NCBI GenBank assembly: GCA_020831885.1
Contig: JAFIFU010000009.1
Coordinates: forward strand, 1-64,000
Direction of reading: 5' to 3'
Source: Ectothiorhodospiraceae bacterium
Lineage (GTDB): Bacteria > Pseudomonadota > Gammaproteobacteria > Nitrococcales > Aquisalimonadaceae
Length of the DNA stretch: 64,000 bases
How positions within the stretch are numbered: the stretch's first letter is position 1; the number at the start of each line of letters is the position of its first letter. The notes below the pieces were generated by a model. The model was not told where the DNA came from. It searched no databases and was given only the letters and a program-made list of their open reading frames with translations. A program made the translations under genes and the position numbers. Shown here piece by piece: positions 1 to 64,000 of the stretch.

Positions 1-14
1 CCCCCCCCCCCCCC
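1..14. other. 14-base C homopolymer at window edge
   Basis: The window opens with 14 consecutive C residues directly before the 3' end of the first transporter gene. Read on the coding strand this is poly-G. Nothing in the following sequence suggests a functional tract, and similar runs occur at 46851-46910. A contig end or low-quality join is the simplest reading. Confidence 0.7.
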
Positions 15-22
15 GTTCCTTA

Positions 23-1519
23 TCAGGCTTTCCGCCTTGCCAGCTCCTCCTGGGCAGCGATTTCCCGATCCACCGAGGAGATGTAGTAATCCTCGTCAAA
101 GGCCCCTTCCGGCTCCTGCAGCCAGAAGTAACACACCACCCAGCTCAGGAAGGCCCCAGCGGCAATGATGTAGAAGAACTGCGTCGGCGTTACGAAGGTG
201 AAGATGAACAGGTAGAACACGGCGCCGACGTTGCCATAGGCGCCGGCCATCCCCGAGATCTGCCCGGTCAACCGGCGCTTGATGGACGGGATGATGCCGA
301 AGGTCGCCCCCTCGGACCCCTGCACGAAAAACGAACAGGCGATGGTGATGGCAATGGCCACGATCAGCGGCCAGCTCTCGTTCAGCATGGCCATGAAGAT
401 GAAGCCGACGCCGATACCGAACATGTAGCTGAGCATCACGAAGCGTCGATTCCCCATACGATCCGACACCAGGCCGCCGGCAGGCCGCGCCACCAGGTTG
501 ACGAAGGCAAAAGAGGCGGCGATCAGGCCGGCGGCGGCGGCGGTCAGACCCCAGGTTTCCTCGAAGAACATGGGCAGCATGGAAACCACGGCCAGTTCCG
601 CGCCGAAGTTGGCGAAATATGTGGTGTTCAGTGCGGCCACGCTCTTGAAGGGATACTTGTCGTCCTCCGGGACACCCTTGCGCAGAATCGGTACATTCAC
701 CCGCAGCACCTGAACGATCTGGTAGATCACCGCCAGCACAATGAGTCCGTAGCAGATCAGCGCGCCGGTCTGCCCGATATACCCCATGTTCTGTACCCGC
801 CAGACCAGCACCCCGAGTATCCCCATCAAGGGGATGGTCATGATGATCAGCATGATCATCGCGCCCCAGCTACTCACCTCCAGCGCCAGCGCCTTGCGGG
901 GCTTCCGGTGGGCGTGGATATCCGGACCGTCGGTGATGGCGAACCAGTAGAAAACGCCGTAGCCGGCCATGATGATGGCGCTGAGACCGATGGCGTAGCG
1001 CCATCCCTCGTCACCCCCGAACATCGTCAGAGCAATGGTGGGCAGGGTCATGGCCGCCGCCGCTGAGCCGAAGTTGCCCCAACCCGCGTAAAAGCCTTCG
1101 GCGAAACCGATGTCCCGGGGCTTGAACCACAATGCGGTCATGTGGATGCCCACCACAAAGCTGGCGCCGATGGAGCTCAACACCAGCCGGGAGACCAGCA
1201 GTTGCATCATGCTGGTCCCAAAGGCGAAGACCAGTGCCGGGATGGCCATGGTGACCATGAGCACGGCGAATACCCGGCGCGGCCCGTAACGGTCCAGCGC
1301 CATCCCCACCAGGATCCGGGCGGGGATGGTCAGGGCCACGTTGGCGATGGCGAATAGTCGTATGTCATCCCGCGTGAGCCAGTCCACGCTGCGGAGCATG
1401 CTGGTGGCCAGCGGCGCCATGTTGAACCAGACGTAGAAGCAGATGAAGAATGCGATCCACGTCAGGTGGAGGGCGCGTATCTCCCTGTTCTTGAACTTGA
1501 AAATGTCTGCGACTTTCAT
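23..1519 (-). CDS. narK: NarK-type nitrate/nitrite MFS transporter
   Basis: Predicted 498-residue inner-membrane protein of the nitrate/nitrite porter branch of the major facilitator superfamily, expected to import nitrate and/or export nitrite. About 12 hydrophobic segments are visible, with an MFS loop signature near LVGMALDRYGPRRV and another near RPAGGLVSDRMGNRR. An upstream in-frame ATG at 1564 exists, but the ATG at 1519 is preceded by GAGGTCGGTACG and begins MKVADIFKF, a better start. It is the third gene of a minus-strand run (second NarK, UspA, this gene). Transcription continues off the left edge, where narGHJI might be expected (inference). Transport direction cannot be read from the sequence. 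Confidence 0.88.
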   Translation of the reverse strand: MKVADIFKFKNREIRALHLTWIAFFICFYVWFNMAPLATSMLRSVDWLTRDDIRLFAIANVALTIPARILVGMALDRYGPRRVFAVLMVTMAIPALVFAFGTSMMQLLVSRLVLSSIGASFVVGIHMTALWFKPRDIGFAEGFYAGWGNFGSAAAAMTLPTIALTMFGGDEGWRYAIGLSAIIMAGYGVFYWFAITDGPDIHAHRKPRKALALEVSSWGAMIMLIIMTIPLMGILGVLVWRVQNMGYIGQTGALICYGLIVLAVIYQIVQVLRVNVPILRKGVPEDDKYPFKSVAALNTTYFANFGAELAVVSMLPMFFEETWGLTAAAAGLIAASFAFVNLVARPAGGLVSDRMGNRRFVMLSYMFGIGVGFIFMAMLNESWPLIVAIAITIACSFFVQGSEGATFGIIPSIKRRLTGQISGMAGAYGNVGAVFYLFIFTFVTPTQFFYIIAAGAFLSWVVCYFWLQEPEGAFDEDYYISSVDREIAAQEELARRKA

Positions 1520-1625
1520 CGTACCGACCTCGAATGCCCTAAGTAGAATGTTGCGTTGCAGCAAATCCTGGGCGCGACTTCCCCGTCACCGCCGGCGTGC
1601 GGCGCCCCAAGGGGTCAGGCCACCC

Positions 1626-2084
1626 TTACCGACTCGGCAGGATGAGCAGCGGGCATTCCACGCGCTTGGCCAGGAACGCACTCACGCTGCCGAAGGTCAT
1701 GTAATCAATCTCGTCCACCAGAGCGTTCAATGCCCGTCCGATCAGACCGGTGTCGCTCTCGTTGCTATGGCGGGCAATCACCAGGATGTCCGGTGCACGC
1801 TCCTTGGTTGCGCGCAGGATCATCTTGCGGGCATCCCCTTCGGCCATGATCACCTCCGGGCTGAAGCCTTCGTCGCTCAGCGCCTGGGCCGCCCGATCAG
1901 CGCCGGCTTTCAGTTCCCGGTAGGCCTCCAGGAACTTCTCCTCGTTGGAGTCGGTGGCATCCCGCGGCTCCTCCACCACGCAGATGAGAATGATCGTGGG
2001 CTTGAGCGGGCGGAACAGCGTGACCGTCTGCGCAATCGCCAGCCGGGCGTTTCGCGAATCGTCGTAGGCAACCATGATGTTCAT
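1626..2084 (-). CDS. universal stress protein, UspA family
   Basis: A 152-residue single UspA domain. It opens MNIMVAYDDS, the usual beta-1 strand with the conserved Asp, and ends with VECPLLILPSR, the typical last strand. The ATP-binding G-x2-G-x9-G-S pattern near the C terminus is only partly recognisable (TFGSVSAFLAKRV), so nucleotide binding is uncertain. The gene sits between two NarK transporter genes on the same strand, with about 70 bp downstream to the second narK (107 bp to its chosen start) and 71 bp upstream to the first. That placement suggests expression with nitrate respiration and possibly a regulatory role towards the transporters. The role is inference; the family assignment is firm. 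Confidence 0.85.
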   Translation of the reverse strand: MNIMVAYDDSRNARLAIAQTVTLFRPLKPTIILICVVEEPRDATDSNEEKFLEAYRELKAGADRAAQALSDEGFSPEVIMAEGDARKMILRATKERAPDILVIARHSNESDTGLIGRALNALVDEIDYMTFGSVSAFLAKRVECPLLILPSR

Positions 2085-2155
2085 TGCGTTTCCTCAGCGG
2101 TTGCGGAGCAGATCAGGGTACGCCCGCGCGACGTTCCCGCCGCGGGGGCCCGCCA

Positions 2156-3769
2156 TCACGGGTTCTTCACATAGGCATTGGGGCGCAGATAGAACCACCA
2201 GTTGAGAATCAGGCACAGGGCGTAGAACACCGCAAAGCCGTAGAAGGCGTACTCCGGAGTACCGGCACGCAGTTGCTCCCCGATCACCTGGGGGGCCACA
2301 AAGGAGCCGTAGGCGGCCACGGCGGAGGTCCAGCCCAGCACCGGCCCTTTCTGCTCCTGGTTGAAAATCACGCCGATGGTGCGGAAGGTGGAGCCGTTCC
2401 CAATCCCGGTGGCGGCGAAAATCACGATGATCAGCACCAGGAACAGAACGAAGTAGTCTTCAGGAGACGGTGATACATATGCGAGGGTGAGCAGGTAACC
2501 CACCACAGCCGAGGCAACCACCATCACCACGGCGATGGCCTGGGTCACAATGGAGCCGCCCCATTTGTCGGACATCCAGCCGCCGATGGGACGGATCAGC
2601 GCGCCCACGAATGGCCCGATCCAGGCGAACATGAAGGCCGCCGGGGCGTTCGGATTGTCGGTGTGCCCCACCACTTCCCCGTTCTCGATGATGGCGCTCT
2701 GACCGAAGATCACGGTGATGGCCAGGGGCAGTGCCATGGAAAAGCCGATGAACGAACCGAAGGTCAGGATGTACAGGATGGTCATCGACCAGGTGTGCTT
2801 GTCCTTGAAGATGGCGAACTGCCGTTTCAGGTTGGTCTGGATGGGGCCGGGGATCATGCGCATCATGCCCAGGGTGAGCGCGATGATCAGCAGCATGGTG
2901 AACCAGATGTTCAGAATGCCAAGTCCCACCGGAGCCGGCAGGTAGAAGAACATGCCGATCCCGGCCGCCACGAAGCCGACGCCGTACAGGCCCAGGATCT
3001 TGCCGAAGGCCGCCAGGGGATGCCCGGGGTCCGGGGTGATGGGCCGCAGATTGTTCATACCGAACCAGCCCAGAAAGGCCAGCGGAATGAGAAACACCAG
3101 CCAGATGAAGCCGGCATTGGGAAGAAAGGTTTCGGTTCCGGCGGGAATCCTGCCGATCAGGGTTCCGCTGGTACGCTCCAGGATCATCGGATCGCCGGCC
3201 AGGGCGCCGAAAATCCCAACGGTCATCACCAACGGAATCAGGATCTGCATGGTGGTGACGCCGAAGTTACCCAGGCCGGCGTTGATGCCCAGGGCAAGCC
3301 CCTGCTGATTTTTGGGGAAGAAGGTGCTGATGTTGCTCATGGAGCAGGCGAAGTTGCCACCGCCGATCCCGGACACAAACGCCAGCAACTGGAAGACCCA
3401 GAGGGGCGTGTCCGGGCTGCGCAGGGCAAGCCCGGCCCCCAGCGCCGGAATCATCAGCAGCGCTGTGGAGAAGAAAATGGTATTGCGCCCGCCGGCGATG
3501 CGGATGAAGAACGAGGCCGGAATGCGTAGCGTGGCCCCGGTCAGGCCGGCGATGGCCGTCAGGGTGAACAGTTCCGCTTCGGTGAAGGGGAACCCCAGAT
3601 TGTACATCTGAACCGTGATCATCCCCCACATCAGCCAGATGGCAAAGCCCATCAGCAGGCTTGGAACGGAGATCCACAGGTTCCGGTTTGCGACGCGCTT
3701 GCCCTCGCGCTCCCAGAACGCCTTGTCCTCCACATCCCAGTGCTCGATATCCGCGTTTAGCTTGCTCAT
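2156..3769 (-). CDS. narK: NarK-type nitrate/nitrite transporter
   Basis: Predicted 537-residue polytopic NarK protein, clearly distinct in sequence from the neighbouring one. The signature segments FFPKNQQGLALGINAGLGN and GIGNGSTFRTIGVIF match the nitrate-signature regions of the NNP family. About 12 membrane spans with a long periplasmic or cytosolic loop around residues 180-230. Start chosen at ATG 3769 (MSKLNADIEHW), which gives a normal cytosolic N terminus. It is the first gene of the minus-strand cluster and has an FNR/DNR-like box about 105-120 bp upstream. Paired NarK1/NarK2 transporters are known in denitrifiers, one often a nitrate/proton symporter and one a nitrate/nitrite antiporter; which is which here is not decided. 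Confidence 0.9.
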   Translation of the reverse strand: MSKLNADIEHWDVEDKAFWEREGKRVANRNLWISVPSLLMGFAIWLMWGMITVQMYNLGFPFTEAELFTLTAIAGLTGATLRIPASFFIRIAGGRNTIFFSTALLMIPALGAGLALRSPDTPLWVFQLLAFVSGIGGGNFACSMSNISTFFPKNQQGLALGINAGLGNFGVTTMQILIPLVMTVGIFGALAGDPMILERTSGTLIGRIPAGTETFLPNAGFIWLVFLIPLAFLGWFGMNNLRPITPDPGHPLAAFGKILGLYGVGFVAAGIGMFFYLPAPVGLGILNIWFTMLLIIALTLGMMRMIPGPIQTNLKRQFAIFKDKHTWSMTILYILTFGSFIGFSMALPLAITVIFGQSAIIENGEVVGHTDNPNAPAAFMFAWIGPFVGALIRPIGGWMSDKWGGSIVTQAIAVVMVVASAVVGYLLTLAYVSPSPEDYFVLFLVLIIVIFAATGIGNGSTFRTIGVIFNQEQKGPVLGWTSAVAAYGSFVAPQVIGEQLRAGTPEYAFYGFAVFYALCLILNWWFYLRPNAYVKNP

Positions 3770-3874
3770 AGCCGGGTCCAGTCCTCATCCGCCAAGTGGT
3801 CAGAAACAGTAGTCGCCGCTGGGAAAAACGGCCTTTCGTGAGGCTGAACCTACACAGCGCCCCCGGGGGCAAAC

Positions 3875-3888
3875 TTGATCGAGAGCAA
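3875..3888. promoter_or_regulatory. FNR/DNR-type box upstream of narK
   Basis: TTGATCGAGAGCAA matches the FNR/DNR consensus TTGAT-N4-ATCAA at 9 of 10 defined positions. Its centre lies about 112 bp upstream of the NarK start at 3769. With class II spacing (centre at -41.5) transcription would start near 3840 on the minus strand, leaving a leader of about 70 nt. The -10 at that distance is poor, so exact promoter geometry is unproven. Confidence 0.6.
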
Positions 3889-3973
3889 GTTTTCCCCAGG
3901 GGCTTTGCGCCGGTGCCCGCCGGACTACCCATAAAGTGGTACCCCGGAAATGACGTTTTATCTGTTTGTTTTT

Positions 3974-3996
3974 ATTGATCTTTAACTATGATCAAT
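3974..3996. repeat. perfect 7-bp inverted repeat, 9-bp spacer
   Basis: ATTGATC, nine bases, then GATCAAT. The half-sites resemble FNR half-sites, but the spacing (11 bp between TTGAT and ATCAA) is not that of an FNR dimer. It lies in an AT-rich patch between the narK promoter region and the SirB2-like gene and could be an operator for another dimeric regulator. Confidence 0.4.
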
Positions 3997-4158
3997 CGGA
4001 ACCGGGACGATTGCCCGTTTCAGGCCCGACAACTTCGAGGTAGTTCCGGGCATCACCCCGGTTCCGGGCTTGGCCACGGACCCAAAGACCACCAGAATGA
4101 TGTCGCCGGGGATCAGGAAAACGTGATAGGGAGCGGGCACACCGCCGTGTACGAACAT
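3982..4158 (-). pseudogene. possible gene remnant, pyruvate-kinase-like C terminus
   Basis: An open minus-strand frame of 58 codons. The stretch PGDIILVVFGSVAKPGTG followed by MPGTTSKLSG looks like coding sequence with high third-position GC and loosely resembles the C-terminal GD-[IL]-x2-V-x-G-x-P-G-T-T-N-x-L end of pyruvate kinases. No upstream portion exists because the SirB2-like gene on the other strand starts here. This is a weak pattern match by eye; it may simply be chance coding character. Confidence 0.25.
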
Positions 4159-4530
4159 TATCTGACCATCAAGGCCGTGCATCAGGCCAGCGCCGGACTC
4201 AGTCTTGCCCTGTTCTTTCTTCGCGGCATCTGGATGCTGGGCTGGCCCGGCCTGCTGCGGGCGCGCTGGGTCCGGATCGTCCCCCATGTGATCGACACCG
4301 CGCTGCTGACCAGCGCCGTCCTGCTGGCCTGGATGGCCCAGCAGTACCCCTTCGTTCACGGCTGGATCACGGCCAAGGTGGTCGCCCTGCTGATCTACAT
4401 CGGCCTCGGCACCATCGCCCTCAAACGGGGACCGACCCGCACCGTCCGTCTTGCCGCCTGGCTGGCCGCCATCGCCGTGTTCCTCTACATTGGAGCGGTG
4501 GCCTTCAGCAAGCAGGTGATTCCCTTCTGA
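4147..4530 (+). CDS. SirB2-like integral membrane protein
   Basis: Predicted 127-residue protein with four hydrophobic segments and the SirB family opening YEHYLTIKAVHQASAGLSL, followed by HVIDTALLTSAVLL and a C-terminal FSKQ. The frame is open back to 3988, but the extra 53 codons have no hydrophobic or conserved character. The GTG at 4147, just before YEHYL, preceded by AGGGAG, gives the usual family length. The family has no settled biochemical role. It starts a plus-strand run continuing into mobB 20 bp downstream, so it is likely co-expressed with molybdenum-cofactor and denitrification functions. Confidence 0.75.
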   Translation: MYEHYLTIKAVHQASAGLSLALFFLRGIWMLGWPGLLRARWVRIVPHVIDTALLTSAVLLAWMAQQYPFVHGWITAKVVALLIYIGLGTIALKRGPTRTVRLAAWLAAIAVFLYIGAVAFSKQVIPF

Positions 4531-4550
4531 ACGCACCGGAGCCCGGATCG

Positions 4551-5156
4551 ATGACCACGCAAAGCCTGAGCGCAGACAATGAGCGGCCGTTTCCGTATCG
4601 GCACCTGTGGCCGGACACCGCCCGCTGCCCGCTGCTGGGCTTCGCCGCCTGGAGCGGCACCGGGAAGACCACCCTGCTGAGTCTGATCATCCCGCTGCTG
4701 CGTGATGCCGGCCTCCGGGTGGGGCTGATCAAGCACGCCCATCACGAGGTGGACGTGGATCAGCCGGGCAAGGACAGTTACCGGCTGCGCAAGGCCGGCG
4801 CCAGCCAGGTGCTGCTCACCACCGGCCGACGCTGGGCGCTGATGACCGAACGCGACGTTTTCCGGGAACCGGAGCTTGCCGAGGAAATCGCGCGAATCGA
4901 CCAGGATTCACTGGACCTGCTCCTGGTGGAGGGGTTTCGCGACAGCCGGTTTCCCAAGATCGAACTGCTGCGGGACATCGGTCGGCCGGACCGTGCTCCC
5001 CTGCATCTGGATGACGATTCCATTATCGCCGTGGCCTGCGATGGCAGTCACCGGCTGCCCCCGGATCTGCCCCTGCCGGTGCTGGATCTGAACGATCCCC
5101 AGGCCATGGTCCGTTTCATCTGCCAACAGGTTCTGGCCCGCAGCGAGATCCCATGA
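4551..5156 (+). CDS. mobB: molybdopterin-guanine dinucleotide biosynthesis adaptor protein MobB
   Basis: A 201-residue P-loop GTPase. The Walker A motif SGTGKTT is at residues 35-41, followed by IKHAHHEVDVDQPGKDSYR, a MobB hallmark, and later DLLLVEGFRDSRFPKIEL. MobB assists MobA in attaching GMP to molybdopterin, giving the cofactor used by respiratory nitrate reductase. An N-terminal extension of about 25 residues precedes the P-loop strand. Its stop overlaps the start of the next gene by 4 bp (ATGA), so the two are translationally coupled. Its place beside nitrate transport and a DNR-like regulator fits maturation of nitrate reductase. Confidence 0.92.
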   Translation: MTTQSLSADNERPFPYRHLWPDTARCPLLGFAAWSGTGKTTLLSLIIPLLRDAGLRVGLIKHAHHEVDVDQPGKDSYRLRKAGASQVLLTTGRRWALMTERDVFREPELAEEIARIDQDSLDLLLVEGFRDSRFPKIELLRDIGRPDRAPLHLDDDSIIAVACDGSHRLPPDLPLPVLDLNDPQAMVRFICQQVLARSEIP

Positions 5157-5833
5157 ACAAGCCGGACACACACAATCCGTTCGAGACCACGCCCTTGCTG
5201 GCGGCCCTGCCGCAGGATGCCAGGGAACGCATCGCCGCCCGCAGCAAGCGGATAAAGCTGCAGACCGGGGAGATCCTGTTCCACCAGGGTGATCCGGCGG
5301 ACCGCTTCTTCCTGGTCCTGGACGGCCTGATCAAGCTGTCACGGATGAGCCCCACGGGGCAGGAAAAGGTGGTGCACCTGACGGGGCCGGGTGAAACCTT
5401 CGCCGAGGCCGTGATGTTCATGGAAGCACGCCAGTATCCGGTCACTGCCCAGGCCACCAGCCCCACCGAGTTGCTCTGCATACCCAGCGACCCCTACCGG
5501 GAAGCGCTGGGAGCCAGCCCGGAGTCCTGCTTCCGCCTGCTGGCCGATCTGAGCACCCGTCTGCACTCCCGGCTGCGGGATATCGATCAGTTGACCCTGC
5601 AGCAGGCCACGCCACGGGTGGTTAACTATCTGCTGAGCCAGATGCCCGAGGCGGAGGATCGGCGCGCCGTCATCACCCTGCGGGCACCAAAGCACGTCCT
5701 GGCCTCGCGGCTGTCCATCACCCCGGAGACCCTCTCCCGCATCCTCCACGGGCTGTCCGACGCGGCACTGATCCGTGTGGACGGCCGGGAGATCGAGATC
5801 CTGGACGCCGACGGACTCCGCGCCCAGCGGTAG
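5153..5833 (+). CDS. Crp/Fnr-family regulator, DNR-like
   Basis: A 226-residue transcription factor with an N-terminal cyclic-nucleotide-binding-type beta barrel (about residues 15-125), a dimerisation helix, and a C-terminal winged helix (about 165-215). The recognition helix ITPETLSRIL carries the E-x2-S-R spacing used by FNR/DNR proteins to read TTGAT half-sites. The N-terminal Cys cluster of oxygen-sensing FNR is absent (only two scattered Cys), so it is better described as DNR/NnrR-like, which in Pseudomonas senses NO through haem. Coupled to mobB by a 4-bp overlap and followed by a DNR-type box and ubiU. Likely regulator of the boxes in this window (inference). Confidence 0.85.
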   Translation: MNKPDTHNPFETTPLLAALPQDARERIAARSKRIKLQTGEILFHQGDPADRFFLVLDGLIKLSRMSPTGQEKVVHLTGPGETFAEAVMFMEARQYPVTAQATSPTELLCIPSDPYREALGASPESCFRLLADLSTRLHSRLRDIDQLTLQQATPRVVNYLLSQMPEAEDRRAVITLRAPKHVLASRLSITPETLSRILHGLSDAALIRVDGREIEILDADGLRAQR

Positions 5834-5895
5834 TCCGGACACCCGGGTTCTCACCGACAGCCGTCTCTGCAATAAACCGCATCGCGGCCGCAGCG

Positions 5896-5909
5896 TTGAC
5901 CTGGGTCAA
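5896..5909. promoter_or_regulatory. FNR/DNR-type box upstream of ubiU
   Basis: TTGACCTGGGTCAA is a perfect dyad (TTGAC-CTGG-GTCAA) with the FNR 4-bp spacer and one symmetric change per half-site from TTGAT/ATCAA. Its centre is about 64 bp upstream of the ubiU start. A site at -41.5 would put transcription initiation near 5944. Confidence 0.65.
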
Positions 5910-5966
5910 GGTTCGCCCCTTGCCGGCCGGACAGACTCTTCTGCTGGATTCCAGGGGGGTTAATCC

Positions 5967-6968
5967 ATGGAACTGGTTTGCCCTGCCGGCAGCCTGCCGG
6001 CCCTGCGCGCCGCGGTGGATGCCGGCGCCGACACCGTTTACACCGGCCTGAAGGATGCCACCAATGCGCGGCATTTCGCCGGCCTTAACTTCACCCCGGA
6101 CAGTCTGGCCCGGGGCATCGAGTACGCCCGTTCCCGGGGGCGTCGTGTGCTCATGGCCATCAACACCTATCCCCAGCCCCACGGCTGGGGACAGTGGACC
6201 ACCGCCGTGGACCGGGCGGCGGACCTGGGCGTGGACGGCGTGATCATCGCCGATGCCGGCGTTCTGGGCTACGCTGCAGATCGGCATCCGGGCCTGCCCC
6301 GTCATCTGTCGGTGCAGGCATCCGCCACCTCCACCGAGGCATTGCAGTTCTATCAGGAGCAGTTCGGCATCCGGCGGGCCGTGTTGCCGCGGGTGCTGTC
6401 CCTGACCCAGGTCACGCGCCTGGCGGAGAACAGTCCGGTGGAACTGGAGGTGTTCGGCTTCGGCTCCCTGTGCATCATGGCGGAGGGCCGCTGTCTGCTG
6501 TCCTCCTACGCCACCGGGGAATCGCCGAACACCGCCGGCGCCTGTTCTCCGGCGGGCCATGTCCGCTGGGAGGATCTGCCCGACGGCGGCCTGGAAACCC
6601 GGCTCAACGGCGTACTCATCGACCGCTTCCGCCCCGGGGAGAAGGCCGGCTACCCCACGCTGTGCAAGGGACGTTTCCAGGTGAACGGGAACAAACTGGG
6701 ACACATCCTGGAAGAACCCACCAGCCTGAACTCCATGGAGCTGCTTCCGGACCTTCAGGCCGCGGGGATTACCGCCATCAAACTGGAGGGGCGCCAGCGC
6801 AGCCCCGCCTACGTGGCGCAGATCACCGCCGTCTGGCGGGCGGCCATCGACGCCTGCCGCGCCCGGGGCAGGGAGTTCAGACCCCAGGAGGACTGGCAAC
6901 GGACCCTGGCCCGGTTGTCGGAGGGAAGCCAGACCACCCTGGGTGCCTATCACCGCGCCTGGCAATAG
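5967..6968 (+). CDS. ubiU: O2-independent ubiquinone biosynthesis protein UbiU
   Basis: A 333-residue U32-peptidase-family protein. The four cysteines that bind the [4Fe-4S] cluster in E. coli UbiU (169, 176, 193, 232) are present at 169, 176, 193 and 233 (SLCIMAEGRC, GACSP, TLCKG). UbiU works with UbiV in hydroxylating the quinone ring without oxygen, using prephenate as hydroxyl donor. Start at ATG 5967 after GGGGGG-ttaatcc. It is followed by ubiV (33 bp) and ubiT, and preceded by a DNR-type box, so it is probably induced under denitrifying conditions. Confidence is high because both the cysteine pattern and the gene neighbourhood agree. Confidence 0.95.
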   Translation: MELVCPAGSLPALRAAVDAGADTVYTGLKDATNARHFAGLNFTPDSLARGIEYARSRGRRVLMAINTYPQPHGWGQWTTAVDRAADLGVDGVIIADAGVLGYAADRHPGLPRHLSVQASATSTEALQFYQEQFGIRRAVLPRVLSLTQVTRLAENSPVELEVFGFGSLCIMAEGRCLLSSYATGESPNTAGACSPAGHVRWEDLPDGGLETRLNGVLIDRFRPGEKAGYPTLCKGRFQVNGNKLGHILEEPTSLNSMELLPDLQAAGITAIKLEGRQRSPAYVAQITAVWRAAIDACRARGREFRPQEDWQRTLARLSEGSQTTLGAYHRAWQ

Positions 6969-7000
6969 ACACTCACGGCATGCATCCAGCGGAGAACGAC

Positions 7001-7909
7001 ATGGACACCACGCCGAAGCTATCCCTGGGCCCATGCCAGTACTTCTGGCCCCGGACCGTGGTGGAGGCGTTTTACGCCCGCGTGGCCGACAGCCCGGTGG
7101 ATATTGTCTATCTGGGCGAGACGGTCTGTGCCAAGCGGAGGGAACTCCGACCGGAGGACTGGATCGGCCTGGCAGGGGAACTGGCCGGCACCGGGAAGCA
7201 GGCGGTCCTGTCCACGCTCACCCTGATCGAGGCCCGATCCGAAATGGGTGTGGTCCGGCGCTTCTGTGACAACGGCGAGTTTCTGGTGGAGGCCAACGAT
7301 ATCGCCGCAGTCCAGTTGCTGCACAGCCGCGGGCTGCCCTTCGTCACCGGCCCCTCGGTGAACATCTATAACGCGGCAACCCTCCGCCATTACCACCGGC
7401 TCGGGCTGCAACGCTGGGTGATGCCCGTGGAGCTGGGCCGGGACGCCCTGCAGGCCATCCTGGGTGACGCGGCACTGCCACAATTGCAGACCGAGGTGTT
7501 CGCCCATGGCCGCCTCCCGCTGGCCTGGTCTGCCCGCTGCTATACCGCCCGCTACCACGACCTGCCCAAGGACCAGTGCGGCCTGCGCTGCATCGAGAAT
7601 CCGGAGGGCATGCCGGTGCATACCCGGGAAGGCGAGCACTTCCTGACCATCAACGGGATTCAGACCCAGTCCGGCCGCGTGACCAACCTTCTGCCCGAAT
7701 GGCGTGACCTGAGCGCAGCCGGCGCGGACATCCTACGGCTCAGTCCACTTCCGGAGGGCACCATTCAACGTCTGCACGCCATGCGCCAGGCCCTGGATGG
7801 CGATCCCGCCGCATTGGCAACGGTGAACGCGGACCGGGCGCAGACCTGCAACGGCTACTGGTACGGACAGGCCGGCATGACCCTGACAGCACAAGCCGAA
7901 CACCCCTGA
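7001..7909 (+). CDS. ubiV: O2-independent ubiquinone biosynthesis protein UbiV
   Basis: A 302-residue U32-family partner of UbiU. Cysteines at 43, 180, 193 and 197 correspond to the [4Fe-4S] ligands of E. coli UbiV (39, 180, 193, 197). Characteristic segments are LGPCQYFWPR near the N terminus and QCGLRCIENPEG around the last two ligands. The frame stays open far upstream in the shadow of ubiU, but ATG 7001 is preceded by GGAGAACGAC and gives the family length. It forms the oxygen-independent hydroxylase with UbiU. Second gene of a ubiU-ubiV-ubiT operon. Confidence 0.95.
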   Translation: MDTTPKLSLGPCQYFWPRTVVEAFYARVADSPVDIVYLGETVCAKRRELRPEDWIGLAGELAGTGKQAVLSTLTLIEARSEMGVVRRFCDNGEFLVEANDIAAVQLLHSRGLPFVTGPSVNIYNAATLRHYHRLGLQRWVMPVELGRDALQAILGDAALPQLQTEVFAHGRLPLAWSARCYTARYHDLPKDQCGLRCIENPEGMPVHTREGEHFLTINGIQTQSGRVTNLLPEWRDLSAAGADILRLSPLPEGTIQRLHAMRQALDGDPAALATVNADRAQTCNGYWYGQAGMTLTAQAEHP

Positions 7910-7921
7910 CCCGAGGAACCC

Positions 7922-8437
7922 GTGATGCCCGCTCTCCTCTCCCGTCTGCCCCTGCCGGAACCCCGCCGGCTGCTGGCCCCGGCCCGCCTGGTTCCCGCCC
8001 CGGTGCTGGAGGTACTCATTGCCCGCCTGGCACAACGGGTACTGGCCGAAGCCCTGCAGGATGGCGCCCTGGACCTGCTGGAACAGCGGATCCTGGCGAT
8101 CACCGTGATCGACCCCATGCTCCGGCTCCGCTTCACCTTGCGGGACCGCCGGCTGTGCGGTGGCGGGCCCGGCCCCGCGGATGTCACCATTACCGGCCGG
8201 GCGGAGGATCTGGTGCTGTTGGCAGCCCGCCGCACCGACCCGGACACCCTGTTCTTCCAGCGCCGGCTTCGCCTCTCCGGGGACACCGAGCTCGGTCTTG
8301 CCGTGAAGAACGTGCTGGACACGGTGGACCTGCACAGTCTGCCCACACCCCTGCAAGGGCTTCTGGAACAACTGGCGGACCGGTTGGAGGATTCCGAAAG
8401 CGTTCCGGCCCGGGTATCCCACCACCCCCCGCGATGA
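7922..8437 (+). CDS. ubiT: anaerobic ubiquinone biosynthesis accessory factor UbiT (SCP2 domain)
   Basis: Predicted 171-residue SCP2-type lipid-binding protein. The centre (LDLLEQRILAITVIDPMLRL, then the ADVTITGRAEDLVLLAARR strand region and DTLFFQRRLRLSGDTELGL) is the UbiT/UbiJ-like SCP2 fold that binds isoprenoid quinone intermediates. Tandem GTG-ATG starts at 7922/7925 follow GAGGA. Lies 12 bp after ubiV. In E. coli ubiT is required for anaerobic ubiquinone synthesis and stands beside ubiUV, as here. Confidence 0.92.
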   Translation: MMPALLSRLPLPEPRRLLAPARLVPAPVLEVLIARLAQRVLAEALQDGALDLLEQRILAITVIDPMLRLRFTLRDRRLCGGGPGPADVTITGRAEDLVLLAARRTDPDTLFFQRRLRLSGDTELGLAVKNVLDTVDLHSLPTPLQGLLEQLADRLEDSESVPARVSHHPPR

Positions 8438-8579
8438 TCGCGCAGGACATTGACGGCACAAGGGATTGCCGGAAGGAGCGCCGCATCGGGTTATAAGGCC
8501 GACTGAGAGCTATCCCTTGTGTGATCAGGGGCACGCGAGATCACCCGGGATCCAGGCCAGGCCCCACGACTGCGCGGAT

Positions 8580-8593
8580 TTGCCCCAGGTCAA
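8580..8593. promoter_or_regulatory. FNR/DNR-like box upstream of nnrS
   Basis: TTGCCCCAGGTCAA: right half GTCAA, left half TTGCC, 4-bp spacer. Its centre is about 72 bp before the NnrS start. Class II geometry predicts a -10 hexamer at about 8616-8621, and TAAGAT is found exactly there. The match to consensus is weaker than the other boxes, but the spacing supports it. Confidence 0.5.
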
Positions 8594-8615
8594 TGACAGC
8601 CTGACCGCCAGGCTT

Positions 8616-8621
8616 TAAGAT
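8616..8621 (+). promoter_or_regulatory. candidate -10 element of nnrS
   Basis: TAAGAT, placed as expected for a promoter whose activator box is centred at -41.5 (start near 8628). Leader to the ATG at 8659 would be about 30 nt. Confidence 0.4.
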
Positions 8622-8658
8622 GTATCTTCAATCCTTTTTTTGACATGGGGATCCGTCC

Positions 8659-9804
8659 ATGCTTCGCGCCCTGTTCTCCATCGGGTTCCGGCCCTTCTTT
8701 CTTGCCGCCGGATGGCTCGCCGCTGTCTGGATTCTCACCTGGACTGCCTACCTTCATGGCAGTTGGCCCGACCTTGCCGGCATTTCCCCGATACTCTGGC
8801 ATGGGCACGAAATGCTGTTCGGTTTCACCGCGGCGGTGATCGCGGGCTTCGTGCTCACCGCTGTCCAGAACTGGACCGGTCTCCGCTCCACCACACCGGG
8901 CAGCCTTGCCGCACTGCTACTGCTGTGGCTGCTGGCGCGCTTGGGTTTCCTGTTTCCGGATACGGTGCCGCTCTGGTTTACCACGCTGGCGGACATCGCC
9001 TTTTTCCCGGCCCTGGGCCTGATGATGGCGCGGGTGTTGCTGAAGGCCGGCAACCGGCGCAACTATGCCTTCCTGCCGCTATTCGCCGTCCTGACGCTGC
9101 TGAACGGGGCCATGCACCTGGAGTTTCACGGCGTGATCCATGGCATCGGCATGCCTGCCCTGCAGCTCACAGTCTACCTGATCACGGTCCTGCTGGTATT
9201 CATGGGCGGACGCGTCATTCCGTTCTTCACCAGCCGCCGCCTGCCCCATCTGGAGGTGCGGCAGTGGCCCTGGCTGAACTGGGCGTCCACGCTGAGCGTG
9301 CTGGCTCTGGTCCCGGCCTATCTGTTGCTGGGCCGACATCCGGCGCTGGCCCCATTGCTGGCCATCGCCGGCGCCCTTACCCTGGTCAGGCTGCTGGCCT
9401 GGAAACCCTGGGGTACGTTCCGGGTGCCCCTGCTCTGGATCCTGCACCTGGCCTACCTCTGGATACCCATCGGCCTGTTCGTTCAGGCAGCACACCTGTT
9501 CGGCTACCCAGTGGCCTGGTCCATGGGCGTGCATGCCCTGATGGTGGGCGCCATGGGCGGGCTGTGTCTGGGGATGATGGCCCGGGTCTCCCTGGGACAT
9601 TCCGGCCGTCCGCTGGAGGCGCATCCGGTTATGGCCGTCAGCTTCGCCTTGCTCATCGCCGCCGCCCTGGCGCGCCTGTTCATGGCCATGCCAGGGGCGG
9701 GGAACTGGCTGATGGGTACTTCCGCCGTCCTGTGGTCGGCGGCATTCCTTATCTTCGCCAGCTACTACACACCGATCCTGCTGGCCCCAGAGCCGCGCCG
9801 ATAG
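8659..9804 (+). CDS. nnrS: NnrS family haem-copper membrane protein
   Basis: A 381-residue protein with about 12 transmembrane segments. Family signatures visible are FSIGFRPFFLAA at the N terminus, WHGHEMLFGF, the H-x3-H pair in MHLEFHGVIHG, and GGRVIPFFTSRR. NnrS proteins relieve nitric oxide stress in denitrifiers and are usually under DNR/NnrR/NsrR control. Start ATG 8659 follows GGGGATCC. It sits downstream of ubiUVT and a DNR-like gene with its own DNR-type box, consistent with NO-responsive expression. The exact chemistry of NnrS is not established. Confidence 0.92.
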   Translation: MLRALFSIGFRPFFLAAGWLAAVWILTWTAYLHGSWPDLAGISPILWHGHEMLFGFTAAVIAGFVLTAVQNWTGLRSTTPGSLAALLLLWLLARLGFLFPDTVPLWFTTLADIAFFPALGLMMARVLLKAGNRRNYAFLPLFAVLTLLNGAMHLEFHGVIHGIGMPALQLTVYLITVLLVFMGGRVIPFFTSRRLPHLEVRQWPWLNWASTLSVLALVPAYLLLGRHPALAPLLAIAGALTLVRLLAWKPWGTFRVPLLWILHLAYLWIPIGLFVQAAHLFGYPVAWSMGVHALMVGAMGGLCLGMMARVSLGHSGRPLEAHPVMAVSFALLIAAALARLFMAMPGAGNWLMGTSAVLWSAAFLIFASYYTPILLAPEPRR

Positions 9805-10043
9805 CCGACGCCAGCCCTTGAGCGGTGAGGACTGATGACTCCGCGGGCCGTCTCACCCTGCCCGCGGGGATCATCCGGCCGCCCTGCACCGTTATCTGCC
9901 ATCCAAGGAAGCGGGCGGGGAACCGGCTTCGGGGAGTGCCATGCGCGACACGCAGCCGCATCGGGTATCCTTCCCTGGACGCGACGGCAACGAGCCGGTG
10001 ACCGCATTCCCGCTGCTGACCCGCGGATGACCATGGACTGCAT

Positions 10044-10808
10044 GTGTTTGATGTGATCGTGGACGTTCTGCTTCCTGCCGGATTCTCTCCCTGGCTCGGG
10101 TTTGCCCTGGTCCTTGCGGCCGCCCTGACGTCCATGGTGACGGCTTCCCTGGGGGCCGGCGGCGGCGTCATCCTGCTGGCCTTGCTGGCGCTGTCAGTAC
10201 CTCCATCAGCCATCATCCCGGTGCACGGTCTGGTTCAGCTGGGGTCCAACGTCAACCGGATGCTGATGCTCTGGCGTCACGTGGATCTGCGGACCATCGC
10301 CTGGTTTGCGCCCGGGGTTGCGCTGGGCGCGTGGTTGGCCAGCCTGGTGCTGGTTGAATTGCCGGCGAACGTGATCCAGCTCTGTATCGCCGGTTTCATC
10401 CTGCTATTGGTCTGGGGGCCGGCGGTTCCCCGGCAGGCGCTGGGGGCGGTTGGAACCGTGCTCGCTTCCACGTTCACCAGCTTCATCAGCATGTTCGTGG
10501 GCGCCACCGGCCCTCTGGTGGCCGCCTACGTCAAGCAGCAGCAGAGCCACAAACGGTTCGGAACGGTGGCCACCTTCGCCGCCGCCATGAGCCTGCAGCA
10601 TGCCCCCAAGGCACTGGTCTACGGGGCGGCCGGTTTCGCCTTCCGGGAATGGCTTGGCCTGGTCGCGGTGATGATCGCCGCCGGGGCCCTGGGCACCTGG
10701 CTGGGCATACGCCTGCTGGGCCGCCTGGGGGACCGCCGCTTCGATCTGGTGTTCCGCATCCTGCTCACGGCGCTGGCGCTACGCCTGTTCTGGCAGGCGG
10801 CATCCTGA
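10044..10808 (+). CDS. TauE/SafE family sulfite/anion permease
   Basis: Predicted 254-residue membrane protein with about eight hydrophobic segments and the two internally similar halves of the TSUP family; ASLGAGGGVILL in the first half and SMFVGATGPLVAAYV in the second carry the Gly-rich repeats. TSUP members move sulfite, sulfoacetate or other small organosulfur anions; the substrate here is unknown. The start is uncertain: GTG 10044 is used, with another GTG at 10053. A hairpin terminator follows the stop. The roughly 240 bp before it hold nothing I recognise. Confidence 0.8.
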   Translation: MFDVIVDVLLPAGFSPWLGFALVLAAALTSMVTASLGAGGGVILLALLALSVPPSAIIPVHGLVQLGSNVNRMLMLWRHVDLRTIAWFAPGVALGAWLASLVLVELPANVIQLCIAGFILLLVWGPAVPRQALGAVGTVLASTFTSFISMFVGATGPLVAAYVKQQQSHKRFGTVATFAAAMSLQHAPKALVYGAAGFAFREWLGLVAVMIAAGALGTWLGIRLLGRLGDRRFDLVFRILLTALALRLFWQAAS

Positions 10809-10829
10809 GCCGGTCCACGGAACAGGAAG

Positions 10830-10850
10830 GCGGGGGCGTGATGCCCCCGC
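10830..10850. terminator. hairpin between convergent genes
   Basis: Perfect 8-bp GC-rich stem GCGGGGGC / GCCCCCGC with loop GTGAT. It lies between the stop of the TauE/SafE gene and the stop of the minus-strand gene ending at 10861 and could serve both. There is no long T tract. Confidence 0.6.
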
Positions 10851-10860
10851 TGCTGCCGAT

Positions 10861-11685
10861 TTACCGGAACAGGCCGCGCACGCCTTCACGCACGCTGTCC
10901 CGCACTTCACGTCGGGTTTCCCCGGCCGCTTCGTCACGGGCATCCTCGCCGGTGCCCTGCATCTGCCGGCCCAGCCAGCCCGGCTGACGCTCGCTGTCGC
11001 GATCCCGGCCCGCGCCACGTTGCGGTTCACCGCCAGCGTCCGGACGACGGGCCGCCGCCGGGAGTTCCCGCTGCTGCACGTTGGGCGGCAACTGGAAATT
11101 GCGGTCACTCAGCCGCTCCGTGCTGATGGCGGTCAGCTCCATGTCATCCGCGCGCAGCACGCCGTAATGCCCCGGGTCGATGCCGATCACATCACCGAAA
11201 CCGGCCTGGTCGTTGACGTTGCCGAACAGCTCCGCCATGCGCTCCATGGCCCGCCCCATGTCGCGGACACGGGGATCGTCACTCAACACCACCTCGCCGT
11301 CATCGCGCCAGTCGTCGGCCCACTCGTCACCGACCTCCACCCGGTAGCGCTCGCCGGTGATGCCGGCCACGGTTTCCCGCTCACCCAGCGCAGTGACCCG
11401 CACCTGGTCGCCACTGGCTTCCGCTTGCACCATCTCCCGGATCTGTTTGCCGGAGACCGCAAACCACTGCCCCCCGTCCCGGTTGAGTGCGTAGGCTTCC
11501 CCGCCGGTGATCAGCAAAAACCCGTCCTCCGGGAGGCTGAACCGGATATGGTCGTCATCCCGGTACTCGATGGTGAATTCACCCTCCGGCGTGGTGTAGA
11601 CACCCCGGGTGTCCGCCTGAGCCTGGGCGACCAGCAACAGGGCCACCAACAGGCCTGCCGCCTTGGCCGTGACTGTCATTCGCAT
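10861..11685 (-). CDS. secreted hypothetical protein
   Basis: Predicted 274 residues with a clear Sec signal peptide (MRMTVTAKAAGLLVALLLVAQAQA, mature start near ADTRG). A beta-rich middle of the DUF4412 type may be present (hydrophobic strands alternating with GERYRVEVGD). The last 90 residues are disordered and very rich in Arg, Asp and Glu (from about residue 190). Start ATG 11685 follows GGGGAGGACATA; an upstream in-frame ATG at 11733 lacks a ribosome site. The gene stands alone: the acyl-CoA synthetase gene ends about 100 bp upstream of it on the same strand. Function unknown; export to the periplasm is the only firm inference. Confidence 0.7.
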   Translation of the reverse strand: MRMTVTAKAAGLLVALLLVAQAQADTRGVYTTPEGEFTIEYRDDDHIRFSLPEDGFLLITGGEAYALNRDGGQWFAVSGKQIREMVQAEASGDQVRVTALGERETVAGITGERYRVEVGDEWADDWRDDGEVVLSDDPRVRDMGRAMERMAELFGNVNDQAGFGDVIGIDPGHYGVLRADDMELTAISTERLSDRNFQLPPNVQQRELPAAARRPDAGGEPQRGAGRDRDSERQPGWLGRQMQGTGEDARDEAAGETRREVRDSVREGVRGLFR

Positions 11686-11782
11686 TATGTCCTCCCCTTC
11701 TGCACGCAGAGTCCGGCCCCAGTATGGCGCCACCGGGACCTACGGAAAGCAACCCGTTCGGGCTACCCCGGACGGGTAACTG

Positions 11783-13414
11783 TCATGCCATCGTATCACC
11801 CCCGCCGGCGAACTCCTGCTGCCGGAGGACATTCCGGCGTATCTTGCCGGTCGCGGTCTTGGGCAGTTCGTCGACGAAAGCGATTCGCCTGGGATACTTG
11901 TAGGGTGCGGTGAGCATCCTGGCATGCTGCTGCAACTCCGCGACCATCGCGTCGCTTCCGGCGTGTCCGGGCCGCAACACCACATAGGCCTTGACCACTT
12001 CCCCCCGTTCCGTATCCGGACTCGGTACCACGGCACACTCCTGAACCGCCGGGTGCTCCATGAGCACGTTTTCCACCTCCAGCGGTCCGATGCGGTAACC
12101 GGAGGCATTGATCAGATCATCATCACGCCCTTGGTAGAACAGATAGCCGTCGTCATCCATCAGGGCCCGGTCACCGGTCAGGAAGTACTCCGTGCCGTCC
12201 ACCGTGATCCGGGTGGCTGCCGTCCGTTCCGGGTCGTCCCAGTAGCCCAGCATGACCTGAGGATTGGGCAGACGGATTGCCAGGCGTCCCGGCTCTCCGG
12301 CGGCGGCGAGGGCAGCCGTATCGTCCCGCAGCACCACCGCCTCGGTCCCCGGCAGGGGCTTGCCCATGGAACCGGGTTTCACCGGCATGACGCGAAAGTT
12401 CAGCACCGTCATCAGTGTTTCCGTCTGACCGTAGCCGTCCAGCAGCGGCGTGCCCATGACCTCCTGCCAGCGGGTCACCACGGCCGGATTCACCGACTCC
12501 CCGGCGGATACGGTGAGACGCAGAGCCGGGTACGCTTGCGCGTCCAGCGGTTCGTTGAGCAACCGTCGCAGCTCCGTCGCGGAAGCGCAGAAAACCGTCA
12601 CACCGTAGTCGCGCAGGAGGCGCAGCCGCTCCTGGGGATCAAAGGGCCCATCGTGAAACAGCACCGGGGTGCCGCAGCTCCAGGGACCGAACAGGATACT
12701 GGTACCGGCCTTGCTCCAGCCGGTATCCGCCGTGCACCACATGAGATCCCGCTCGTCCAGGTCCAGCCAGTACCAGGCCGACACGCGCCAGGCATACAGG
12801 GCCCGGGCCGCATGGGTCACACCCTTGGGGTGGCCGGACGAACCGGACGTGTAGTAGAGAATGGCCGGTTCGTCGGCGCGCAGCCGGACCGGATCGAATT
12901 GCGGGGGCTCGGCCGCCATAAGCGCATCCAGGGTCTGCCAGCCCTCCGCCTCGCCCACGGCGATACGCAGCAAGGCCGGAGGGGCGGATGCGAACTTTCC
13001 GGCATTGGCCGCCGTGGCGACCACGGCGACGGCGCCGGAATGCCCGATACGGTATGCCAGGTCGCGCTCCGTGAGCATTTCCACGCAGGGTATCGGGATC
13101 GCCCCGCATTTCAGGCAGGCCACCATGGTGATCTGCCATTCGGGAACCCGTGGCAAGGCCACCAGCACCCGGTCCCCCCGTTTCACCCCCAGGCGGGTCA
13201 GGCCGTTGGCCAAGCGGCTGCTCTGCTCGCTGACATCGCGGAAGGTGTAGCGCCGCTCCCGCCCGGCGGCATCCACGCAGATCATCGCCAGGTGGTCCGG
13301 ATTCCGGGCCAGTGCGTCCACCACGTCCCCGGCGAAATTGAAGCTCGCCGGGATCTCCCAGCGGAACGCCCTGGCTGCCTGGACATAGTCACGCATGGCG
13401 ATTCTTCTTGTCAT
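11783..13414 (-). CDS. AMP-dependent acyl-CoA synthetase (medium-chain type)
   Basis: A 543-residue adenylate-forming enzyme. The P-loop YYTSGSSGHPKGV, the DGYGQTET aromatic-acid/acyl motif, TGDRALMDDDGY and the C-terminal catalytic-lysine region PKTATGKIRR are all intact. The overall pattern (WCTADTGWSKAG, KPGSMGKPLPG) resembles the ACSM/medium-chain or benzoate-CoA-ligase group. It activates a carboxylic acid to its CoA thioester. Start ATG 13414 follows GGAGGGGAGT. Last of three minus-strand catabolic genes after an oxidase and an iron-type alcohol dehydrogenase, which suggests amine or alcohol oxidation ending in CoA activation (inference). Confidence 0.88.
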   Translation of the reverse strand: MTRRIAMRDYVQAARAFRWEIPASFNFAGDVVDALARNPDHLAMICVDAAGRERRYTFRDVSEQSSRLANGLTRLGVKRGDRVLVALPRVPEWQITMVACLKCGAIPIPCVEMLTERDLAYRIGHSGAVAVVATAANAGKFASAPPALLRIAVGEAEGWQTLDALMAAEPPQFDPVRLRADEPAILYYTSGSSGHPKGVTHAARALYAWRVSAWYWLDLDERDLMWCTADTGWSKAGTSILFGPWSCGTPVLFHDGPFDPQERLRLLRDYGVTVFCASATELRRLLNEPLDAQAYPALRLTVSAGESVNPAVVTRWQEVMGTPLLDGYGQTETLMTVLNFRVMPVKPGSMGKPLPGTEAVVLRDDTAALAAAGEPGRLAIRLPNPQVMLGYWDDPERTAATRITVDGTEYFLTGDRALMDDDGYLFYQGRDDDLINASGYRIGPLEVENVLMEHPAVQECAVVPSPDTERGEVVKAYVVLRPGHAGSDAMVAELQQHARMLTAPYKYPRRIAFVDELPKTATGKIRRNVLRQQEFAGGGDTMA

Positions 13415-13466
13415 ACTCCCCTCCACTGGACAACGCTCAGGACCCGCCGGATTGAGAGCCTGGCAA

Positions 13467-14639
13467 TTACCAGGCCCGCTCCAGTATCTGCAGCACGTCT
13501 TCCACCTGCCTGACCGGACGCGGATTGCTGCGCACCCAGATGTTTTCCATCGCGCCTTCGGCGATCTGAGAGAACTGCTCCTGCTTGACGCCCACGTCCC
13601 GCAGCCGGGTTGGCAGCCCCAGGGAATTGATCAGGGATTCCACGGCAGCGGCGGCATCGCCATCGGTACGCCCCATGGCCCGGGCCACCCATTCCTGCCG
13701 TTCCCGGTTGGCGGCCAGCTCGTTATTCCAGCGCAGGACGGTGGGCAACAGCACGCAGGAGGTATAGCCGTGGCTGACCCCCACCGCAGCCCCCAGGCTG
13801 TGGCCGATGCCGTGGCTTGCGCCGTAGGGCACCCGCAGGATGCCCTGGCTGGCCAGCCAGGCACCGTGCATGGCCTGCATGCGGGCATCCAGATCGTCCG
13901 GACGGGAGCGGCATCCGGGCAGGGCCTGCCGCAGCAGGTCCAGCGCATGCAGGGCGCAGCCGTCCACCAGCGGAGCCGGCGCACCGGAACAGATGGACTC
14001 CACGGCGTGGTCCACGGCGCGGATCCCGGTGGAGAGCCAGAGCCATTCCGGTGTGTGAACGGTAACGGCGGGATCCAGCAGCACGGCGACCGGGCCGATC
14101 TCACGGCCGGTATAGCCGTGCTTCACCCGGCGCACCGTGTCCGTACAGCCGCCGAAATTGGAGAACTCCGCACCCGACAAGGTGGTGGGTACCGCAATCT
14201 GGCGCATGGGCGGAGAACCCACCTGGGGCACGTGGCGGCTGCCGTCCTCATTCACGCGCACATGCCAGTTGTCCAGCGCATTCTCATCGCTGACCCCCTC
14301 GGCCAGAGCGATCAGCAGAACCTTGACCGTGTCGATCACGGTTCCGCCGCCCACGGAGATGATCAGGTCCGGATCAGCGTCCCGCACCGCCCCGGCGGCG
14401 GCGATCACCGTTTCCCGTGGTGTGTGCTCCCGGCACTCGTCGAAAATGCCGGCACACCGCGACCCCAGCGCCTGCGCGATGTCGGACACCACCGGTGTGC
14501 TCCGGTTCAGGGTACGGCTGGCGACAATGAACACCCGTTCCGCCCCGCGACGTGTCGCCTCGTCACAGACCGCCTCCGTCGCCGGTGTTCCCCAGGAGAC
14601 GCGCTCCTGTGCGATGTAGTCGTATGTCCCCGAATGCAT
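13467..14639 (-). CDS. iron-containing alcohol dehydrogenase
   Basis: A 390-residue class III (Fe-ADH / maleylacetate reductase-like) dehydrogenase. The NAD(P)-binding signature ISVGGGTVIDTVK is clear. Metal-ligand regions are the DHAVES stretch and the GASHGIGHSLG stretch, with a further His in VSHGYT. Start ATG 14639 follows AGGGGGAGGGGATC; an upstream ATG at 14693 is less likely. It converts an alcohol to an aldehyde or the reverse, substrate unknown. It lies 52 bp from the acyl-CoA synthetase and 60 bp from the FAD oxidase, so one operon is likely. Confidence 0.85.
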   Translation of the reverse strand: MHSGTYDYIAQERVSWGTPATEAVCDEATRRGAERVFIVASRTLNRSTPVVSDIAQALGSRCAGIFDECREHTPRETVIAAAGAVRDADPDLIISVGGGTVIDTVKVLLIALAEGVSDENALDNWHVRVNEDGSRHVPQVGSPPMRQIAVPTTLSGAEFSNFGGCTDTVRRVKHGYTGREIGPVAVLLDPAVTVHTPEWLWLSTGIRAVDHAVESICSGAPAPLVDGCALHALDLLRQALPGCRSRPDDLDARMQAMHGAWLASQGILRVPYGASHGIGHSLGAAVGVSHGYTSCVLLPTVLRWNNELAANRERQEWVARAMGRTDGDAAAAVESLINSLGLPTRLRDVGVKQEQFSQIAEGAMENIWVRSNPRPVRQVEDVLQILERAW

Positions 14640-14699
14640 GATCCCCTCCCCCTCTTTCGTAAGCTTCTGGAACCTTGATTTTCGAAAGGTCACCCACCG

Positions 14700-16046
14700 T
14701 CAGCCGGCGCGGTAAGACGCGTCAAGCCGTACCCGCTGACGCCGGGCATCCCGCGCGTCCAGTAATCGGTAGTATTGCACCAACACCCGCACGGCCGGCC
14801 CGCGCAGGGCATGCAGGGGAATGGGCCTTAGCGGTGTCACCGGATACGGCAGCCGTTCCGGCGCCGTTCCACTGACCAGGTCCGCCAGCAGCCGCCCCAT
14901 GACGGTGGCCATGGCCACGCCGCGGCCGTTATAGCCCAGGGCGGCAAAAACATTCCGGTCCAGTCTGTGCAGATGCGGCAGATGGTCCCCGGTCATGGCC
15001 ACCCGGCCGGCCCAGATGAATTCCGGTTCCACGTCCCGGGTCTCCGGAAACAGCGTCCACATGGCCTCCAGCAGACGGCGACCGTCCTGAAAGGCAGGAC
15101 GGTCAGTGAAACGGCCACGTCCACCCATGATCAGCCGCCCCTGGGCATCCAGGCGGTAATACCACAGCAGCCGCCGGGTATCGGAGGCGGTCTGCCCTCC
15201 GGAAAGGATCCGTGCCCGCAGCTCCGGGGGCAGTGGACGCGTGGCCAGTTGCTGGCTGAACACCGGCACGACGCTTCGTGCCAGTCCCGGCCAGAGCGTG
15301 TCCGTGTAGCCGTTGGTTGCCAGCACCACGCTATCAGCCGTCACCGAGCCTTGCGAGGTGCTGATGCGCCACTGACGTCCTTCCGCCTGCAGACCCAGCG
15401 CCCGGGCGTTGCCGAACAGCCGGACCCCGTGGCGCTGCCCGGCCCGAGCCAGGCCACGGGCATAAGACAAGGGCTGCACGCTGCCGCCCCGCGGATCCAG
15501 CCAGCCGCCGCGATAGACGGGCCGACAACCGATCAAGGCATGAACCTGCTCAGCATTCAGCAGGCGCACCGGCACGCCGCGCTCTTCCCACTGTCTGGCA
15601 CGGGCGGTCACCGCCACCAGCGCGGCATCACTATGGGCCGGCTGGATCCAGCCCTGTTGCACCGCGTCGCAGGCAATGTCATGCCGACGGATCAAGGCGA
15701 ACAATTCATCGGCCGCGCCTCCCACCGTCTCGACAATGCGGCGACCGGCGTCGCCTCCGAACCGGGCCTCCAGCAGATCGGGATCGTCCTTCAGTCCGGG
15801 AATGACCTGCCCGCCGTTGCGGCCTGACGCCCCCCAGCCCGGCTCGGCCGCGTCCAGCACCACCACATCGCGGCCGGACTCGGCCAGATGCAGCGCCGCG
15901 ACCAACCCCGTGTACCCTGCGCCGATGACTGCCACCTGAGAACGTACCGGGCCGGACAACGTCTCGCAGGGCGGAGCCGGTTCCGCCGTCGCGGCCCAGA
16001 GAGAGGGTGGCAGAGACGGTGTTTTCATTTCCGGGATATCAGCCAT
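14700..16046 (-). CDS. FAD-dependent oxidase, DadA / gamma-glutamylputrescine oxidase-like
   Basis: A 448-residue DAO-family flavoprotein. The dinucleotide fold VAVIGAGYTGLVAALHL has Gly at 42, 44 and 47, preceded by a 36-residue N-terminal extension typical of PuuB-like enzymes. WGASGRNGGQV is the flavin-contact motif of the glycine oxidase/PuuB group, and FAALGYNGRGVAMAT is the C-terminal FAD site. It should oxidise an amine or amino acid with release of ammonia. Its gene neighbours (alcohol dehydrogenase, acyl-CoA synthetase) could process the resulting aldehyde or acid. Substrate not determined. Confidence 0.82.
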   Translation of the reverse strand: MADIPEMKTPSLPPSLWAATAEPAPPCETLSGPVRSQVAVIGAGYTGLVAALHLAESGRDVVVLDAAEPGWGASGRNGGQVIPGLKDDPDLLEARFGGDAGRRIVETVGGAADELFALIRRHDIACDAVQQGWIQPAHSDAALVAVTARARQWEERGVPVRLLNAEQVHALIGCRPVYRGGWLDPRGGSVQPLSYARGLARAGQRHGVRLFGNARALGLQAEGRQWRISTSQGSVTADSVVLATNGYTDTLWPGLARSVVPVFSQQLATRPLPPELRARILSGGQTASDTRRLLWYYRLDAQGRLIMGGRGRFTDRPAFQDGRRLLEAMWTLFPETRDVEPEFIWAGRVAMTGDHLPHLHRLDRNVFAALGYNGRGVAMATVMGRLLADLVSGTAPERLPYPVTPLRPIPLHALRGPAVRVLVQYYRLLDARDARRQRVRLDASYRAG

Positions 16047-16052
16047 GGTGGA

Positions 16053-16157
16053 CTAACCGACCTGCCGGCCCAGATCCCGCACCTGCTCCAGCGCCGTTCC
16101 GACATGCGGCTGGCCCGCATCCGGATGCCCCTGAAGAATCAGAATCCGCTTACCCAT
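16053..16157 (-). pseudogene. 34-codon flavodoxin-fold NAD(P)H oxidoreductase fragment
   Basis: A minus-strand frame from ATG 16157 to TAG. It reads MGKRILILQGHPDAGQPHVG and 14 more residues, closely resembling the first strand, P-loop and first helix of KefF/MdaB-type NAD(P)H dehydrogenases (MKILIILGHPDP-like), then stops in frame. A good ribosome site (GGAGG, 7 nt before ATG) remains. The family is normally about 200 residues, so this is either a decayed remnant cut off 7 bp before the downstream oxidase gene, or a very short expressed peptide. I favour a remnant. Confidence 0.55.
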
Positions 16158-16220
16158 GCCGCACCTCCGTCCGGGGTGCGGGACACCGGTCGCGCCGGAA
16201 ACCTGCCGGCCCGCGTGACC

Positions 16221-16658
16221 TCAGGCCGTTTCCCGCACCCATTGCATGAAGCGCCGGAGATCCATGACCCCCGCCTGCCGGCCCAGTTCCTGACCATGCC
16301 GGAAAACGGCCAGCGTGGGAATACTCCGTATGCCCAGCCGGGCGGCCAGGGCGGGTTGTTTCTCGGTATCCAGTTTCAACAGACGATAATGGGGCTCCAG
16401 CGCCGCGGCGGCCTTCTCGAAGTCTGGCGCAAACATCCGGCAGGGGGCACACCAGGAGGCCCAGAAATCCACCACAACCGGTATGTCATTACGGTCCACA
16501 TGACGATGAAATCCGTCCGCATCCACCGCCACCGGTTTCCCGGTGAACAGCGGCTGCCGGCACCTGCCGCAGCGGACCGCCTGCTCCAGGCGCTCCTGCG
16601 GAAGGCGGTTGACCGCAAGACACTGCGGACAGACGATGTGAAGCGTATCGGTCATCAT
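16221..16658 (-). CDS. trxC: thioredoxin 2 (TrxC)
   Basis: A 145-residue TrxC. An N-terminal zinc finger is formed by Cys10/Cys13 and Cys30/Cys33 (CPQC, CGRC), followed by a thioredoxin fold with active site WCAPC (Cys70, Cys73), the cis-Pro segment SIPTLAVF and a final VRETA. TrxC is a cytosolic disulfide reductase with a role in oxidative stress. Tandem ATG codons at 16658 and 16655 follow GGGTAGGGGGC. The flavodoxin-fold fragment and the oxidase gene lie downstream on the same strand. The gene is divergent from the methyltransferase gene starting near 16754. Confidence 0.95.
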
Positions 16659-16753
16659 GCCCCCTACCCACACATGTTCCGGACCGCTCACCGGCCGGGT
16701 CAGTCCTGGTGTTATGGGGCCGGAAGCTGACAGTCGCAAGCCGAGAGGACGTG

Positions 16754-17419
16754 GTGGGAACGCTTTGCCCGGAACTCGATGCCCTGCTCCAGCCGCGCCT
16801 GCGGCGCGCCCGGATGCAACACACTCCGCTTCCGGACGTACCGGAGCTGCGCCTGTGGCTGTTGAATGCGGATTTCCCCAGCGCAAGCCTCAACCCGGAC
16901 GAGATCCGCTCGGCCATGGATTACCCGGCCTACTGGGCCTTCTGCTGGGCCAGCGGGCAGGTTCTGGCGCGCCATCTGCTGGACAATCCGGCCTGGGTCC
17001 GGAACAAAACCGTGCTGGATTTCGGCTGCGGCAGCGGGGTCGCTGCCATTGCTGCGGCGAAGGCCGGAGCGCGCCGGGTTATCGCCTGCGATCTGGATCC
17101 GGACGCGCGCGTGGCCACGGAAGTGAACGCACGCCTGAACGCTGTGGAACTGTACCTGGCCGCCGATTTCTGGCAGGTACGGGAGCCGCTGGATCTGATT
17201 CTCGCGGCGGATGTGCTCTACGACAGGGCCAATATGGCCTGGCTGCCCCGCTTCCTGGAACACGCGGATGCTGCGCTGGTCGCGGATTCCCGTGTTCGTC
17301 ATTTCTCCGTTCCCAACTACCATCGTGTCGGGGGTGGCCGAAGCTGCACCTGGCCCGATCTGGACGAGGACGAGGAGTTCCGGCAGGTAAGCCTTTACAT
17401 GGGAGCCCGGGACCGATGA
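16754..17419 (+). CDS. class I SAM-dependent methyltransferase (ETFB-lysine/PrmA-like)
   Basis: About 221 residues. SAM-binding motif [21 protein letters not shown] is followed by the acidic residue in IACDLDPDA and a post-motif [10 protein letters not shown]. The architecture resembles small protein-lysine methyltransferases of the ETF-beta / ribosomal L11 type rather than nucleic-acid enzymes. The start is uncertain: GTG 16754 (or 16751) is favoured because GAGAGGAC lies just upstream; a farther GTG at 16709 has no ribosome site. Followed by a strong hairpin and the phosphoketolase gene. Target protein unknown. Confidence 0.75.
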
Positions 17420-17500
17420 GGGATGCCGGACCTCCGGACTCGCCAGCGGTTCCGGTGGAAAGCCCGGGAGCCGGACCCACAGGACCAGCGCTTCAGATCC

Positions 17501-17528
17501 GCCGTCGGGGGTTGCAAGCCCCGACGGC
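17501..17528. terminator. strong 10-bp hairpin before phosphoketolase
   Basis: GCCGTCGGGG / CCCCGACGGC, a perfect 10-bp stem with an 8-nt loop (GTTGCAAG). It begins about 80 bp after the methyltransferase stop and ends 28 bp before the phosphoketolase ATG, with no T run. It may terminate the upstream gene, or be a leader structure of xfp. Confidence 0.5.
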
Positions 17529-17556
17529 CTGAGAATCCATCACCGGGACAACAACG

Positions 17557-19947
17557 ATGACCGACCGGACCGAAGCAACAAGCCCGTTCACCGACAGCCC
17601 GGAGCTGCAACACCTGCACGCCTACTGGCGCGCCTGCAACTACCTGGCCGCCGGCATGATCTACCTGCAGGACAACCCGCTGCTCCGGGAGCCCCTGAAG
17701 CCGGCGCACATCAAGCAGCGCCTGCTCGGGCACTGGGGCGCCAGCCCGGGGCTGAGCTTCATGTACGTGCACCTGAACCGCATCATACGGGCGCACCGGC
17801 AGCGGGCCATCTTTCTGGCCGGCCCCGGGCACGGGGCGCCGGGGGTGATCGCCCCCGTCTACCTGGAAGGCACCTACTCGGAGACCTACCCGGATATCAG
17901 CGAGGACGAGGAAGGTCTGAGGCGCCTGTTCAAGCAGTTCTCCTTCCCCGGGGGCATCGGCAGTCACTGTACCCCGGAACTGCCGGGCTCGATTCATGAA
18001 GGCGGCGAACTGGGTTATTCCCTGTCCCATGCCTTCGGCGCGGCCTTCGACAATCCCGACTTGCTGGTCGCCGTGGCCGTCGGCGACGGCGAGGCTGAAA
18101 CCGGCCCCCTGGCCACCGCCTGGCATTCGGCAAAATTCCTGAATCCGGCACGGGACGGCGCGGTACTGCCGATCCTCCACCTGAACGGCTACAAGATTAA
18201 TAACCCCACACTGCTGGCCCGCATCCCCCGGCAGGAACTGGAGAGCCTGCTGCGCGGCTATGGCTGGGTACCGCATTTCGTCGAGGGCGACGACCCGGAG
18301 CGGATGCACCGGACCATGGCGGCGACGCTGGACCGGTGCCTGGCGGACATCCACGGCATCCAGCAGCAGGCCCGCAGCGGCAACAGTCCGGTGAAACGCG
18401 CCCACTGGCCCATGATCGTACTGCGCAGCCCGAAGGGCTGGACCGGGCCCGCGGAAGTGGACGGCCGCAAGGTTGCGGGCTTCTGGCGTGCACACCAGGT
18501 GCCGCTGAACACGGTGCGGGAAAACCCGGCGCACCTGGCCCAGTTGGAGGCCTGGTTGCGGAGCTACCGCCCGGAGGAGCTGTTCGACGAGCGGGGCCGG
18601 CTGATTGCGGCGCTGCGGGCACTGAACCCGGAAGACAACCTGCGCATGGGGTCAAGCCCCCATGCCAACGGCGGCCTGCTGTGCCGGGATCTGCGCCTGC
18701 CGGATTTTCGCGGCTACGCGGCGCCGGTCCGAAAGCCCGCCCGGGAGACAGCGCCCAATACCAAGCCACTGGGGGCCATGCTCCGGGATGTCATGCGCCG
18801 GAACATGGACAGCTTTCGCGTGTTCGGGCCGGACGAGAACACCTCCAACAAACTCGATCACATTTACGAGGCCAGCAAGAAGCTGTGGCTGGCGGATTAC
18901 CTGCCGGAGGATGCGGATGGGGGTGAACTGTCGCCGGACGGGCGCGTGCTGGAGATGCTGTCCGAGCACACCCTGGAAGGCTGGTACGAGGGATACGTCC
19001 TCACCGGGCGCCATGGTTTTTTCGCCACCTACGAGGCCTTCGTGCATGTGATCGATTCCATGTACAACCAGCACGCCAAATGGCTGGCCATGTGCGAGGA
19101 GATCCCGTGGCGCGCACCCATCGCCTCCATCAACCTGCTGATCACGTCCACCGTCTGGCGGCAGGACCACAACGGGTTCACGCACCAGGATCCCGGCTTT
19201 CTGGACGTGGTGGTGAACAAGAACCCGGAGGTCACCCGCATCTATCTCCCGCCGGATGTGAACACGCTGTTGTCCACGGTGAATCACTGCCTGAAAAGCC
19301 GCAACGACATCAACGTGATCGTCTGCGACAAGCAGCCGCACCTGCAGTACCTGGACATGGAGGCCGCCATCACCCATTGCACCAAGGGGCTGGGCATCTG
19401 GGACTGGGCCAGTAACGATCAGGGCCACGAACCGGACCTGGTGATGGTGGGCTGCGGCGACATCCCCACCAAGGAGGCCCTGGCCGCCACTGCCCTGCTC
19501 CGGGAGCATTTCCCGGCACTGAAGATCCGCTTCATCAACGTGGTGGACCTGTTCCGCATGCAGCCGGAAAGCGAACATCCCCACGGGCTGCCGGACAAGG
19601 AGTTCGACAGCCTGTTCACCGTGGACCGCCCCATCCTGTTCAATTTCCACGGCTACCCCTGGCTGATCCACCGCTTGGCCTATCGCCGGACCAATCACCG
19701 GAATCTGCATGTGCGCGGCTACAAGGAGCGGGGGAACATCAACACCCCGCTGGAACTGGCCATGGAGAACGAGATCGACCGCTTCACCCTGGCCATCGAT
19801 GCGATCAACCACTTACCGGAGCTGCGCGTCGCGGGCGCCCATGTGAAAGAACGGCTGCGCAACCTGCAGATCGCCTGCCGCCGTTACGCCCACGAACACG
19901 GGGTGGACCGGCCGGACGTGGCGGACTGGATCTGGCCGTTCGACTGA
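17557..19947 (+). CDS. xfp: phosphoketolase (Xfp)
   Basis: A 796-residue thiamine-diphosphate enzyme of normal family length. The N-terminal domain contains [30 protein letters not shown] (in two parts) and the ThDP/Mg motif [19 protein letters not shown] with LHLNGYKI. The central part has [17 protein letters not shown] and the C-terminal [15 protein letters not shown]. It cleaves xylulose-5-phosphate and/or fructose-6-phosphate with phosphate to acetyl phosphate plus a sugar phosphate. No acetate kinase or phosphotransacetylase gene is next to it. A strong hairpin lies just upstream. Confidence 0.95.
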
Positions 19948-19959
19948 GTACCGCTCTGC

Positions 19960-20160
19960 TCATGGCCTTCGGCGGCGGCGCCAGATGGCATCGCCAAGGC
20001 GGAAAGCAACCAGCACCGCCGCCGCAAGCCGGACCTCCGGCCGCTCAACCCGCGCCAGCAACCAGAAATGCAGTCCCCCGCCGGCGGCTGACACATAGGC
20101 CAACCGGTGCAGCCATTGCCAGCGCCGGAGTTCCTCAGCGATGAACGGCCAGAACCAACC
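19960..20160 (-). pseudogene. MsrQ/YedZ-like C-terminal fragment
   Basis: A 66-residue open frame without a start codon ends in TGA at 19962. It contains RRWQWLHRLAYVSAAGG and HFWLLARVERPEVRLAAAV, then LVAFRLGDAIW and a run of five Arg. This matches the end of the MsrQ (YedZ) haem-binding membrane subunit of the periplasmic methionine sulfoxide reductase: the W-x2-LHRL-x-Y histidine helix, the next HFWWLV helix and a basic tail. Everything upstream, including the first haem helices and start, is missing. Hence a 3' remnant. Confidence 0.6.
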
Positions 20161-20259
20161 CTGGTGCTGCCGGGACTTTACGACGTTTACAAGGAATTCA
20201 CCGAGCTGCTGGACACGCTGGAGCGACGACTCCGTCGGGGACAGAACCCCGTAGTGTAA
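20107..20259 (+). pseudogene. short coding-like frame of unknown origin
   Basis: From GTG 20107 to TAA, 50 codons, with the segment LPGLYDVYKEFTELLDTLER looking like a genuine amphipathic helix and high third-position GC. Its beginning overlaps the MsrQ-like fragment on the other strand, so at least one frame is fortuitous. I do not recognise the family. It could be the C-terminal end of a lost gene or a small gene. Confidence 0.25.
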
Positions 20260-20487
20260 CGCAGGAGGGGTCGACCGGGCCGGGGCTGGCCGGAGACGCC
20301 GGATGAACCCTCGGTGACATGATCACGGTCCCACCGCCACGTGGTGTGCTACTACTCTGAACAGATCACCGGCCGAGGCGGCGGAGAACACATATCCCGG
20401 CGCGCGACTCACCGTTTCCGCCACCGCCTGGCACTGCCCCCTGCTCATGGGCCGGAGCGGGCTGGCCGTTCAACCTGGGAGCATTCG

Positions 20488-21906
20488 ATGATGAAACGCC
20501 ATGTACGCATCGCCATTATCGGGGCCGGATCGGCCGGCCTCAGCGCTTTCAAGGAGGCATCCAGGGTCACCGACGATATCCTGCTGGTGGATCCAGGCCC
20601 CCTGGGAACAACCTGCGCCCGCGTTGGCTGCATGCCGTCCAAGGCGTTGCTGAAGCTGGCCCGGGACGTGCATGGCGCGAACCGCCTCGCGGGGGACGGC
20701 TTCGTTGAACGTGCGCCTGGCCAGGTGAACGGTGCCGCCATCCTGGAGCAGGTGCGCACACTGCGGGACCGCTTTGCCTCAGGTCCCATCGGGACCGTCG
20801 AGAACATGGGCGAGCGCTATATCAAGGCAAAGGCACGGTTCCTGGCACCAGACACGCTGGACCTGGATGGCGAGCAGCTCAGTGCCGACGCCATCATCGT
20901 TGCCACAGGCAGCCGGCCCGTTGTGCCGGGCCCTTGGAAAGCGTTGGGCCCGCGCCTGCTGACCAGCGACACCATCTTCGATCTCAAGGCGCTGCCCGGG
21001 CGGCTGGCGGTGGTGGGGCTCGGCGCCATCGGCACCGAACTGGGCCAGGCCCTGGCCATGCTGGGCGTGGAAGTGCACGCATTCGGCCTGGACCAGCAGG
21101 TGGCCGGCCTGACGGACCCCAAGGTGAACGCAGCCGCGTTGAAGGCGCTGGGCGGTCACATGCACGTTCACACCGGGCACGCAGTGGAACCCGAGTTGTC
21201 CGACGACGGCGTACTGGTCCGTTTCGGCGATGAGCGGGTCACGGTGGATGCCGTTCTTGCCGCCATGGGGCGCAGCCCGGTCCTGGCTGACCTCAACCTG
21301 GACGCACTGGGTCTGGAACTGGACCACCTGGGTTTGCCGCCCCTGGACCCCCTGCGCCTGCGTGCCGGCGACACACCCGTGTACTTCGCCGGGGACGTGA
21401 ACGGCCTCGTGCCGCTATTGCACGAGGCGGCGGATGAAGGACGCATTGCCGCCTACCATGCGCTCAACCCGGATGCCGAATGTCTGACCCGTCGCACGCC
21501 CCTGGCCATCGTGTTCACGGAACCGGAGATCGCCCGAATCGGGTTGTCGTTCAGCGAGCTTCCCCATGGCGCCCTGATCGGCGGCAGCGATTTCGGCAAA
21601 CTGGGACGCGCCATCATCATGAACAACCTTGGCGGCCCGCTGCGTGTCTACGCGGACCGTGACGGACGGCTGCTGGGTGGCGAGATGGCGGTGGCCGGCG
21701 CCGAACACCTGGGGCATCAGCTTGCCTGGCTGATCCAGCAGGGCGTCGCCGTCACCGATGCCCTGCTACTGCCTTATTATCACCCGGTGCTGGAGGAAGG
21801 CTTGCGTTCCGCCCTGCAGGACCTTCGCCGGCAGTTGCCGGAACAGGCCCGGCGCCCGGACCTGCCCCTGTGCGGGTACAGCGACGATCCCTTGCCGGGG
21901 ATCTGA
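20488..21906 (+). CDS. dihydrolipoyl dehydrogenase-like flavoprotein disulfide oxidoreductase
   Basis: Predicted 472 residues, class I pyridine nucleotide-disulfide oxidoreductase. The FAD fold IAIIGAGSAGLSAF is followed by the redox-active pair in TTCARVGCMPSK (Cys-x4-Cys), a second GxGxxG (VVGLGAIGTELG) for NAD(P), and a C-terminal dimer domain with YYHPVLEEGL in place of the usual HAHPT-x-[SG]-E. The frame is open upstream to 20341, but the tandem ATG at 20488/20491 after TGGGAGC is the better start. No 2-oxo-acid dehydrogenase genes are adjacent, so its partner is unknown. Confidence 0.85.
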   Translation: MMKRHVRIAIIGAGSAGLSAFKEASRVTDDILLVDPGPLGTTCARVGCMPSKALLKLARDVHGANRLAGDGFVERAPGQVNGAAILEQVRTLRDRFASGPIGTVENMGERYIKAKARFLAPDTLDLDGEQLSADAIIVATGSRPVVPGPWKALGPRLLTSDTIFDLKALPGRLAVVGLGAIGTELGQALAMLGVEVHAFGLDQQVAGLTDPKVNAAALKALGGHMHVHTGHAVEPELSDDGVLVRFGDERVTVDAVLAAMGRSPVLADLNLDALGLELDHLGLPPLDPLRLRAGDTPVYFAGDVNGLVPLLHEAADEGRIAAYHALNPDAECLTRRTPLAIVFTEPEIARIGLSFSELPHGALIGGSDFGKLGRAIIMNNLGGPLRVYADRDGRLLGGEMAVAGAEHLGHQLAWLIQQGVAVTDALLLPYYHPVLEEGLRSALQDLRRQLPEQARRPDLPLCGYSDDPLPGI

Positions 21907-21933
21907 CCGGACCGCGCGGCGCCGACCGACCGT

Positions 21934-23685
21934 TCACCCGGGCTGACTCCAGGCGCCCCGGTCCAGGCTCAGGCAACGCCGCGTGAATTCGGCAACCGCC
22001 GCCGGCATGGACGGCCTGCAGAACAGGAACCCCTGGCCGGCACCGCACCCCATCAGGCGCAGCCGCCGCAACTGCTGGCGGGATTCCACACCCTCGGCGA
22101 CAATATCCAGGGCCAGCCCCCGGGCCACGCTGATCATCCCCTGTACCAGGCGCTCGCTGCTGTCCGGCTGGTCCAGGGCGCGCACGAAATCCCGGTCGAT
22201 CTTTACCGCGTGAACGGGAAACCGCTGGAGGTGACTGAGTGCGGAGAAGCCCGTGCCGAAATCATCCAGCGCGACAAGGACCCCGGCGCTGCTGAGGGCG
22301 GACAGACCGGCTTCCACCTGGTGGAGCATGCTCAGGTTGGCGGTCTCCACCAGTTCCACCTCCAAGGCACCGGGAGGCAGATCGTAGGTCCGCAGCGCCC
22401 GGATCACCTGCCCGATGAAATCGCCCTGTTCCAACTGGGTCGGGCTCACGTTCACCGCCATCCGGGGAACTGACACGCCCCCCGCCCACCAGGTCCGCAA
22501 CTGCCGACAGGCTTCATTCACCACCCAGCCCCCCACGGAATGGATCAACCCGGATTCCTCCAGCAGTGGCACAAACACGGCTGGCGAAAGGGCGCCATAG
22601 GACGGGTGCCGCCAACGGAGCAAGGCCTCCACGCCGCGCACGGTGCCGGACTGAAGATCGAGCTGGGGCTGATACTCCAAGTACAGCTCTTGCCGTTCCA
22701 GCGCCTGGCGCAGGTCGTTCCGCAGACTGAATCGCTCCGAGGTTTTGCGCGTCATCTGCGGCTCGAACAGGGCGGCTTCGCCCCCCCGGGCCTTGGCGGC
22801 ATACATGGCGGTATCGGCATGCTTCAGCAGCGTGTAGACCTCGTCCCCGTCCCCTGGGGCCAGCGCGATACCGATGCTGCCCCGCACGTAGGTGGACACA
22901 CCGCCCACCGGAAACGGCGGCTCCAGGGCACGCAGGACCCGATCCGCCACCTCCAGCGCCCGCTTCCTGGAAGTGGGCCCACACAGCAGCATGGCGAATT
23001 CGTCACCACCCAGTCGGGCGACCACGTCCGGCGGCTGCACGGCCTTTCTCAGTCTCCGCGCCACTTCCATGAGCAGATGATCACCGGCCTGATGTCCGTA
23101 GCTGTCGTTCACCTCCTTGAAGCCGTCCATGTCCATGAACAGCACCGCCAGGCCACGGGATTCCGGCGCCGGTTGCTGCAGACTCCCCCGCAACAGTTCC
23201 ACAAACCGTTCCCGGTTGGGAAGTCCGGTCAGGCTGTCGGTGTAGGCCAAGCGCTCCAACCGGGCTTCCAGATCAACCCGATCGGTGATATCCCGGCCGG
23301 TGGCCACAAAATGGGTGATGCGGTTATCCGCATCGCGCACCGGCGTGATGGTCTTCGCTTCGTGGTAGATCGCACCGCCCTTACGGCGGTTGATGAAGGT
23401 GTGACGGAAGGGACGCCCGGCGTGCAGGGTGCTCCACAGAAGCCGGTAGAAGGCGGGGGAATGTTCCCCGGACTTCATCAGACTGGGCCGCTGACCGATG
23501 GCCTCCACCCGGGAGTAACCGGTGACCACCTCGAAGCTGTCGTTGACGTAGAGAATGACACCCGCGGTGTCGGTGATCATCACCGAATCCGCGATCTGCT
23601 CCAACGCGCTGGACAGCAGCACGGCACGTTCTTCATCGGTCAGCGTCCCCATCAGGTGCTGACTACTGGGATCCTTGTCGACCAT
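21934..23685 (-). CDS. PAS-GGDEF-EAL c-di-GMP signalling protein
   Basis: A 583-residue cytosolic protein. A PAS domain (about residues 25-140, with ILYVNDSFEVVTGYSR) is followed by a GGDEF domain with intact RLGGDEFAML and an EAL domain with EALLRW, DDFGTGFSAL and IVAEGVE all intact. Both diguanylate cyclase and phosphodiesterase activity are therefore possible. A longer frame back to 23799 exists; ATG 23685 (MVDKDPSSQH) is chosen because the extra residues are Arg/Trp-rich and unlike the family, although its ribosome site is modest. A perfect FNR/DNR box lies 224 bp upstream, implying control by oxygen or NO. It lies downstream of the ANTAR regulator gene on the same strand. Confidence 0.88.
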   Translation of the reverse strand: MVDKDPSSQHLMGTLTDEERAVLLSSALEQIADSVMITDTAGVILYVNDSFEVVTGYSRVEAIGQRPSLMKSGEHSPAFYRLLWSTLHAGRPFRHTFINRRKGGAIYHEAKTITPVRDADNRITHFVATGRDITDRVDLEARLERLAYTDSLTGLPNRERFVELLRGSLQQPAPESRGLAVLFMDMDGFKEVNDSYGHQAGDHLLMEVARRLRKAVQPPDVVARLGGDEFAMLLCGPTSRKRALEVADRVLRALEPPFPVGGVSTYVRGSIGIALAPGDGDEVYTLLKHADTAMYAAKARGGEAALFEPQMTRKTSERFSLRNDLRQALERQELYLEYQPQLDLQSGTVRGVEALLRWRHPSYGALSPAVFVPLLEESGLIHSVGGWVVNEACRQLRTWWAGGVSVPRMAVNVSPTQLEQGDFIGQVIRALRTYDLPPGALEVELVETANLSMLHQVEAGLSALSSAGVLVALDDFGTGFSALSHLQRFPVHAVKIDRDFVRALDQPDSSERLVQGMISVARGLALDIVAEGVESRQQLRRLRLMGCGAGQGFLFCRPSMPAAVAEFTRRCLSLDRGAWSQPG

Positions 23686-23908
23686 GTATCCGCACCACCA
23701 GTTCCACGGTATCCCTGGAACCCGACGACGGCCCCATGCACTTGCGCACCGGTCTCGGCGCAAAGCCGATGGACCGTGCATAGACACTGGACCTGACAAC
23801 CACCTGGGGATCGGGTGGACACACGGGTGTCCGCATGTGCCGGGACGGGGCAGGGTCCCGGCGAACCCGGCTGCGGACGCATGGCCGCCGCCGGGTACGA
23901 TGTTTTAT

Positions 23909-23922
23909 TTGATTTTCATCAA
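23909..23922. promoter_or_regulatory. perfect FNR/DNR box upstream of GGDEF-EAL gene
   Basis: TTGATTTTCATCAA matches TTGAT-N4-ATCAA at every defined position. It is in the 252-bp gap between the response regulator stop (23938) and the GGDEF-EAL start (23685), in a locally AT-rich patch. No convincing -10 is seen at the class II distance in either direction, so mode of action is open. Confidence 0.65.
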
Positions 23923-23937
23923 TCTGTTACAAGCTTT

Positions 23938-24555
23938 TCAGATCTGTCGTCGTGCTGTCAACGATAACAACTCGTCGGCGGCAATCAGTCGCGCCGCCAT
24001 ATCCCGCATCTTCAGCCCCTCGTCGCGGCAATGCTTGCGCAGGCGTTCGAAGGCCTCATCCCGGGTCAACCCGGACCGGGCCATCAGCAGGCCGACGGCG
24101 ACACTGATATCCCGGTTGGACTGCACCGCCCCCGCCAGGCGGTCGGCGGCATCACGGAGACCCCGCAGATCCATGCCACGCCGCAGTGCGGCATGGATCA
24201 CCGGCAAAAGCTGGGCTACCTGAACCGGCTTCACCACATAGGTCAGGGCACCCTGGGCCACCGCCTCGGAAACGCTGTCCTCATCGGCGTAGGCCGACAG
24301 GAACAGGTAAGGCACCTCCCGCTCCGTGGCCCGGATCCAGGCCGCGAGATCGATGCCTGTCTGCTCCGGCATCTTGGTATCGATGATGACCAGATCCACA
24401 CCCTCTTCGTCGAGACAGGACTGGGCCTCGCGGACGCTGGTTGCGGTGATAACCTCCAGCCCGTGAACCGACAGACCGGCCTGGAGGGTAGAGGTGATCA
24501 GGCGGTCATCGTCCACGATCAGAATCCTGTGACCACGGAGTTCGGCAGCGCTCAT
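23938..24555 (-). CDS. response regulator with ANTAR RNA-binding output domain
   Basis: A 205-residue protein. The receiver domain (about 8-125) has the acidic pocket ILIVDDDR, phosphoacceptor Asp59 in LVIIDTKMP, and Lys in YVVKPV. A helical linker leads to an ANTAR domain (about 145-197) with VGLLMARSGLTRDEAFERLR and DMAARLI. ANTAR proteins act as transcription antiterminators by binding paired RNA hairpins. The start overlaps the stop of the histidine kinase gene by 4 bp, so the two form a two-component pair of the EutV/EutW kind. Targets are not obvious in the window. Confidence 0.9.
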   Translation of the reverse strand: MSAAELRGHRILIVDDDRLITSTLQAGLSVHGLEVITATSVREAQSCLDEEGVDLVIIDTKMPEQTGIDLAAWIRATEREVPYLFLSAYADEDSVSEAVAQGALTYVVKPVQVAQLLPVIHAALRRGMDLRGLRDAADRLAGAVQSNRDISVAVGLLMARSGLTRDEAFERLRKHCRDEGLKMRDMAARLIAADELLSLTARRQI

Positions 24556-25625
24556 CGTGCGGTTTCCTCCTCGGCCTGGGAGACCACCGGGGCGGAAAAG
24601 CGGAGACGGGTCAGCACCCGGTCAGAATCCTCAGCGTTCTCCAGACGGAACTCCACACCCTCCGCCGGCAGCAAGGCGCGTACCAGTCCCAGACCGCTGG
24701 ACAGATCATGCGTCGCCGCCTGCCGCTGCTCCGCTGGCAACCGGCCCGGGTTGCAGATCAGGATTTCCGCAATCGCCGGGGAAGCGGCGCCGCGCACCTC
24801 CACCCGGACACTCTCCCGGCTCCCCGCCGCATGCTTCACGGCATTGCCTATCAGCTCGTTGAGCACCAGGGCCATCGGCACACACTCCGTGGCGGCCACC
24901 ACCGCGGGACGGGCGATCAGTACCCGGGGCAGGAACGCCGGGCCCAGACCATGCACCCCACCCAGCGCCTGACAGATGCTGGATACCATGTCGCACAAAT
25001 TGATCGCATCGCTTCCGGTCTTGGCCTGGAGGCCATGCACCACGGCAATGGAACTGATCTGGGTCATCACATCGGCGAAGACCGGCTCCGCCTCCGGATG
25101 GCGTGCCATTTCGCCGGCGATCAGGCCCACCAGCCCCTGCAGGTGGTTCTTGATCCGGTGGTGAACTTCGCGGACCAGGGCATCGCGGTGGCGCTGCTCG
25201 TCGCGCAGCCGCTCCAGCTCGGCCTGACGCCGTCCCTGGATATCCCGCAGAACCCCCATCAGGTAGCCCATGCCCGTGGCGTTGTCGACAATACGCGTGG
25301 CGGACATCTCCACGCACAGCGTAAGACCATCGGAGCGGGAGACCAGGAACTCGTCCAGCACCGATTCCCCACGGTTCAACCGCGCGATGACATCCTCCGC
25401 CCGGGCACGCTCCGCCGCCGGGACAAGCTCGGTGGCATGGCGGCCCAGAATCTCCTCCCGGGGGCGGCGCAGCAAGGCGGCAGCCTGACGGTTGGCAAAG
25501 CGGATGCAACCATCCGGCGTGGCCATGACAATGGCGTCCAGGGCCTGCTCCATGACCTGCTCGCACAGCGAGGCGGGAACGGCGCTGGATACGGTTGAAG
25601 CGGAGGCGCTTGGCGTGGTGGCCAT
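24552..25625 (-). CDS. PAS sensor histidine kinase, HisKA_2 type
   Basis: A 357-residue soluble kinase. PAS domain (about 25-130, with CIRFANRQAAALL) followed by a HisKA_2 dimerisation helix with REVHHRIKNHLQGLVGLI and an HATPase module with LVLNELIGNAVKHA. No membrane segment is seen, so it senses an internal signal. Start ATG 25625 follows GAGGGCCGGA; an earlier in-frame start at 25688 is less likely. Translationally coupled to the ANTAR response regulator. An FNR/DNR box is about 110 bp upstream and a hairpin precedes it. Confidence 0.88.
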   Translation of the reverse strand: MATTPSASASTVSSAVPASLCEQVMEQALDAIVMATPDGCIRFANRQAAALLRRPREEILGRHATELVPAAERARAEDVIARLNRGESVLDEFLVSRSDGLTLCVEMSATRIVDNATGMGYLMGVLRDIQGRRQAELERLRDEQRHRDALVREVHHRIKNHLQGLVGLIAGEMARHPEAEPVFADVMTQISSIAVVHGLQAKTGSDAINLCDMVSSICQALGGVHGLGPAFLPRVLIARPAVVAATECVPMALVLNELIGNAVKHAAGSRESVRVEVRGAASPAIAEILICNPGRLPAEQRQAATHDLSSGLGLVRALLPAEGVEFRLENAEDSDRVLTRLRFSAPVVSQAEEETAR

Positions 25626-25728
25626 TCCGGCCCTCGTTATTGTCCTGTTCAATGGCCAAGGGTAGTACGGCCCAGAACTATATGACATGTGTTCGATGCC
25701 GGTTTCGGGCGAATTAAGACAAGAATTC

Positions 25729-25742
25729 TTGATCTAGGTCAA
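25729..25742. promoter_or_regulatory. FNR/DNR-type box upstream of histidine kinase
   Basis: TTGATCTAGGTCAA agrees with TTGAT-N4-ATCAA at 9 of 10 positions. The nearest downstream gene in the minus direction is the histidine kinase at 25625. No recognisable -10 at the standard class II distance. Confidence 0.55.
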
Positions 25743-25798
25743 GAAAATATCACACATAAACGAAAATCGAACTGGAGAGGCGGCCGATCGGAGGGAAA

Positions 25799-25827
25799 GC
25801 CGCCAAGCCTCCCTTGGGCTTGGCGGC
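25799..25827. terminator. 11-bp hairpin between membrane protein and kinase genes
   Basis: GCCGCCAAGCC / GGCTTGGCGGC, a perfect 11-bp stem with a 7-nt loop. It follows the small membrane protein gene (minus strand, ends 25876) and is upstream of the kinase gene, so it probably terminates the SQR operon and separates it from the two-component operon. Confidence 0.65.
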
Positions 25828-25831
25828 GGAT

Positions 25832-25856
25832 CAGGGAAGCGCTGATCGATTCCCTG
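25832..25856. repeat. dispersed short repeat, copy 1
   Basis: CAGGGAAGCGCTGATCGATTCCCTG, a 25-base element with CAGGGAA/TTCCCTG ends. It shares CTGATCGATTCCCTG exactly with 47633-47647 and a looser pattern with 39829-39852. All three copies lie between genes. Confidence 0.45.
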
Positions 25857-25875
25857 GTGGTGGTGGGATCCGGGG

Positions 25876-26220
25876 TCAGGGTCTGCGGAAGAAGAGCTGT
25901 AGGGGCGGGTACAGCGCCAGCCCCGCGGCCACGCCCAGCCCGATGCCCCCACCGATCACCGCGGCGTAGTCCAGCAACCCGGAGAGCTGCGCCAGTCCCG
26001 CGCCGGTCCACGGCGGAAGCAGGAGCGTCGTGAGCACCGCTGCCGCCACGCCCAAGCCGGCAGCCAGCCGCACCGCCGGGCGCACCCGCAGCGTGCCGCG
26101 ACGCAGCACCAGAACGACGATGAGAATCAGTTCGATCACCGCCACCACAGCGAGGGGCAACAGGAAGGGGCGGAGAAACTCCAGCAGTACCGCCAGAATG
26201 CCTGTCAGGGAAAAGGCCAT
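25876..26220 (-). CDS. small membrane protein, possibly DUF5368
   Basis: Predicted 114 residues with three hydrophobic segments: residues about 5-38, 50-68 and 83-105. The end VIGGGIGLGVAAGLALYPPLQ resembles, from memory, the DUF5368 family found near sulfide-oxidising enzymes; I cannot verify this here. Lies 12 bp after the sulfide:quinone oxidoreductase gene on the same strand, so it is co-transcribed and may help that enzyme at the membrane. Function unknown. Confidence 0.65.
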   Translation of the reverse strand: MAFSLTGILAVLLEFLRPFLLPLAVVAVIELILIVVLVLRRGTLRVRPAVRLAAGLGVAAAVLTTLLLPPWTGAGLAQLSGLLDYAAVIGGGIGLGVAAGLALYPPLQLFFRRP

Positions 26221-26232
26221 GGTCTACCCTCC

Positions 26233-27597
26233 TCAGATCCTGCCACGAAGCATGGCGTTGTAGGCCGCGTGCAGCATGCGATCCTTCATCAGCCAGGGCA
26301 CCCAGTGCTCCTCGTAGGGGCTGATGAAGCCGAAGGACGGCACCATGTTCAGGTCATAGTCGAACTCCACCAGGATCCCGCGGCCCCGTTCCGTGATCAG
26401 TGGGCAGGATGTGTAGCCGTTGTAGCGGGCGGTCATCTCCCGACCGGCGATCAGCGAGATCAGGTTGGTAGCCGCCACCGGCACCTGTGCCTTGACGCTG
26501 GCCGCCGTCTTGCCGATGGGGGTGCCCACCACATCACCGGCCCCGAACACGTTCGGATACCGGCGGTGCTGCATGGTGTACCGGTCCACCTCGAGCCAGC
26601 CGGCGAAGGCGGGCTCCTCGGAGGCCAGCGCGCTGTTGCGGACGCTGTCCGGGGCAGTCATGGGCGGCACCACGTGGATGAAGTCGTAGCCAAGGGTCCG
26701 TTCGCCATCGTCGGTGGCAAAAGTGGCCTCGCGGCGTCCGGGGTCGATGGCGGTGAACCGGTGCTCCCAATTGACGGCGATACCCCGGTCTTGCGGGAAA
26801 TGCTCCTTCAGGAATTCGTCCATATCGGGCTGGGAAAACAGGGAGCGGTCCGGCTGGAAGTAATGCAGTTCCGCATTGGCTCGATTGCCGGCCCGGCGCA
26901 AGCCATGCTCTGTGAGCATGGTGATCTTCAGCGGTGCGCCGGCGCACTTGATGGCGCCCGGCGCCCGGGTGAACAGGCCCACCCCCCCGGTCCGGGTAAA
27001 ACGCTCGATGGCCTGCCAGGTCCGGGCCGCGTGGTCGGGATTGTCGTAGACGCATCCGATCCCGTGGCTGCCGATCAGGCCGGGATCCATGCCCTCGATG
27101 GCATCGAAATCCAGCTTCAGCCCGGTGGCCACCAACAGATAATCGTAATCGACACCGCGCCCCGATTCGGTATACACCCGGTTGTTGTCCGGATCGAACT
27201 CCTGGATACGCTCCTTGATCCAGGTCACGCCGGACGGGATGTAGCGGCTATTGCTGTCCACAACCCGCGAGGCATTCCAGGCACCCGTGGCCACCAGGGT
27301 AAGCCCGGGCTGGTAGTAATGGGCTTCACGGCTGTCGATCAGGGTAATGTGGGCCCCGTCAAGTCCGCTGGAGAGGCGCGACGCCAGCGAGATACCGGCG
27401 GCGCCGGCGCCCACGATCACAATGCGCGCCTGGGTGTTGACGGCGCGGACCGGCGCCGCCGTCAGCAGTGCACCCGCCCCAAGGCCGGTGGCGGCGAGTA
27501 CTGCACCGGAAGCGGACAGGGCCAGAAAGTGGCGCCTGCCCGGCTGCATACCGGCATCCGCAGGCGCCACCGGTTGGAAAAAGCGAAAGGGTTTCAT
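26233..27597 (-). CDS. sqr: sulfide:quinone oxidoreductase-like flavoprotein with Tat signal
   Basis: A 454-residue FAD/NAD(P)-fold protein. A twin-arginine signal is present (R21-R22-H-F-L-A followed by a hydrophobic stretch to about residue 50), then the FAD motif IVIVGAGAAGISLA (Gly63/65/68). Three cysteines sit in SQR positions: Cys182 (GIGCVYD), Cys218 (AIKCAGAP) and Cys398 (YTSCPL); the last two contexts are diagnostic of sulfide:quinone reductases. It should oxidise sulfide to sulfane sulfur and reduce quinone. Start ATG 27597 follows GAGGAGACGCC. Co-transcribed with a small membrane protein. A flavocytochrome-c-type subunit is an alternative but no haem partner is adjacent. Confidence 0.85.
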   Translation of the reverse strand: MKPFRFFQPVAPADAGMQPGRRHFLALSASGAVLAATGLGAGALLTAAPVRAVNTQARIVIVGAGAAGISLASRLSSGLDGAHITLIDSREAHYYQPGLTLVATGAWNASRVVDSNSRYIPSGVTWIKERIQEFDPDNNRVYTESGRGVDYDYLLVATGLKLDFDAIEGMDPGLIGSHGIGCVYDNPDHAARTWQAIERFTRTGGVGLFTRAPGAIKCAGAPLKITMLTEHGLRRAGNRANAELHYFQPDRSLFSQPDMDEFLKEHFPQDRGIAVNWEHRFTAIDPGRREATFATDDGERTLGYDFIHVVPPMTAPDSVRNSALASEEPAFAGWLEVDRYTMQHRRYPNVFGAGDVVGTPIGKTAASVKAQVPVAATNLISLIAGREMTARYNGYTSCPLITERGRGILVEFDYDLNMVPSFGFISPYEEHWVPWLMKDRMLHAAYNAMLRGRI

Positions 27598-27744
27598 GGC
27601 GTCTCCTCACAACTGCGTCAGGGGCTGACGACCGATGCCGGATCTGGGCGGCGAATAAACCGCGGCATACGCAGTGGCGGCCGTTACCACAAGCCCGGTT
27701 TGCTTGCACATGCTGCATTGTTCAGCAAGCCGCGAGAAGGCTCA

Positions 27745-27757
27745 GTGACTAAGTCAC
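27745..27757. promoter_or_regulatory. 13-bp perfect palindrome upstream of sqr
   Basis: GTGACT-A-AGTCAC in the 227-bp gap between rnk and sqr, about 150 bp before the sqr start. Candidate operator; the regulator is unknown. Confidence 0.4.
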
Positions 27758-27824
27758 AAACTGTTGATAGCTTTATGAAAAACAGTACACGGGAGACAGG
27801 TTTTGCCCCATCATCCTCCGCCGG

Positions 27825-28235
27825 TCAACGGTGCAGATCCCCGGCGCGCTCCGGCTGATACACCACATCCACGATACGATAGCGCTCGGTGCCGCCCCCC
27901 GGAACCGGCCAGTCGATGGTCTGCCCCACGGATAAGCCAAGCAGGGCGCTGCCCACGGGAGCAAGAATCGACACCTTGCCGGGGGCTCCGTCGATCTCCC
28001 GGGGATAGCACAGGGTGAGTTCGAACTCCTTGCCCGAACCTTCGGCGACAAACCGCACCCTGGAGTGCATGGTGACCACGGTGGGCGGGACCTTTTCCGG
28101 ATCAACCACCTCCGCCCGGTTGAGCTCTTCCCAGAGCAGTTCCACCACCGGATGACTCTGATCCTGGTCCTCCAGCACATTCTCCAACCGCTGCAGATCC
28201 AGCTTGGAGACGATAATACGTGGCAATTCAGGCAT
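27825..28235 (-). CDS. rnk: nucleoside diphosphate kinase regulator (Rnk), GreA/GreB C-domain family
   Basis: A 136-residue protein with a short N-terminal helical arm and a C-terminal FKBP-like GreA/GreB domain. PPTVVTMHSRVRFV, then LTLCYPREID, VSILAPVGSALLGLSVGQ and the closing Y-x-V-x-VVYQPERAG match Rnk. It binds RNA polymerase near the secondary channel. Divergent from the secreted rhodanese gene across a 237-bp gap that includes an AT-rich patch (about 28370-28395) suitable for promoters. Confidence 0.88.
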   Translation of the reverse strand: MPELPRIIVSKLDLQRLENVLEDQDQSHPVVELLWEELNRAEVVDPEKVPPTVVTMHSRVRFVAEGSGKEFELTLCYPREIDGAPGKVSILAPVGSALLGLSVGQTIDWPVPGGGTERYRIVDVVYQPERAGDLHR

Positions 28236-28472
28236 TTAATGCACACCTCGAAACCTGTTCATGCAAAAGGGCGCGCACCCCCGAACGGCGGTGCCACGCC
28301 CCATCTCTCCCATTACGGCCCATCGGTCAGGAAAAGTCCAGTGGGCCTCCCCACCGGGAAAACCATCCCGACTATAAATAGAATAAAACGGTCTAAAAAG
28401 GCCCTCAATAATTCCCGACGGCTGCTCTACAATACGCGGCAAATGCACGAAGCTGCACACATAGGTGTCGTT

Positions 28473-29423
28473 ATGCGCAGACTGATTCTGATCACCTTAC
28501 TCGCTCTGGCGCTGCCGCTGAGCGCCTCGGCCAGGAATCTTCAGCCTCTGGTCTCGGTGGACTGGCTGGCCGGGCACCTGGGGGACGATGACCTGGTGGT
28601 GCTGGACGTCCGCAGCGCCATTGATGGCAGCGACCGGGGGGATTTCGAGGCGGGCCACATCCCCGGCGCCGTCTACAGCAACTACACCACCGCCGGCTGG
28701 CGCGTTGACCGCAACGGTGTGCCCGGCGTGCTGCCACCCAAGGAGGAACTGGCCCGGTTGATCGGCTCGTTGGGCATTGATAACGACAAGGACGTGGTGA
28801 TCGTTCCCGCCGGCGTGGGCTCAACGGATTTCGGTAGCGCTGCCCGGGTCTACTGGACGTTCAAGGTGTTGGGCCATGACCGCGTCGCCATCCTCAACGG
28901 CGGCTATCGGGCCTGGGTGGAAGCTGGACAGCCCGTTGCCACCGGCTGGAACGAAGCGGAACCCGCACATTTTGAGGCGGATTTCCGACCGGAACTGATC
29001 GCCTCCGCCCGGGATGTGGAAACGGCCCGCCACAACGACGGACAGTTGATCGACAACCGCCCTGCCGACCAGTTTCTGGGGCGTGACAAGCACCCGGCTT
29101 CCAGGGCCCCCGGCACCATACCCGGCGCGCTGAATCTTGAGGAATCCCGGCTCACCCGGGAGGGTACGGCATTTCTGGTGGACGGCGACACCATCCGGGC
29201 GCTGATGGACGATGCCGGCGTTGACCGGAACCGTCAGGCCATTTCCTTCTGCAATACCGGCCACTGGGCCGCCCTGGGGTGGTTTGCGATGAGCGAGATC
29301 GCCGGCTACGAAAATCTGTCCATGTACGATGGCTCCATGGTGGAATGGACCCAGGATGAGAACCGTCCGCTACAGACCGAGCGTCGCGGACTGGCTGGCC
29401 TGCTGGATCGCCTCTTCAACTGA
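28473..29423 (+). CDS. secreted thiosulfate/3-mercaptopyruvate sulfurtransferase (double rhodanese)
   Basis: Predicted 316 residues: Sec signal peptide (residues 1-20, ending SASA), then two rhodanese domains. The first (about 25-155) has DVRSAIDGSDRG but no catalytic Cys. The second has the active-site loop with Cys260 in FCNTGHWAALG. Expected to act in the periplasm, moving sulfane sulfur from thiosulfate or a persulfide to an acceptor. ATG 28473 starts the signal peptide; the frame is open far upstream, without hydrophobic character. Followed 9 bp later by a YeeE/YedE permease, so the two may form a sulfur import pathway. Confidence 0.9.
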   Translation: MRRLILITLLALALPLSASARNLQPLVSVDWLAGHLGDDDLVVLDVRSAIDGSDRGDFEAGHIPGAVYSNYTTAGWRVDRNGVPGVLPPKEELARLIGSLGIDNDKDVVIVPAGVGSTDFGSAARVYWTFKVLGHDRVAILNGGYRAWVEAGQPVATGWNEAEPAHFEADFRPELIASARDVETARHNDGQLIDNRPADQFLGRDKHPASRAPGTIPGALNLEESRLTREGTAFLVDGDTIRALMDDAGVDRNRQAISFCNTGHWAALGWFAMSEIAGYENLSMYDGSMVEWTQDENRPLQTERRGLAGLLDRLFN

Positions 29424-29432
29424 TCCCTGAAC

Positions 29433-30674
29433 ATGTCTGCATCTGCTGAAACCCTTCAGCCGGGCGCCTCCAACGGGGCGTCCGGCCATTCCTCGGATGA
29501 ACGCCGCGCGGACGGCTTCATCGTCACCGTGGCCGTCCTGGGCCTGCTGCTGCTGGGCGCCCTGATCGCGCTGGAAACCGCGCCCTTCCTGGTGACGCTG
29601 TTCGCGGTGGGCGCTGTACTGGGTGTGGCCCTGTACCACGGCGCCTTCGGGTTCACCGGTGGCTGGCGTGCCTTCGTGGTGCACAAGCGCAGTGGCGGGC
29701 TCCGGGCCCAACTGGCCCTGCTGGCCCTGGCCTCGGTGCTGTTCATTCCAGTGCTGGGCACGGTTGAGCCGGGCAGCGCCATGTCGGGGGCAGTGGCGCC
29801 GGTGGGTGTCTCCCTGGTGGTGGGCGCCTTCCTGTTCGGTTTCGGCATGCAACTGGGAGGCGGATGCGGCTCCGGCACGCTGTTCACCGTTGGCGCCGGC
29901 AATATCCGCATGGTGCTGACCCTGGTGTTTTTCATCGTGGGCAGCGTGATCGGAACCATGCACCTGCCCTGGTGGCTGGAACTACCCGGGATGAACCCGG
30001 TGAGTCTCATCGGCGGGCTGGGTGTCTGGGGGGCGCTGGCCGTCCAACTGGCACTGTGTGCCGCCCTGGCCTGGTGGGTGGGCAGTATCGAACGGCGTCA
30101 CCACGGACGCATCCAACAGCGCGTGTTCGCCGGGCCGGATCGGGGTTTCCTCAGCAATCTGTTCAAGGGGCAGTGGCCCCTGTTCTGGGCGGTTGTGGTG
30201 CTGGCGACGGGCAATCTCGCCGTCCTGCTGCTGTCCGGCCATCCCTGGGGCATCACCTTTGCCTTCGGGCTCTGGGGAGCCAAGTTCCTGCAGGCTGTTG
30301 GCGTGGACATGAGCCAGTTCGAATTCTGGACCTGGGACTACCCGGCTCTGGCCCTTGCCGACAGCGTGCTGGTCAACGTCACCTCGGTCACCAATTTCGG
30401 CCTTTTGCTGGGAGCCATGCTCGCCGCCGGACTGGCCGGCCGGTACAACCAGGCCAGCAGCGGGCGCATACCGCCGCGCTCGCTGCTGGCAGCCGTGTTA
30501 GGGGGCCTGATCATGGGCTACGGTGCCCGCCTCGCCTTCGGCTGCAACATCGGTGCCCTGTTCAGCGGCATTGCTTCCGCCAGCCTCCATGGCTGGATCT
30601 GGTTCGCCGCTGCCTGGGTGGGCTCGCTGCTGGGCGTCCAGGCCCGGCCATGGTTTTCCTTGTCGAACAATTGA
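29433..30674 (+). CDS. YeeE/YedE family sulfur-compound transporter
   Basis: A 413-residue membrane protein with about 10 or more hydrophobic segments and the two internal YeeE motifs, each with a key cysteine: FGMQLGGGCGSGTLFTVG (Cys145) and YGARLAFGCNIGALFSG near the C terminus. Characterised relatives (TsuA) import thiosulfate by relay between such cysteines. A polar 25-residue N-terminal tail precedes the first helix. It lies 9 bp after the secreted sulfurtransferase and is followed by a small Cys-rich membrane-anchored protein, so a periplasmic sulfurtransferase-to-permease route is likely. Substrate not proven. Confidence 0.88.
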   Translation: MSASAETLQPGASNGASGHSSDERRADGFIVTVAVLGLLLLGALIALETAPFLVTLFAVGAVLGVALYHGAFGFTGGWRAFVVHKRSGGLRAQLALLALASVLFIPVLGTVEPGSAMSGAVAPVGVSLVVGAFLFGFGMQLGGGCGSGTLFTVGAGNIRMVLTLVFFIVGSVIGTMHLPWWLELPGMNPVSLIGGLGVWGALAVQLALCAALAWWVGSIERRHHGRIQQRVFAGPDRGFLSNLFKGQWPLFWAVVVLATGNLAVLLLSGHPWGITFAFGLWGAKFLQAVGVDMSQFEFWTWDYPALALADSVLVNVTSVTNFGLLLGAMLAAGLAGRYNQASSGRIPPRSLLAAVLGGLIMGYGARLAFGCNIGALFSGIASASLHGWIWFAAAWVGSLLGVQARPWFSLSNN

Positions 30675-30687
30675 GGACATGGGCGCG

Positions 30688-30885
30688 ATGCAACGCCACT
30701 ACAAGCGCTGGCGCGTTATCGTCATCCTCCTGCTCATCGGCGGCGCGGTGGTGGCGGATCACATCGACAGCCCCACCTTCCGCATGAACATGGGTGAAGG
30801 GGGGCTGGAGACCACCCTCACCCAGCGTCAGAGCCAGACCAGCGCCTGCGCGCCCTGCGGCGCACCTTGCCGACCCGAAGACTGA
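30688..30885 (+). CDS. small membrane-anchored protein with Cys-rich tail
   Basis: Predicted 65 residues. One N-terminal membrane segment (about residues 9-23, after basic RHYKRWR) and a periplasmic tail ending in a Cys cluster, Cys54, Cys57 and Cys61 (ACAPCGAPC). ATG 30688 is preceded by GAGG at 9 nt; an alternative ATG at 30679 is too close to it. It starts 13 bp after the YeeE/YedE stop, so it is probably the third gene of the sulfur operon. I do not recognise the family. A role as sulfur acceptor or metal site is speculation. Confidence 0.6.
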   Translation: MQRHYKRWRVIVILLLIGGAVVADHIDSPTFRMNMGEGGLETTLTQRQSQTSACAPCGAPCRPED

Positions 30886-31049
30886 CGCCTGTCCCGCCTG
30901 CCGCAGGGATAACCGATCCGGGATCGCCGGCCCGTGATCCGTCGGCTCCGCCCCCACGCGGCCCATGCCACATCCGGCTGGCATGGCGTTACCTTCTGAA
31001 AGCTTAGTAACATACGCGGGCAACCCGCTGAATCCGCAGGAGCGCACTT

Positions 31050-32138
31050 ATGGAAATCCACGGGCGCCCGATCGGCGAACGGATCGACTGGCTGATGGAC
31101 CTCAGCCACCGTCATGCGGCCCGTTTCTCCAGCCCCGAAGCCCAACTGGCCCGGCACCGTTACCTGGCAGAGCACGATACCGCGCTGGTTGCCTTGAAGT
31201 GCATGGATGGTCGCATTCATCTCCCCCACGCGACCCGGACGCCGCTGGGCATCATCCGCCCGTTCCGGAATCTGGGCGGCATCTTCAACCTGGGATGGCC
31301 TTACCTGGGTGAAATGCTCACCGACACGGTGGAGGAAGCCGTCGGGCAGGGCCGCCGGGTGCTGCTGATCATCACCTACCATTATTCCCGTGGCGACCGC
31401 TCCCGGGGATGTGCCGGTTTCGACTGCGACCGCGAGGCCGCTTTCCGGCATGCCCTGGAGATCCGGGCCCAGGTGGAGACCATCTACGGTCGCGCCCACC
31501 AGACGGTTTATCCTCTGGTGTGCGGTTTCGAAACCGACCTGGACGCACTGATACTGCACGGCACGGACGGCCGGAGCATGGATCTGTCGGAGGAGGACTC
31601 AGCCGAGAACGACGGGTTGCTCCCCCGCCTCCAGGCATTGTTACCTGACATGCCCTGGCCCATCCTCCGGGACCTGTTACCATTGGTCCAGGGCAATATC
31701 GGGCATGTGAACGAGCGCCGTCACCAGGACCGCCAATTGGATATCGAGCACCGGGAGTGGGTGATCTGTGTGGGGCGCGGCTTCGACTTCCTGCACGTCC
31801 CCAATGTCGCCCTGATTATCGGCCCTTACAGCCCGGACCTGTCCCACCCCATCCGGCAGGCAGCCGGCATCATCCGCGCGAACATGACCCAGGGGCGCAT
31901 ACCCGACGACGGATTTCTGCTGCTCAGCTCCTCACCTTATGAGGAGTATGGCGTGGACCGGGCCCGGGCGATGATGAAATCCCGCTTCCTGGCGGACTTC
32001 GCCGCCACGGTGATCCGCGATGCGGAACCGGAACTCGCGGCACTGATGATCCAGCGCACCGCTGTCCTCAATTGGCAGAGCCGTCGTCTGGAACCACTGC
32101 TCGACTCGATCGAAACCGATCCCGATGCCGTTCAGTAA
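31050..32138 (+). CDS. CsoSCA-like beta-carbonic anhydrase
   Basis: A 362-residue soluble protein. The N-terminal half has ALKCMDGRIH (Cys51, Asp53, Arg55: the Cys-x-Asp-x-Arg signature of beta-class carbonic anhydrases) and, about 55 residues later, YHYSRGDRSRGCAGF with His111 and Cys121. The wide His-to-Cys spacing of 10 is like carboxysomal CsoSCA (11) and unlike ordinary beta enzymes (His-x2-Cys). Expected reaction: CO2 hydration to bicarbonate at a zinc site. No carboxysome shell or RuBisCO genes are in the window, and the rest of the protein is of unknown role. Start ATG 31050 is about 10 nt after GCAGGAG. The 3' end overlaps a bPH2 gene by 14 bp. Assignment is by motif only. Confidence 0.65.
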   Translation: MEIHGRPIGERIDWLMDLSHRHAARFSSPEAQLARHRYLAEHDTALVALKCMDGRIHLPHATRTPLGIIRPFRNLGGIFNLGWPYLGEMLTDTVEEAVGQGRRVLLIITYHYSRGDRSRGCAGFDCDREAAFRHALEIRAQVETIYGRAHQTVYPLVCGFETDLDALILHGTDGRSMDLSEEDSAENDGLLPRLQALLPDMPWPILRDLLPLVQGNIGHVNERRHQDRQLDIEHREWVICVGRGFDFLHVPNVALIIGPYSPDLSHPIRQAAGIIRANMTQGRIPDDGFLLLSSSPYEEYGVDRARAMMKSRFLADFAATVIRDAEPELAALMIQRTAVLNWQSRRLEPLLDSIETDPDAVQ

Positions 32139-32673
32139 CGCCCGGCTGGATCCAGCCAGGCTGCCCCGCCTGGAAGAACTCCCACTCACGGGGGTGTCCC
32201 GGGCCTACGCTCGCTATCGCCTTGCACACAGTCTGCTCGGCTGGATTCCGGCTCTGGTGGTGCTGGCCATGCTGCCGCCCCACGGACCCTGGCCGGACTG
32301 GCTCCCCCTCGTCGGCGCTCCCCTCCTGGCCGTGCTTGGCCCGCTTCACAGCGGGCTGAACTGGGTGGAGGCCCGCGGTCGCGCCTACGGCCTGCGCGAG
32401 CACGATCTGGTGTACCGCAGCGGCCTGCTGGTCCGCCGCACCCGCATCCTTCCCCTGTCACGGGTTCAGCATGTGGAGACCGTGAGTGGTCCGCTGGAAC
32501 GCCTGTTCGGACTGGTCCGGCTGAACTGTTTCACCGCCGGAGGAAGCAGCGGCGATCTGCAACTTGCCGGAATCACCAGCGAAACCGCCGCGGATCTGCG
32601 GGATTACGTACTGTCCCGCATTCGCGGCGGGCCGGACAGGGAGGATATTGACCCACATGACCGAAGCGGATAA
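32125..32673 (+). CDS. bacterial PH-domain membrane protein, YdbS-like
   Basis: Predicted 182 residues. Two hydrophobic segments (about 35-52 and 58-78) precede a bPH2 domain with GLREHDLVYRSGLLVRR and the family core LPLSRVQHVET, followed by GPLERLFGL. YdbS-type proteins occur with YdbT partners. The start overlaps the carbonic anhydrase gene by 14 bp and the stop overlaps the next gene by 17 bp, so all three are likely one transcript. Function unknown; some Bacillus homologues give resistance to antimicrobial peptides. Confidence 0.8.
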   Translation: MPFSNARLDPARLPRLEELPLTGVSRAYARYRLAHSLLGWIPALVVLAMLPPHGPWPDWLPLVGAPLLAVLGPLHSGLNWVEARGRAYGLREHDLVYRSGLLVRRTRILPLSRVQHVETVSGPLERLFGLVRLNCFTAGGSSGDLQLAGITSETAADLRDYVLSRIRGGPDREDIDPHDRSG

Positions 32674-34183
32674 CGGCACGGCCTGGCAACGCCTTTCGCC
32701 GTGGGCGGTCCTGTTCCTGCTTGTCCGCGGCATCGTGGATTTCATCCGCCAGAACCTGCCCGTGGTGATCGGCGCCGGGGCCTGGGTGGCTTTCGTCGAG
32801 CGTGTCGGGATGCAGCAACTGCTCGCCATTGGGGCCACGCTGCTGGCTCTGGCCCTGTCGCTCACACTGCTGTATTACCGCCGTTTCCGTTTCCGCCTGG
32901 ATGATGACGTGCTGCGGGTCCAGAAGGGGCTGATCCGGCAGGTGGAAGTCCGGATCCGGGCCCAGCGCATCCAACAGTTGGCCCTCGAACAGCCGGCATG
33001 GATGCGCCCCTTCGATATTGTCCGCCTGTCGCTGGATACGCCTGGCGGTGTCACCACCGAGGTGGAATTGCCCGGCATCCGGCGGAGCCTGGCCGAAGAA
33101 CTGAGCAAACGCCTGGACAGTGCCCGGCAACAGGGCGCGGGGGATCAGTCTGCCCCGGCCTCAACGAAGCCGGACACCCTGTTCCGCATTACGCCGGTCG
33201 CGCTGACCCTCCACGGCTTATCCAGCAACGCGGTCTATCTGCTGCTCGCGGCCATCGGTCCGTTTCTGCGTCCGCTGGAAGGCCGGATCCGGGAGCGGCT
33301 GGAGCGGGAAGAGCCCGTCCCATGGCTGCAACCACTGGCCGACACCCCCTGGCTGTCGGTGCCACTCCTGCTCGGCGCCCTACTCCTCGCGCTGATGATG
33401 GTTTCTGTCGGCGCCGCCTGGCTGCGCTATTTCCGCTACACGCTCACCCGCCAGGGCCGGTACTACGTGCAGCGCAGCGGCCTGTTGAACCGACGGCAAC
33501 AGACACTGTCCGCCGACCGTCTCCAGGCCGTGGAACAGGTGCAAACCATGCTGGGCCGCTTGTTGGGCCGTTATCATCTGGTGTGCCGGCAATATGGTGG
33601 CCCGCAACCAGCCGATCAGGCCGGTCGTAGCTTTCTTGTTCCGGGCCTGGACCGGGGAACCGCCAACCGTCTGTCCGTACTGTTCCTCCCGGGGCTGGAG
33701 CCCCGGGAGGATCTGCAACCGGTCCATCGGGCATACCGGCGGGCCCTGGCCCTCCGGTACACAGCAGTGATCGGCCTCACTGGGCTGGCGCTGGCTGTCT
33801 GGCAGGGTTCCGGTTGGTGGTTCCTCCTGACCGGCGGCGCACTGGCCGCGACCTGGCCTGTGGCTCACCTGCGCTGGCGCCTGCTGGCCTGGGCCGTTGG
33901 TCGGGATCACCTGATCGTTCGCCGCGGGCTGCTCGGTCAGCGCACCACGCTGTTTCCCGTGGAGCGGGTCCACGCGGTGCAACTGCGGCAGAGCTGGTTT
34001 CAGCGACGGCTGACGGTGGCCACGGTACAACTGACCCTCGCCAGCGGGCCTGTCCTGCTCCCCTGGTTGCGCGAATCGCAGGCGCGGGCACTGGCGGACT
34101 GGGTGCTGTATCGGGTTGAAACCCGGGAATTGCCGCCGGCGGTTCCGGGTACAATGACAGCAGGGGCCGCGGAGACACCATGA
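32657..34183 (+). CDS. bacterial PH-domain membrane protein, YdbT-like
   Basis: Predicted 508 residues with repeated bPH2 modules separated by membrane helices: the first around RLDDDVLRVQKGLI / AQRIQQLALEQPAW, the second around LTRQGRYYVQRSGLLNRRQQ / LSADRLQAVEQ, the third around DHLIVRRGLLGQRTTLFPV / ERVHAVQLRQSWFQRR. This matches YdbT partners of YdbS. Start ATG 32657 overlaps the upstream gene by 17 bp. Function not established. Confidence 0.8.
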   Translation: MTEADNGTAWQRLSPWAVLFLLVRGIVDFIRQNLPVVIGAGAWVAFVERVGMQQLLAIGATLLALALSLTLLYYRRFRFRLDDDVLRVQKGLIRQVEVRIRAQRIQQLALEQPAWMRPFDIVRLSLDTPGGVTTEVELPGIRRSLAEELSKRLDSARQQGAGDQSAPASTKPDTLFRITPVALTLHGLSSNAVYLLLAAIGPFLRPLEGRIRERLEREEPVPWLQPLADTPWLSVPLLLGALLLALMMVSVGAAWLRYFRYTLTRQGRYYVQRSGLLNRRQQTLSADRLQAVEQVQTMLGRLLGRYHLVCRQYGGPQPADQAGRSFLVPGLDRGTANRLSVLFLPGLEPREDLQPVHRAYRRALALRYTAVIGLTGLALAVWQGSGWWFLLTGGALAATWPVAHLRWRLLAWAVGRDHLIVRRGLLGQRTTLFPVERVHAVQLRQSWFQRRLTVATVQLTLASGPVLLPWLRESQARALADWVLYRVETRELPPAVPGTMTAGAAETP

Positions 34184-34193
34184 GGATTCCGGC

Positions 34194-34556
34194 ATGGCAG
34201 GACGTCCGGCAAAAGGCGTGACAGCGGCGGGACTGGTGGCCACGGCTTGTCTCATTGCGCTGCTCATGGGCGGGACAACGGGTCAGGCGTCGACCATCTA
34301 CAAGTGGACCGACGCCCAAGGCCGGGTGCACTACGGTGATGAACCGCCCCCCGGCCAGCGGGCGGAGCGCATCCATGCGGACGGACGCCGCTCACAGGCC
34401 GGCGCTTCGGAGCGCGTGCGCCGGATCCGTTGCCGGGACTTCCGCGGCGCCCTGGAACAACTGGACGCACTGGATGACGTGGAACCGGACGACAGCCGCT
34501 GGCTGACCGCACGCGCTTTGGCGCAGGAGCGGATCAGTCAATGGTGTGATCCCTGA
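34194..34556 (+). CDS. secreted DUF4124 protein
   Basis: Predicted 120 residues. Signal peptide (hydrophobic about 10-27, mature near QASTIYKW) followed by the DUF4124 motif IYKWTDAQGRVHYGDEPPPG. Two Cys in the mature part (Cys80, Cys118 region) may form a disulfide. Starts 10 bp after the YdbT-like gene with GAGGATTCCGGC before ATG. Periplasmic; function unknown. Confidence 0.8.
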   Translation: MAGRPAKGVTAAGLVATACLIALLMGGTTGQASTIYKWTDAQGRVHYGDEPPPGQRAERIHADGRRSQAGASERVRRIRCRDFRGALEQLDALDDVEPDDSRWLTARALAQERISQWCDP

Positions 34557-34596
34557 GCCTCCCCCGGGGGCACAGCAGCGACCCGTCGTACAGCAA

Positions 34597-34616
34597 GGAA
34601 GCCCGTCAGGGCTTCC
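34597..34616. terminator. hairpin between convergent genes
   Basis: GGAAGCCC / GGGCTTCC with loop GTCA. It overlaps the last codons and stop of the minus-strand DUF1622 gene (stop at 34606-34608, in the loop) and lies about 40 bp after the DUF4124 gene. Confidence 0.55.
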
Positions 34617-34980
34617 CGGAATCATGCCGCTGCGTGTCCTTCCCGGCCGCCCCCTGCCATGGCCAGCGTCCCTCCACCTCCAGATGCAAGGTCATGCTGA
34701 GGAAGGTACGGATCAGCACGATGGCTGCCAGGACCGCGATACTGGTCAGCCCCTCCGGTACGATGATGGTCTTGATGATGTCTCCGGCGATGAGAAAGTC
34801 CAGCCCCAGCAGCAGCGAGCGCCCCATGCGGTGGCGGTAATCGATATAGGCGGCATGGCTGTCGAAGCGGCTCGGCTGTGCCAGAAACCGGACTGTGGCC
34901 AGCGTAAAGCCTGTCAGCAGAACCAGAACACCGGCCGCCTCGAAGCCAACCACCACCCATTCAATGAAGGGGATCAGCAT
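34606..34980 (-). CDS. DUF1622 membrane protein
   Basis: Predicted 124 residues with three hydrophobic segments (about 6-28, 53-70, 77-95). The core RSLLLGLDFLIAGDIIKTII is typical of DUF1622. Start ATG 34980 (MLIPFIEW) follows GGGTGGGGGTGCGGT; the 18 upstream codons from 35034 are unlike the family. Function unknown. Confidence 0.8.
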   Translation of the reverse strand: MLIPFIEWVVVGFEAAGVLVLLTGFTLATVRFLAQPSRFDSHAAYIDYRHRMGRSLLLGLDFLIAGDIIKTIIVPEGLTSIAVLAAIVLIRTFLSMTLHLEVEGRWPWQGAAGKDTQRHDSGKP

Positions 34981-35091
34981 ACCGCACCCCCACCCCGGAG
35001 GCTGCGCCCGTCGCTTTGCAGCTCCGATGGCCATGAGTCACAATGAACGGCCGTTGAGGCAACATCACCCACGTACCGCATCGGGAAATCC

Positions 35092-35286
35092 ATGGAACCA
35101 TCCGCAAAGGCGCGACTGCTGCATTGGTGTGGGCTTGCCTGCCTGGCGCTGTCGGTACTGGTGCTGTTCATCATCGGCCCCCTGTGGGAACGCCTTGGTG
35201 TCTGGAGCATGGTGCTCTGGGTCGCGTTGGGCATCACCGGCATGCTCCTGTTGCAGAAGGGACCGCCACCGGATGTTCCTGACTAG
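35092..35286 (+). CDS. small two-helix membrane protein
   Basis: Predicted 64 residues with hydrophobic stretches at about 10-30 and 38-54, consistent with an inner-membrane hairpin. ATG 35092 follows GGGAAATCC. No recognised domain. Small size and composition support a real gene but do not suggest a function. Confidence 0.55.
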   Translation: MEPSAKARLLHWCGLACLALSVLVLFIIGPLWERLGVWSMVLWVALGITGMLLLQKGPPPDVPD

Positions 35287-35344
35287 GGCCTGTTCGCACT
35301 TCCGCGCTCGCTGCGTTGCGGCTCTCGCAGGGCCAGGCCGTGGC

Positions 35345-35989
35345 TCAAAGGCCCCGATAGATGTCCAGCACACCGTTGATCACGAACTGGACCGCAATCA
35401 CCGACAGAATGATGCCGAACAGCCGGGTCACGATCTCCTTCCCGGTCTCCCCTAGCAGGCGGACCAGGTAGCGGGAATACACCATGGCAAAGTAACAGGC
35501 CCCGGTGGTGAGCCCGATCGCCATGAACACCAGTATCAGATGCCAGGCCGTGGGTGCCTGACTGGTAAGTATCATCACCGTGGCGATGGAACCCGGTCCG
35601 CTGATGAACGGAATCGCCAGCGGGATCACCGACACGTCCTGGGCCAGCTTTCCGTTACCGCGGGGATCCTCACCTGCCACCTCCTCCCCTTCATCCTGCC
35701 CCCTGCGGATCATGCCCATGGCGATACCGAACAGGATCAGTCCGCCGGCAATTCGGAATGCCTCCAGCGTGATGCCGAACAGTTTGAAGATCACTCCCCC
35801 CAGGAGAGCGAAAACGACAAAAATCCCGGTGGCGATCAGCGTGGCGCGGCGCGCCACGGCCTCCCGCGTTGCCTCGGAGGCCCGCGCCATCAGCGACAGA
35901 AAGGCGAAGGCGGTGGTAAGCGGGTTAACGATCACGAACAAGGCCGACATGGTGATCAGCCAGTACTCGAACAACAGACCAAACTGCAT
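35345..35989 (-). CDS. MarC family integral membrane protein
   Basis: A 214-residue protein with six hydrophobic segments. The N-terminal FVIVNPLTTAFAFLSL and central VIPLAIPFISGPGSIATVMIL are MarC signatures. The family was once linked to multiple antibiotic resistance, but its transport role is unproven. Start ATG 35989 follows GGGGGCGTT. The gene lies about 75 bp upstream of the phospholipase D gene's stop on the same strand. Confidence 0.9.
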   Translation of the reverse strand: MQFGLLFEYWLITMSALFVIVNPLTTAFAFLSLMARASEATREAVARRATLIATGIFVVFALLGGVIFKLFGITLEAFRIAGGLILFGIAMGMIRRGQDEGEEVAGEDPRGNGKLAQDVSVIPLAIPFISGPGSIATVMILTSQAPTAWHLILVFMAIGLTTGACYFAMVYSRYLVRLLGETGKEIVTRLFGIILSVIAVQFVINGVLDIYRGL

Positions 35990-36065
35990 AACGCCCCCAA
36001 GCCCCGCGTCACCCCATCATAACCGGTCATGCCCGCCCATGGGACCGCACCGCCCGGAACCGCCC

Positions 36066-37139
36066 TCACAGCCACCAGCGGAACTGCCACCCCAGCCAAC
36101 CGGCAACGCGCTCCCAACAGGGACGCCGTCCCAGGGACTCCAGCGTGATCTCCCGGGCCTGACACAGATCCCTCTCGAACTGCGCCTGCAGATCACCGCA
36201 TACGCGGGGGTCCGTGGTCACGTAGTGAATCTCGTAGTTGTGCAGGAAACTGCGGAAATCCAGGTTCGCGCTGCCGATGCTGGCCCAGTCCGCGTCGGCC
36301 ACCATGGTTTTGGCATGCAGCGTCCGCGGAACGTACTCGAAAATACGCACGCCGGCCTTGAGGAAACGCGCATACAGATGACGCGCTGTCAGTTCCAGGA
36401 GCCGTACATCCGACCGTGCCGGCAGTAGCAACCGAAGCTCCACACGCCTTGCGGCATCCACCAGATGGCGCGCGGTGAGCGGATCCGGGGCGAAATACGG
36501 CGTGGTCAGGGACACGCGGTGCTGCGCCCGGTGAAGGCCCAGGCGCAACAGATAACGCAGGGCATGCCGGTGCCGGGGCAGCCGGTTGGTCACCAGCATG
36601 TCGCCGGCCAGCAGATCGGGTGGCGGCGGGCGCCGCAGTCTGGCGGGCACACGGCGTGTCCAGAACAACGCGAACAGGTCGGCACCCTGGTCGGACAACG
36701 GAGCGCTGTCCAGGCGCACATGGGTATCACGCCAGCGCCCGTCGCCATGGTAGCGCCGGCTGCTCTGCTCGTGGATGTTGAAGCCCCCCAGATAGACATG
36801 CGCGCGATCCACGATCAGCAGCTTGCAGTGATTGCGCCGGTTGTACCGCCAGGGGTCACGCCAGGACCAGCGGTGGAAGCGCCGTACCCGGACGCCGGCC
36901 CGACGCAAGCGTTGCTGCAGCCGACGGGGAAACAGAAACAGGCTGCCCGCCGCATCGATGTGCAGGCGGACATCCAGACCCCGGCGTGCGGCGCGCGCGA
37001 GGGCAGCGGCGAACCGCCTGCCCACCCGGTCACCGGCGAAGATGTAGGACTCCATCCAGACCCGTTGTCGCGCGCAAGCGATGGCCCGCAGCATATCCGC
37101 ATACAGCGCATCGCCCTCATAGAATATCTGCTTGGTCAT
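36066..37139 (-). CDS. phospholipase D-type cardiolipin synthase
   Basis: A 357-residue protein with two HKD motifs, NHCKLLIVD (His104, Lys106, Asp111) and LHAKTMVAD, each followed by the usual GG-N/GSAN segments (YLGGFNIHEQ, SIGSANLDFRSF). Lacks N-terminal membrane helices, which fits the ClsB type rather than ClsA. It should join phosphatidyl groups to form cardiolipin or phosphatidylglycerol. Start ATG 37139 follows GGGAGCCAGGG; the 70 upstream codons are not family-like. Unusually Arg-rich, as expected at this GC. Confidence 0.88.
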   Translation of the reverse strand: MTKQIFYEGDALYADMLRAIACARQRVWMESYIFAGDRVGRRFAAALARAARRGLDVRLHIDAAGSLFLFPRRLQQRLRRAGVRVRRFHRWSWRDPWRYNRRNHCKLLIVDRAHVYLGGFNIHEQSSRRYHGDGRWRDTHVRLDSAPLSDQGADLFALFWTRRVPARLRRPPPPDLLAGDMLVTNRLPRHRHALRYLLRLGLHRAQHRVSLTTPYFAPDPLTARHLVDAARRVELRLLLPARSDVRLLELTARHLYARFLKAGVRIFEYVPRTLHAKTMVADADWASIGSANLDFRSFLHNYEIHYVTTDPRVCGDLQAQFERDLCQAREITLESLGRRPCWERVAGWLGWQFRWWL

Positions 37140-37261
37140 CCCTGGCTCCCTGGGAAACGCTGACGTATTCACCCGACCACGGGAATACGTCGGTGCCTCC
37201 CTTGCGCCGGCGGCAGGCCGGCCGCACCATGATATGTGATCATGGCGCGGGGAAAGGACCA

Positions 37262-37639
37262 ATGAACAAGTCACGGGGTCAGGGCCAGTCGCTGGGCGCT
37301 CTGCTGCTGGCCTACCTGTTCGCCGGCTGGCACATGCGCGGCATGCCACGGGACACCCAGGAACAGCGCCGGCGGCGGGCCGTCTGGGCGCGGGATCATG
37401 GCGCGCGCTTCGCCGGGCGCTGGTTCATCATTGCCCTGCTCAGTTGGATGATACAGATGTCACCCCTGGGTTACCTGTTCACGGTCGCCGGCATTCCCCT
37501 GTTGGCCATCCTGTTCCTGATGGCCCTGCTGCTGGGCGTGGGCCATCTGGCCCTGCAGATCGTCGCCCAGAAACGCGCCGGGCCGCCCCGCATCGACCCG
37601 CCGGAAGACTGGCCCGACGACGAGGATCCGCGGAACTGA
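37262..37639 (+). CDS. hypothetical membrane protein
   Basis: Predicted 125 residues with a basic N-terminal half (RDTQEQRRRRAVWARDHG) and two hydrophobic segments (about 52-72 and 75-100), ending in an acidic, Pro-rich tail PPEDWPDDEDP. ATG 37262 follows AAAGGA. No recognised family. Convergent with the CDGSH gene 27 bp downstream. Confidence 0.6.
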   Translation: MNKSRGQGQSLGALLLAYLFAGWHMRGMPRDTQEQRRRRAVWARDHGARFAGRWFIIALLSWMIQMSPLGYLFTVAGIPLLAILFLMALLLGVGHLALQIVAQKRAGPPRIDPPEDWPDDEDPRN

Positions 37640-37666
37640 TCGTCGGTGAAGCACCGCGCCGGCGCC

Positions 37667-37933
37667 TCAGCCCTCGCCACCCACCGCGTCGTCGGACACT
37701 TGCTTGTGGCTGCCATCACAATACGGTGGATTGGCGGTCTGCTTGCAACGGCAGAGAAAGGCGGGACCACCATCCCGGGCCTGGAACATGAGCGGGCGCA
37801 GATCCGTTTCCCGGTGGGATCCGTCGCAGAACGGCTGCGTGGCGGAACGCCCGCAGACACAGAAGGCATAGCGCCTGCCCTGTTCCAGTTCCACACGCAC
37901 CGGGCGGTTCGCGGCGATGATCGGTTTAGACAT
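37667..37933 (-). CDS. double CDGSH iron-sulfur domain protein
   Basis: Predicted 88 residues with two CDGSH-type [2Fe-2S] modules: FCVCGRSATQPFCDGSH and LCRCKQTANPPYCDGSH, each giving three Cys and one His ligand. This tandem form resembles mitochondrial CISD3 and its bacterial relatives. Start ATG 37933 after GAGAGGAACCG. No membrane helix. Likely electron or cluster transfer; partner unknown. It is divergent from the quinone reductase gene, which may be functionally linked. Confidence 0.9.
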   Translation of the reverse strand: MSKPIIAANRPVRVELEQGRRYAFCVCGRSATQPFCDGSHRETDLRPLMFQARDGGPAFLCRCKQTANPPYCDGSHKQVSDDAVGGEG

Positions 37934-38029
37934 CGGTTCCTCTCCAGAGACGACAACACCCAAAGTGTGCCATCAATCCGGTACCATCATGCACGATGAT
38001 TCGGACAATCCCAGGAGACGCCGCGTCCC

Positions 38030-39016
38030 ATGAATTTCCGCGCCATGGTCTGTACGGCCCTGACCGGCCCCGGATCCCTGCAGTTGCAGGAACGTCCCGC
38101 CCCGGCACTGGAGTCGGGCCAGATACGTATCGCCGTGCGCGCCAGCGGCGTGAACTATCCGGATCTGCTGATGACCTACGGCCGCTATCAGTTGCGGCTG
38201 CAACCGCCATTCATCCCCGGCATGGAAGTGGCCGGCGAGGTGATTGAAACCGGACCCGGCGTCAACCGTGTTGCCACCGGGGATCGGGTCATCGCTTCAA
38301 CCCGCGCGGCAGGGTACGCGGAACAGGTGGTGGCCGCCGAGGATGCCATCATGCCCCTGCCGCCCGGTTTTTCCTTCGCCGAGGGTGCCACTTTCACCGT
38401 GGCCGGCCGCACGGCGTTCCACGCCCTGGTGGATCGCGGGCAACTCGCCTCCGGGGAGACCCTGCTGGTGCTTGGCGCCACCGGGGGCGTCGGCCTTACC
38501 GCCGTGGAACTGGGCAAGCTGCTCGGCGCCCGGGTGATTGCGGTGGGGTCCAGCGACCGGAAACTGGCGATCGCCCGTGAACGGGGTGCGGATGCCGTGG
38601 TGAACTACCGGGAGCAGGAGTTCCGTTCCGCGGTCAGGGCGCTGGTGGGTGAAGCCGGGGTGGATGTTGTCTATGACCCCGTGGGCGGAACACTCTCCAC
38701 GGAATCCGCTCGCCTGTTGGCCTGGGGTGGACGCCTGCTGATCGTGGGGTTTGCCAGCGGCAGTTTTCCGGAGCTCCGGGCCAATCACGCGTTGATCAAG
38801 GGCTACAGCGTGATAGGGGTCAGGGCGGGTGAGTCGGCCCGTCGTAATCCCGAGCAGGCCCGACACGGCCTGGAAGCCCTATTCCGGCTGGCGGCCCAGG
38901 GGCACCTCCGTCCCCATATCTGCCGGACCTATCCGCTGCGTGATGCGGCCGAGGCGCTGCGCGGCCTGGAGTCCCGCGGTGTCGTGGGCCGCATCGCGCT
39001 GATTCCCGGTCCGTGA
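38030..39016 (+). CDS. zinc-free MDR-family NADPH:quinone oxidoreductase
   Basis: A 328-residue medium-chain dehydrogenase/reductase. FIPGMEVAGEVIETGPGV and ASGVNYPDLLM are MDR motifs, GATGGVGLTAVELGKLLGA is the NADPH Rossmann fold, and the zinc-binding Cys cluster of alcohol dehydrogenases is missing, as in Qor. Expected to reduce quinones or enones with NADPH. Start ATG 38030 at the end of a short leader after CCAGGAGACGCC. Standing beside the CDGSH gene. Confidence 0.88.
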   Translation: MNFRAMVCTALTGPGSLQLQERPAPALESGQIRIAVRASGVNYPDLLMTYGRYQLRLQPPFIPGMEVAGEVIETGPGVNRVATGDRVIASTRAAGYAEQVVAAEDAIMPLPPGFSFAEGATFTVAGRTAFHALVDRGQLASGETLLVLGATGGVGLTAVELGKLLGARVIAVGSSDRKLAIARERGADAVVNYREQEFRSAVRALVGEAGVDVVYDPVGGTLSTESARLLAWGGRLLIVGFASGSFPELRANHALIKGYSVIGVRAGESARRNPEQARHGLEALFRLAAQGHLRPHICRTYPLRDAAEALRGLESRGVVGRIALIPGP

Positions 39017-39030
39017 CATAACCGGTGCCT

Positions 39031-39297
39031 TCAACGACGGTCCGGCTGCCCGGCTTGCTGCTCCGTGGCCGGTGGCCCGTTCCCCTGCTGTTCCGGGATT
39101 TCCGGCCCGAACCGCCACAGCAGCAGTAACAGCACCACGAGCCCCAGGAGTGCAAGCAGAGCCCGCCGCGGGTTTTCCCGCAACACCGTCCAGGTATTCC
39201 GCGGTTCCGGATGATTCCCGATCACGCCGGCATTGCACAGCACACAGCGCATGGATCCGCGCGGATTGAGATTCGGGCAATCGGGGCAGGGTTTCAT
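39031..39297 (-). CDS. zinc-ribbon membrane-anchored hypothetical protein
   Basis: Predicted 88 residues. N-terminal four-Cys ribbon (CPDC, then CVLC about 14 residues later), one membrane segment (about 47-62) and a polar Gln/Pro-rich tail. Start overlaps the thioesterase stop by 4 bp, so the two are coupled. Zinc binding is likely; role unknown. Confidence 0.65.
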   Translation of the reverse strand: MKPCPDCPNLNPRGSMRCVLCNAGVIGNHPEPRNTWTVLRENPRRALLALLGLVVLLLLLWRFGPEIPEQQGNGPPATEQQAGQPDRR

Positions 39298-39725
39298 GCG
39301 GGACGCTGTTCCTTGGGTGGAATGGAATAGGTCACCGCGGCATGGGCAACGAGGGCGTCGTCCCCGTCCGCATGCATGGTCACTTCTCCGACCGCAAGCC
39401 GGTTACCGAGTTTCAACAGCCGACACTCGCCGATGATGTCGCCGGGTTCCGGCTTGCGCATGAAATTGATGTTCAGCGACGTGGTCACGGCCATCACCAC
39501 CGGACCGAGCATGGCCAGGACCGCAGCGTACATGGCCACGTCGGCCAGTTCCATAAGGGCGGGCCCGGATATGGTTCCCCCGGGCCGCAGATTGGAACGG
39601 TGAAACGGCATGCGCACGCGAACGTAATGATCGCGCACGTCTTCGATACGCCAGGCGTCATCACGAAGATCCGGAAACCCCTGGGTGATCAACTCCTCCA
39701 GCTCGACAGCGGACAGTTTGGGCAT
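39294..39725 (-). CDS. PaaI/YdiI-type hotdog thioesterase
   Basis: A 143-residue hotdog-fold protein. HRSNLRPGGTISGPALMELAD is the family core; the acid in MELAD is the likely catalytic residue, followed by VTTSLNINFMRKPEPGD. Expected to hydrolyse acyl-CoA thioesters. ATG 39725. Coupled to the zinc-ribbon gene by a 4-bp overlap. Substrate unknown. Confidence 0.88.
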   Translation of the reverse strand: MPKLSAVELEELITQGFPDLRDDAWRIEDVRDHYVRVRMPFHRSNLRPGGTISGPALMELADVAMYAAVLAMLGPVVMAVTTSLNINFMRKPEPGDIIGECRLLKLGNRLAVGEVTMHADGDDALVAHAAVTYSIPPKEQRPA

Positions 39726-39828
39726 GTTCGACGTACTCTTTGGTTTACTCGTAACGGATAAAGCATATCGGCGGATGGCTTCCCAAACCAGCCGACAAAT
39801 ATGTCAGGGCATTCGCCCTGCCGTCCAT

Positions 39829-39852
39829 TAAGGAAACACCGATCTATTCCCC
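39829..39852. repeat. dispersed short repeat, copy 2 (diverged)
   Basis: TAAGGAAACACCGATCTATTCCCC, aligned with GGAA-x-C-x-C-x-GATC-x-ATTCCC of the copy at 25832-25856. It lies between the thioesterase and IclR genes. Confidence 0.35.
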
Positions 39853-39943
39853 ACGGGAGCGGCTTCCTTCCGTGATCGCCTGGAGTACTATTGACGACTG
39901 ACCATGCTCACCCCTGGCCACATGCACGGAGTAGATCAGGCCC

Positions 39944-40747
39944 ATGGGCTACCGACACCCGGATCAACCGCCGGATACCGGCGCGCCCCGCAGTACTTCC
40001 CTGGCCAAGGCGTCGACCCTGCTCCGGGTGGTGGCGCATCGGTTTCCCACCGGCGGAACCCTGTCACGGATCGCCCGCGAGGTGGGCATGAACACGGCAA
40101 CGGCGCACCGCCTGCTGACAGCCCTGGCTCAGGAGGGCCTGCTGACGTTCGACCCGTACCAGAAGACCTACCACATCGGCTTCGGCCTGCTGGAAATCGC
40201 CGAGTCCGCGCAAAGTGTGGCACCGGACCTGCAACTACGACATCGACTGAAACCCCTGCTGAACCGCATCTCGCTGCGCACCGAGGAATCCACGTATCTG
40301 TCCGTGCGTTCCAATCGGGACGCCCTGTGTATCGACGTGGCCGAAGGCACCTACCCGGTCAGCACCAACACGCTGCTTCCCGGCTCCCGGCGACCGCTGG
40401 GCGTGGGCGCCGGGAGCGTGGCGCTGTTGGCCAGCCTTCCGGAAAAGGAAAGCGCGGAACTCATCCGGCAGAACACCGGGCGCTTCGAACGCTATTCCGG
40501 TATCACCGCCGTGGAGGTGGAGGACGCGGTGGTCGCCTGCCGTCGCCGCGGATACGCCCTGAACCTGGGGCGGATAATCCCGGAGGTTGCCGCGGTGGGT
40601 ATCGCTTTCCGGGTACCCCGAAGCGGGGAGACGGTGGCCGTCATCGTGGCGTCGGTGCTCTCCCGCATGAACGACGCCCGTCGGCAAGAGGTGATTTCGG
40701 TGATTCACGACGAAATCCGGCGCCTGGAGCATCAGGCAATCAATTGA
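39944..40747 (+). CDS. IclR-family transcriptional regulator
   Basis: A 267-residue regulator. N-terminal winged helix (about 18-80) with LSRIAREVGMNTATAHRLLTAL followed by the C-terminal effector domain with STYLSVRSNRDALCIDVAEG and GVGAGSVALLASLP, both IclR-typical. IclR proteins bind small organic acids or aromatics. It directly precedes, on the same strand, a TAXI-TRAP transporter and nitrile hydratase genes and is the natural candidate for their control. Start ATG 39944 (MGYRHPDQ). Confidence 0.9.
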   Translation: MGYRHPDQPPDTGAPRSTSLAKASTLLRVVAHRFPTGGTLSRIAREVGMNTATAHRLLTALAQEGLLTFDPYQKTYHIGFGLLEIAESAQSVAPDLQLRHRLKPLLNRISLRTEESTYLSVRSNRDALCIDVAEGTYPVSTNTLLPGSRRPLGVGAGSVALLASLPEKESAELIRQNTGRFERYSGITAVEVEDAVVACRRRGYALNLGRIIPEVAAVGIAFRVPRSGETVAVIVASVLSRMNDARRQEVISVIHDEIRRLEHQAIN

Positions 40748-40801
40748 CTGCCAGTCTTTATCAAAATACGAGAAAACTATCTAAATAAGCGAGAATATCG
40801 G

Positions 40802-40831
40802 TTGCCAGCCTGCACACAGTCCTCCTATAGT
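40802..40831 (+). promoter_or_regulatory. candidate sigma70 promoter of the TAXI-TRAP operon
   Basis: TTGCCA and TATAGT separated by 18 bp, in a 206-bp AT-rich gap after iclR. The transcript would have a leader of about 115 nt before the ATG at 40954. CGAGAA occurs twice just upstream (about 40768 and 40790), which could be operator half-sites. Confidence 0.45.
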
Positions 40832-40953
40832 CCATAACTGTCACCAGGTGACCGCAGCCGATGCCGGTGCTCTCGGGCCCGGATTCCATCGCAACCGCGC
40901 AACGACAAGAGCTCCTGACCACAGGGGCGTACAATTGCTGGAGGAGACACACC

Positions 40954-42099
40954 ATGAACGCAGCCCGCTCACTTTTCCGCAGTCTGTCGGTGGCAACACT
41001 GACCGGCTCATTGGCCCTGGGTATCGGCGGTGCGGCCCACGCCGCGGAGTTGCCGTCGTCGATGACGTGGACGTCCTACGATGTGGGCTCGGCGGGCTAC
41101 GCCGAGGCCTCGGCCATTGCCGACGCCTTTGGCCGCAAGTACGGCACCCGGGTGCGCATTCAGCCTTCCGGTTCGGCCATCGGCCGGCTGCAGCCGGTGG
41201 TCATGGGTCGGGCAGAAGTGGGCTTCCTGGCCACAGAGACCTGGTTCGCCGCAGAGGGCATCTACGATTACGCGGCACGGCGCTGGGGGCCTCAGGATCT
41301 CCGTGCCGCCGGCGGTCGGCCGGCGTCCTTCGGCGTGTTCACCGCCCGCGACGCCAACATCACCAAGCTCGAGGAGCTCAAGGGTGTGCGGATGGCGTTT
41401 GTCGCCGGCAACCCCTCTGTGAACGTCAAGTGTGAGGCCTTTCTGGAATTCGCCGGGCTCACCATCGACGATGTGGACGCCATCATGTTTCCCACCTACG
41501 GCGCGGCCATGAGTTCCGTGGCCGAGGGCCAGGCGGACGCTTCCTGCACCACCACCACGCCCAGCCAGGTCTACGAGCTGGAGCAGTCGCCCCGGGGTAT
41601 CCGCTGGCTCGAGGTGCCCCCGGAAAACGAGGAGGGCTGGGCACGGCTCAACGACATCGCCCCCTTCTTCGAACCGTTCAAGGAAACCGTGGGCGCCGGT
41701 ATCAGCGAGGATAACCCGGTGAACATCCTCGCCTACCGCTACCCGCTGCTGGTCATGCGGGCCGATCTGGATGAGGACATCGTGTACGCTTTTACCAAGG
41801 CCATGCACGAGACCTATGACATGTACAAGGACGCCACGGCGGTGATGCCCCGCTGGAACATGGAGCAGGCCGGCACCCCGGCCACGGATGTGCCGTTCCA
41901 CGAGGGGGCCATCCGGTATCTGCGCGAGGCGGGCATCTGGACCGACGAGCACGAGGCCTGGAATGAGGCGCGGCTGGCACGCCTCAAGGCCCTGCAGGCG
42001 GCCTGGACGGAGGCCATCGACGAGGCCGCCGGCAAGAGCGACGACGAATTCGCCGATATCTGGGAGCGACACCGGCAGGCCGCATTGGAATCACTCTGA
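40954..42099 (+). CDS. TAXI-family TRAP transporter solute-binding protein
   Basis: A 381-residue periplasmic protein with signal peptide ending near AAHAAE (residues 1-28). The mature part begins with a TAXI-type strand MTWTSYDVGSAGYAEASAI, then VVMGRAEVGFLATETW and LKGVRMAFVAG. TAXI binding proteins capture carboxylates or amino acids for a fused DctQM permease. Start ATG 40954 follows a strong GGAGGAGA. The permease gene follows after 104 bp. Substrate unknown; the nitrile hydratase genes downstream suggest a nitrile, amide or acid. Confidence 0.9.
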   Translation: MNAARSLFRSLSVATLTGSLALGIGGAAHAAELPSSMTWTSYDVGSAGYAEASAIADAFGRKYGTRVRIQPSGSAIGRLQPVVMGRAEVGFLATETWFAAEGIYDYAARRWGPQDLRAAGGRPASFGVFTARDANITKLEELKGVRMAFVAGNPSVNVKCEAFLEFAGLTIDDVDAIMFPTYGAAMSSVAEGQADASCTTTTPSQVYELEQSPRGIRWLEVPPENEEGWARLNDIAPFFEPFKETVGAGISEDNPVNILAYRYPLLVMRADLDEDIVYAFTKAMHETYDMYKDATAVMPRWNMEQAGTPATDVPFHEGAIRYLREAGIWTDEHEAWNEARLARLKALQAAWTEAIDEAAGKSDDEFADIWERHRQAALESL

Positions 42100-42203
42100 A
42101 CCGGCCTTGATGGAAGCAGCGCTGCTGTCGGCGAAAGCCGTCGGCAGCGCCGCTCTGTCCGCAGGATTCCAACCTGAACGTCTCGCCGTGGAGCCATCGC
42201 CCC

Positions 42204-44150
42204 ATGACCCAGCCCACTGATGCGACCAGAACCAGTCAGGCACCTGCCGACCCGGATGAACACAAGCGCCTGAAGGGCGTTGCCTACTGGTTTGCGGTGA
42301 GCCTGGGGACCATCGGTCTGCTAATGACCATCAACCAGACTTTTCACCTGCGGGTGATGGGTTTCTCGCCATTGGGGAACTCGTTTCTCTACTATCTCAT
42401 CGGCCTGTTCCTGGCCGCCGCGTTCATCGCATTCCCGGCTCATTCCGGAGCGGCGCGGCGCGTGCCCTGGTATGACTGGCTCCTGGCGGCGGCAGCCCTG
42501 GCCTCCACCGTGTATATCGGCATCCACGGCCTGCAGATCATCCAGGAAGGCTGGGATTTCATGGCACCCATCCAGGCCACGCTGGCCTCGGCGGTGATTC
42601 TTGCCCTCGTTCTCGAGGGGGTACGGCGCTGCGGGGGCTGGCCGCTGCTGGCAGTCGCACTGTTCTTTGGTGCCTATCCTCTATTCGCCGGGTATATGCC
42701 TGGTTTCCTGTTCGGCACCCAGTTCGATCTCGGTGAGACGATCCGCTCCCACGTGATGGGGGTGGAGAGCATCATCGGCATCCCCATGCAGGTGGTAGCC
42801 CGGCTGGTGATCGGCTTCGTGGTCTTCGGCGCGGCGCTCACCGTCACCGGCGGCGGCGATTTCTTCATGCGCTTCGCCACCGCGCTCATGGGACGTACCC
42901 GCGGCGGTCCGGCCAAGGTCTCCGTGGTCTCCAGCGGTTTCATGGGCAGCCTGTCCGGGAGCGTGATCTCCAATATCCTCACCACCGGCCCGATCACCAT
43001 CCCCACCATGAAGCGGGCCGGCTATCCACCGCACTACGCCGGCGCGGTGGAGGCCTGCGCTTCCACCGGCGGCACGCTCATGCCGCCGGTCATGGGGGCG
43101 GTGGCCTTCATCATGGCCTCGTTCCTGGGCGTACCCTATGCCGAGGTGATGATCGCCGCCTTCCTTCCGGCGCTGCTGTTCTACGTGGTGCTGCTGTTCC
43201 AGGTGGACAACTACGCCGCCCGCCGCGGCCTCAAGGGCCTGCCGGATTCCGAAATCCCCGGCCTGTGGGAGACCCTGAAGGACGGCTGGCCCTACCTGTT
43301 CAGCCTGGCGATGCTCATCTACATGCTGCTGTTCATGCGGCTCGAGGCCCACGCGCCCTACTACGCCACCCTGGTGCTGCTGGGTATCTCGCTGTTCAAG
43401 CGGAAGTACCGCCTGAACTTCCGCCGCGGCCTGCAACTGCTCGCCACGCTCACCACCAGCGTGGCCAACCTGGTGGCTATTCTGGCCGGTATCGGTCTGG
43501 TGGTTGGCGGGCTGTCCTACACCGGGGTGGCCGGCGCCTTCTCCCGGGAACTGCTGCTCCACGCCGGCGGCTCCATCCCGCTGATGCTGGCTGCCGGTGC
43601 GGTCACCAGCTTCGTGCTGGGGATGGGCATGACGGTGAGCGCCTGTTACATCTTCCTCTCGATCCTGCTTGCTCCCGCATTGGTGGCGGCAGGGCTCAAT
43701 CCCCTGGCAAGCCACCTGTTCATCCTGTATTGGGGGATGATGTCCTACATCACACCCCCCGTCGCCATTGCGGCCATCACCGCTGCCGGCGTCGCCGGTG
43801 CGCGCGCCGGGAAGACGGGACTGTTCGCCATGCGCCTGGGTAGCATCCTGTTCGTGCTGCCTTTCCTGTTCGTACTGAACCCGTCCCTGATCCTTCAGGG
43901 CGACATCGGCCGGATTCTGCTCTCCGCCGCCACCGCAATCACCGCCATGTGGTTGCTGGCCTCCGCGGCGGAAGCCTATCTGTACCGGGTCGGCATCATC
44001 CGTTGGCCGACGCGCATTCCCGTACTCTGCGCCGGACTCGCGCTCATCTATCCGGAACCCACCAGCGATGTGGCGGGCCTCACGCTGATCGCTCTGATTT
44101 ATGTCGCGCACTGGATCACCGGCCGGCGGGCGCAGACAGCGTCCCCGTAA
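42204..44150 (+). CDS. TRAP transporter fused permease (4TM-12TM)
   Basis: A 648-residue protein in which the small DctQ-like part (first about 170 residues) is fused to the large DctM-like part. Signatures include [21 protein letters not shown], the [18 protein letters not shown] loop, and the later [20 protein letters not shown]. Works with the TAXI binding protein upstream using a sodium or proton gradient. The stop at 44150 is followed 55 bp later by nitrile hydratase alpha, so one operon is probable. Confidence 0.92.
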
Positions 44151-44205
44151 TACGGCTCATGAAAAGCTTGCTATGGTGTACGGACGAGAACCGGGAGTCT
44201 TAGCC

Positions 44206-44835
44206 GTGACTGACGATACGCATCATTCACACAAACACGAGCATGACCACAGCCACGTCCCCCCCGATCCCGCACTGCGGGTACAGGCCCTGGAGTCGCT
44301 GCTGGTCCGCAAAGGACTGGTGAATCCGGAGACGCTGAACACCATCATCGATACCTATGCCAACGACGTGGGTCCCCGCAACGGTGCCCGTGTGGTGGCC
44401 AAGGCGTGGAGCGACCCGGACTACCGGGCCTGGTTGCTGCGGGACGCCACCGCGGCCATCGCCAGCCTGGGCTACGAGGGGCGACAGGGGGAACATATCG
44501 TGGCGGTGGAAAACACCGACAAAGTGCACAACATGGTGGTGTGCACCCTGTGTTCATGTTACCCCTGGCCGGTACTGGGGTTGCCCCCGGCCTGGTACAA
44601 ATCCGAGGCCTACCGGTCCCGGGTGGTGCGTGAACCCCGTGCCGTCCTGCGGGAATTCGGCATCACGCTGCCCGAGGAGACCGAAGTCCGGGTCTGGGAC
44701 AGCACGTCGGAAATGCGTTACCTGGTGGTCCCCCGGCGACCGGAGGGCACCGAGGGGCTGAATGAATCGGAGCTCGCCGACCTGGTGACCCGCGATTCCA
44801 TGATCGGAACCGGCCAGCCGCGGCAACCCGACTGA
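44206..44835 (+). CDS. nthA: nitrile hydratase alpha subunit, cobalt type
   Basis: Predicted 209 residues. Metal-binding VCTLCSC (Cys113, Cys116, Cys118) with Thr after the first Cys marks the cobalt form. [23 protein letters not shown] and [16 protein letters not shown]-like segments match the family. The start region carries seven His in residues 6-17 ([12 protein letters not shown]), much richer than typical. GTG 44206 after GGGAG is favoured; ATG 44173 in frame lacks a ribosome site. Catalyses hydration of nitriles to amides together with the beta subunit. No separate P44k-type cobalt chaperone is in the window; the His-rich tail might handle cobalt (inference). Confidence 0.92.
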
Positions 44836-44850
44836 CACGGAGGCCCGGGG

Positions 44851-45510
44851 ATGAACGGAATACACGACATGGGCGGCATGCACGGCTTCGGCCCCGTTCC
44901 CATCGAGGAGAACGAGCCCCTGTTCCATGCCGACTGGGAGGCCCGCGCCATGGCCCTGACCGTGGTCATGGCCTCGTGGAAGCGCTGGAACATCGACGCC
45001 AGCCGCTACGCCCGGGAGCGCATCCCACCCCGCGAATACCTGAACAGCACCTACTACGAGCGTTGGATCCATGCCCTGACCGACCAGATGCTGGAGGCCG
45101 GCCTGATCACCGAGCAGGAGCTCCGCACCGGTGAACCCGTCGGCGGCCCACCCAATGGAAAGGCGCCGCTGGATCCGGACGGCGCACGGGCCATGCTGCG
45201 CCGGGGCGGTCCCTCCCGGCGCCAGGTGGACGCCCCACCCAGGTTCCGGCCCGGCGATGCAGTCCGGACCGGCAACCGGCACCCGGAACACCACACCCGC
45301 CTGCCCCGCTACGCCCGGGGCAAGCTCGGCGAAGTCGTCCTGCATCACGGGGCCCACGTGCTTCCGGACACCAATGCGATTTTCCAGGGGGAGCAACCGG
45401 AACACCTGTATGCGGTGCGCTTCGCCGCGCGGGAGCTGTGGGGGCCGGATGCCTCGCCCCGGGACACGGTGACCCTGGACTTATGGGAGAGTTACCTTGA
45501 GGCCCGCTGA
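44851..45510 (+). CDS. nthB: nitrile hydratase beta subunit
   Basis: A 219-residue subunit. The N terminus MNGIHDMGGMHGFGPVPIEE is the family hallmark, and the C-terminal SH3-like half has RFRPGDAVRTGNRHPEHHTR followed by RYARGKLGEVV. The typical Arg residues that bridge to the cysteine claw of the alpha subunit lie in the first half. Lies 15 bp after alpha; overlaps the accessory gene by 14 bp. Forms the alpha-beta enzyme. Confidence 0.94.
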   Translation: MNGIHDMGGMHGFGPVPIEENEPLFHADWEARAMALTVVMASWKRWNIDASRYARERIPPREYLNSTYYERWIHALTDQMLEAGLITEQELRTGEPVGGPPNGKAPLDPDGARAMLRRGGPSRRQVDAPPRFRPGDAVRTGNRHPEHHTRLPRYARGKLGEVVLHHGAHVLPDTNAIFQGEQPEHLYAVRFAARELWGPDASPRDTVTLDLWESYLEAR

Positions 45511-45838
45511 ACAGGATGCCACACCGCCATTCACCGCCCCTTGGCAGGCACAGGCCTTTGCCATGACGGTCCATCTGAACGAACGCGGATTGTTCACGTG
45601 GAGCGAATGGGGCGAGGTTTTCTCGGAACACCGCCGGCGCTCAGCTGATGCCGGCATCGCCGATGGGCAGGATCAATACTATCTGGACTGGCTTGCTGCG
45701 CTGGAGGAACTCCTGATCCGAAAGGGTCGGGCATCGGCGGACAGCCTGCGGACCCTGAAGCAGGCATGGATCGAGGCTTACCAACGCACGCCCCACGGCA
45801 AACCGGTACGGCTGGAAGCCACAGCAGCGGGCGACTGA
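45497..45838 (+). CDS. nitrile hydratase accessory (activator) protein
   Basis: A 113-residue protein related to the beta-subunit N-terminal half: PFTAPWQAQAFAMTVHLNERG and FTWSEWGEVFSEH. Such proteins load cobalt into the alpha subunit by subunit swapping. Start TTG 45497, 14 bp inside the beta gene and preceded by GGGAGAG, is unusual but gives the family length. The three-gene nitrile hydratase set is thus complete; no amidase follows. Transcription meets the convergent CPBP protease gene. Confidence 0.82.
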   Translation: MRPAEQDATPPFTAPWQAQAFAMTVHLNERGLFTWSEWGEVFSEHRRRSADAGIADGQDQYYLDWLAALEELLIRKGRASADSLRTLKQAWIEAYQRTPHGKPVRLEATAAGD

Positions 45839-45857
45839 ATCCGGCCGTCAAGCGCCT

Positions 45858-46553
45858 TCAGGCCGCCGCCCGCATCACCACCAGGGACACGGTATTCAGC
45901 GCCCCATGGGCGATGATCAGCGGCCAGAGCCTGCCCCAGTGAAGGGCCAGGCGGGCGAACACCACGCCGATCAGTGCGGTCTGCACCACCCCCGCCCATC
46001 CCTGGTAGGCATGCCCCAGGCCGAACAGCAGCGAGGACACCAGCACCGGACCCCAGACCCCACCCATGAGCCGCCGGCAACGGGAAAGCAGGAAACCGCG
46101 GGCCAGAACCTCTTCGTAGAAACCGGTGAACAGCATGGCCAGCGCGATGACCACTAGCGAGACATCCGCCGTCAGCGACATGGCAACCCCGAAAAGGCGT
46201 TCCTGGTGCCCTTCCACAACCTCCGGAAACAGCAACAGGATCAGCGACATGAAGCTGATATTCACCAGATAGACCAACACCAGCGCCAGCGCTGCGCGAA
46301 GCAGATCCGCAGGAACGGGAAGACTCAACCCGATACCGGTCCAGCCGTCGCCGCGACGGGACAGGAGAATACGCAGACCGATCAGGATGATCACGCCCTG
46401 CAGCATGAGCACGGTGAGCAGCGGGAGATCAAAATGACGCATCAGCCCCGGCGCCAGCACCCCGGCGATCACGCCGGCCCCCAGGGTCAGCGCCACGGCC
46501 AGAACGACATCGGACAGCGCCGCCCCGGCACTCAGGTGATCCGGGCGCCTCAT
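45858..46553 (-). CDS. CPBP-family intramembrane metalloprotease
   Basis: A 231-residue membrane protein with about seven hydrophobic segments and the Abi/CPBP motifs: EEVLARGFLL (two Glu and Arg), FGLGHAYQG and HGALNTV. Proteases of this family process prenylated or other membrane proteins; in bacteria roles vary. ATG 46553 overlaps the diacylglycerol kinase stop by 4 bp, so they are coupled. Confidence 0.88.
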   Translation of the reverse strand: MRRPDHLSAGAALSDVVLAVALTLGAGVIAGVLAPGLMRHFDLPLLTVLMLQGVIILIGLRILLSRRGDGWTGIGLSLPVPADLLRAALALVLVYLVNISFMSLILLLFPEVVEGHQERLFGVAMSLTADVSLVVIALAMLFTGFYEEVLARGFLLSRCRRLMGGVWGPVLVSSLLFGLGHAYQGWAGVVQTALIGVVFARLALHWGRLWPLIIAHGALNTVSLVVMRAAA

Positions 46554-47539
46554 GCCAGCACCTTCACTGCAGCCGGCAACAAGCTCACATCAAAACGTGT
46601 TGCCGGATAGGTCTCGCCATCCAGCTCCGCGAGCCAGGCCTGGTCCGCCAGGCCTTCCACGGAAAGCCGGGTGGCGCGTCGCCATCGTACCGGCCGTGCG
46701 CCCAGGTGCAGTCCCAGGTACAGCCGCGGCAGGTGGGGCATGAGACTCCATGGCCCCCGGGAACTGGCCAGCAGACAGTCCGCCAGGCCATCATCCACCC
46801 GCGCCCCGGGCGAGATACGCAATCCCCCCGCGGCCCCCGCGCCCGTGGGGCCCCCCCCCCACCACCCCCGCCCCACACCCCCCCCCCCCCGGGCCTGTCC
46901 CCCCCCCCCCGGGGCGAACCGATGCCCATTGGCCGCCACCACCAACCAGACCGGCCCGTGGAACCACGGCTCCCCATCCAGTGACACCGATAGCTCACGG
47001 GGGCTAGAACGCAGCAGCTGGCGGATAGCGGCCTCCAGATAGCTCCCGGCCCATCGGCGGGTCTGCTGATTGACGCGGTGCGCCACCTCGGCGGACAGGC
47101 CTAGCGAGGCCACATTGGCGGCATGGCGGACCCGGGCACCGAGATCCACCCGGAGCAGGTCCATGGGGCGCGGTGGCGCCTTGAGCAGATGCCGGATCGC
47201 GGCGTCAGGGCGTCGCGGAATCCCCAGGGCACGCGCCAGATCCGAGCCCGTTCCCAGGGGCAACAGGCCCAGTTCCACATCCGCCGCCAGATCCCGCCGC
47301 ATGACTTCGTTGACCAGGTGGTGAAAGGTACCGTCACCACCCACGGCAACGATGCGCCGCGTGCCCTGCCCAACCAGCCGGTCCATGGCGGCCGACGCCT
47401 CCGCCGGGGTTTCAGCGGCGATGAGTTCCCCCGGCAGACGCCGCACCGCGGGACAACGATCCCAGAAACGGCCGGCACTTCCGGATCCGGCCCGGCGGTT
47501 CAGCAGCAATACGGTCTCGGCGGCAGCAGGCACTGTCAT
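46550..47539 (-). CDS. diacylglycerol/lipid kinase, interrupted by G-rich insertion
   Basis: A DAGK catalytic-domain protein of 329 codons as read. GGDGTFHHLVNEV is the nucleotide-binding signature and LPLGTGSDLARALG the substrate loop. From about residue 207 to 237 the normal NG-x-x-F-GGG-x2-ISPGA segment is split: NGHRF is followed by a run of about 29 mostly Gly, Ala, Arg and Trp residues before GGLRISPGARVDDG. The insert is encoded by G homopolymers of 10-13 and is probably an assembly or base-calling artefact, although the frame is preserved. If real it would be a poly-G contingency tract. Coupled to a CPBP protease gene. Confidence 0.75.
   Translation of the reverse strand: MTVPAAAETVLLLNRRAGSGSAGRFWDRCPAVRRLPGELIAAETPAEASAAMDRLVGQGTRRIVAVGGDGTFHHLVNEVMRRDLAADVELGLLPLGTGSDLARALGIPRRPDAAIRHLLKAPPRPMDLLRVDLGARVRHAANVASLGLSAEVAHRVNQQTRRWAGSYLEAAIRQLLRSSPRELSVSLDGEPWFHGPVWLVVAANGHRFAPGGGGQARGGGGVGRGWWGGGPTGAGAAGGLRISPGARVDDGLADCLLASSRGPWSLMPHLPRLYLGLHLGARPVRWRRATRLSVEGLADQAWLAELDGETYPATRFDVSLLPAAVKVLA
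46851..46910. repeat. three C homopolymers of 10, 13 and 12 within 60 bp
   Basis: C runs at 46851-46860, 46878-46890 and 46899-46910, embedded in CA/CG-poor filler. On the coding strand of the kinase they are G tracts. No other place in the window except the first 14 bases has such runs, so this is a quality flag or a mutational hot spot. Confidence 0.85.
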
Positions 47540-47632
47540 GCCGGCAGTTTACCCGGCGATTCCACATGGGAGCTACCAGAAAACGGGGCGACGTGGCATG
47601 GTATGGCAGCTCATTAGGTCGCTAAGTAAGCC

Positions 47633-47647
47633 CTGATCGATTCCCTG
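47633..47647. repeat. dispersed short repeat, copy 3 (core only)
   Basis: CTGATCGATTCCCTG, identical to bases 25842-25856, in the 170-bp gap between the kinase and the MFS carrier. Confidence 0.4.
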
Positions 47648-47709
47648 ATTGTCATGGCCTGCCCGGCGCCCTGACATGGCCCGGTAACGGAAAGAGGATC
47701 TCCGTCAAC

Positions 47710-48966
47710 GTGACCGCGCAGTCCCCAGGACGATGGTATTTCGGCTGGAATATCGTCGCCGCCGCCACCCTGATCACACTCCTGACCGTGGGCATGCGGA
47801 TGGGTATCGGCCCGTTTTTCATTCCCATGGCGGAAGACCTGGGAATGAGCCGCAGCCTGCTGGCCGGGATCGTGGCCATCGGCATGCTCTGTTACGGTCT
47901 GGGCATGCCCGTGGCGGGACATCTGGTGGGCACCCTTGGCACCCGGTTCGTCCTCCTGCTGGGTACGGTCATCGTCGTGGTGTCCATTCTCTGGACGGTC
48001 ACCGCGCGTCATCCCTTCAGCTTCTTCCTGGCCTACGGCGTGCTCATGTCGCTGGGTTTCTCATTCACCAGCCCGGTGGCCCTGACGCCGGTTATCAGCC
48101 GCTGGTTCACACGGCGGCGGGGAACGGCTCTGTTCTTCCTGTCCACCGGATCCATGGCGGGTATCGCCCTTCTCACCCCCGCCCTCACCTGGTTTATCCA
48201 GCAGGTGGGCTGGCAGAACACACTGCTGGGGTTCTCGGCCCTGTTCCTGATGCTGATGCTCCCCGTCACGTTTCTGGTGATCCGGGATCAGGCACCGGCC
48301 AGTACCGATCTGCTGCCGGTGGACAGGACAAGGGACGCGACACCCTCCCCCCCGGCGGGCGACGGTTACGAACTCACCTGGCGCGAGGCCGTGCGCACCC
48401 GCCCCTTCTGGCAGGTGGCCATCGGCCTGTTCGCCTGTGGCTACAGCATGAATCTGCTGGGCACTCACGGGGTACCCATGCTGGTGGACCACGGCTTCGA
48501 TCCCCTCACGGCCTCCTACGGTATCGGTCTCATCGGTCTGGTGGCCATTCCCAGCACACTGATCCTGGGTCAGCTTTCCGACATCCTCCAGCGCAAGAAC
48601 CTGCTGGCCATGATCTACCTGATCCGAGGTCTCGGCTTTTTCGGCCTGCTGCTGGCGGCCGTGACCTGGGAGCTGTACCTGGTGGCCGCCATCGGCGGCA
48701 TCGTCTGGGCCGGAAGCATCGCCCTGTCCTCCGCCATTCTGGCGGATGTGTACGGTATCCGTATCGTGGGCATTCTGTATGGCTGGACGTACCTGGGTCA
48801 CCAGATCGGCGCCATGATCAGCTCCTGGCTCGGCGGCTGGGGCTACGAGGCCTTCGGTACCCACTGGATCGCCTTCGGCGGCTCCGGGCTGATTCTGATC
48901 CTGGCGGCTGCCGTCTGCTTCCGCCTGCCCCTGCGTGGTTACGTGCAGCCACGCCTGGCTGGCTGA
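47710..48966 (+). CDS. MFS transporter, oxalate/formate antiporter or monocarboxylate type
   Basis: A 418-residue MFS protein with about 12 hydrophobic segments; YFGWNIVAAATLITLL at the N terminus and GYGLGMPVAGHLVGTLGTR-like loop (with CYGLGMPVAG) resemble the OFA / monocarboxylate branch. Start GTG 47710 after GGAAAGAGGATC. It precedes an acyl-CoA ligase and an enoyl-CoA hydratase, so it may import an organic acid that these enzymes degrade. The gap to the ligase is 140 bp and has a 6-bp hairpin just before the ligase ribosome site. Confidence 0.85.
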   Translation: MTAQSPGRWYFGWNIVAAATLITLLTVGMRMGIGPFFIPMAEDLGMSRSLLAGIVAIGMLCYGLGMPVAGHLVGTLGTRFVLLLGTVIVVVSILWTVTARHPFSFFLAYGVLMSLGFSFTSPVALTPVISRWFTRRRGTALFFLSTGSMAGIALLTPALTWFIQQVGWQNTLLGFSALFLMLMLPVTFLVIRDQAPASTDLLPVDRTRDATPSPPAGDGYELTWREAVRTRPFWQVAIGLFACGYSMNLLGTHGVPMLVDHGFDPLTASYGIGLIGLVAIPSTLILGQLSDILQRKNLLAMIYLIRGLGFFGLLLAAVTWELYLVAAIGGIVWAGSIALSSAILADVYGIRIVGILYGWTYLGHQIGAMISSWLGGWGYEAFGTHWIAFGGSGLILILAAAVCFRLPLRGYVQPRLAG

Positions 48967-49069
48967 ATCCACCGTGTGGACGGTGGTAATCTGTTTCTGA
49001 CGCAGGCCGGTTGCCGCGCCTGAGGAGGATGCGGGCGGCGGCCTGATGGGGATTCCACCCACCACCAAC

Positions 49070-49090
49070 GGCCCGACAACGTATCGGGCC
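49070..49090. promoter_or_regulatory. small hairpin before acyl-CoA ligase ribosome site
   Basis: GGCCCG / CGGGCC with a 9-nt loop, ending a few bases before the AGGAGGAG ribosome site of the ligase gene. It may affect translation or stop read-through; evidence is only the base pairing. Confidence 0.3.
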
Positions 49091-49106
49091 CCGCAGGAGG
49101 AGACAG

Positions 49107-50729
49107 ATGGGAGGCATTTTCGATACCGGACTAGACCGAACGGCGGCAAACCACGCCCCCCTGACCCCGCTCGGTTTCCTGGAACGGGCGGCTTTCGTCT
49201 ATCCGGAGCACCCAGCAGTCATCCACGGCCGGGTACGGCGCAACTGGCGTCAGACCTATGATCGCTGCCGTCAGTTGGCGTCGGCGCTCAATCGGAGCGG
49301 CATCGGCAAAGGGGATACGGTGGCGGCCATGCTTCCCAATACTCCCGAGATGCTGGAGGCCCATTTCGGTGTCCCCATGGCGGGTGCGGTCCTCAATGCG
49401 CTGAACATCCGTCTGGATGCGGACACCATCCGCTTCATGCTCAAGCACGGTGAGGCCCGGGCGCTGCTGGTGGACCGGGAATTCAGCGGCGTGATCCGGG
49501 AGGCGGTGAGCGGCCTGGAGCGACCACCGCTGCTCATCGATGTGAACGATCCAGAACTGGGCAGCGATGACGCCGCCAGTGAACTGGACTACGAGGCGTT
49601 CATCGCCGGGGGCGATCCGGATTTCCACTGGCAGCCGCCGGCGGACGAATGGGACGCCATCGCCCTGAACTACACCTCGGGCACCACCGGCGACCCGAAG
49701 GGCGTCGTCTACCATCACCGAGGTGCCTATCTGAACGCGGTCAGCAATCAGATGGTCTGGGCCATGGGGCATCACCCGGTCTACCTGTGGACCCTCCCCA
49801 TGTTCCACTGCAACGGCTGGTGTTTTCCGTGGACGATCACCGCCTGCGTGGGCACCCATGTCTGCCTGCGCAAGGTGGAACCGGTCAAGATCCTGGAGTT
49901 GATCCGGGAGCACCAGGTCACCCATTTCTGCGGCGCCCCCATCGTACTGAACGGCCTGCTGAACGCGCCAGACGAGGCGAAGGCCTGGCTGGATCATCCG
50001 GTTCAGGCCATGACCGCGGGGGCGGCCCCGCCGGCAAAGGTCATCGGCGCGGTGGAGGATATGGGAATCGCCATCACCCACGTCTACGGGCTGACCGAGG
50101 TTTACGGTCCGGTGACAGTCTGTGCCTGGCACGGTGAATGGGACCAACTGCCACTGGAACAGCGGGCCCGGGTCAAGGCCCGGCAGGGGGTCCGCTATCC
50201 CATGCTTGAGGGCCTGATGGTGGCCGATCCGGAGACCCTGGAGCCGGTGCCGGACGACGGCGAAACCATGGGGGAGATCTTCATGCGGGGCAACACCGTC
50301 ATGAAGGGCTACTTGAAGAACCCGGCGGCCACGGACAAAGCCTTCAAGGGTGGCTGGTTTCACACCGGCGACCTGGCGGTGCGTCATCCGGACGGTTACG
50401 TGGAGATCAAGGACCGGTTGAAGGACATCATCATTTCCGGCGGCGAGAACATCTCCACCATCGAGGTTGAGGATGTGCTCTACCGTCATCCGGCGGTGCT
50501 GGAAGCCGCGGTGGTGGCCAAACCCGACGAGAAGTGGGGCGAAACGCCCTGTGCCTTTGTGACCCTGCGCGACGGCCAGGAGGCCACGGAACAGGACATC
50601 ATCACCTTCTGCCGGGAACACCTGGCCCATTTCAAGGCACCACGCAAGGTGGTCTTCGGGGAGTTGCCGAAGACATCCACCGGCAAGATCCAGAAGTTCA
50701 ACCTGCGCGAGCAGGCCAAGCAGCTATAG
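49107..50729 (+). CDS. acyl-CoA ligase (fatty-acid or DmdB-like)
   Basis: A 540-residue adenylate-forming ligase. P-loop NYTSGTTGDPKGV, aromatic-acid motif HVYGLTEVYGPV, HTGDLAVRHPDGYVEI and C-terminal KTSTGKIQKF are intact. The WTLPMFHCNGWCFPW segment is found in a large group including fatty-acyl and 3-methylmercaptopropionyl-CoA ligases (DmdB). Strong AGGAGGAGACAG ribosome site. Followed 10 bp later by an enoyl-CoA hydratase, so a short beta-oxidation-like route is likely. Substrate unresolved. Confidence 0.9.
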   Translation: MGGIFDTGLDRTAANHAPLTPLGFLERAAFVYPEHPAVIHGRVRRNWRQTYDRCRQLASALNRSGIGKGDTVAAMLPNTPEMLEAHFGVPMAGAVLNALNIRLDADTIRFMLKHGEARALLVDREFSGVIREAVSGLERPPLLIDVNDPELGSDDAASELDYEAFIAGGDPDFHWQPPADEWDAIALNYTSGTTGDPKGVVYHHRGAYLNAVSNQMVWAMGHHPVYLWTLPMFHCNGWCFPWTITACVGTHVCLRKVEPVKILELIREHQVTHFCGAPIVLNGLLNAPDEAKAWLDHPVQAMTAGAAPPAKVIGAVEDMGIAITHVYGLTEVYGPVTVCAWHGEWDQLPLEQRARVKARQGVRYPMLEGLMVADPETLEPVPDDGETMGEIFMRGNTVMKGYLKNPAATDKAFKGGWFHTGDLAVRHPDGYVEIKDRLKDIIISGGENISTIEVEDVLYRHPAVLEAAVVAKPDEKWGETPCAFVTLRDGQEATEQDIITFCREHLAHFKAPRKVVFGELPKTSTGKIQKFNLREQAKQL

Positions 50730-50739
50730 GGGGAACACC

Positions 50740-51534
50740 ATGAGCTCAACCGCATCATCCGCAGCCGGGGCCGAGATCCGCCTGCAGCAGGAGGGCGGCA
50801 TAGCCCGTGTCACACTGCCGGGCGCCGACCGCTACAATCCGCTGACCGGAGCGGTCATCGACAGCCTGCACGCCCTGCTCGACGGACTCGCGGAGGACAA
50901 CACCGTCCGCGTGGTCATCATCGATGCGGAAGGAAAGGCCTTCTGCGCCGGGCACGATCTCAAGGAGATCCGGGCCTCCGAGGACCCGGATTATCACCGG
51001 GATCTGTTCAGCCGCTGCAGCGCTCTGATGCAGCGCATCGTCACCCTGCCACAGCCGGTCATCGCCCAGGTGCAGGGGATCGCCACAGCCGCGGGCTGCC
51101 AGTTGGTGGCCACCTGCGACCTGGCCGTGGCCGGGGAAAGCGCCCGCTTCGCCACTTCCGGCATCAACCTGGGGCTGTTCTGTGCCACGCCGGCCGTGGC
51201 CGTCACCCGCAACGTGGCGGCCAAGCACGCCGCTCATCTGCTGTTCACCGGTGAGTTCATCGATGCGGCCCGCGCTGAAGCCGTCGGCCTGGTGAACCAG
51301 GTGGTGGCGGACCAGGCCCTGCGCCAGGCAACACAGCAACTCGCCGAAACCATCGCCGCCAAGCCAGCGGTCTCGATCCGCGCCGGCAAACAGCTCCTGA
51401 AGCGGCAAATGGAATGCGGGCTGGGTGAGGCCTATGCCCTGGCCACGGAGACCATGGCCTGCAACATGGAAACGGAGGCCGCCCGGGAGGGTATCGACGC
51501 CTTCATCGAAAAGCGCAAGCCGCGCTGGACCTGA
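50740..51534 (+). CDS. enoyl-CoA hydratase/isomerase family protein
   Basis: A 264-residue crotonase-fold protein. KAFCAGHDLKEIR is the first oxyanion-hole segment and VQGIATAAGCQLVATCDLAVA the second. FATSGINLGLFCATPAVAVTR places hydrophobic residues where the second catalytic Glu of classical hydratases lies, as in ECHDC3-like proteins, so true hydratase activity is uncertain. Lies 10 bp after the ligase. Confidence 0.88.
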   Translation: MSSTASSAAGAEIRLQQEGGIARVTLPGADRYNPLTGAVIDSLHALLDGLAEDNTVRVVIIDAEGKAFCAGHDLKEIRASEDPDYHRDLFSRCSALMQRIVTLPQPVIAQVQGIATAAGCQLVATCDLAVAGESARFATSGINLGLFCATPAVAVTRNVAAKHAAHLLFTGEFIDAARAEAVGLVNQVVADQALRQATQQLAETIAAKPAVSIRAGKQLLKRQMECGLGEAYALATETMACNMETEAAREGIDAFIEKRKPRWT

Positions 51535-51551
51535 GGCCGGCAAACATCGGC

Positions 51552-52808
51552 TCAGGCCGCTCCGCCCGCCTGGGTGGAGCGGCGGGGCTGGGGCAGCCAG
51601 CGCCAGGCACGCTCGAACGGCCCGGCCCCCAGATAGCGCTGCCAGACCAGGGAAAACGCGATCTGGAACGCCCAGATCAGTACCACCACGCCCATCAGTC
51701 CGGCATGGCCCAGTTGGGCGAACAGACCCAGCCCGAAGCCATAGAATATGGCGGCGCTGATGAAGGACTGGTTCAGATAATTGGTCATGGCCAGGCGTCC
51801 GACCGCGGACAAGGCGAGCCGCAGTCGCGCCAGCACCCCGCTCCTGACCAGCATCAGCACCAGCGCGATCCAGGCCAGCGCCATGGCCACGCTACCCCAA
51901 TGGTTGGGAATCCGCCCAAGGAACATGGCATAGCGGAAATCCCAACCCACCGCCTCGTTGAACCAGACACCCAGCAAAGCCAGCGGCACCCCCAGCGCCA
52001 GTCCCAGCAGCGCCACCGTGGCATAGGCCCGCGTGGACCATCCGCCGGTCAGGAAACCGGTGCGCAACAACACCATACCCAGCAGCATCAGGGCGGTCAT
52101 GCGCCAGAAACGGTCGCTGCCGAACATCCAGAGCTGGGCACCCGCGGCGTGCAGTGCGCGATCACCGAAGGCGGATAACCAACCGTGGGTCAGACGCTCC
52201 ACCTCTTCCTTGACCACATCGGAACTGGGAGACCAGTACACCGAGATCAGCTGCTTCAGTTGCTCCGGTGGCAGGATGAACGCCAGCACGGCGCTGGCAA
52301 GCATCCACAACACCATCACGGCGGTGAACAGCAGTAGGGCCAGCGCCAGCAGATCCGCGTTACTCCAGCGGCGCAGCCGGATGATGATCAGACCGCACAC
52401 GGCGTAGGCCGCCAGGATGTCTCCGGGCCAGATGAGCAGGGCATGCACTGCGCCGAACACGAAAAGCCAGGCCATGCGACGGCGGAAACGGCGCTCGAAC
52501 TCACCTGCCCCACCCTGAAAGCGCTGCGCCATAAGCAGGAACCCGGCCCCGAACAGGATGGTCAGCATGGAAAGGAACTTCTCGTCGGCCACCACGTGGT
52601 TAACCATCCACACCAGCCAGTCGAGCATGGGCGGCTCGCCCAGTGCCTTCGGGTTGGCATAGGCGCTGGACACCAGGCCGAAGGACTGGATGTTCATCAG
52701 CAGGATGCCGAGGATGGCGACACCGCGTAGCACGTCCAGCGCCGGAAGCCTGCCGGCGGTTGTTGCGTCGGTACCGGGCTGTTCCCGGCGGGATGTGCCA
52801 ACGCTCAT
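51552..52808 (-). CDS. DUF418 membrane protein
   Basis: A 418-residue protein with about nine hydrophobic segments. ALDVLRGVAILGILLMNIQSF is the family N-terminal signature, and ANPKALGEP plus LAMTNYLNQSF appear as usual. Start ATG 52808 follows GGGGGTGCGAA; the long open frame upstream to 53216 is antisense to the dipeptidase gene. Function unknown (an acyltransferase-like membrane family). Confidence 0.88.
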   Translation of the reverse strand: MSVGTSRREQPGTDATTAGRLPALDVLRGVAILGILLMNIQSFGLVSSAYANPKALGEPPMLDWLVWMVNHVVADEKFLSMLTILFGAGFLLMAQRFQGGAGEFERRFRRRMAWLFVFGAVHALLIWPGDILAAYAVCGLIIIRLRRWSNADLLALALLLFTAVMVLWMLASAVLAFILPPEQLKQLISVYWSPSSDVVKEEVERLTHGWLSAFGDRALHAAGAQLWMFGSDRFWRMTALMLLGMVLLRTGFLTGGWSTRAYATVALLGLALGVPLALLGVWFNEAVGWDFRYAMFLGRIPNHWGSVAMALAWIALVLMLVRSGVLARLRLALSAVGRLAMTNYLNQSFISAAIFYGFGLGLFAQLGHAGLMGVVVLIWAFQIAFSLVWQRYLGAGPFERAWRWLPQPRRSTQAGGAA

Positions 52809-52955
52809 TTCGCACCCCCGGTCCGATACACGGGGTGACGGGAACACGACGGTCCGTGTCCATGTCGGGACGGTAAGGGCATCCGGAAAGTGTGCCAAGC
52901 TCCGCAATGGAAGTCGAACCGGAGATGACGGGCGGAACACCGAGCGGGAGGACAG

Positions 52956-54287
52956 GTGAGACTGGGTCTGGTGAGCATCATCCTGATTGCCCTGCTGACC
53001 GTGGTCGGCATCTATGTCTATCAGAACTATGCCGCCGGCCTCTACTATCTGGCAGGGCGCTACGACCGCATGATGAACCCCTACGGGATCGATCCCGAAG
53101 CACCGACCCCTACCGCCGGCGATACCAGCTTCCACCGTTCCATGTTCATCGCCGACCTGCATGCCGACACACTGAAATGGGAGCGCGACCTTCTGCATCG
53201 CTCCTTCTATGGTCATGTGGACGTTCCGCGACTGGCCGAGGGCAATGTGGCGCTGCAGGTCTTCACCATCGTCACCAAGAGCCCGCTCAACTTCCCATGG
53301 AGCAGTTGCGTCAGTGCGCGCAGCCCGGACAAGAACACGCCATTGCTGTTCATGCAGGGGCGCCCAATGTTCGACCTCCGTACCCGGGCCTTTTACCAGA
53401 TCGAACGGTTCAAGGATGCCGTTGAGCGATCCCGGGAACCGGACTCCCCGATCGAATTACGGTTAATCAGCTCGGTTGACGACTTGCAGCAACTGGTGGC
53501 GGACCGGATGCAGGGAATGCAGGTCATCGGAGGAATCCTGGGGATCGAGGGTGGCCACTGGGTCGGTGGCCCTGAAGCCAGTGAGGCGGATGTGCGCGCG
53601 GACATGGAGGAACTGTTCGATGCCGGGGTGCGCCAGTTCGCACCGACCCACCGCTTCGATAACAATCTGTCCGGCTCCAACGAAGGGTGTACACGCTACG
53701 GGCTGACCGAACACGGTCGCATCGCCTTGCAGCATGCGGAGGAGCTGGGAATGGTGGTGGATCTGGCCCACATTTCCCAGCAGGGGCTGCGGGACGCCAT
53801 CGCCCTGCTGGAGCAGCCGTTCAACATCTCCCATACCGGTATACGCCACAACTGCGACCCGCCCTGCACTCCGGATCGCAACCTCAGCGATGACGACATC
53901 CGTCTGATCGTGAACAACGGCGGCATCATCGGCGTCGGCTACTGGCCGCAGGCCATCGGGCCCAGCGTCTGGCGCATCGCGGACGTCATGCAGCACATCA
54001 TGGATATCGCTGCGGCGGAGGATCTGCCCCACCCGAGCCACCACGTGGCCCTCGGCTCCGACTATGATGGGTCGGTGACACCGCTGATCGAAGTGGGCCA
54101 CCTGGACGTGCTCACAGCGATCACCCGGCGCCGGGACCAGCCGTTCCACCCGGAGGTCACCCGGGATATCTTCGGTCGCAACGTGTGCCGGTTGTTTGCC
54201 ACGGTGCTCCCCGGCGGCGATCCCGATTTCGCCAACGAACTCTGCGCCCAGTTGCAACACGCCCCGGCAGCCCCCGTACCGGATTGA
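52956..54287 (+). CDS. M19 membrane dipeptidase, N-terminally anchored
   Basis: A 443-residue protein. N-terminal membrane segment (about 4-24), then a renal-dipeptidase TIM barrel. Metal ligands are visible: His-x-Asp in FIADLHADTLKW, Glu in LGIEGGHWVGG, His in VVDLAHIS and ISHTG, and Asp in GSDYDGS. Hydrolyses dipeptides or similar amides with two zinc ions, probably facing the periplasm. Start GTG 52956 follows GGGAGGACAG. Divergent from the DUF418 gene. Confidence 0.9.
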   Translation: MRLGLVSIILIALLTVVGIYVYQNYAAGLYYLAGRYDRMMNPYGIDPEAPTPTAGDTSFHRSMFIADLHADTLKWERDLLHRSFYGHVDVPRLAEGNVALQVFTIVTKSPLNFPWSSCVSARSPDKNTPLLFMQGRPMFDLRTRAFYQIERFKDAVERSREPDSPIELRLISSVDDLQQLVADRMQGMQVIGGILGIEGGHWVGGPEASEADVRADMEELFDAGVRQFAPTHRFDNNLSGSNEGCTRYGLTEHGRIALQHAEELGMVVDLAHISQQGLRDAIALLEQPFNISHTGIRHNCDPPCTPDRNLSDDDIRLIVNNGGIIGVGYWPQAIGPSVWRIADVMQHIMDIAAAEDLPHPSHHVALGSDYDGSVTPLIEVGHLDVLTAITRRRDQPFHPEVTRDIFGRNVCRLFATVLPGGDPDFANELCAQLQHAPAAPVPD

Positions 54288-54372
54288 ACCGGACTGTCCG
54301 CGGGCTGAACCCGGCGGTGGAAACGGCTACAGTTGAGAGAACCAACGCAACTGGATACGTACCCGGTCTCCC

Positions 54373-55278
54373 ATGGGTTCCATGCACACCGCCGTCCGCA
54401 CACGGCACCCGCTTCAACTGGACCTCCCCTACACGGCCCCTCTGGCCTGGGAGCCTCTGGTGGACTTCCTCGCCGGACGCGGCGCGCTGCAGCTCGAACG
54501 GCTGGACGGGCGCCGCTATCTGCGCACCGCCCGCATCAATGACTGCAGTGGCTGGTTGGTGGTGGAGCCTTCACCGATACCCTGCGCGCTCCGGGTTACC
54601 GCATCCGCCACCTTGGAACCCGTAGCCGCTGAGCTGACAACGGGACTTCGCAGTCTGTTCGATCTGGATGCCGACCCGGCGGCGGTGACCGCGGGCCTGC
54701 AGCGGGATCCGCTGCTGGCGGATCTGGTTGCCACCACACCCGGGCTGCGCCTGCCGGGCACTCTGAGCCTGTTCGAACTGGGCCTGCGCGCCATCCTTGG
54801 CCAACAGGTGACCGTGAAGGCGGCAACAACCCTGTTCAACCGCCTGGTGGAGCGGTTCGGCGATCAGATCACCACACCGTTCGACGGCCTCGACCGGCTG
54901 TGCCCTCGTCCTGAGGCACTGGCGGACACCTCGCTGCAATCCGTGATTGATCTGGGGCTCACCCAGCGGCGAGCGGCCACATTGCAGGGATTCGCCCGGG
55001 CGGTGGCGGACGGAAGCCTGGATATCGGACCGGGACACGAACCGGAGGCAGCCATGGCCCGTCTGACCCGGCTACCCGGCATCGGCCCGTGGACAGCCCA
55101 TTACATAGCCATGCGCGCCCTCTCCCACGCCGATGCGTTTCCGGAAGCGGATATCGGCCTGATGCGGGCCTGCGGCATCGATCGGCCGGCCATGCTCCGG
55201 GCCCGCGCGGAAGCATGGCGCCCGTGGCGCGCCTATGCCGCCATGCATCTCTGGAACTGGCGCAACACGGGAGGATAG
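54373..55278 (+). CDS. alkA: DNA-3-methyladenine glycosylase II (AlkA)
   Basis: A 301-residue base-excision repair glycosylase. An N-terminal AlkA_N-type beta domain is followed by a helix-hairpin-helix with LTRLPGIGPWTAHYIAMRAL (about 231-250) and catalytic Asp260 in FPEADIGLM, equal in context to Asp238 of E. coli AlkA. Excises alkylated purines. Here it stands alone rather than fused to Ada, and is followed 4 bp later by ogt, giving an alkylation-repair pair. ATG 54373 or 54382 may be used. Confidence 0.92.
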   Translation: MGSMHTAVRTRHPLQLDLPYTAPLAWEPLVDFLAGRGALQLERLDGRRYLRTARINDCSGWLVVEPSPIPCALRVTASATLEPVAAELTTGLRSLFDLDADPAAVTAGLQRDPLLADLVATTPGLRLPGTLSLFELGLRAILGQQVTVKAATTLFNRLVERFGDQITTPFDGLDRLCPRPEALADTSLQSVIDLGLTQRRAATLQGFARAVADGSLDIGPGHEPEAAMARLTRLPGIGPWTAHYIAMRALSHADAFPEADIGLMRACGIDRPAMLRARAEAWRPWRAYAAMHLWNWRNTGG

Positions 55279-55282
55279 CTTG

Positions 55283-55810
55283 ATGCGTTTTCACACTTAT
55301 CTGGACAGCCCCCTGGGCGAGCTGCTGCTCACCGGGGATGGCGAATCCGTCACCGGTCTTTACATGCCCCTGCAGAAGCACGCGCCGGAACCCGGGTCCG
55401 GCTGGGTGCGCAACGATGCGGTGTTCGTTGAAGCGGTGCGTCAGTTAAATGCGTACTTCAATGGCGAACTCCGCGCTTTCAGCCTGCCCTTGGCACCCAC
55501 CGGCACAAGCTTCCAGCAGCAGGTGTGGCAGGGACTTCAGGATATCCCCTATGGCGAGACCTGGAGCTACGGCCAATTGGCGCGGCACATCGGGCAGCCG
55601 GGTGCGTCCCGGGCGGTGGGCCTTGCCAATGGCCGCAATCCCATCGCCATCATCATCCCCTGCCACCGGGTTATCGGCGCCAACGGCAGCCTCACCGGCT
55701 ACGGTGGCGGCCTGGACCGCAAGCGCTGGCTGCTGGCCCATGAACGCTCCCAGGCGCCCCACGGGGGCGTAAACCAGGAGGACGACGAATCTGTTGACAT
55801 GATTCACTGA
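55283..55810 (+). CDS. ogt: methylated-DNA--protein-cysteine methyltransferase (Ogt)
   Basis: A 175-residue protein with the alkyl-acceptor site IIPCHRVIG (Cys127) and helix-turn-helix segment YGETWSYGQLARHIGQPGASRAVG split over two runs. Transfers alkyl groups from O6-alkylguanine to its own cysteine. Start ATG 55283 after GGGAGGATAGCTTG, immediately after alkA, so co-transcribed. Confidence 0.94.
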   Translation: MRFHTYLDSPLGELLLTGDGESVTGLYMPLQKHAPEPGSGWVRNDAVFVEAVRQLNAYFNGELRAFSLPLAPTGTSFQQQVWQGLQDIPYGETWSYGQLARHIGQPGASRAVGLANGRNPIAIIIPCHRVIGANGSLTGYGGGLDRKRWLLAHERSQAPHGGVNQEDDESVDMIH

Positions 55811-55895
55811 TCACCGCAGGATACGCCTTCCCGGCACGGACGGACCCCGCCGGTGAAAGGACCTCCGGTATTCCCTGACCGAAACGCGGACCATC

Positions 55896-56765
55896 ATGGC
55901 GTACCTGCTTGGCGTCACCCTGCTCTGGGCGTTTTCATTCAGCCTGATCGGCGAGTATCTCTCCGGTCAGGTGGACAGCGACTTTGCCGTCCTCAGCCGT
56001 ATCGTGCTGGCCGGACTGCTGTTCCTGCCGTTCACCCGGCTGTTCGGTGTGCAGCGGCAGTTGGTCCTGGGTACCATCCTGGTGGGCGCCCTGCAGTTCG
56101 GCGTCACCTACCTCTGTCTGTACCGGTCCTTCGCCTATCTGACGGTGCCGGAAGTTCTGCTGTTCACGATCACGACCCCACTGTACGTGACCCTCATCGA
56201 CGATGCGCTCTATCGCCGTTTCAACCCGGTGGCACTGCTGGCCGCGGGGCTGGCGGTGATCGGCGCCGGCATCATCCGCTATGACGGGCTCACCGAGGGC
56301 TACCTGTTCGGCTTTCTGCTGCTGCAGGTGGCCAACGCGGCCTTCGCGGCGGGGCAAGTAGGCTACAAACACCTGATGCAACGTTACCCGACGGAGATTC
56401 CGGCATACCGGCTGTTCTTCCACTTCTACGTCGGGGCGGTGCTGGTGGCGCTGCCTTCCTGGCTGGTCTTCGGTAACCCGGACATGATGCCGGATACGGC
56501 CGTCCAGTGGGGCGTGCTGTTGTGGCTGGGCTTTGCCGCCTCCGGGGTCGGGCTGTTTCTATGGAACCGGGGCGCCTGCCTGGTGGACGCGGGAACCCTG
56601 GCGGTCATGAACAACGCACTGGTGCCGGCGGGATTGCTGGTCAATCTGCTCATCTGGAACCGGGACGAGGACCTGGGGCGTCTGGCCCTTGGGGGAACCG
56701 TGATCGCGGTCTCGCTCTGGGTGAATGCCCAGTTCTCCAGGCGGGCCACCCTGCGCCTGGCCTGA
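55896..56765 (+). CDS. EamA/DMT-superfamily transporter
   Basis: A 289-residue protein with 10 hydrophobic segments in two EamA repeats. The first repeat has LYRSFAYLTVPEVLLFTITTP and the second FAASGVGLFLWNRGACLVDAG with a typical GTLAVMNNALVPAGLL. Members export amino acids or metabolites; substrate unknown. ATG 55896. Confidence 0.85.
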   Translation: MAYLLGVTLLWAFSFSLIGEYLSGQVDSDFAVLSRIVLAGLLFLPFTRLFGVQRQLVLGTILVGALQFGVTYLCLYRSFAYLTVPEVLLFTITTPLYVTLIDDALYRRFNPVALLAAGLAVIGAGIIRYDGLTEGYLFGFLLLQVANAAFAAGQVGYKHLMQRYPTEIPAYRLFFHFYVGAVLVALPSWLVFGNPDMMPDTAVQWGVLLWLGFAASGVGLFLWNRGACLVDAGTLAVMNNALVPAGLLVNLLIWNRDEDLGRLALGGTVIAVSLWVNAQFSRRATLRLA

Positions 56766-56841
56766 TGCCGCCCGGGTTGCGGCGGCCTCCTCCCCCGGAT
56801 CGTGCTACGATTGGGCCGGGATCGCCGGACCGGAGTCATGC

Positions 56842-58470
56842 ATGCTCGAGCCCCTGCAGCGCCTGCTGGGCCTCCAGACCATCCCTGTCATCTTTTTCAC
56901 GTCCGCGGCTCTGGCGTTGCTATTCGTGGTGCTGGCCAGCCTTTACGATGCCCCCGTGGCCGCCTTCTTCGGAGAGCTCACCACCGGGATCACGACCTAT
57001 CTGGGCTGGTTCTTCATTCTCACCGTTACCTCGCTGCTGCTGTTTCTGCTCTGGCTGGCGCTGAGCCGTTACGGCACCATCCGCCTGGGCGATGATGACA
57101 CCCGACCGGACTACAGCAGCCTCACCTGGTTCACCATGCTGTTCGCCGCGGGAATCGGCACCATCCTGATGTTCTGGGGCGTGGCCGAACCCATTTCCCA
57201 CTTCGCCCGCCCACCGCTGGAGGACGTACCGCCGGGCAGCCAGGAATCGGCCCGGCTCGCCATGAGCATCGCGCTCTACCACTTTGGACTTCACACCTGG
57301 ACCATCTTCGCGTTGCCCAGTCTGGCGATCGCCTACTTCGCCTACCGCCACGGGCTGCCCATGCGGATCAGCAGCCTGTTCTACCCGCTGCTGGGGGATC
57401 GGGCCTTCGGCCCGTGGGGCTGGATGATCGACATCATCGCGGTGATGGGTACCTTGTTCGGCGTCGCCGTCTCCTTGGGGCTGGGGACGCTGCAGCTCAA
57501 CAGTGGACTGAACTACCTGTTCGGTGTTCCGGTGAGCGGCGTCTCCCAGGTGATCATCATTGCCACCATCACTGCCATCGCCACCACCTCGGTGGCCCTG
57601 GGCCTGGATCGCGGCATCCGCCGTCTGTCTCAGTTCAACATCCTGCTGGCAACGGGGTTGTTGCTGTTCGTCTGGCTTGCCGGACCCACCCTGTTCATTA
57701 CCGAAGGGCTGGTGGAGACCCTTGGCAACTATCTGCACGCATTACCCTGGCTGGCCTTCTGGACCGAAGCCTTCCAGGGTACCGACTGGCAGCGTCGATG
57801 GACCGTGTTCTATTGGGCCTGGACCATCTCCTGGGCCCCCTATGTGGGAATTTTCATCGCCCGTATCTCCCGCGGCCGGACCATCCGCGAATTCATTGCC
57901 GGTGTGCTGCTGGCGCCCACCTTGTTCACCATCCTCTGGTTCTCCGCCTTCGGCTTGTCAGCCATCGATCTGGAACTCTCACACGGGGTGGATCTGGCCA
58001 GTCAGGTCCAGGCCGACGTGTCCGTGGCCATCTTCTCGTTTCTGGAGCAGTTCCCGTTCAGCATGCTGGTGTCAGGGCTCAGCGTGGTGATCATCGTGAT
58101 CTTCTTCACCACCTCGTCAGACTCCGCCTCCCTGGTCATTGACATGCTGTCCCGCCGCGACGATCAGGCATCCCTGGCCCGACAGCGCATTTTCTGGGCG
58201 CTGTCCCAGGGTGCCATCGCCGCAACACTGCTGCTGGCCGGGGGCTTCGATGCCCTGCAGAACGTGATCACCACGCTGGGCCTGCCTTTCTGCGCACTGT
58301 TGGTGTTCATGGCAACCGCATTGCTGCGCGCGCTCCATGCGGATTATCACGGCTATACCGTTGGCGACATTGCCGCCGGGGATGCGCCGTCCATGTTACG
58401 GGATGACACAGGAGACAAGACCGATGTTCAGCAAGATTCTCGTCGCCACGGACCCCGCCCACGGGGATGA
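56842..58470 (+). CDS. BCCT-family betaine/choline/carnitine transporter
   Basis: A 542-residue secondary carrier. Signatures are MFWGVAEPISHFARPP, FYWAWTISWAPYVGIFIARI and ISRGRTIREFIAGVLLAP, together with the tryptophan-rich substrate box of the family. Moves quaternary ammonium solutes such as glycine betaine, choline, carnitine or possibly DMSP, fitting a salt-tolerant lifestyle. Start ATG 56842. The 3' end overlaps a UspA gene by 47 bp in another frame, an unusual tight coupling. Neighbouring GMC oxidoreductase (opposite strand) could act on choline. Confidence 0.92.
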   Translation: MLEPLQRLLGLQTIPVIFFTSAALALLFVVLASLYDAPVAAFFGELTTGITTYLGWFFILTVTSLLLFLLWLALSRYGTIRLGDDDTRPDYSSLTWFTMLFAAGIGTILMFWGVAEPISHFARPPLEDVPPGSQESARLAMSIALYHFGLHTWTIFALPSLAIAYFAYRHGLPMRISSLFYPLLGDRAFGPWGWMIDIIAVMGTLFGVAVSLGLGTLQLNSGLNYLFGVPVSGVSQVIIIATITAIATTSVALGLDRGIRRLSQFNILLATGLLLFVWLAGPTLFITEGLVETLGNYLHALPWLAFWTEAFQGTDWQRRWTVFYWAWTISWAPYVGIFIARISRGRTIREFIAGVLLAPTLFTILWFSAFGLSAIDLELSHGVDLASQVQADVSVAIFSFLEQFPFSMLVSGLSVVIIVIFFTTSSDSASLVIDMLSRRDDQASLARQRIFWALSQGAIAATLLLAGGFDALQNVITTLGLPFCALLVFMATALLRALHADYHGYTVGDIAAGDAPSMLRDDTGDKTDVQQDSRRHGPRPRG

Positions 58471-58858
58471 AACCGCGCACGCGCTGACCACGGCGCTCCG
58501 GCTGCTGGACGACGAAGGAGAGATCCTGCTGTTCGCCGTGGTCGGCCCCCGGGGGACGGACTTTTTCCCCCATGTTCCCGACACCACGCCGGACGCCGAA
58601 GATCAGGCGGTGCGCGACAAGCTCGACGTCCTGGCGCGGAAGTTCCTCCCCCACCAGGTCACCCGGCGCATCCTGATCGCCCATGGCAACTCCCCCGGGG
58701 AGGCCATCGTGGAGGCGGCGGACCAGGACCTGGCCGCCCTGATCATCCTTGTCTCCCACGGCGCCGGCGGCCGCTGGCCGTGGCCGCGCCATACCGTGGA
58801 ATACGTGTCGGTGAACGCGCCGTGCGCGGCGTTGATCCTGCGCCAGCCGGACGCCTGA
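58424..58858 (+). CDS. UspA-family protein overlapping the BCCT gene
   Basis: A 144-residue UspA domain beginning MFSKILVATDPAHGDE and ending APCAALILRQPDA, with SHGAGGRWPWPRHTVEYVSV holding a recognisable G-x2-G-x9-[ST]-like loop. Start ATG 58424 after GGAGACAAGACCG, inside the BCCT gene. In Halomonas the UspA protein TeaD regulates the ectoine transporter TeaABC; a similar role for this carrier is inference. Confidence 0.85.
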   Translation: MFSKILVATDPAHGDETAHALTTALRLLDDEGEILLFAVVGPRGTDFFPHVPDTTPDAEDQAVRDKLDVLARKFLPHQVTRRILIAHGNSPGEAIVEAADQDLAALIILVSHGAGGRWPWPRHTVEYVSVNAPCAALILRQPDA

Positions 58859-58880
58859 ACCCGGCCGCCGCCCATACCAC

Positions 58881-60503
58881 TCAGCCGGCGGTTTTGCGGT
58901 CCTCACGGATCATGCGGGCACCCCGTTCGGCGATCATGACCGTGGGTGAATTGGTGTTCCCCGAGGTGATGGTGGGCATGATGGACGCATCCACCACCCG
59001 CAACCCCTCCAACCCCCGCACCCGGAGACGGCTGTCCACCACCGCTTCCGGATCATCGGCGTGCCCCATGCGGCAGGTGCCCACAGGGTGAAAGATGGTT
59101 GTCCCGATGTCCCCGGCGGCTCTGGCCAGTTCCTCGTCGGTCTGCGCCTGCGGCCCGGGAAGATATTCCTCCGGACTGTAAGGCTGTAATGCGGGCATGG
59201 AGACGATACGCCGCGTCAGGCGGATGGCACGGGCCGCCACCAGGCGATCCTCATCGGTGCTCAGATAACCGGGGGCAATGCGCGGCGCCGCCTCCGGATC
59301 CGCCGAGCGGATCTGAACGGTACCGCGGGAACTGGGTCGCAGATGGCAGACGCTGGCGGTGAACGCCGGAAAGTCGTGCAGAGGATCCCCGAACTTGTCC
59401 AGCGACAGCGGCTGCACATGGTACTCCAGATCCGGCGTGGGGACGGCGTCGTCCGATTTTGCGAACAATCCCAACTGACTGGGCGCCATGGACAGGGGCC
59501 CGCTGCGGAACAGCGCGTATTCCAGCCCCATGCGTGCCTTCCCCAACAGACTGTTGGCCATCTGGTTCAGGGTATGAATGCCCTGCACTCGGAAAATGGC
59601 CCGGAGCTGCAGGTGATCCTGCAGGTTTCCGCCCACGGACGCCATGTCCTGCCGCACCTGGATCCCCAGTTCCTGAAGCAGGGCCGCAGGGCCCACACCG
59701 GAACGCTGCAGTATTGCCGGACTGCCGATGGAACCCGCCGCCAGCACCGTTTCCACACGGGCATCCACCCGGTACTGTTCACCACCGAGATAAAACGTGA
59801 TTCCGGTGGCACGCCGTCCGTCCAGCGACACCCGGTCGATCAGGGCGTCCGTGACCACGGTCAGGTTGCTTCGGCGCATCACCGGACGCAGGAACGCCTT
59901 GGACGCGTTCCAACGCAGCCCTCTGCGCTGATTCACTTCGAAGCGTCCGACCCCGGCGTTGTTGCCACGGTTGAAATCCTCGGTCCGGGGAATGCCCGCC
60001 TGTTCGGCGGCGTCGGCGAAGCGATCGAGGATATCCCAGCGCAGGCGTTGCTGCTCCACCCGCCATTCGCCGCCAACACCGTGCATCTCATCAGCGCCTC
60101 GCCAATAGTCCTCGCTGTCCCGGAACACGGGAAGCACGTTATCCCAGGCCCAGCCGTCATCACCCGTGATCCGCGCCCATTCATCGTAGTCATGGGCCTG
60201 CCCACGCATGTAAATCATGGCGTTGATGGAGGAACAGCCACCCAGCACCCGGCCCCGGGCATAGAGTATGGAACGGCCGTTCAGTCCCGGTTCGGCCTCG
60301 GTCCGGTAGCACCAGTCAGTGCGGGGATTGCCGATGCAGTAAAGATAGCCCACGGGGATATGGATCCAGTGCCAGTTGTCCCGGCCGCCGGCTTCCAGCA
60401 GCAGCACCGAGACGTCCGGATCCTGGGACAGGCGGTTGGCCAGCACACACCCCGCCGTACCCCCGCCCACGATCACATAATCGAAACTCCCGTACGCTTT
60501 CAC
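58881..60503 (-). CDS. GMC-family FAD oxidoreductase (choline/alcohol dehydrogenase-like)
   Basis: A 540-residue GMC enzyme. FAD fold FDYVIVGGGTAGCVLANRLS, GMC signature 1 RGRVLGGCSSINAMIYMRG, signature 2 AAGSIGSPAILQRSGVGPA, and C-terminal catalytic His contexts IFHPVGTCRMG and SGNTNSPTVM. Oxidises an alcohol; choline or another alcohol is possible. Start GTG 60503 (VKAYGSFD) follows AGGAGGAAGG; an ATG at 60551 is less likely. It is convergent with the BCCT-usp pair. Confidence 0.9.
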   Translation of the reverse strand: MKAYGSFDYVIVGGGTAGCVLANRLSQDPDVSVLLLEAGGRDNWHWIHIPVGYLYCIGNPRTDWCYRTEAEPGLNGRSILYARGRVLGGCSSINAMIYMRGQAHDYDEWARITGDDGWAWDNVLPVFRDSEDYWRGADEMHGVGGEWRVEQQRLRWDILDRFADAAEQAGIPRTEDFNRGNNAGVGRFEVNQRRGLRWNASKAFLRPVMRRSNLTVVTDALIDRVSLDGRRATGITFYLGGEQYRVDARVETVLAAGSIGSPAILQRSGVGPAALLQELGIQVRQDMASVGGNLQDHLQLRAIFRVQGIHTLNQMANSLLGKARMGLEYALFRSGPLSMAPSQLGLFAKSDDAVPTPDLEYHVQPLSLDKFGDPLHDFPAFTASVCHLRPSSRGTVQIRSADPEAAPRIAPGYLSTDEDRLVAARAIRLTRRIVSMPALQPYSPEEYLPGPQAQTDEELARAAGDIGTTIFHPVGTCRMGHADDPEAVVDSRLRVRGLEGLRVVDASIMPTITSGNTNSPTVMIAERGARMIREDRKTAG

Positions 60504-60590
60504 CCGGCCTTCCTCCTCCTGCGCGTTGTTCTGATCCCGGGACGCTACCATCCCCCACCACTGCCCGCATCCACGAGGATCAACGTACTT

Positions 60591-61064
60591 TCACGGATCC
60601 ACCGGCGTGGCCCCGGCAACGGCCGACAGGTGGGAACGCAGGCGCTCGGCCAGCGCGTCCAGCTCGCTCCGGGGTCGGCCACGCCCGAACACGTTGGCCA
60701 GTCTGGCAAGAAAGCTGGTCAGTGTCCGGATGCCGTCGCCGCGGCGGCGCGGCAGCAGATGCAGATGCACATGGGGAACGTGCTGGCCTGAGATGGGACC
60801 GTCGTTCAGGAACACATTCGCACCCTCCCAGCCGATCCCTGCAGCCCGTTGCGCCTCCAGCACCAGGCATCCGATACGGAAAAGATGCACCCGGTCCGCT
60901 TCCGCCATTTCATGCAGATGCACTGCGTGCTGCCGCGGAATCACCAGCACATGTCCACGGGTGACCGGATAAAGGTCCGGAAAAACCAGGCAGCGCTCAT
61001 CTTCATAAATGATGCTGGCCTCCTCCTCCCCCCTCGCGATACCGCAGAACACACAATCCTTCAT
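60591..61064 (-). CDS. HIT-family nucleotide hydrolase
   Basis: A 157-residue protein. CVFCGIARGE at the N terminus and the histidine triad HVPHVHLHLLPR. The C-terminal 45 residues extend past the usual HIT domain. Cleaves dinucleotides or nucleotide-phosphoramidates. Its start overlaps the DUF123 gene stop by 4 bp, so translation is coupled. Confidence 0.9.
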   Translation of the reverse strand: MKDCVFCGIARGEEEASIIYEDERCLVFPDLYPVTRGHVLVIPRQHAVHLHEMAEADRVHLFRIGCLVLEAQRAAGIGWEGANVFLNDGPISGQHVPHVHLHLLPRRRGDGIRTLTSFLARLANVFGRGRPRSELDALAERLRSHLSAVAGATPVDP

Positions 61065-61477
61065 AACGCCTCCATTCCCTGGTTGCCGCTCCAGGGTCTG
61101 TCACCCAGGTAGCGGAAATGACTGCCACAGCCTGCCAAACAATCCGAGGCGCCCATACCGGGCACCGGCATCATACCTCCTTGCCGTCGATTCAGCGCAC
61201 ACTCCGCCTCATGGTACACGTCCACGTCCACCACCTCCGCATCAGCGCAGGCCAGCAGGTAGTCAATGTGCCATCGGAGCCGCTTGTTTTCCCGCGACAA
61301 ATGCCGGCGCAGCCGCGCCAGCGGATTGCGCCGCGCGCTCCCCGTGTAGCTGTAGAGGCCGGAACGCAACCGGTGCCGGCCCAATGCACCGATCTGCAGG
61401 GTAACCGGACGGCGCAACCAGACCAGCAGCCGGTAGCTGAACGGGGCCGGCAAATCCGGCGAACACTCACTTGCCAT
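61061..61477 (-). CDS. DUF123 (GIY-YIG-like) protein
   Basis: A 138-residue protein. HRLRSGLYSYTGSARRNPLARLRRHL followed by KRLRWHIDYLLA is the DUF123/GIY-YIG-like core (motif split here: LYSYTGSAR, LRRHL, RWHIDYLL), and a late GCGSHFRYLG. The family is sometimes fused to endonuclease III. It overlaps the upstream permease gene by 11 bp and the HIT gene by 4 bp. Confidence 0.8.
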   Translation of the reverse strand: MASECSPDLPAPFSYRLLVWLRRPVTLQIGALGRHRLRSGLYSYTGSARRNPLARLRRHLSRENKRLRWHIDYLLACADAEVVDVDVYHEAECALNRRQGGMMPVPGMGASDCLAGCGSHFRYLGDRPWSGNQGMEAL

Positions 61478-62132
61478 GAATGTAATCGCGATCGTCGAAG
61501 GTCCGGACCCATTCCGGCCGGAACACCACCAGCATGGTCATCACCATGCCGGTGATGAATCCCTCGGGAAACATGATCAACGGCAACATGACCAGATAGT
61601 CCTGAACCAGCACGGCGTAAGGATAGGCATCCAGCAGGAACAGCAGCGCGGCGGACGTCAGGACAACCGCACCCATGGCCAGCATGGCGCCGAAGAAGGC
61701 CGTGAGAAAAATGTAAACAAAGAAATGGTGCGGCAGCAGACCGTACACGCGCCGCCCGATCCAGTGAGAGACCAGCACCGGCAACACGGCCAGCAGCAGC
61801 CCGTTGACGGCAAAGGCGGGCCAGGCGTACAGGCCCAGGATCGACAAGGCCGCCAACGCCGCCAACCCGGCGGCAATGGCCAGGCGCCAGCCGAAGATCA
61901 GGGTCAGGGCCGTGGCGCCCAGCAGATGCAGTTCAAGGCCTGGGCGCACACCAACGCTCATGGACCACAGTAAACCCACGCAGCCCACGGCGCCGATGAA
62001 CACGGATTCCAACCTGTTGTCCCGCAACAGGCCCCAGGGCGCCTTTCGCAGAACCGGAGCCAGTCCCAGAACGAACAGCACCAGCAGCGGCCACGCCACG
62101 GCGACCGGCACAAGGTCCGCATCCAGATTCAC
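61467..62132 (-). CDS. energy-coupling factor (CbiM-like) ABC permease
   Basis: Predicted 221 residues with six to seven hydrophobic segments and a C-terminal LIMFPEGFITGMVMTMLVVF that fits the proteobacterial ECF/CbiM-like permease group, followed by WVRTFDDRDYI. Start GTG 62132 (NLDADLVPVAVAW follows) after GGAG is chosen; longer frames reach 62228 and 62318 but lack membrane character. No ATPase or T component is adjacent. Metal or vitamin transport is possible; substrate unknown. Confidence 0.7.
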   Translation of the reverse strand: MNLDADLVPVAVAWPLLVLFVLGLAPVLRKAPWGLLRDNRLESVFIGAVGCVGLLWSMSVGVRPGLELHLLGATALTLIFGWRLAIAAGLAALAALSILGLYAWPAFAVNGLLLAVLPVLVSHWIGRRVYGLLPHHFFVYIFLTAFFGAMLAMGAVVLTSAALLFLLDAYPYAVLVQDYLVMLPLIMFPEGFITGMVMTMLVVFRPEWVRTFDDRDYIHGK

Positions 62133-62292
62133 AGCAAGCACTCCATCCGTCACCCTCCCGCCCCGGATCACCGGCGGCGCCACGCCCACGCGGCCGGTCA
62201 ATCGTCTGTAGTATCCCTCAACCGGCATGGGGACGGCACCCTGGTGCAGACGGCCATCCGGGATGGCGCAAACGCTCCGGATCGGGGCGCGT

Positions 62293-62306
62293 TTGCGTTG
62301 GATCAA
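62293..62306. promoter_or_regulatory. FNR/DNR-like box upstream of cNMP-binding gene
   Basis: TTGCGTTGGATCAA: right half ATCAA perfect, left TTGCG, 4-bp spacer; 8 of 10 consensus positions. Its centre is about 81 bp before the ATG at 62381. Confidence 0.45.
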
Positions 62307-62380
62307 TGAAATCACCACCGGGATCGTCCATCATTGACGAAGCGCTTCCTTGATCAGGATGTCCGGCACAGGAGCTATCA

Positions 62381-62854
62381 ATGACCGAAGAAGAGATCCT
62401 CACCGAGCTGAGAAATCAGGCATTTTTCCGGAATCTTGACGAAGAGTTCCTGCGGTTTCTCGCCAGGAGCGCCCGGCCGCGGGATATCGCCAAGGGCGAT
62501 GTACTGTTCAAGCAGGGAGACTGGGCGGATGCCTTCTACCTTCTGCGGGACGGCGAGGTGTTGATCGAGATCCCCTCGATTTCCGGTCCCTCGCTGGAAA
62601 TCCAGCGCCTGCGGGAAGGGCAGATCCTGGGATGGTCCTGGCTTATCGCGCCCTACAAGTGGACGTTTCAGGCCCGGGCCGAGGAAGACACCCACCTCCT
62701 GGAATTCGACGGTGCGGCAATCCTCACCCATTGCGAGGAGGATACGGCCTTCGGCTATGCCCTGCTGAAGCGGTTCTCGGGGCTGATGTCCGAACGCCTT
62801 GAGGCGGCCCGCCGGCGCATGATGGACGAGTGGAACCCTCCGGGCTTCGCCTGA
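62381..62854 (+). CDS. cyclic-nucleotide-binding-domain protein without output domain
   Basis: Predicted 157 residues, made only of a Crp-type cNMP-binding barrel (about 12-130) plus a C-terminal helix. [20 protein letters not shown] and [12 protein letters not shown] are the hairpin and phosphate-cassette positions; the cAMP-binding Glu and Arg of CRP are not conserved (Trp and Lys instead). No HTH follows, so it is not itself a DNA-binding regulator. It precedes the FtsH paralogue by 25 bp. An FNR/DNR-like box lies upstream. Confidence 0.8.
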
Positions 62855-62879
62855 GGGGACCACCGGTCCGATCCCCATC

Positions 62880-64000
62880 ATGCGCCGTCCTCCCACCTCC
62901 CAAATCCCCGGCTGGTATGCCTGGCCCTTGCTGGCAGTCTTGGTGGTACTGCTGTTCTGGCTCGCCTCGGCGGTTCCGCCGGCGGAGCAACGCCACGAAA
63001 TCGCCTACAGCAGCTTCAAGGAACTGGCCCGAGATGATCTAGTAACGGAGGTCACCCTGCGCGGCCATCTGGTACACGGAACCCTGGCCCAACCGCGGAG
63101 CATCGGCCCGGAGGGTGAACGCGGCGAGCTGTTCTCCAGCCACGTTCCCGCCACTGGGGACGAGACCCTACTGCCTCTGCTGGAAGACCGGGGCGTGGCG
63201 ATCCGGGTGCAGCCTGACACCGACGGCGAGGGGCTGACCCGGCTCCTGTTCCTGATACCCTGGCTGTTTCTGATCCTGCTGTTCTTTCTACTCTACCGGC
63301 GGGCCGGAGGTGGCGCCGGCGGCGGCCCTGGTGGGCTCGGCGATTTTCTCAACAAGAGCATCCATCTGCAGGCCAACGTGCCGAAGGTCCGCTTCGACGA
63401 TGTGGCGGGCCATACCAACGCCAAGCGGGAAGTCACCGAGCTGGTGGAGTTCATGCGCGACCCCCAGCGCTACCGGCGCCTGGGCGCCGATGTGCCGCAC
63501 GGTGTGCTGCTGATGGGGCCGCCGGGCACGGGCAAGACACTCCTCGCCCGGGCACTGGCCGGGGAAGCGGGTGTCCGCTTCTTCTCCATTTCCGCCTCCG
63601 AGTTCATCGAAGTCTACGTGGGGGTGGGCGCCTCCCGCGTGCGCCGTCTGTTCGAGGCGGCGAAGAAGGCGGCGCCGGCAATCATTTTTATCGACGAACT
63701 GGACAGCGTGGGACGCACCCGGGGCGCGGGGGTCGGTGGTGGGCACGATGAGCGGGAACAGACGCTCAACCAGATCCTGGCCGAGATGGACGGCTTCGAA
63801 TCCAACGAGGCGGTGATCGTCCTTGCCGCCACCAACCGGCCTGATGTGCTGGATCCGGCGTTGCTGCGCCCGGGCCGTTTCGACCGTCACGTGACGCTGG
63901 ACTTGCCCGACCGCAACGAACGCGAGGCCATCCTCAGGGTGCACACGCGCAAGGTTCCGCTGGCGGAGGACGCCGACCTGGCCACGATCAGCGCCGGAAC
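62880..64000 (+). CDS. FtsH-family AAA+ membrane protease (3' end outside window)
   Basis: At least 373 codons, running off the right edge. Two membrane segments (about 15-32 and 124-140) flank a periplasmic region with the FtsH extracellular pattern [12 protein letters not shown]. Then comes the AAA domain: [16 protein letters not shown], Walker A GPPGTGKT, Walker [12 protein letters not shown], and the second region of homology [20 protein letters not shown]. The HEMGH zinc site would lie beyond the edge. The linker is Gly-rich ([14 protein letters not shown]). Start ATG 62880. Context (lone cNMP-binding protein, no rimM/folP neighbours) suggests an accessory paralogue rather than the housekeeping copy. 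Confidence 0.85.

Follow-up and report, generated by a model that had tools for sequence, protein, structure and literature searches.

One gene in the window (the whole 64,000-nucleotide stretch of DNA analysed here) raises the question of what a carbonic anhydrase (CA) of the carboxysomal CsoSCA type does in a bacterium with no carboxysome. The original prediction offered two answers, namely, an undescribed CO2/bicarbonate device linked to membrane proteins or a protein that has lost activity. The open reading frame was confirmed at exactly the position and length first predicted, with 362 codons (Table 1), and the starts of the relatives mostly agree within a few residues in an alignment of 86 sequences. 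An alternative frame on the minus strand opposite the gene was rejected, as stops break up the frame read, and a promoter scan upstream of csoSCA2 gave no match.

Table 1. Features of the csoSCA2 locus in window coordinates.
Feature	Position	Strand	Description and basis
AGGAG, likely ribosome-binding site	31038..31042	+	7 nt 5′ of the ATG; sequence itself
csoSCA2 gene	31050..32138	+	362 aa, stand-alone CsoSCA-type beta-carbonic anhydrase; PF20686, partial TIGR02701, structure match to 8THM/2FGY/9G4T, clade
Codons Cys51-Met-Asp53-Gly-Arg55	31200..31214	+	First zinc ligand and Asp-Arg dyad (predicted); C51, D53, and R55 invariant in 86/86
Codon His111	31380..31382	+	Predicted zinc ligand; invariant in 86/86; aligns to the YHFS motif of CsoSCA
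Codon Cys121	31410..31412	+	Predicted zinc ligand; invariant in 86/86; aligns to GCA of CsoSCA
Signature DIEHREWVICVGRGFDFLHVPN...GP, second zinc-less half-domain	31740..31826	+	Aligns to nDIGHAERYISVGDGFDEVQIRN of HnCsoSCA; many invariant columns
bPH_2 membrane protein (YdbS-like)	32125..32673	+	14-nt overlap with csoSCA2; PF03703, 62.7 bits; local neighbour, no conserved partner
Multi-bPH_2 membrane protein (YdbT-like)	32657..34183	+	PF03703, 138.5 bits in 3 stretches (scanned from 32672); ATG at 32657 inferred from sequence; local neighbour

The original prediction depended on a match to a CsoSCA profile, and one was found. PF08936, the profile it had proposed, is absent from the Pfam scan, but the CsoSCA catalytic domain is matched there as PF20686, at 27.2 bits against a cut-off of 21.5. 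TIGR02701, the NCBIfam equivalog for carboxysomal CsoSCA, is matched with E = 8e-10 and 38.1 bits, so that its cut-off of 241 bits, and with it the carboxysomal equivalog level, is missed. PF00484 (Pro_CA) gave no match up to E = 1 in the Pfam scan. Among solved structures, 2FGY (HnCsoSCA) was reached at E = 4.6e-5 by the single sequence and at 2e-10 by the CsoSCA2 family profile, and both searches revealed a second, weak HnCsoSCA stretch in the C-terminal half-domain. Because of the matches to PF20686, TIGR02701, and 2FGY, the motif of C51, D53, R55, H111, and C121 is not a chance occurrence.

Structure prediction, also proposed at the outset, gave a CsoSCA-like beta-CA fold. The AlphaFold2 model, built with 49 sequences, has a mean pLDDT of 92.5 and a pTM of 0.90, and Foldseek places three CsoSCA structures (8THM, 2FGY, and 9G4T) at the top of its PDB matches, well ahead of all others, with E about 1e-15 and TM scores of 0.69-0.73 by query length, followed by the tandem beta-CA of Porphyridium and other beta-CAs. 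Identity to the CsoSCA structures is about 19% over the structural alignment. Two helices of the model, 8-26 and 29-41, precede the first strand and form a short N-terminus of about 40 residues, as in CsoSCA2. In a maximum-likelihood tree, 49 CsoSCA2 and 21 carboxysomal sequences are split on one branch (SH-aLRT 100), and the window sequence pairs with that of a same-genus locus, L002; the tree is a quick one with a midpoint root and some long branches, and finer placements are not relied on. Judged by its sequence, the window protein is a member of CsoSCA2, or “non-cso” CsoSCA, and not a carboxysomal CsoSCA: the long N-terminal domain is absent, the score stays below the TIGR02701 cut-off, the tree places the sequence outside the carboxysomal clade, and the genome has neither a shell protein nor a canonical RuBisCO.

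Cys51, Asp53, Arg55, His111, and Cys121 are all invariant in the 86 aligned sequences (lowest identity 39%), which span Gamma- and Betaproteobacteria, a delta-proteobacterium, and Patescibacteria; conservation is very high beyond the active-site residues as well. Asp53 and Arg55 presumably have their HnCsoSCA counterparts in Asp175 and Arg177. The zinc ligands of HnCsoSCA are Cys173, His242, and Cys253 (PMC12646314), and C51, H111, and C121 correspond to them in the alignment. The identities and positions of the five residues were thus correctly predicted, whereas their spacing is close to that of CsoSCA without being identical: the Cys-to-His distance is 60 residues versus 65-68 in the carboxysomal sequences read and 69 in HnCsoSCA (C173/H242), and the His-to-Cys distance is 10 versus 11 (H242/C253). 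The His-Cys gap of canonical beta-CAs is 3, as the host copy shows with HYGC (L083/L085). Since the five residues are invariant in 86 sequences, the loss of activity first considered appears unlikely. The second half-domain aligns to its HnCsoSCA counterpart and is also conserved across relatives. At the positions opposite the ligands, located by an alignment of the half-domains to each other by eye, it carries V-G-R-G-F-D, where HnCsoSCA has V-G-D-G-F-D, and this would fit a dead second site.

The host genome, which is 99.99% complete, contains no BMC domain shell protein, and a carboxysome was ruled out on this ground. With the PF20686 match and the beta-CA site in place, the notion of a CsoSCA-type carbonic anhydrase without a carboxysome is borne out. 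BMC proteins are absent from 47 of 50 carrier genomes, and two of the three that have them are Ectothiorhodospira species. RuBisCO-family matches occur in 23 of the 50 carriers, many of them low-scoring, as expected of RuBisCO-like proteins. A canonical RuBisCO was not found in the host genome, whose only match to the family, a divergent RuBisCO-like protein, is truncated at the end of a contig; a canonical RuBisCO partner for CsoSCA2 is therefore unsupported. The L146 homologue of this protein, in a frame of 371 aa, carries K-D-D-H in the position of the form I K-D-D-E. A phosphoribulokinase-family gene lies immediately 5′ of the RuBisCO-like gene both in the host's own genome (L084 6263-8287, at the end of contig C114) and in L146 (272-2872). 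Form I RuBisCO is present too in a same-genus genome (L147).

Besides CsoSCA2, the host encodes a single canonical beta-CA (L083) and no alpha-CA. In a survey of the alpha and canonical beta classes, a canonical beta-CA was present in 36 of the 50 carriers and absent in 14, including all five Patescibacteria, and 13 of these 14 also lack an alpha-CA, the exception being L053. Ectothiorhodospira mobilis (L064) and Vreelandella massiliensis (L077) carry CsoSCA2 and no detectable canonical beta- or alpha-CA, and the same is observed in the Patescibacteria (L038, L039, L042, L049, and L063). In the host family, canonical beta-CA occurs in 2/6 genomes with CsoSCA2 and in 4/8 without it, several of these being incomplete MAGs. 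Replacement of canonical beta-CA by CsoSCA2 as a general rule was rejected, as 36/50 carriers keep both and the family gives no clear pattern. CsoSCA2 may nevertheless be the main CA in some carriers, because 14/50 have no canonical beta-CA.

The relatives are widely distributed. A scan of genome contigs yielded 111 related stretches, and the 80 loci kept belong mostly to Halomonadaceae, Marinobacter, Nitrincola, Saccharospirillum, and Ectothiorhodospiraceae, with Rhodocyclaceae/Azonexaceae, Thiobacillus, and Patescibacteria as further main groups. PF20686 was detected in 71 of 370 sampled genomes of the class, nearly always in the carboxysomal form (277-392 bits, mostly in frames of about 500-576 aa). 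CsoSCA2, scoring above 470 bits with its family profile, was present in 7 of the 370, host included, and one of the seven (G143) has the carboxysomal form too. The Patescibacteria sequences (L038, L039, L042, L049, and L063) are 57-59% identical to that of the window; the four included in the tree form one clade, and its position beside a delta-proteobacterial sequence suggests transfer.

The gene order in the window is rhodanese, YeeE/YedE-type transporter, 65-aa peptide, csoSCA2, bPH2, bPH2, and DUF4124. L002 has the same order and the same 14-nt csoSCA2/bPH2 overlap, so the adjacency reported earlier is real. The 65-aa peptide (30688-30885, plus strand), between YeeE and csoSCA2, contains a single hydrophobic segment, carries the motif CAPCGAPC at its C-terminus, and has no Pfam match; a near-identical copy lies at about 7966-8175 in L002. 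The sulfur genes noted nearby are likewise present, although they are a local feature, linked to csoSCA2 in the window and L002 only among the 80 loci surveyed. Neighbour clustering over 81 loci gave lineage-specific neighbours only, and a conserved partner gene was thereby ruled out. The gene nth adjoins csoSCA2 in 31 of these loci, mostly of Halomonadaceae, where a run of rnf-type genes ends in nth and csoSCA2 follows directly (L018, L023, L051, and L075 among others), an order that is conserved yet lineage-specific.

In the membrane-linked device first suggested, CsoSCA2 would act with the two bPH2 proteins encoded just downstream. In the host genus, a co-translated bPH2 pair would have recruited the free enzyme to the membrane, as an undescribed local complex for CO2 trapping or bicarbonate handling. 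The 14-nt overlap in both the window and L002 speaks for it, and L034 keeps the same strand order. However, the bPH2 genes of L034 are 3.3 kb from csoSCA2, behind two genes for a glutamine/glutamate tRNA synthetase and a GGDEF protein, and the gene-neighbourhood survey, in which some contigs are short and not fully judgeable, found bPH2 adjoining csoSCA2, outside the window, only in L002 among 80 related loci. It is not adjacent in the same-genus L122 or in the family members L123 and L124, nor is it nearby in the same-genus genome G001. The Halomonadaceae have nth, behind the rnf genes, as the neighbour, and Marinobacter has others. Pairs of bPH2 genes are moreover common without a csoSCA2 gene. 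Such a device is very improbable.

A CA fold turned to another small substrate, as in carbon disulfide hydrolase, or to CO2/bicarbonate sensing is somewhat less improbable, though still doubtful. Folds of the beta-CA type do carry out other chemistry, and the CS2 hydrolase 3TEN is weakly matched by the CsoSCA2 profile (E 0.17); sulfur genes adjoin csoSCA2 in the host, and the very high conservation outside the active site could be read in the same way. Conversely, the closest structures are all CsoSCA, the full set of CA ligands is retained along with the Asp-Arg dyad, and the sulfur-gene linkage is confined to two loci. The least probable alternative is a degenerate, inactive leftover of a lost carboxysome operon: the host indeed lacks shell genes, but no other carboxysome remnants were found, the clade is separate from carboxysomal CsoSCA with full support, the active site is invariant across the family, and CsoSCA2 is widely distributed.

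On the evidence of sequence and model, CsoSCA2 most likely works as a carbonic anhydrase in the cytoplasm. It is highly probable that the protein is a free zinc enzyme within the CsoSCA2 subclass, folded as a pseudo-dimer that has a single active site and serves the CO2/bicarbonate balance of general metabolism. We infer its zinc binding, catalysis, oligomeric state, and physiological role as follows. One polypeptide would comprise two beta-CA-like halves, the first with the zinc site Cys51/His111/Cys121, where the Asp53-Arg55 dyad would hold the metal site open for water, and the second with its metal site lost, acting as a structural partner, so that the single chain would mimic a beta-CA dimer with one active site. 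Having no long N-terminal region for RuBisCO binding and hexamer building, it would not be packaged but would work in the cytoplasm, interconverting CO2 and bicarbonate to serve carboxylases and pH/CO2 balance, in this host probably alongside the canonical beta-CA. If CsoSCA2 is a working CA, its deletion in L064 or L077 should create a need for high CO2.

The kind is not undescribed, as the original prediction had supposed. PMC9164163 (2022) names csoSCA2 genes and describes a second, more truncated CsoSCA variant with all catalytic residues, Patescibacteria being among its hosts; it finds the lack of study of csoSCA2 surprising, and it does not mention Halomonas. The same “non-cso” clade, without the hook domain, appears in PMC11086599 (2024), and CsoSCA2 served as an outgroup in PMC12646314 (2025). 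A name search of the open-access literature found no assay of any member of this widespread and well-conserved group. Dimer-contact loops are missing in CsoSCA2 according to PMC9164163, so its oligomerisation, and hence its stability or activity, is uncertain; because Cyanobium CsoSCA requires an allosteric activator, as stated in PMC11086599, activity of CsoSCA2 alone cannot be assumed.

Among known systems, canonical beta-CA (Pro_CA, PF00484; host copy L083) shares the Cys-Asp-Arg/His/Cys zinc site and the beta-CA core with the window protein but differs in its His-x2-Cys spacing and single dimerising domain. Carboxysomal CsoSCA (H. neapolitanus 2FGY/9G4T and Cyanobium 8THM) shares with the window protein the catalytic fold, the zinc ligands, the Asp-Arg dyad, and a single active site per pseudo-dimer. 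Its frames, however, are 504-576 aa long versus 362 aa, it has a RuBisCO-binding, hexamer-forming N-terminal region that the window protein lacks, the zinc site starts at residue 173 in HnCsoSCA versus residue 51, and its genes lie in cso operons with shell and RuBisCO genes, unlike the window gene. With CsoSCA2/“non-cso” CsoSCA, as portrayed in the available parts of PMC9164163 and PMC11086599, there is no decisive difference, the local bPH2 operon being a feature that those parts do not mention. Length (about 350-360 aa), short N-terminal helices, an active and a defunct half-domain, the full set of CA residues, no link to carboxysomes, a clade of its own, and hosts that include Patescibacteria and heterotrophs are common to both. 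The window protein is an additional member of this kind, described in 2022 yet uncharacterised, and it bears on the suggestion in PMC9164163 that the carboxysomal enzyme arose from a free ancestor.
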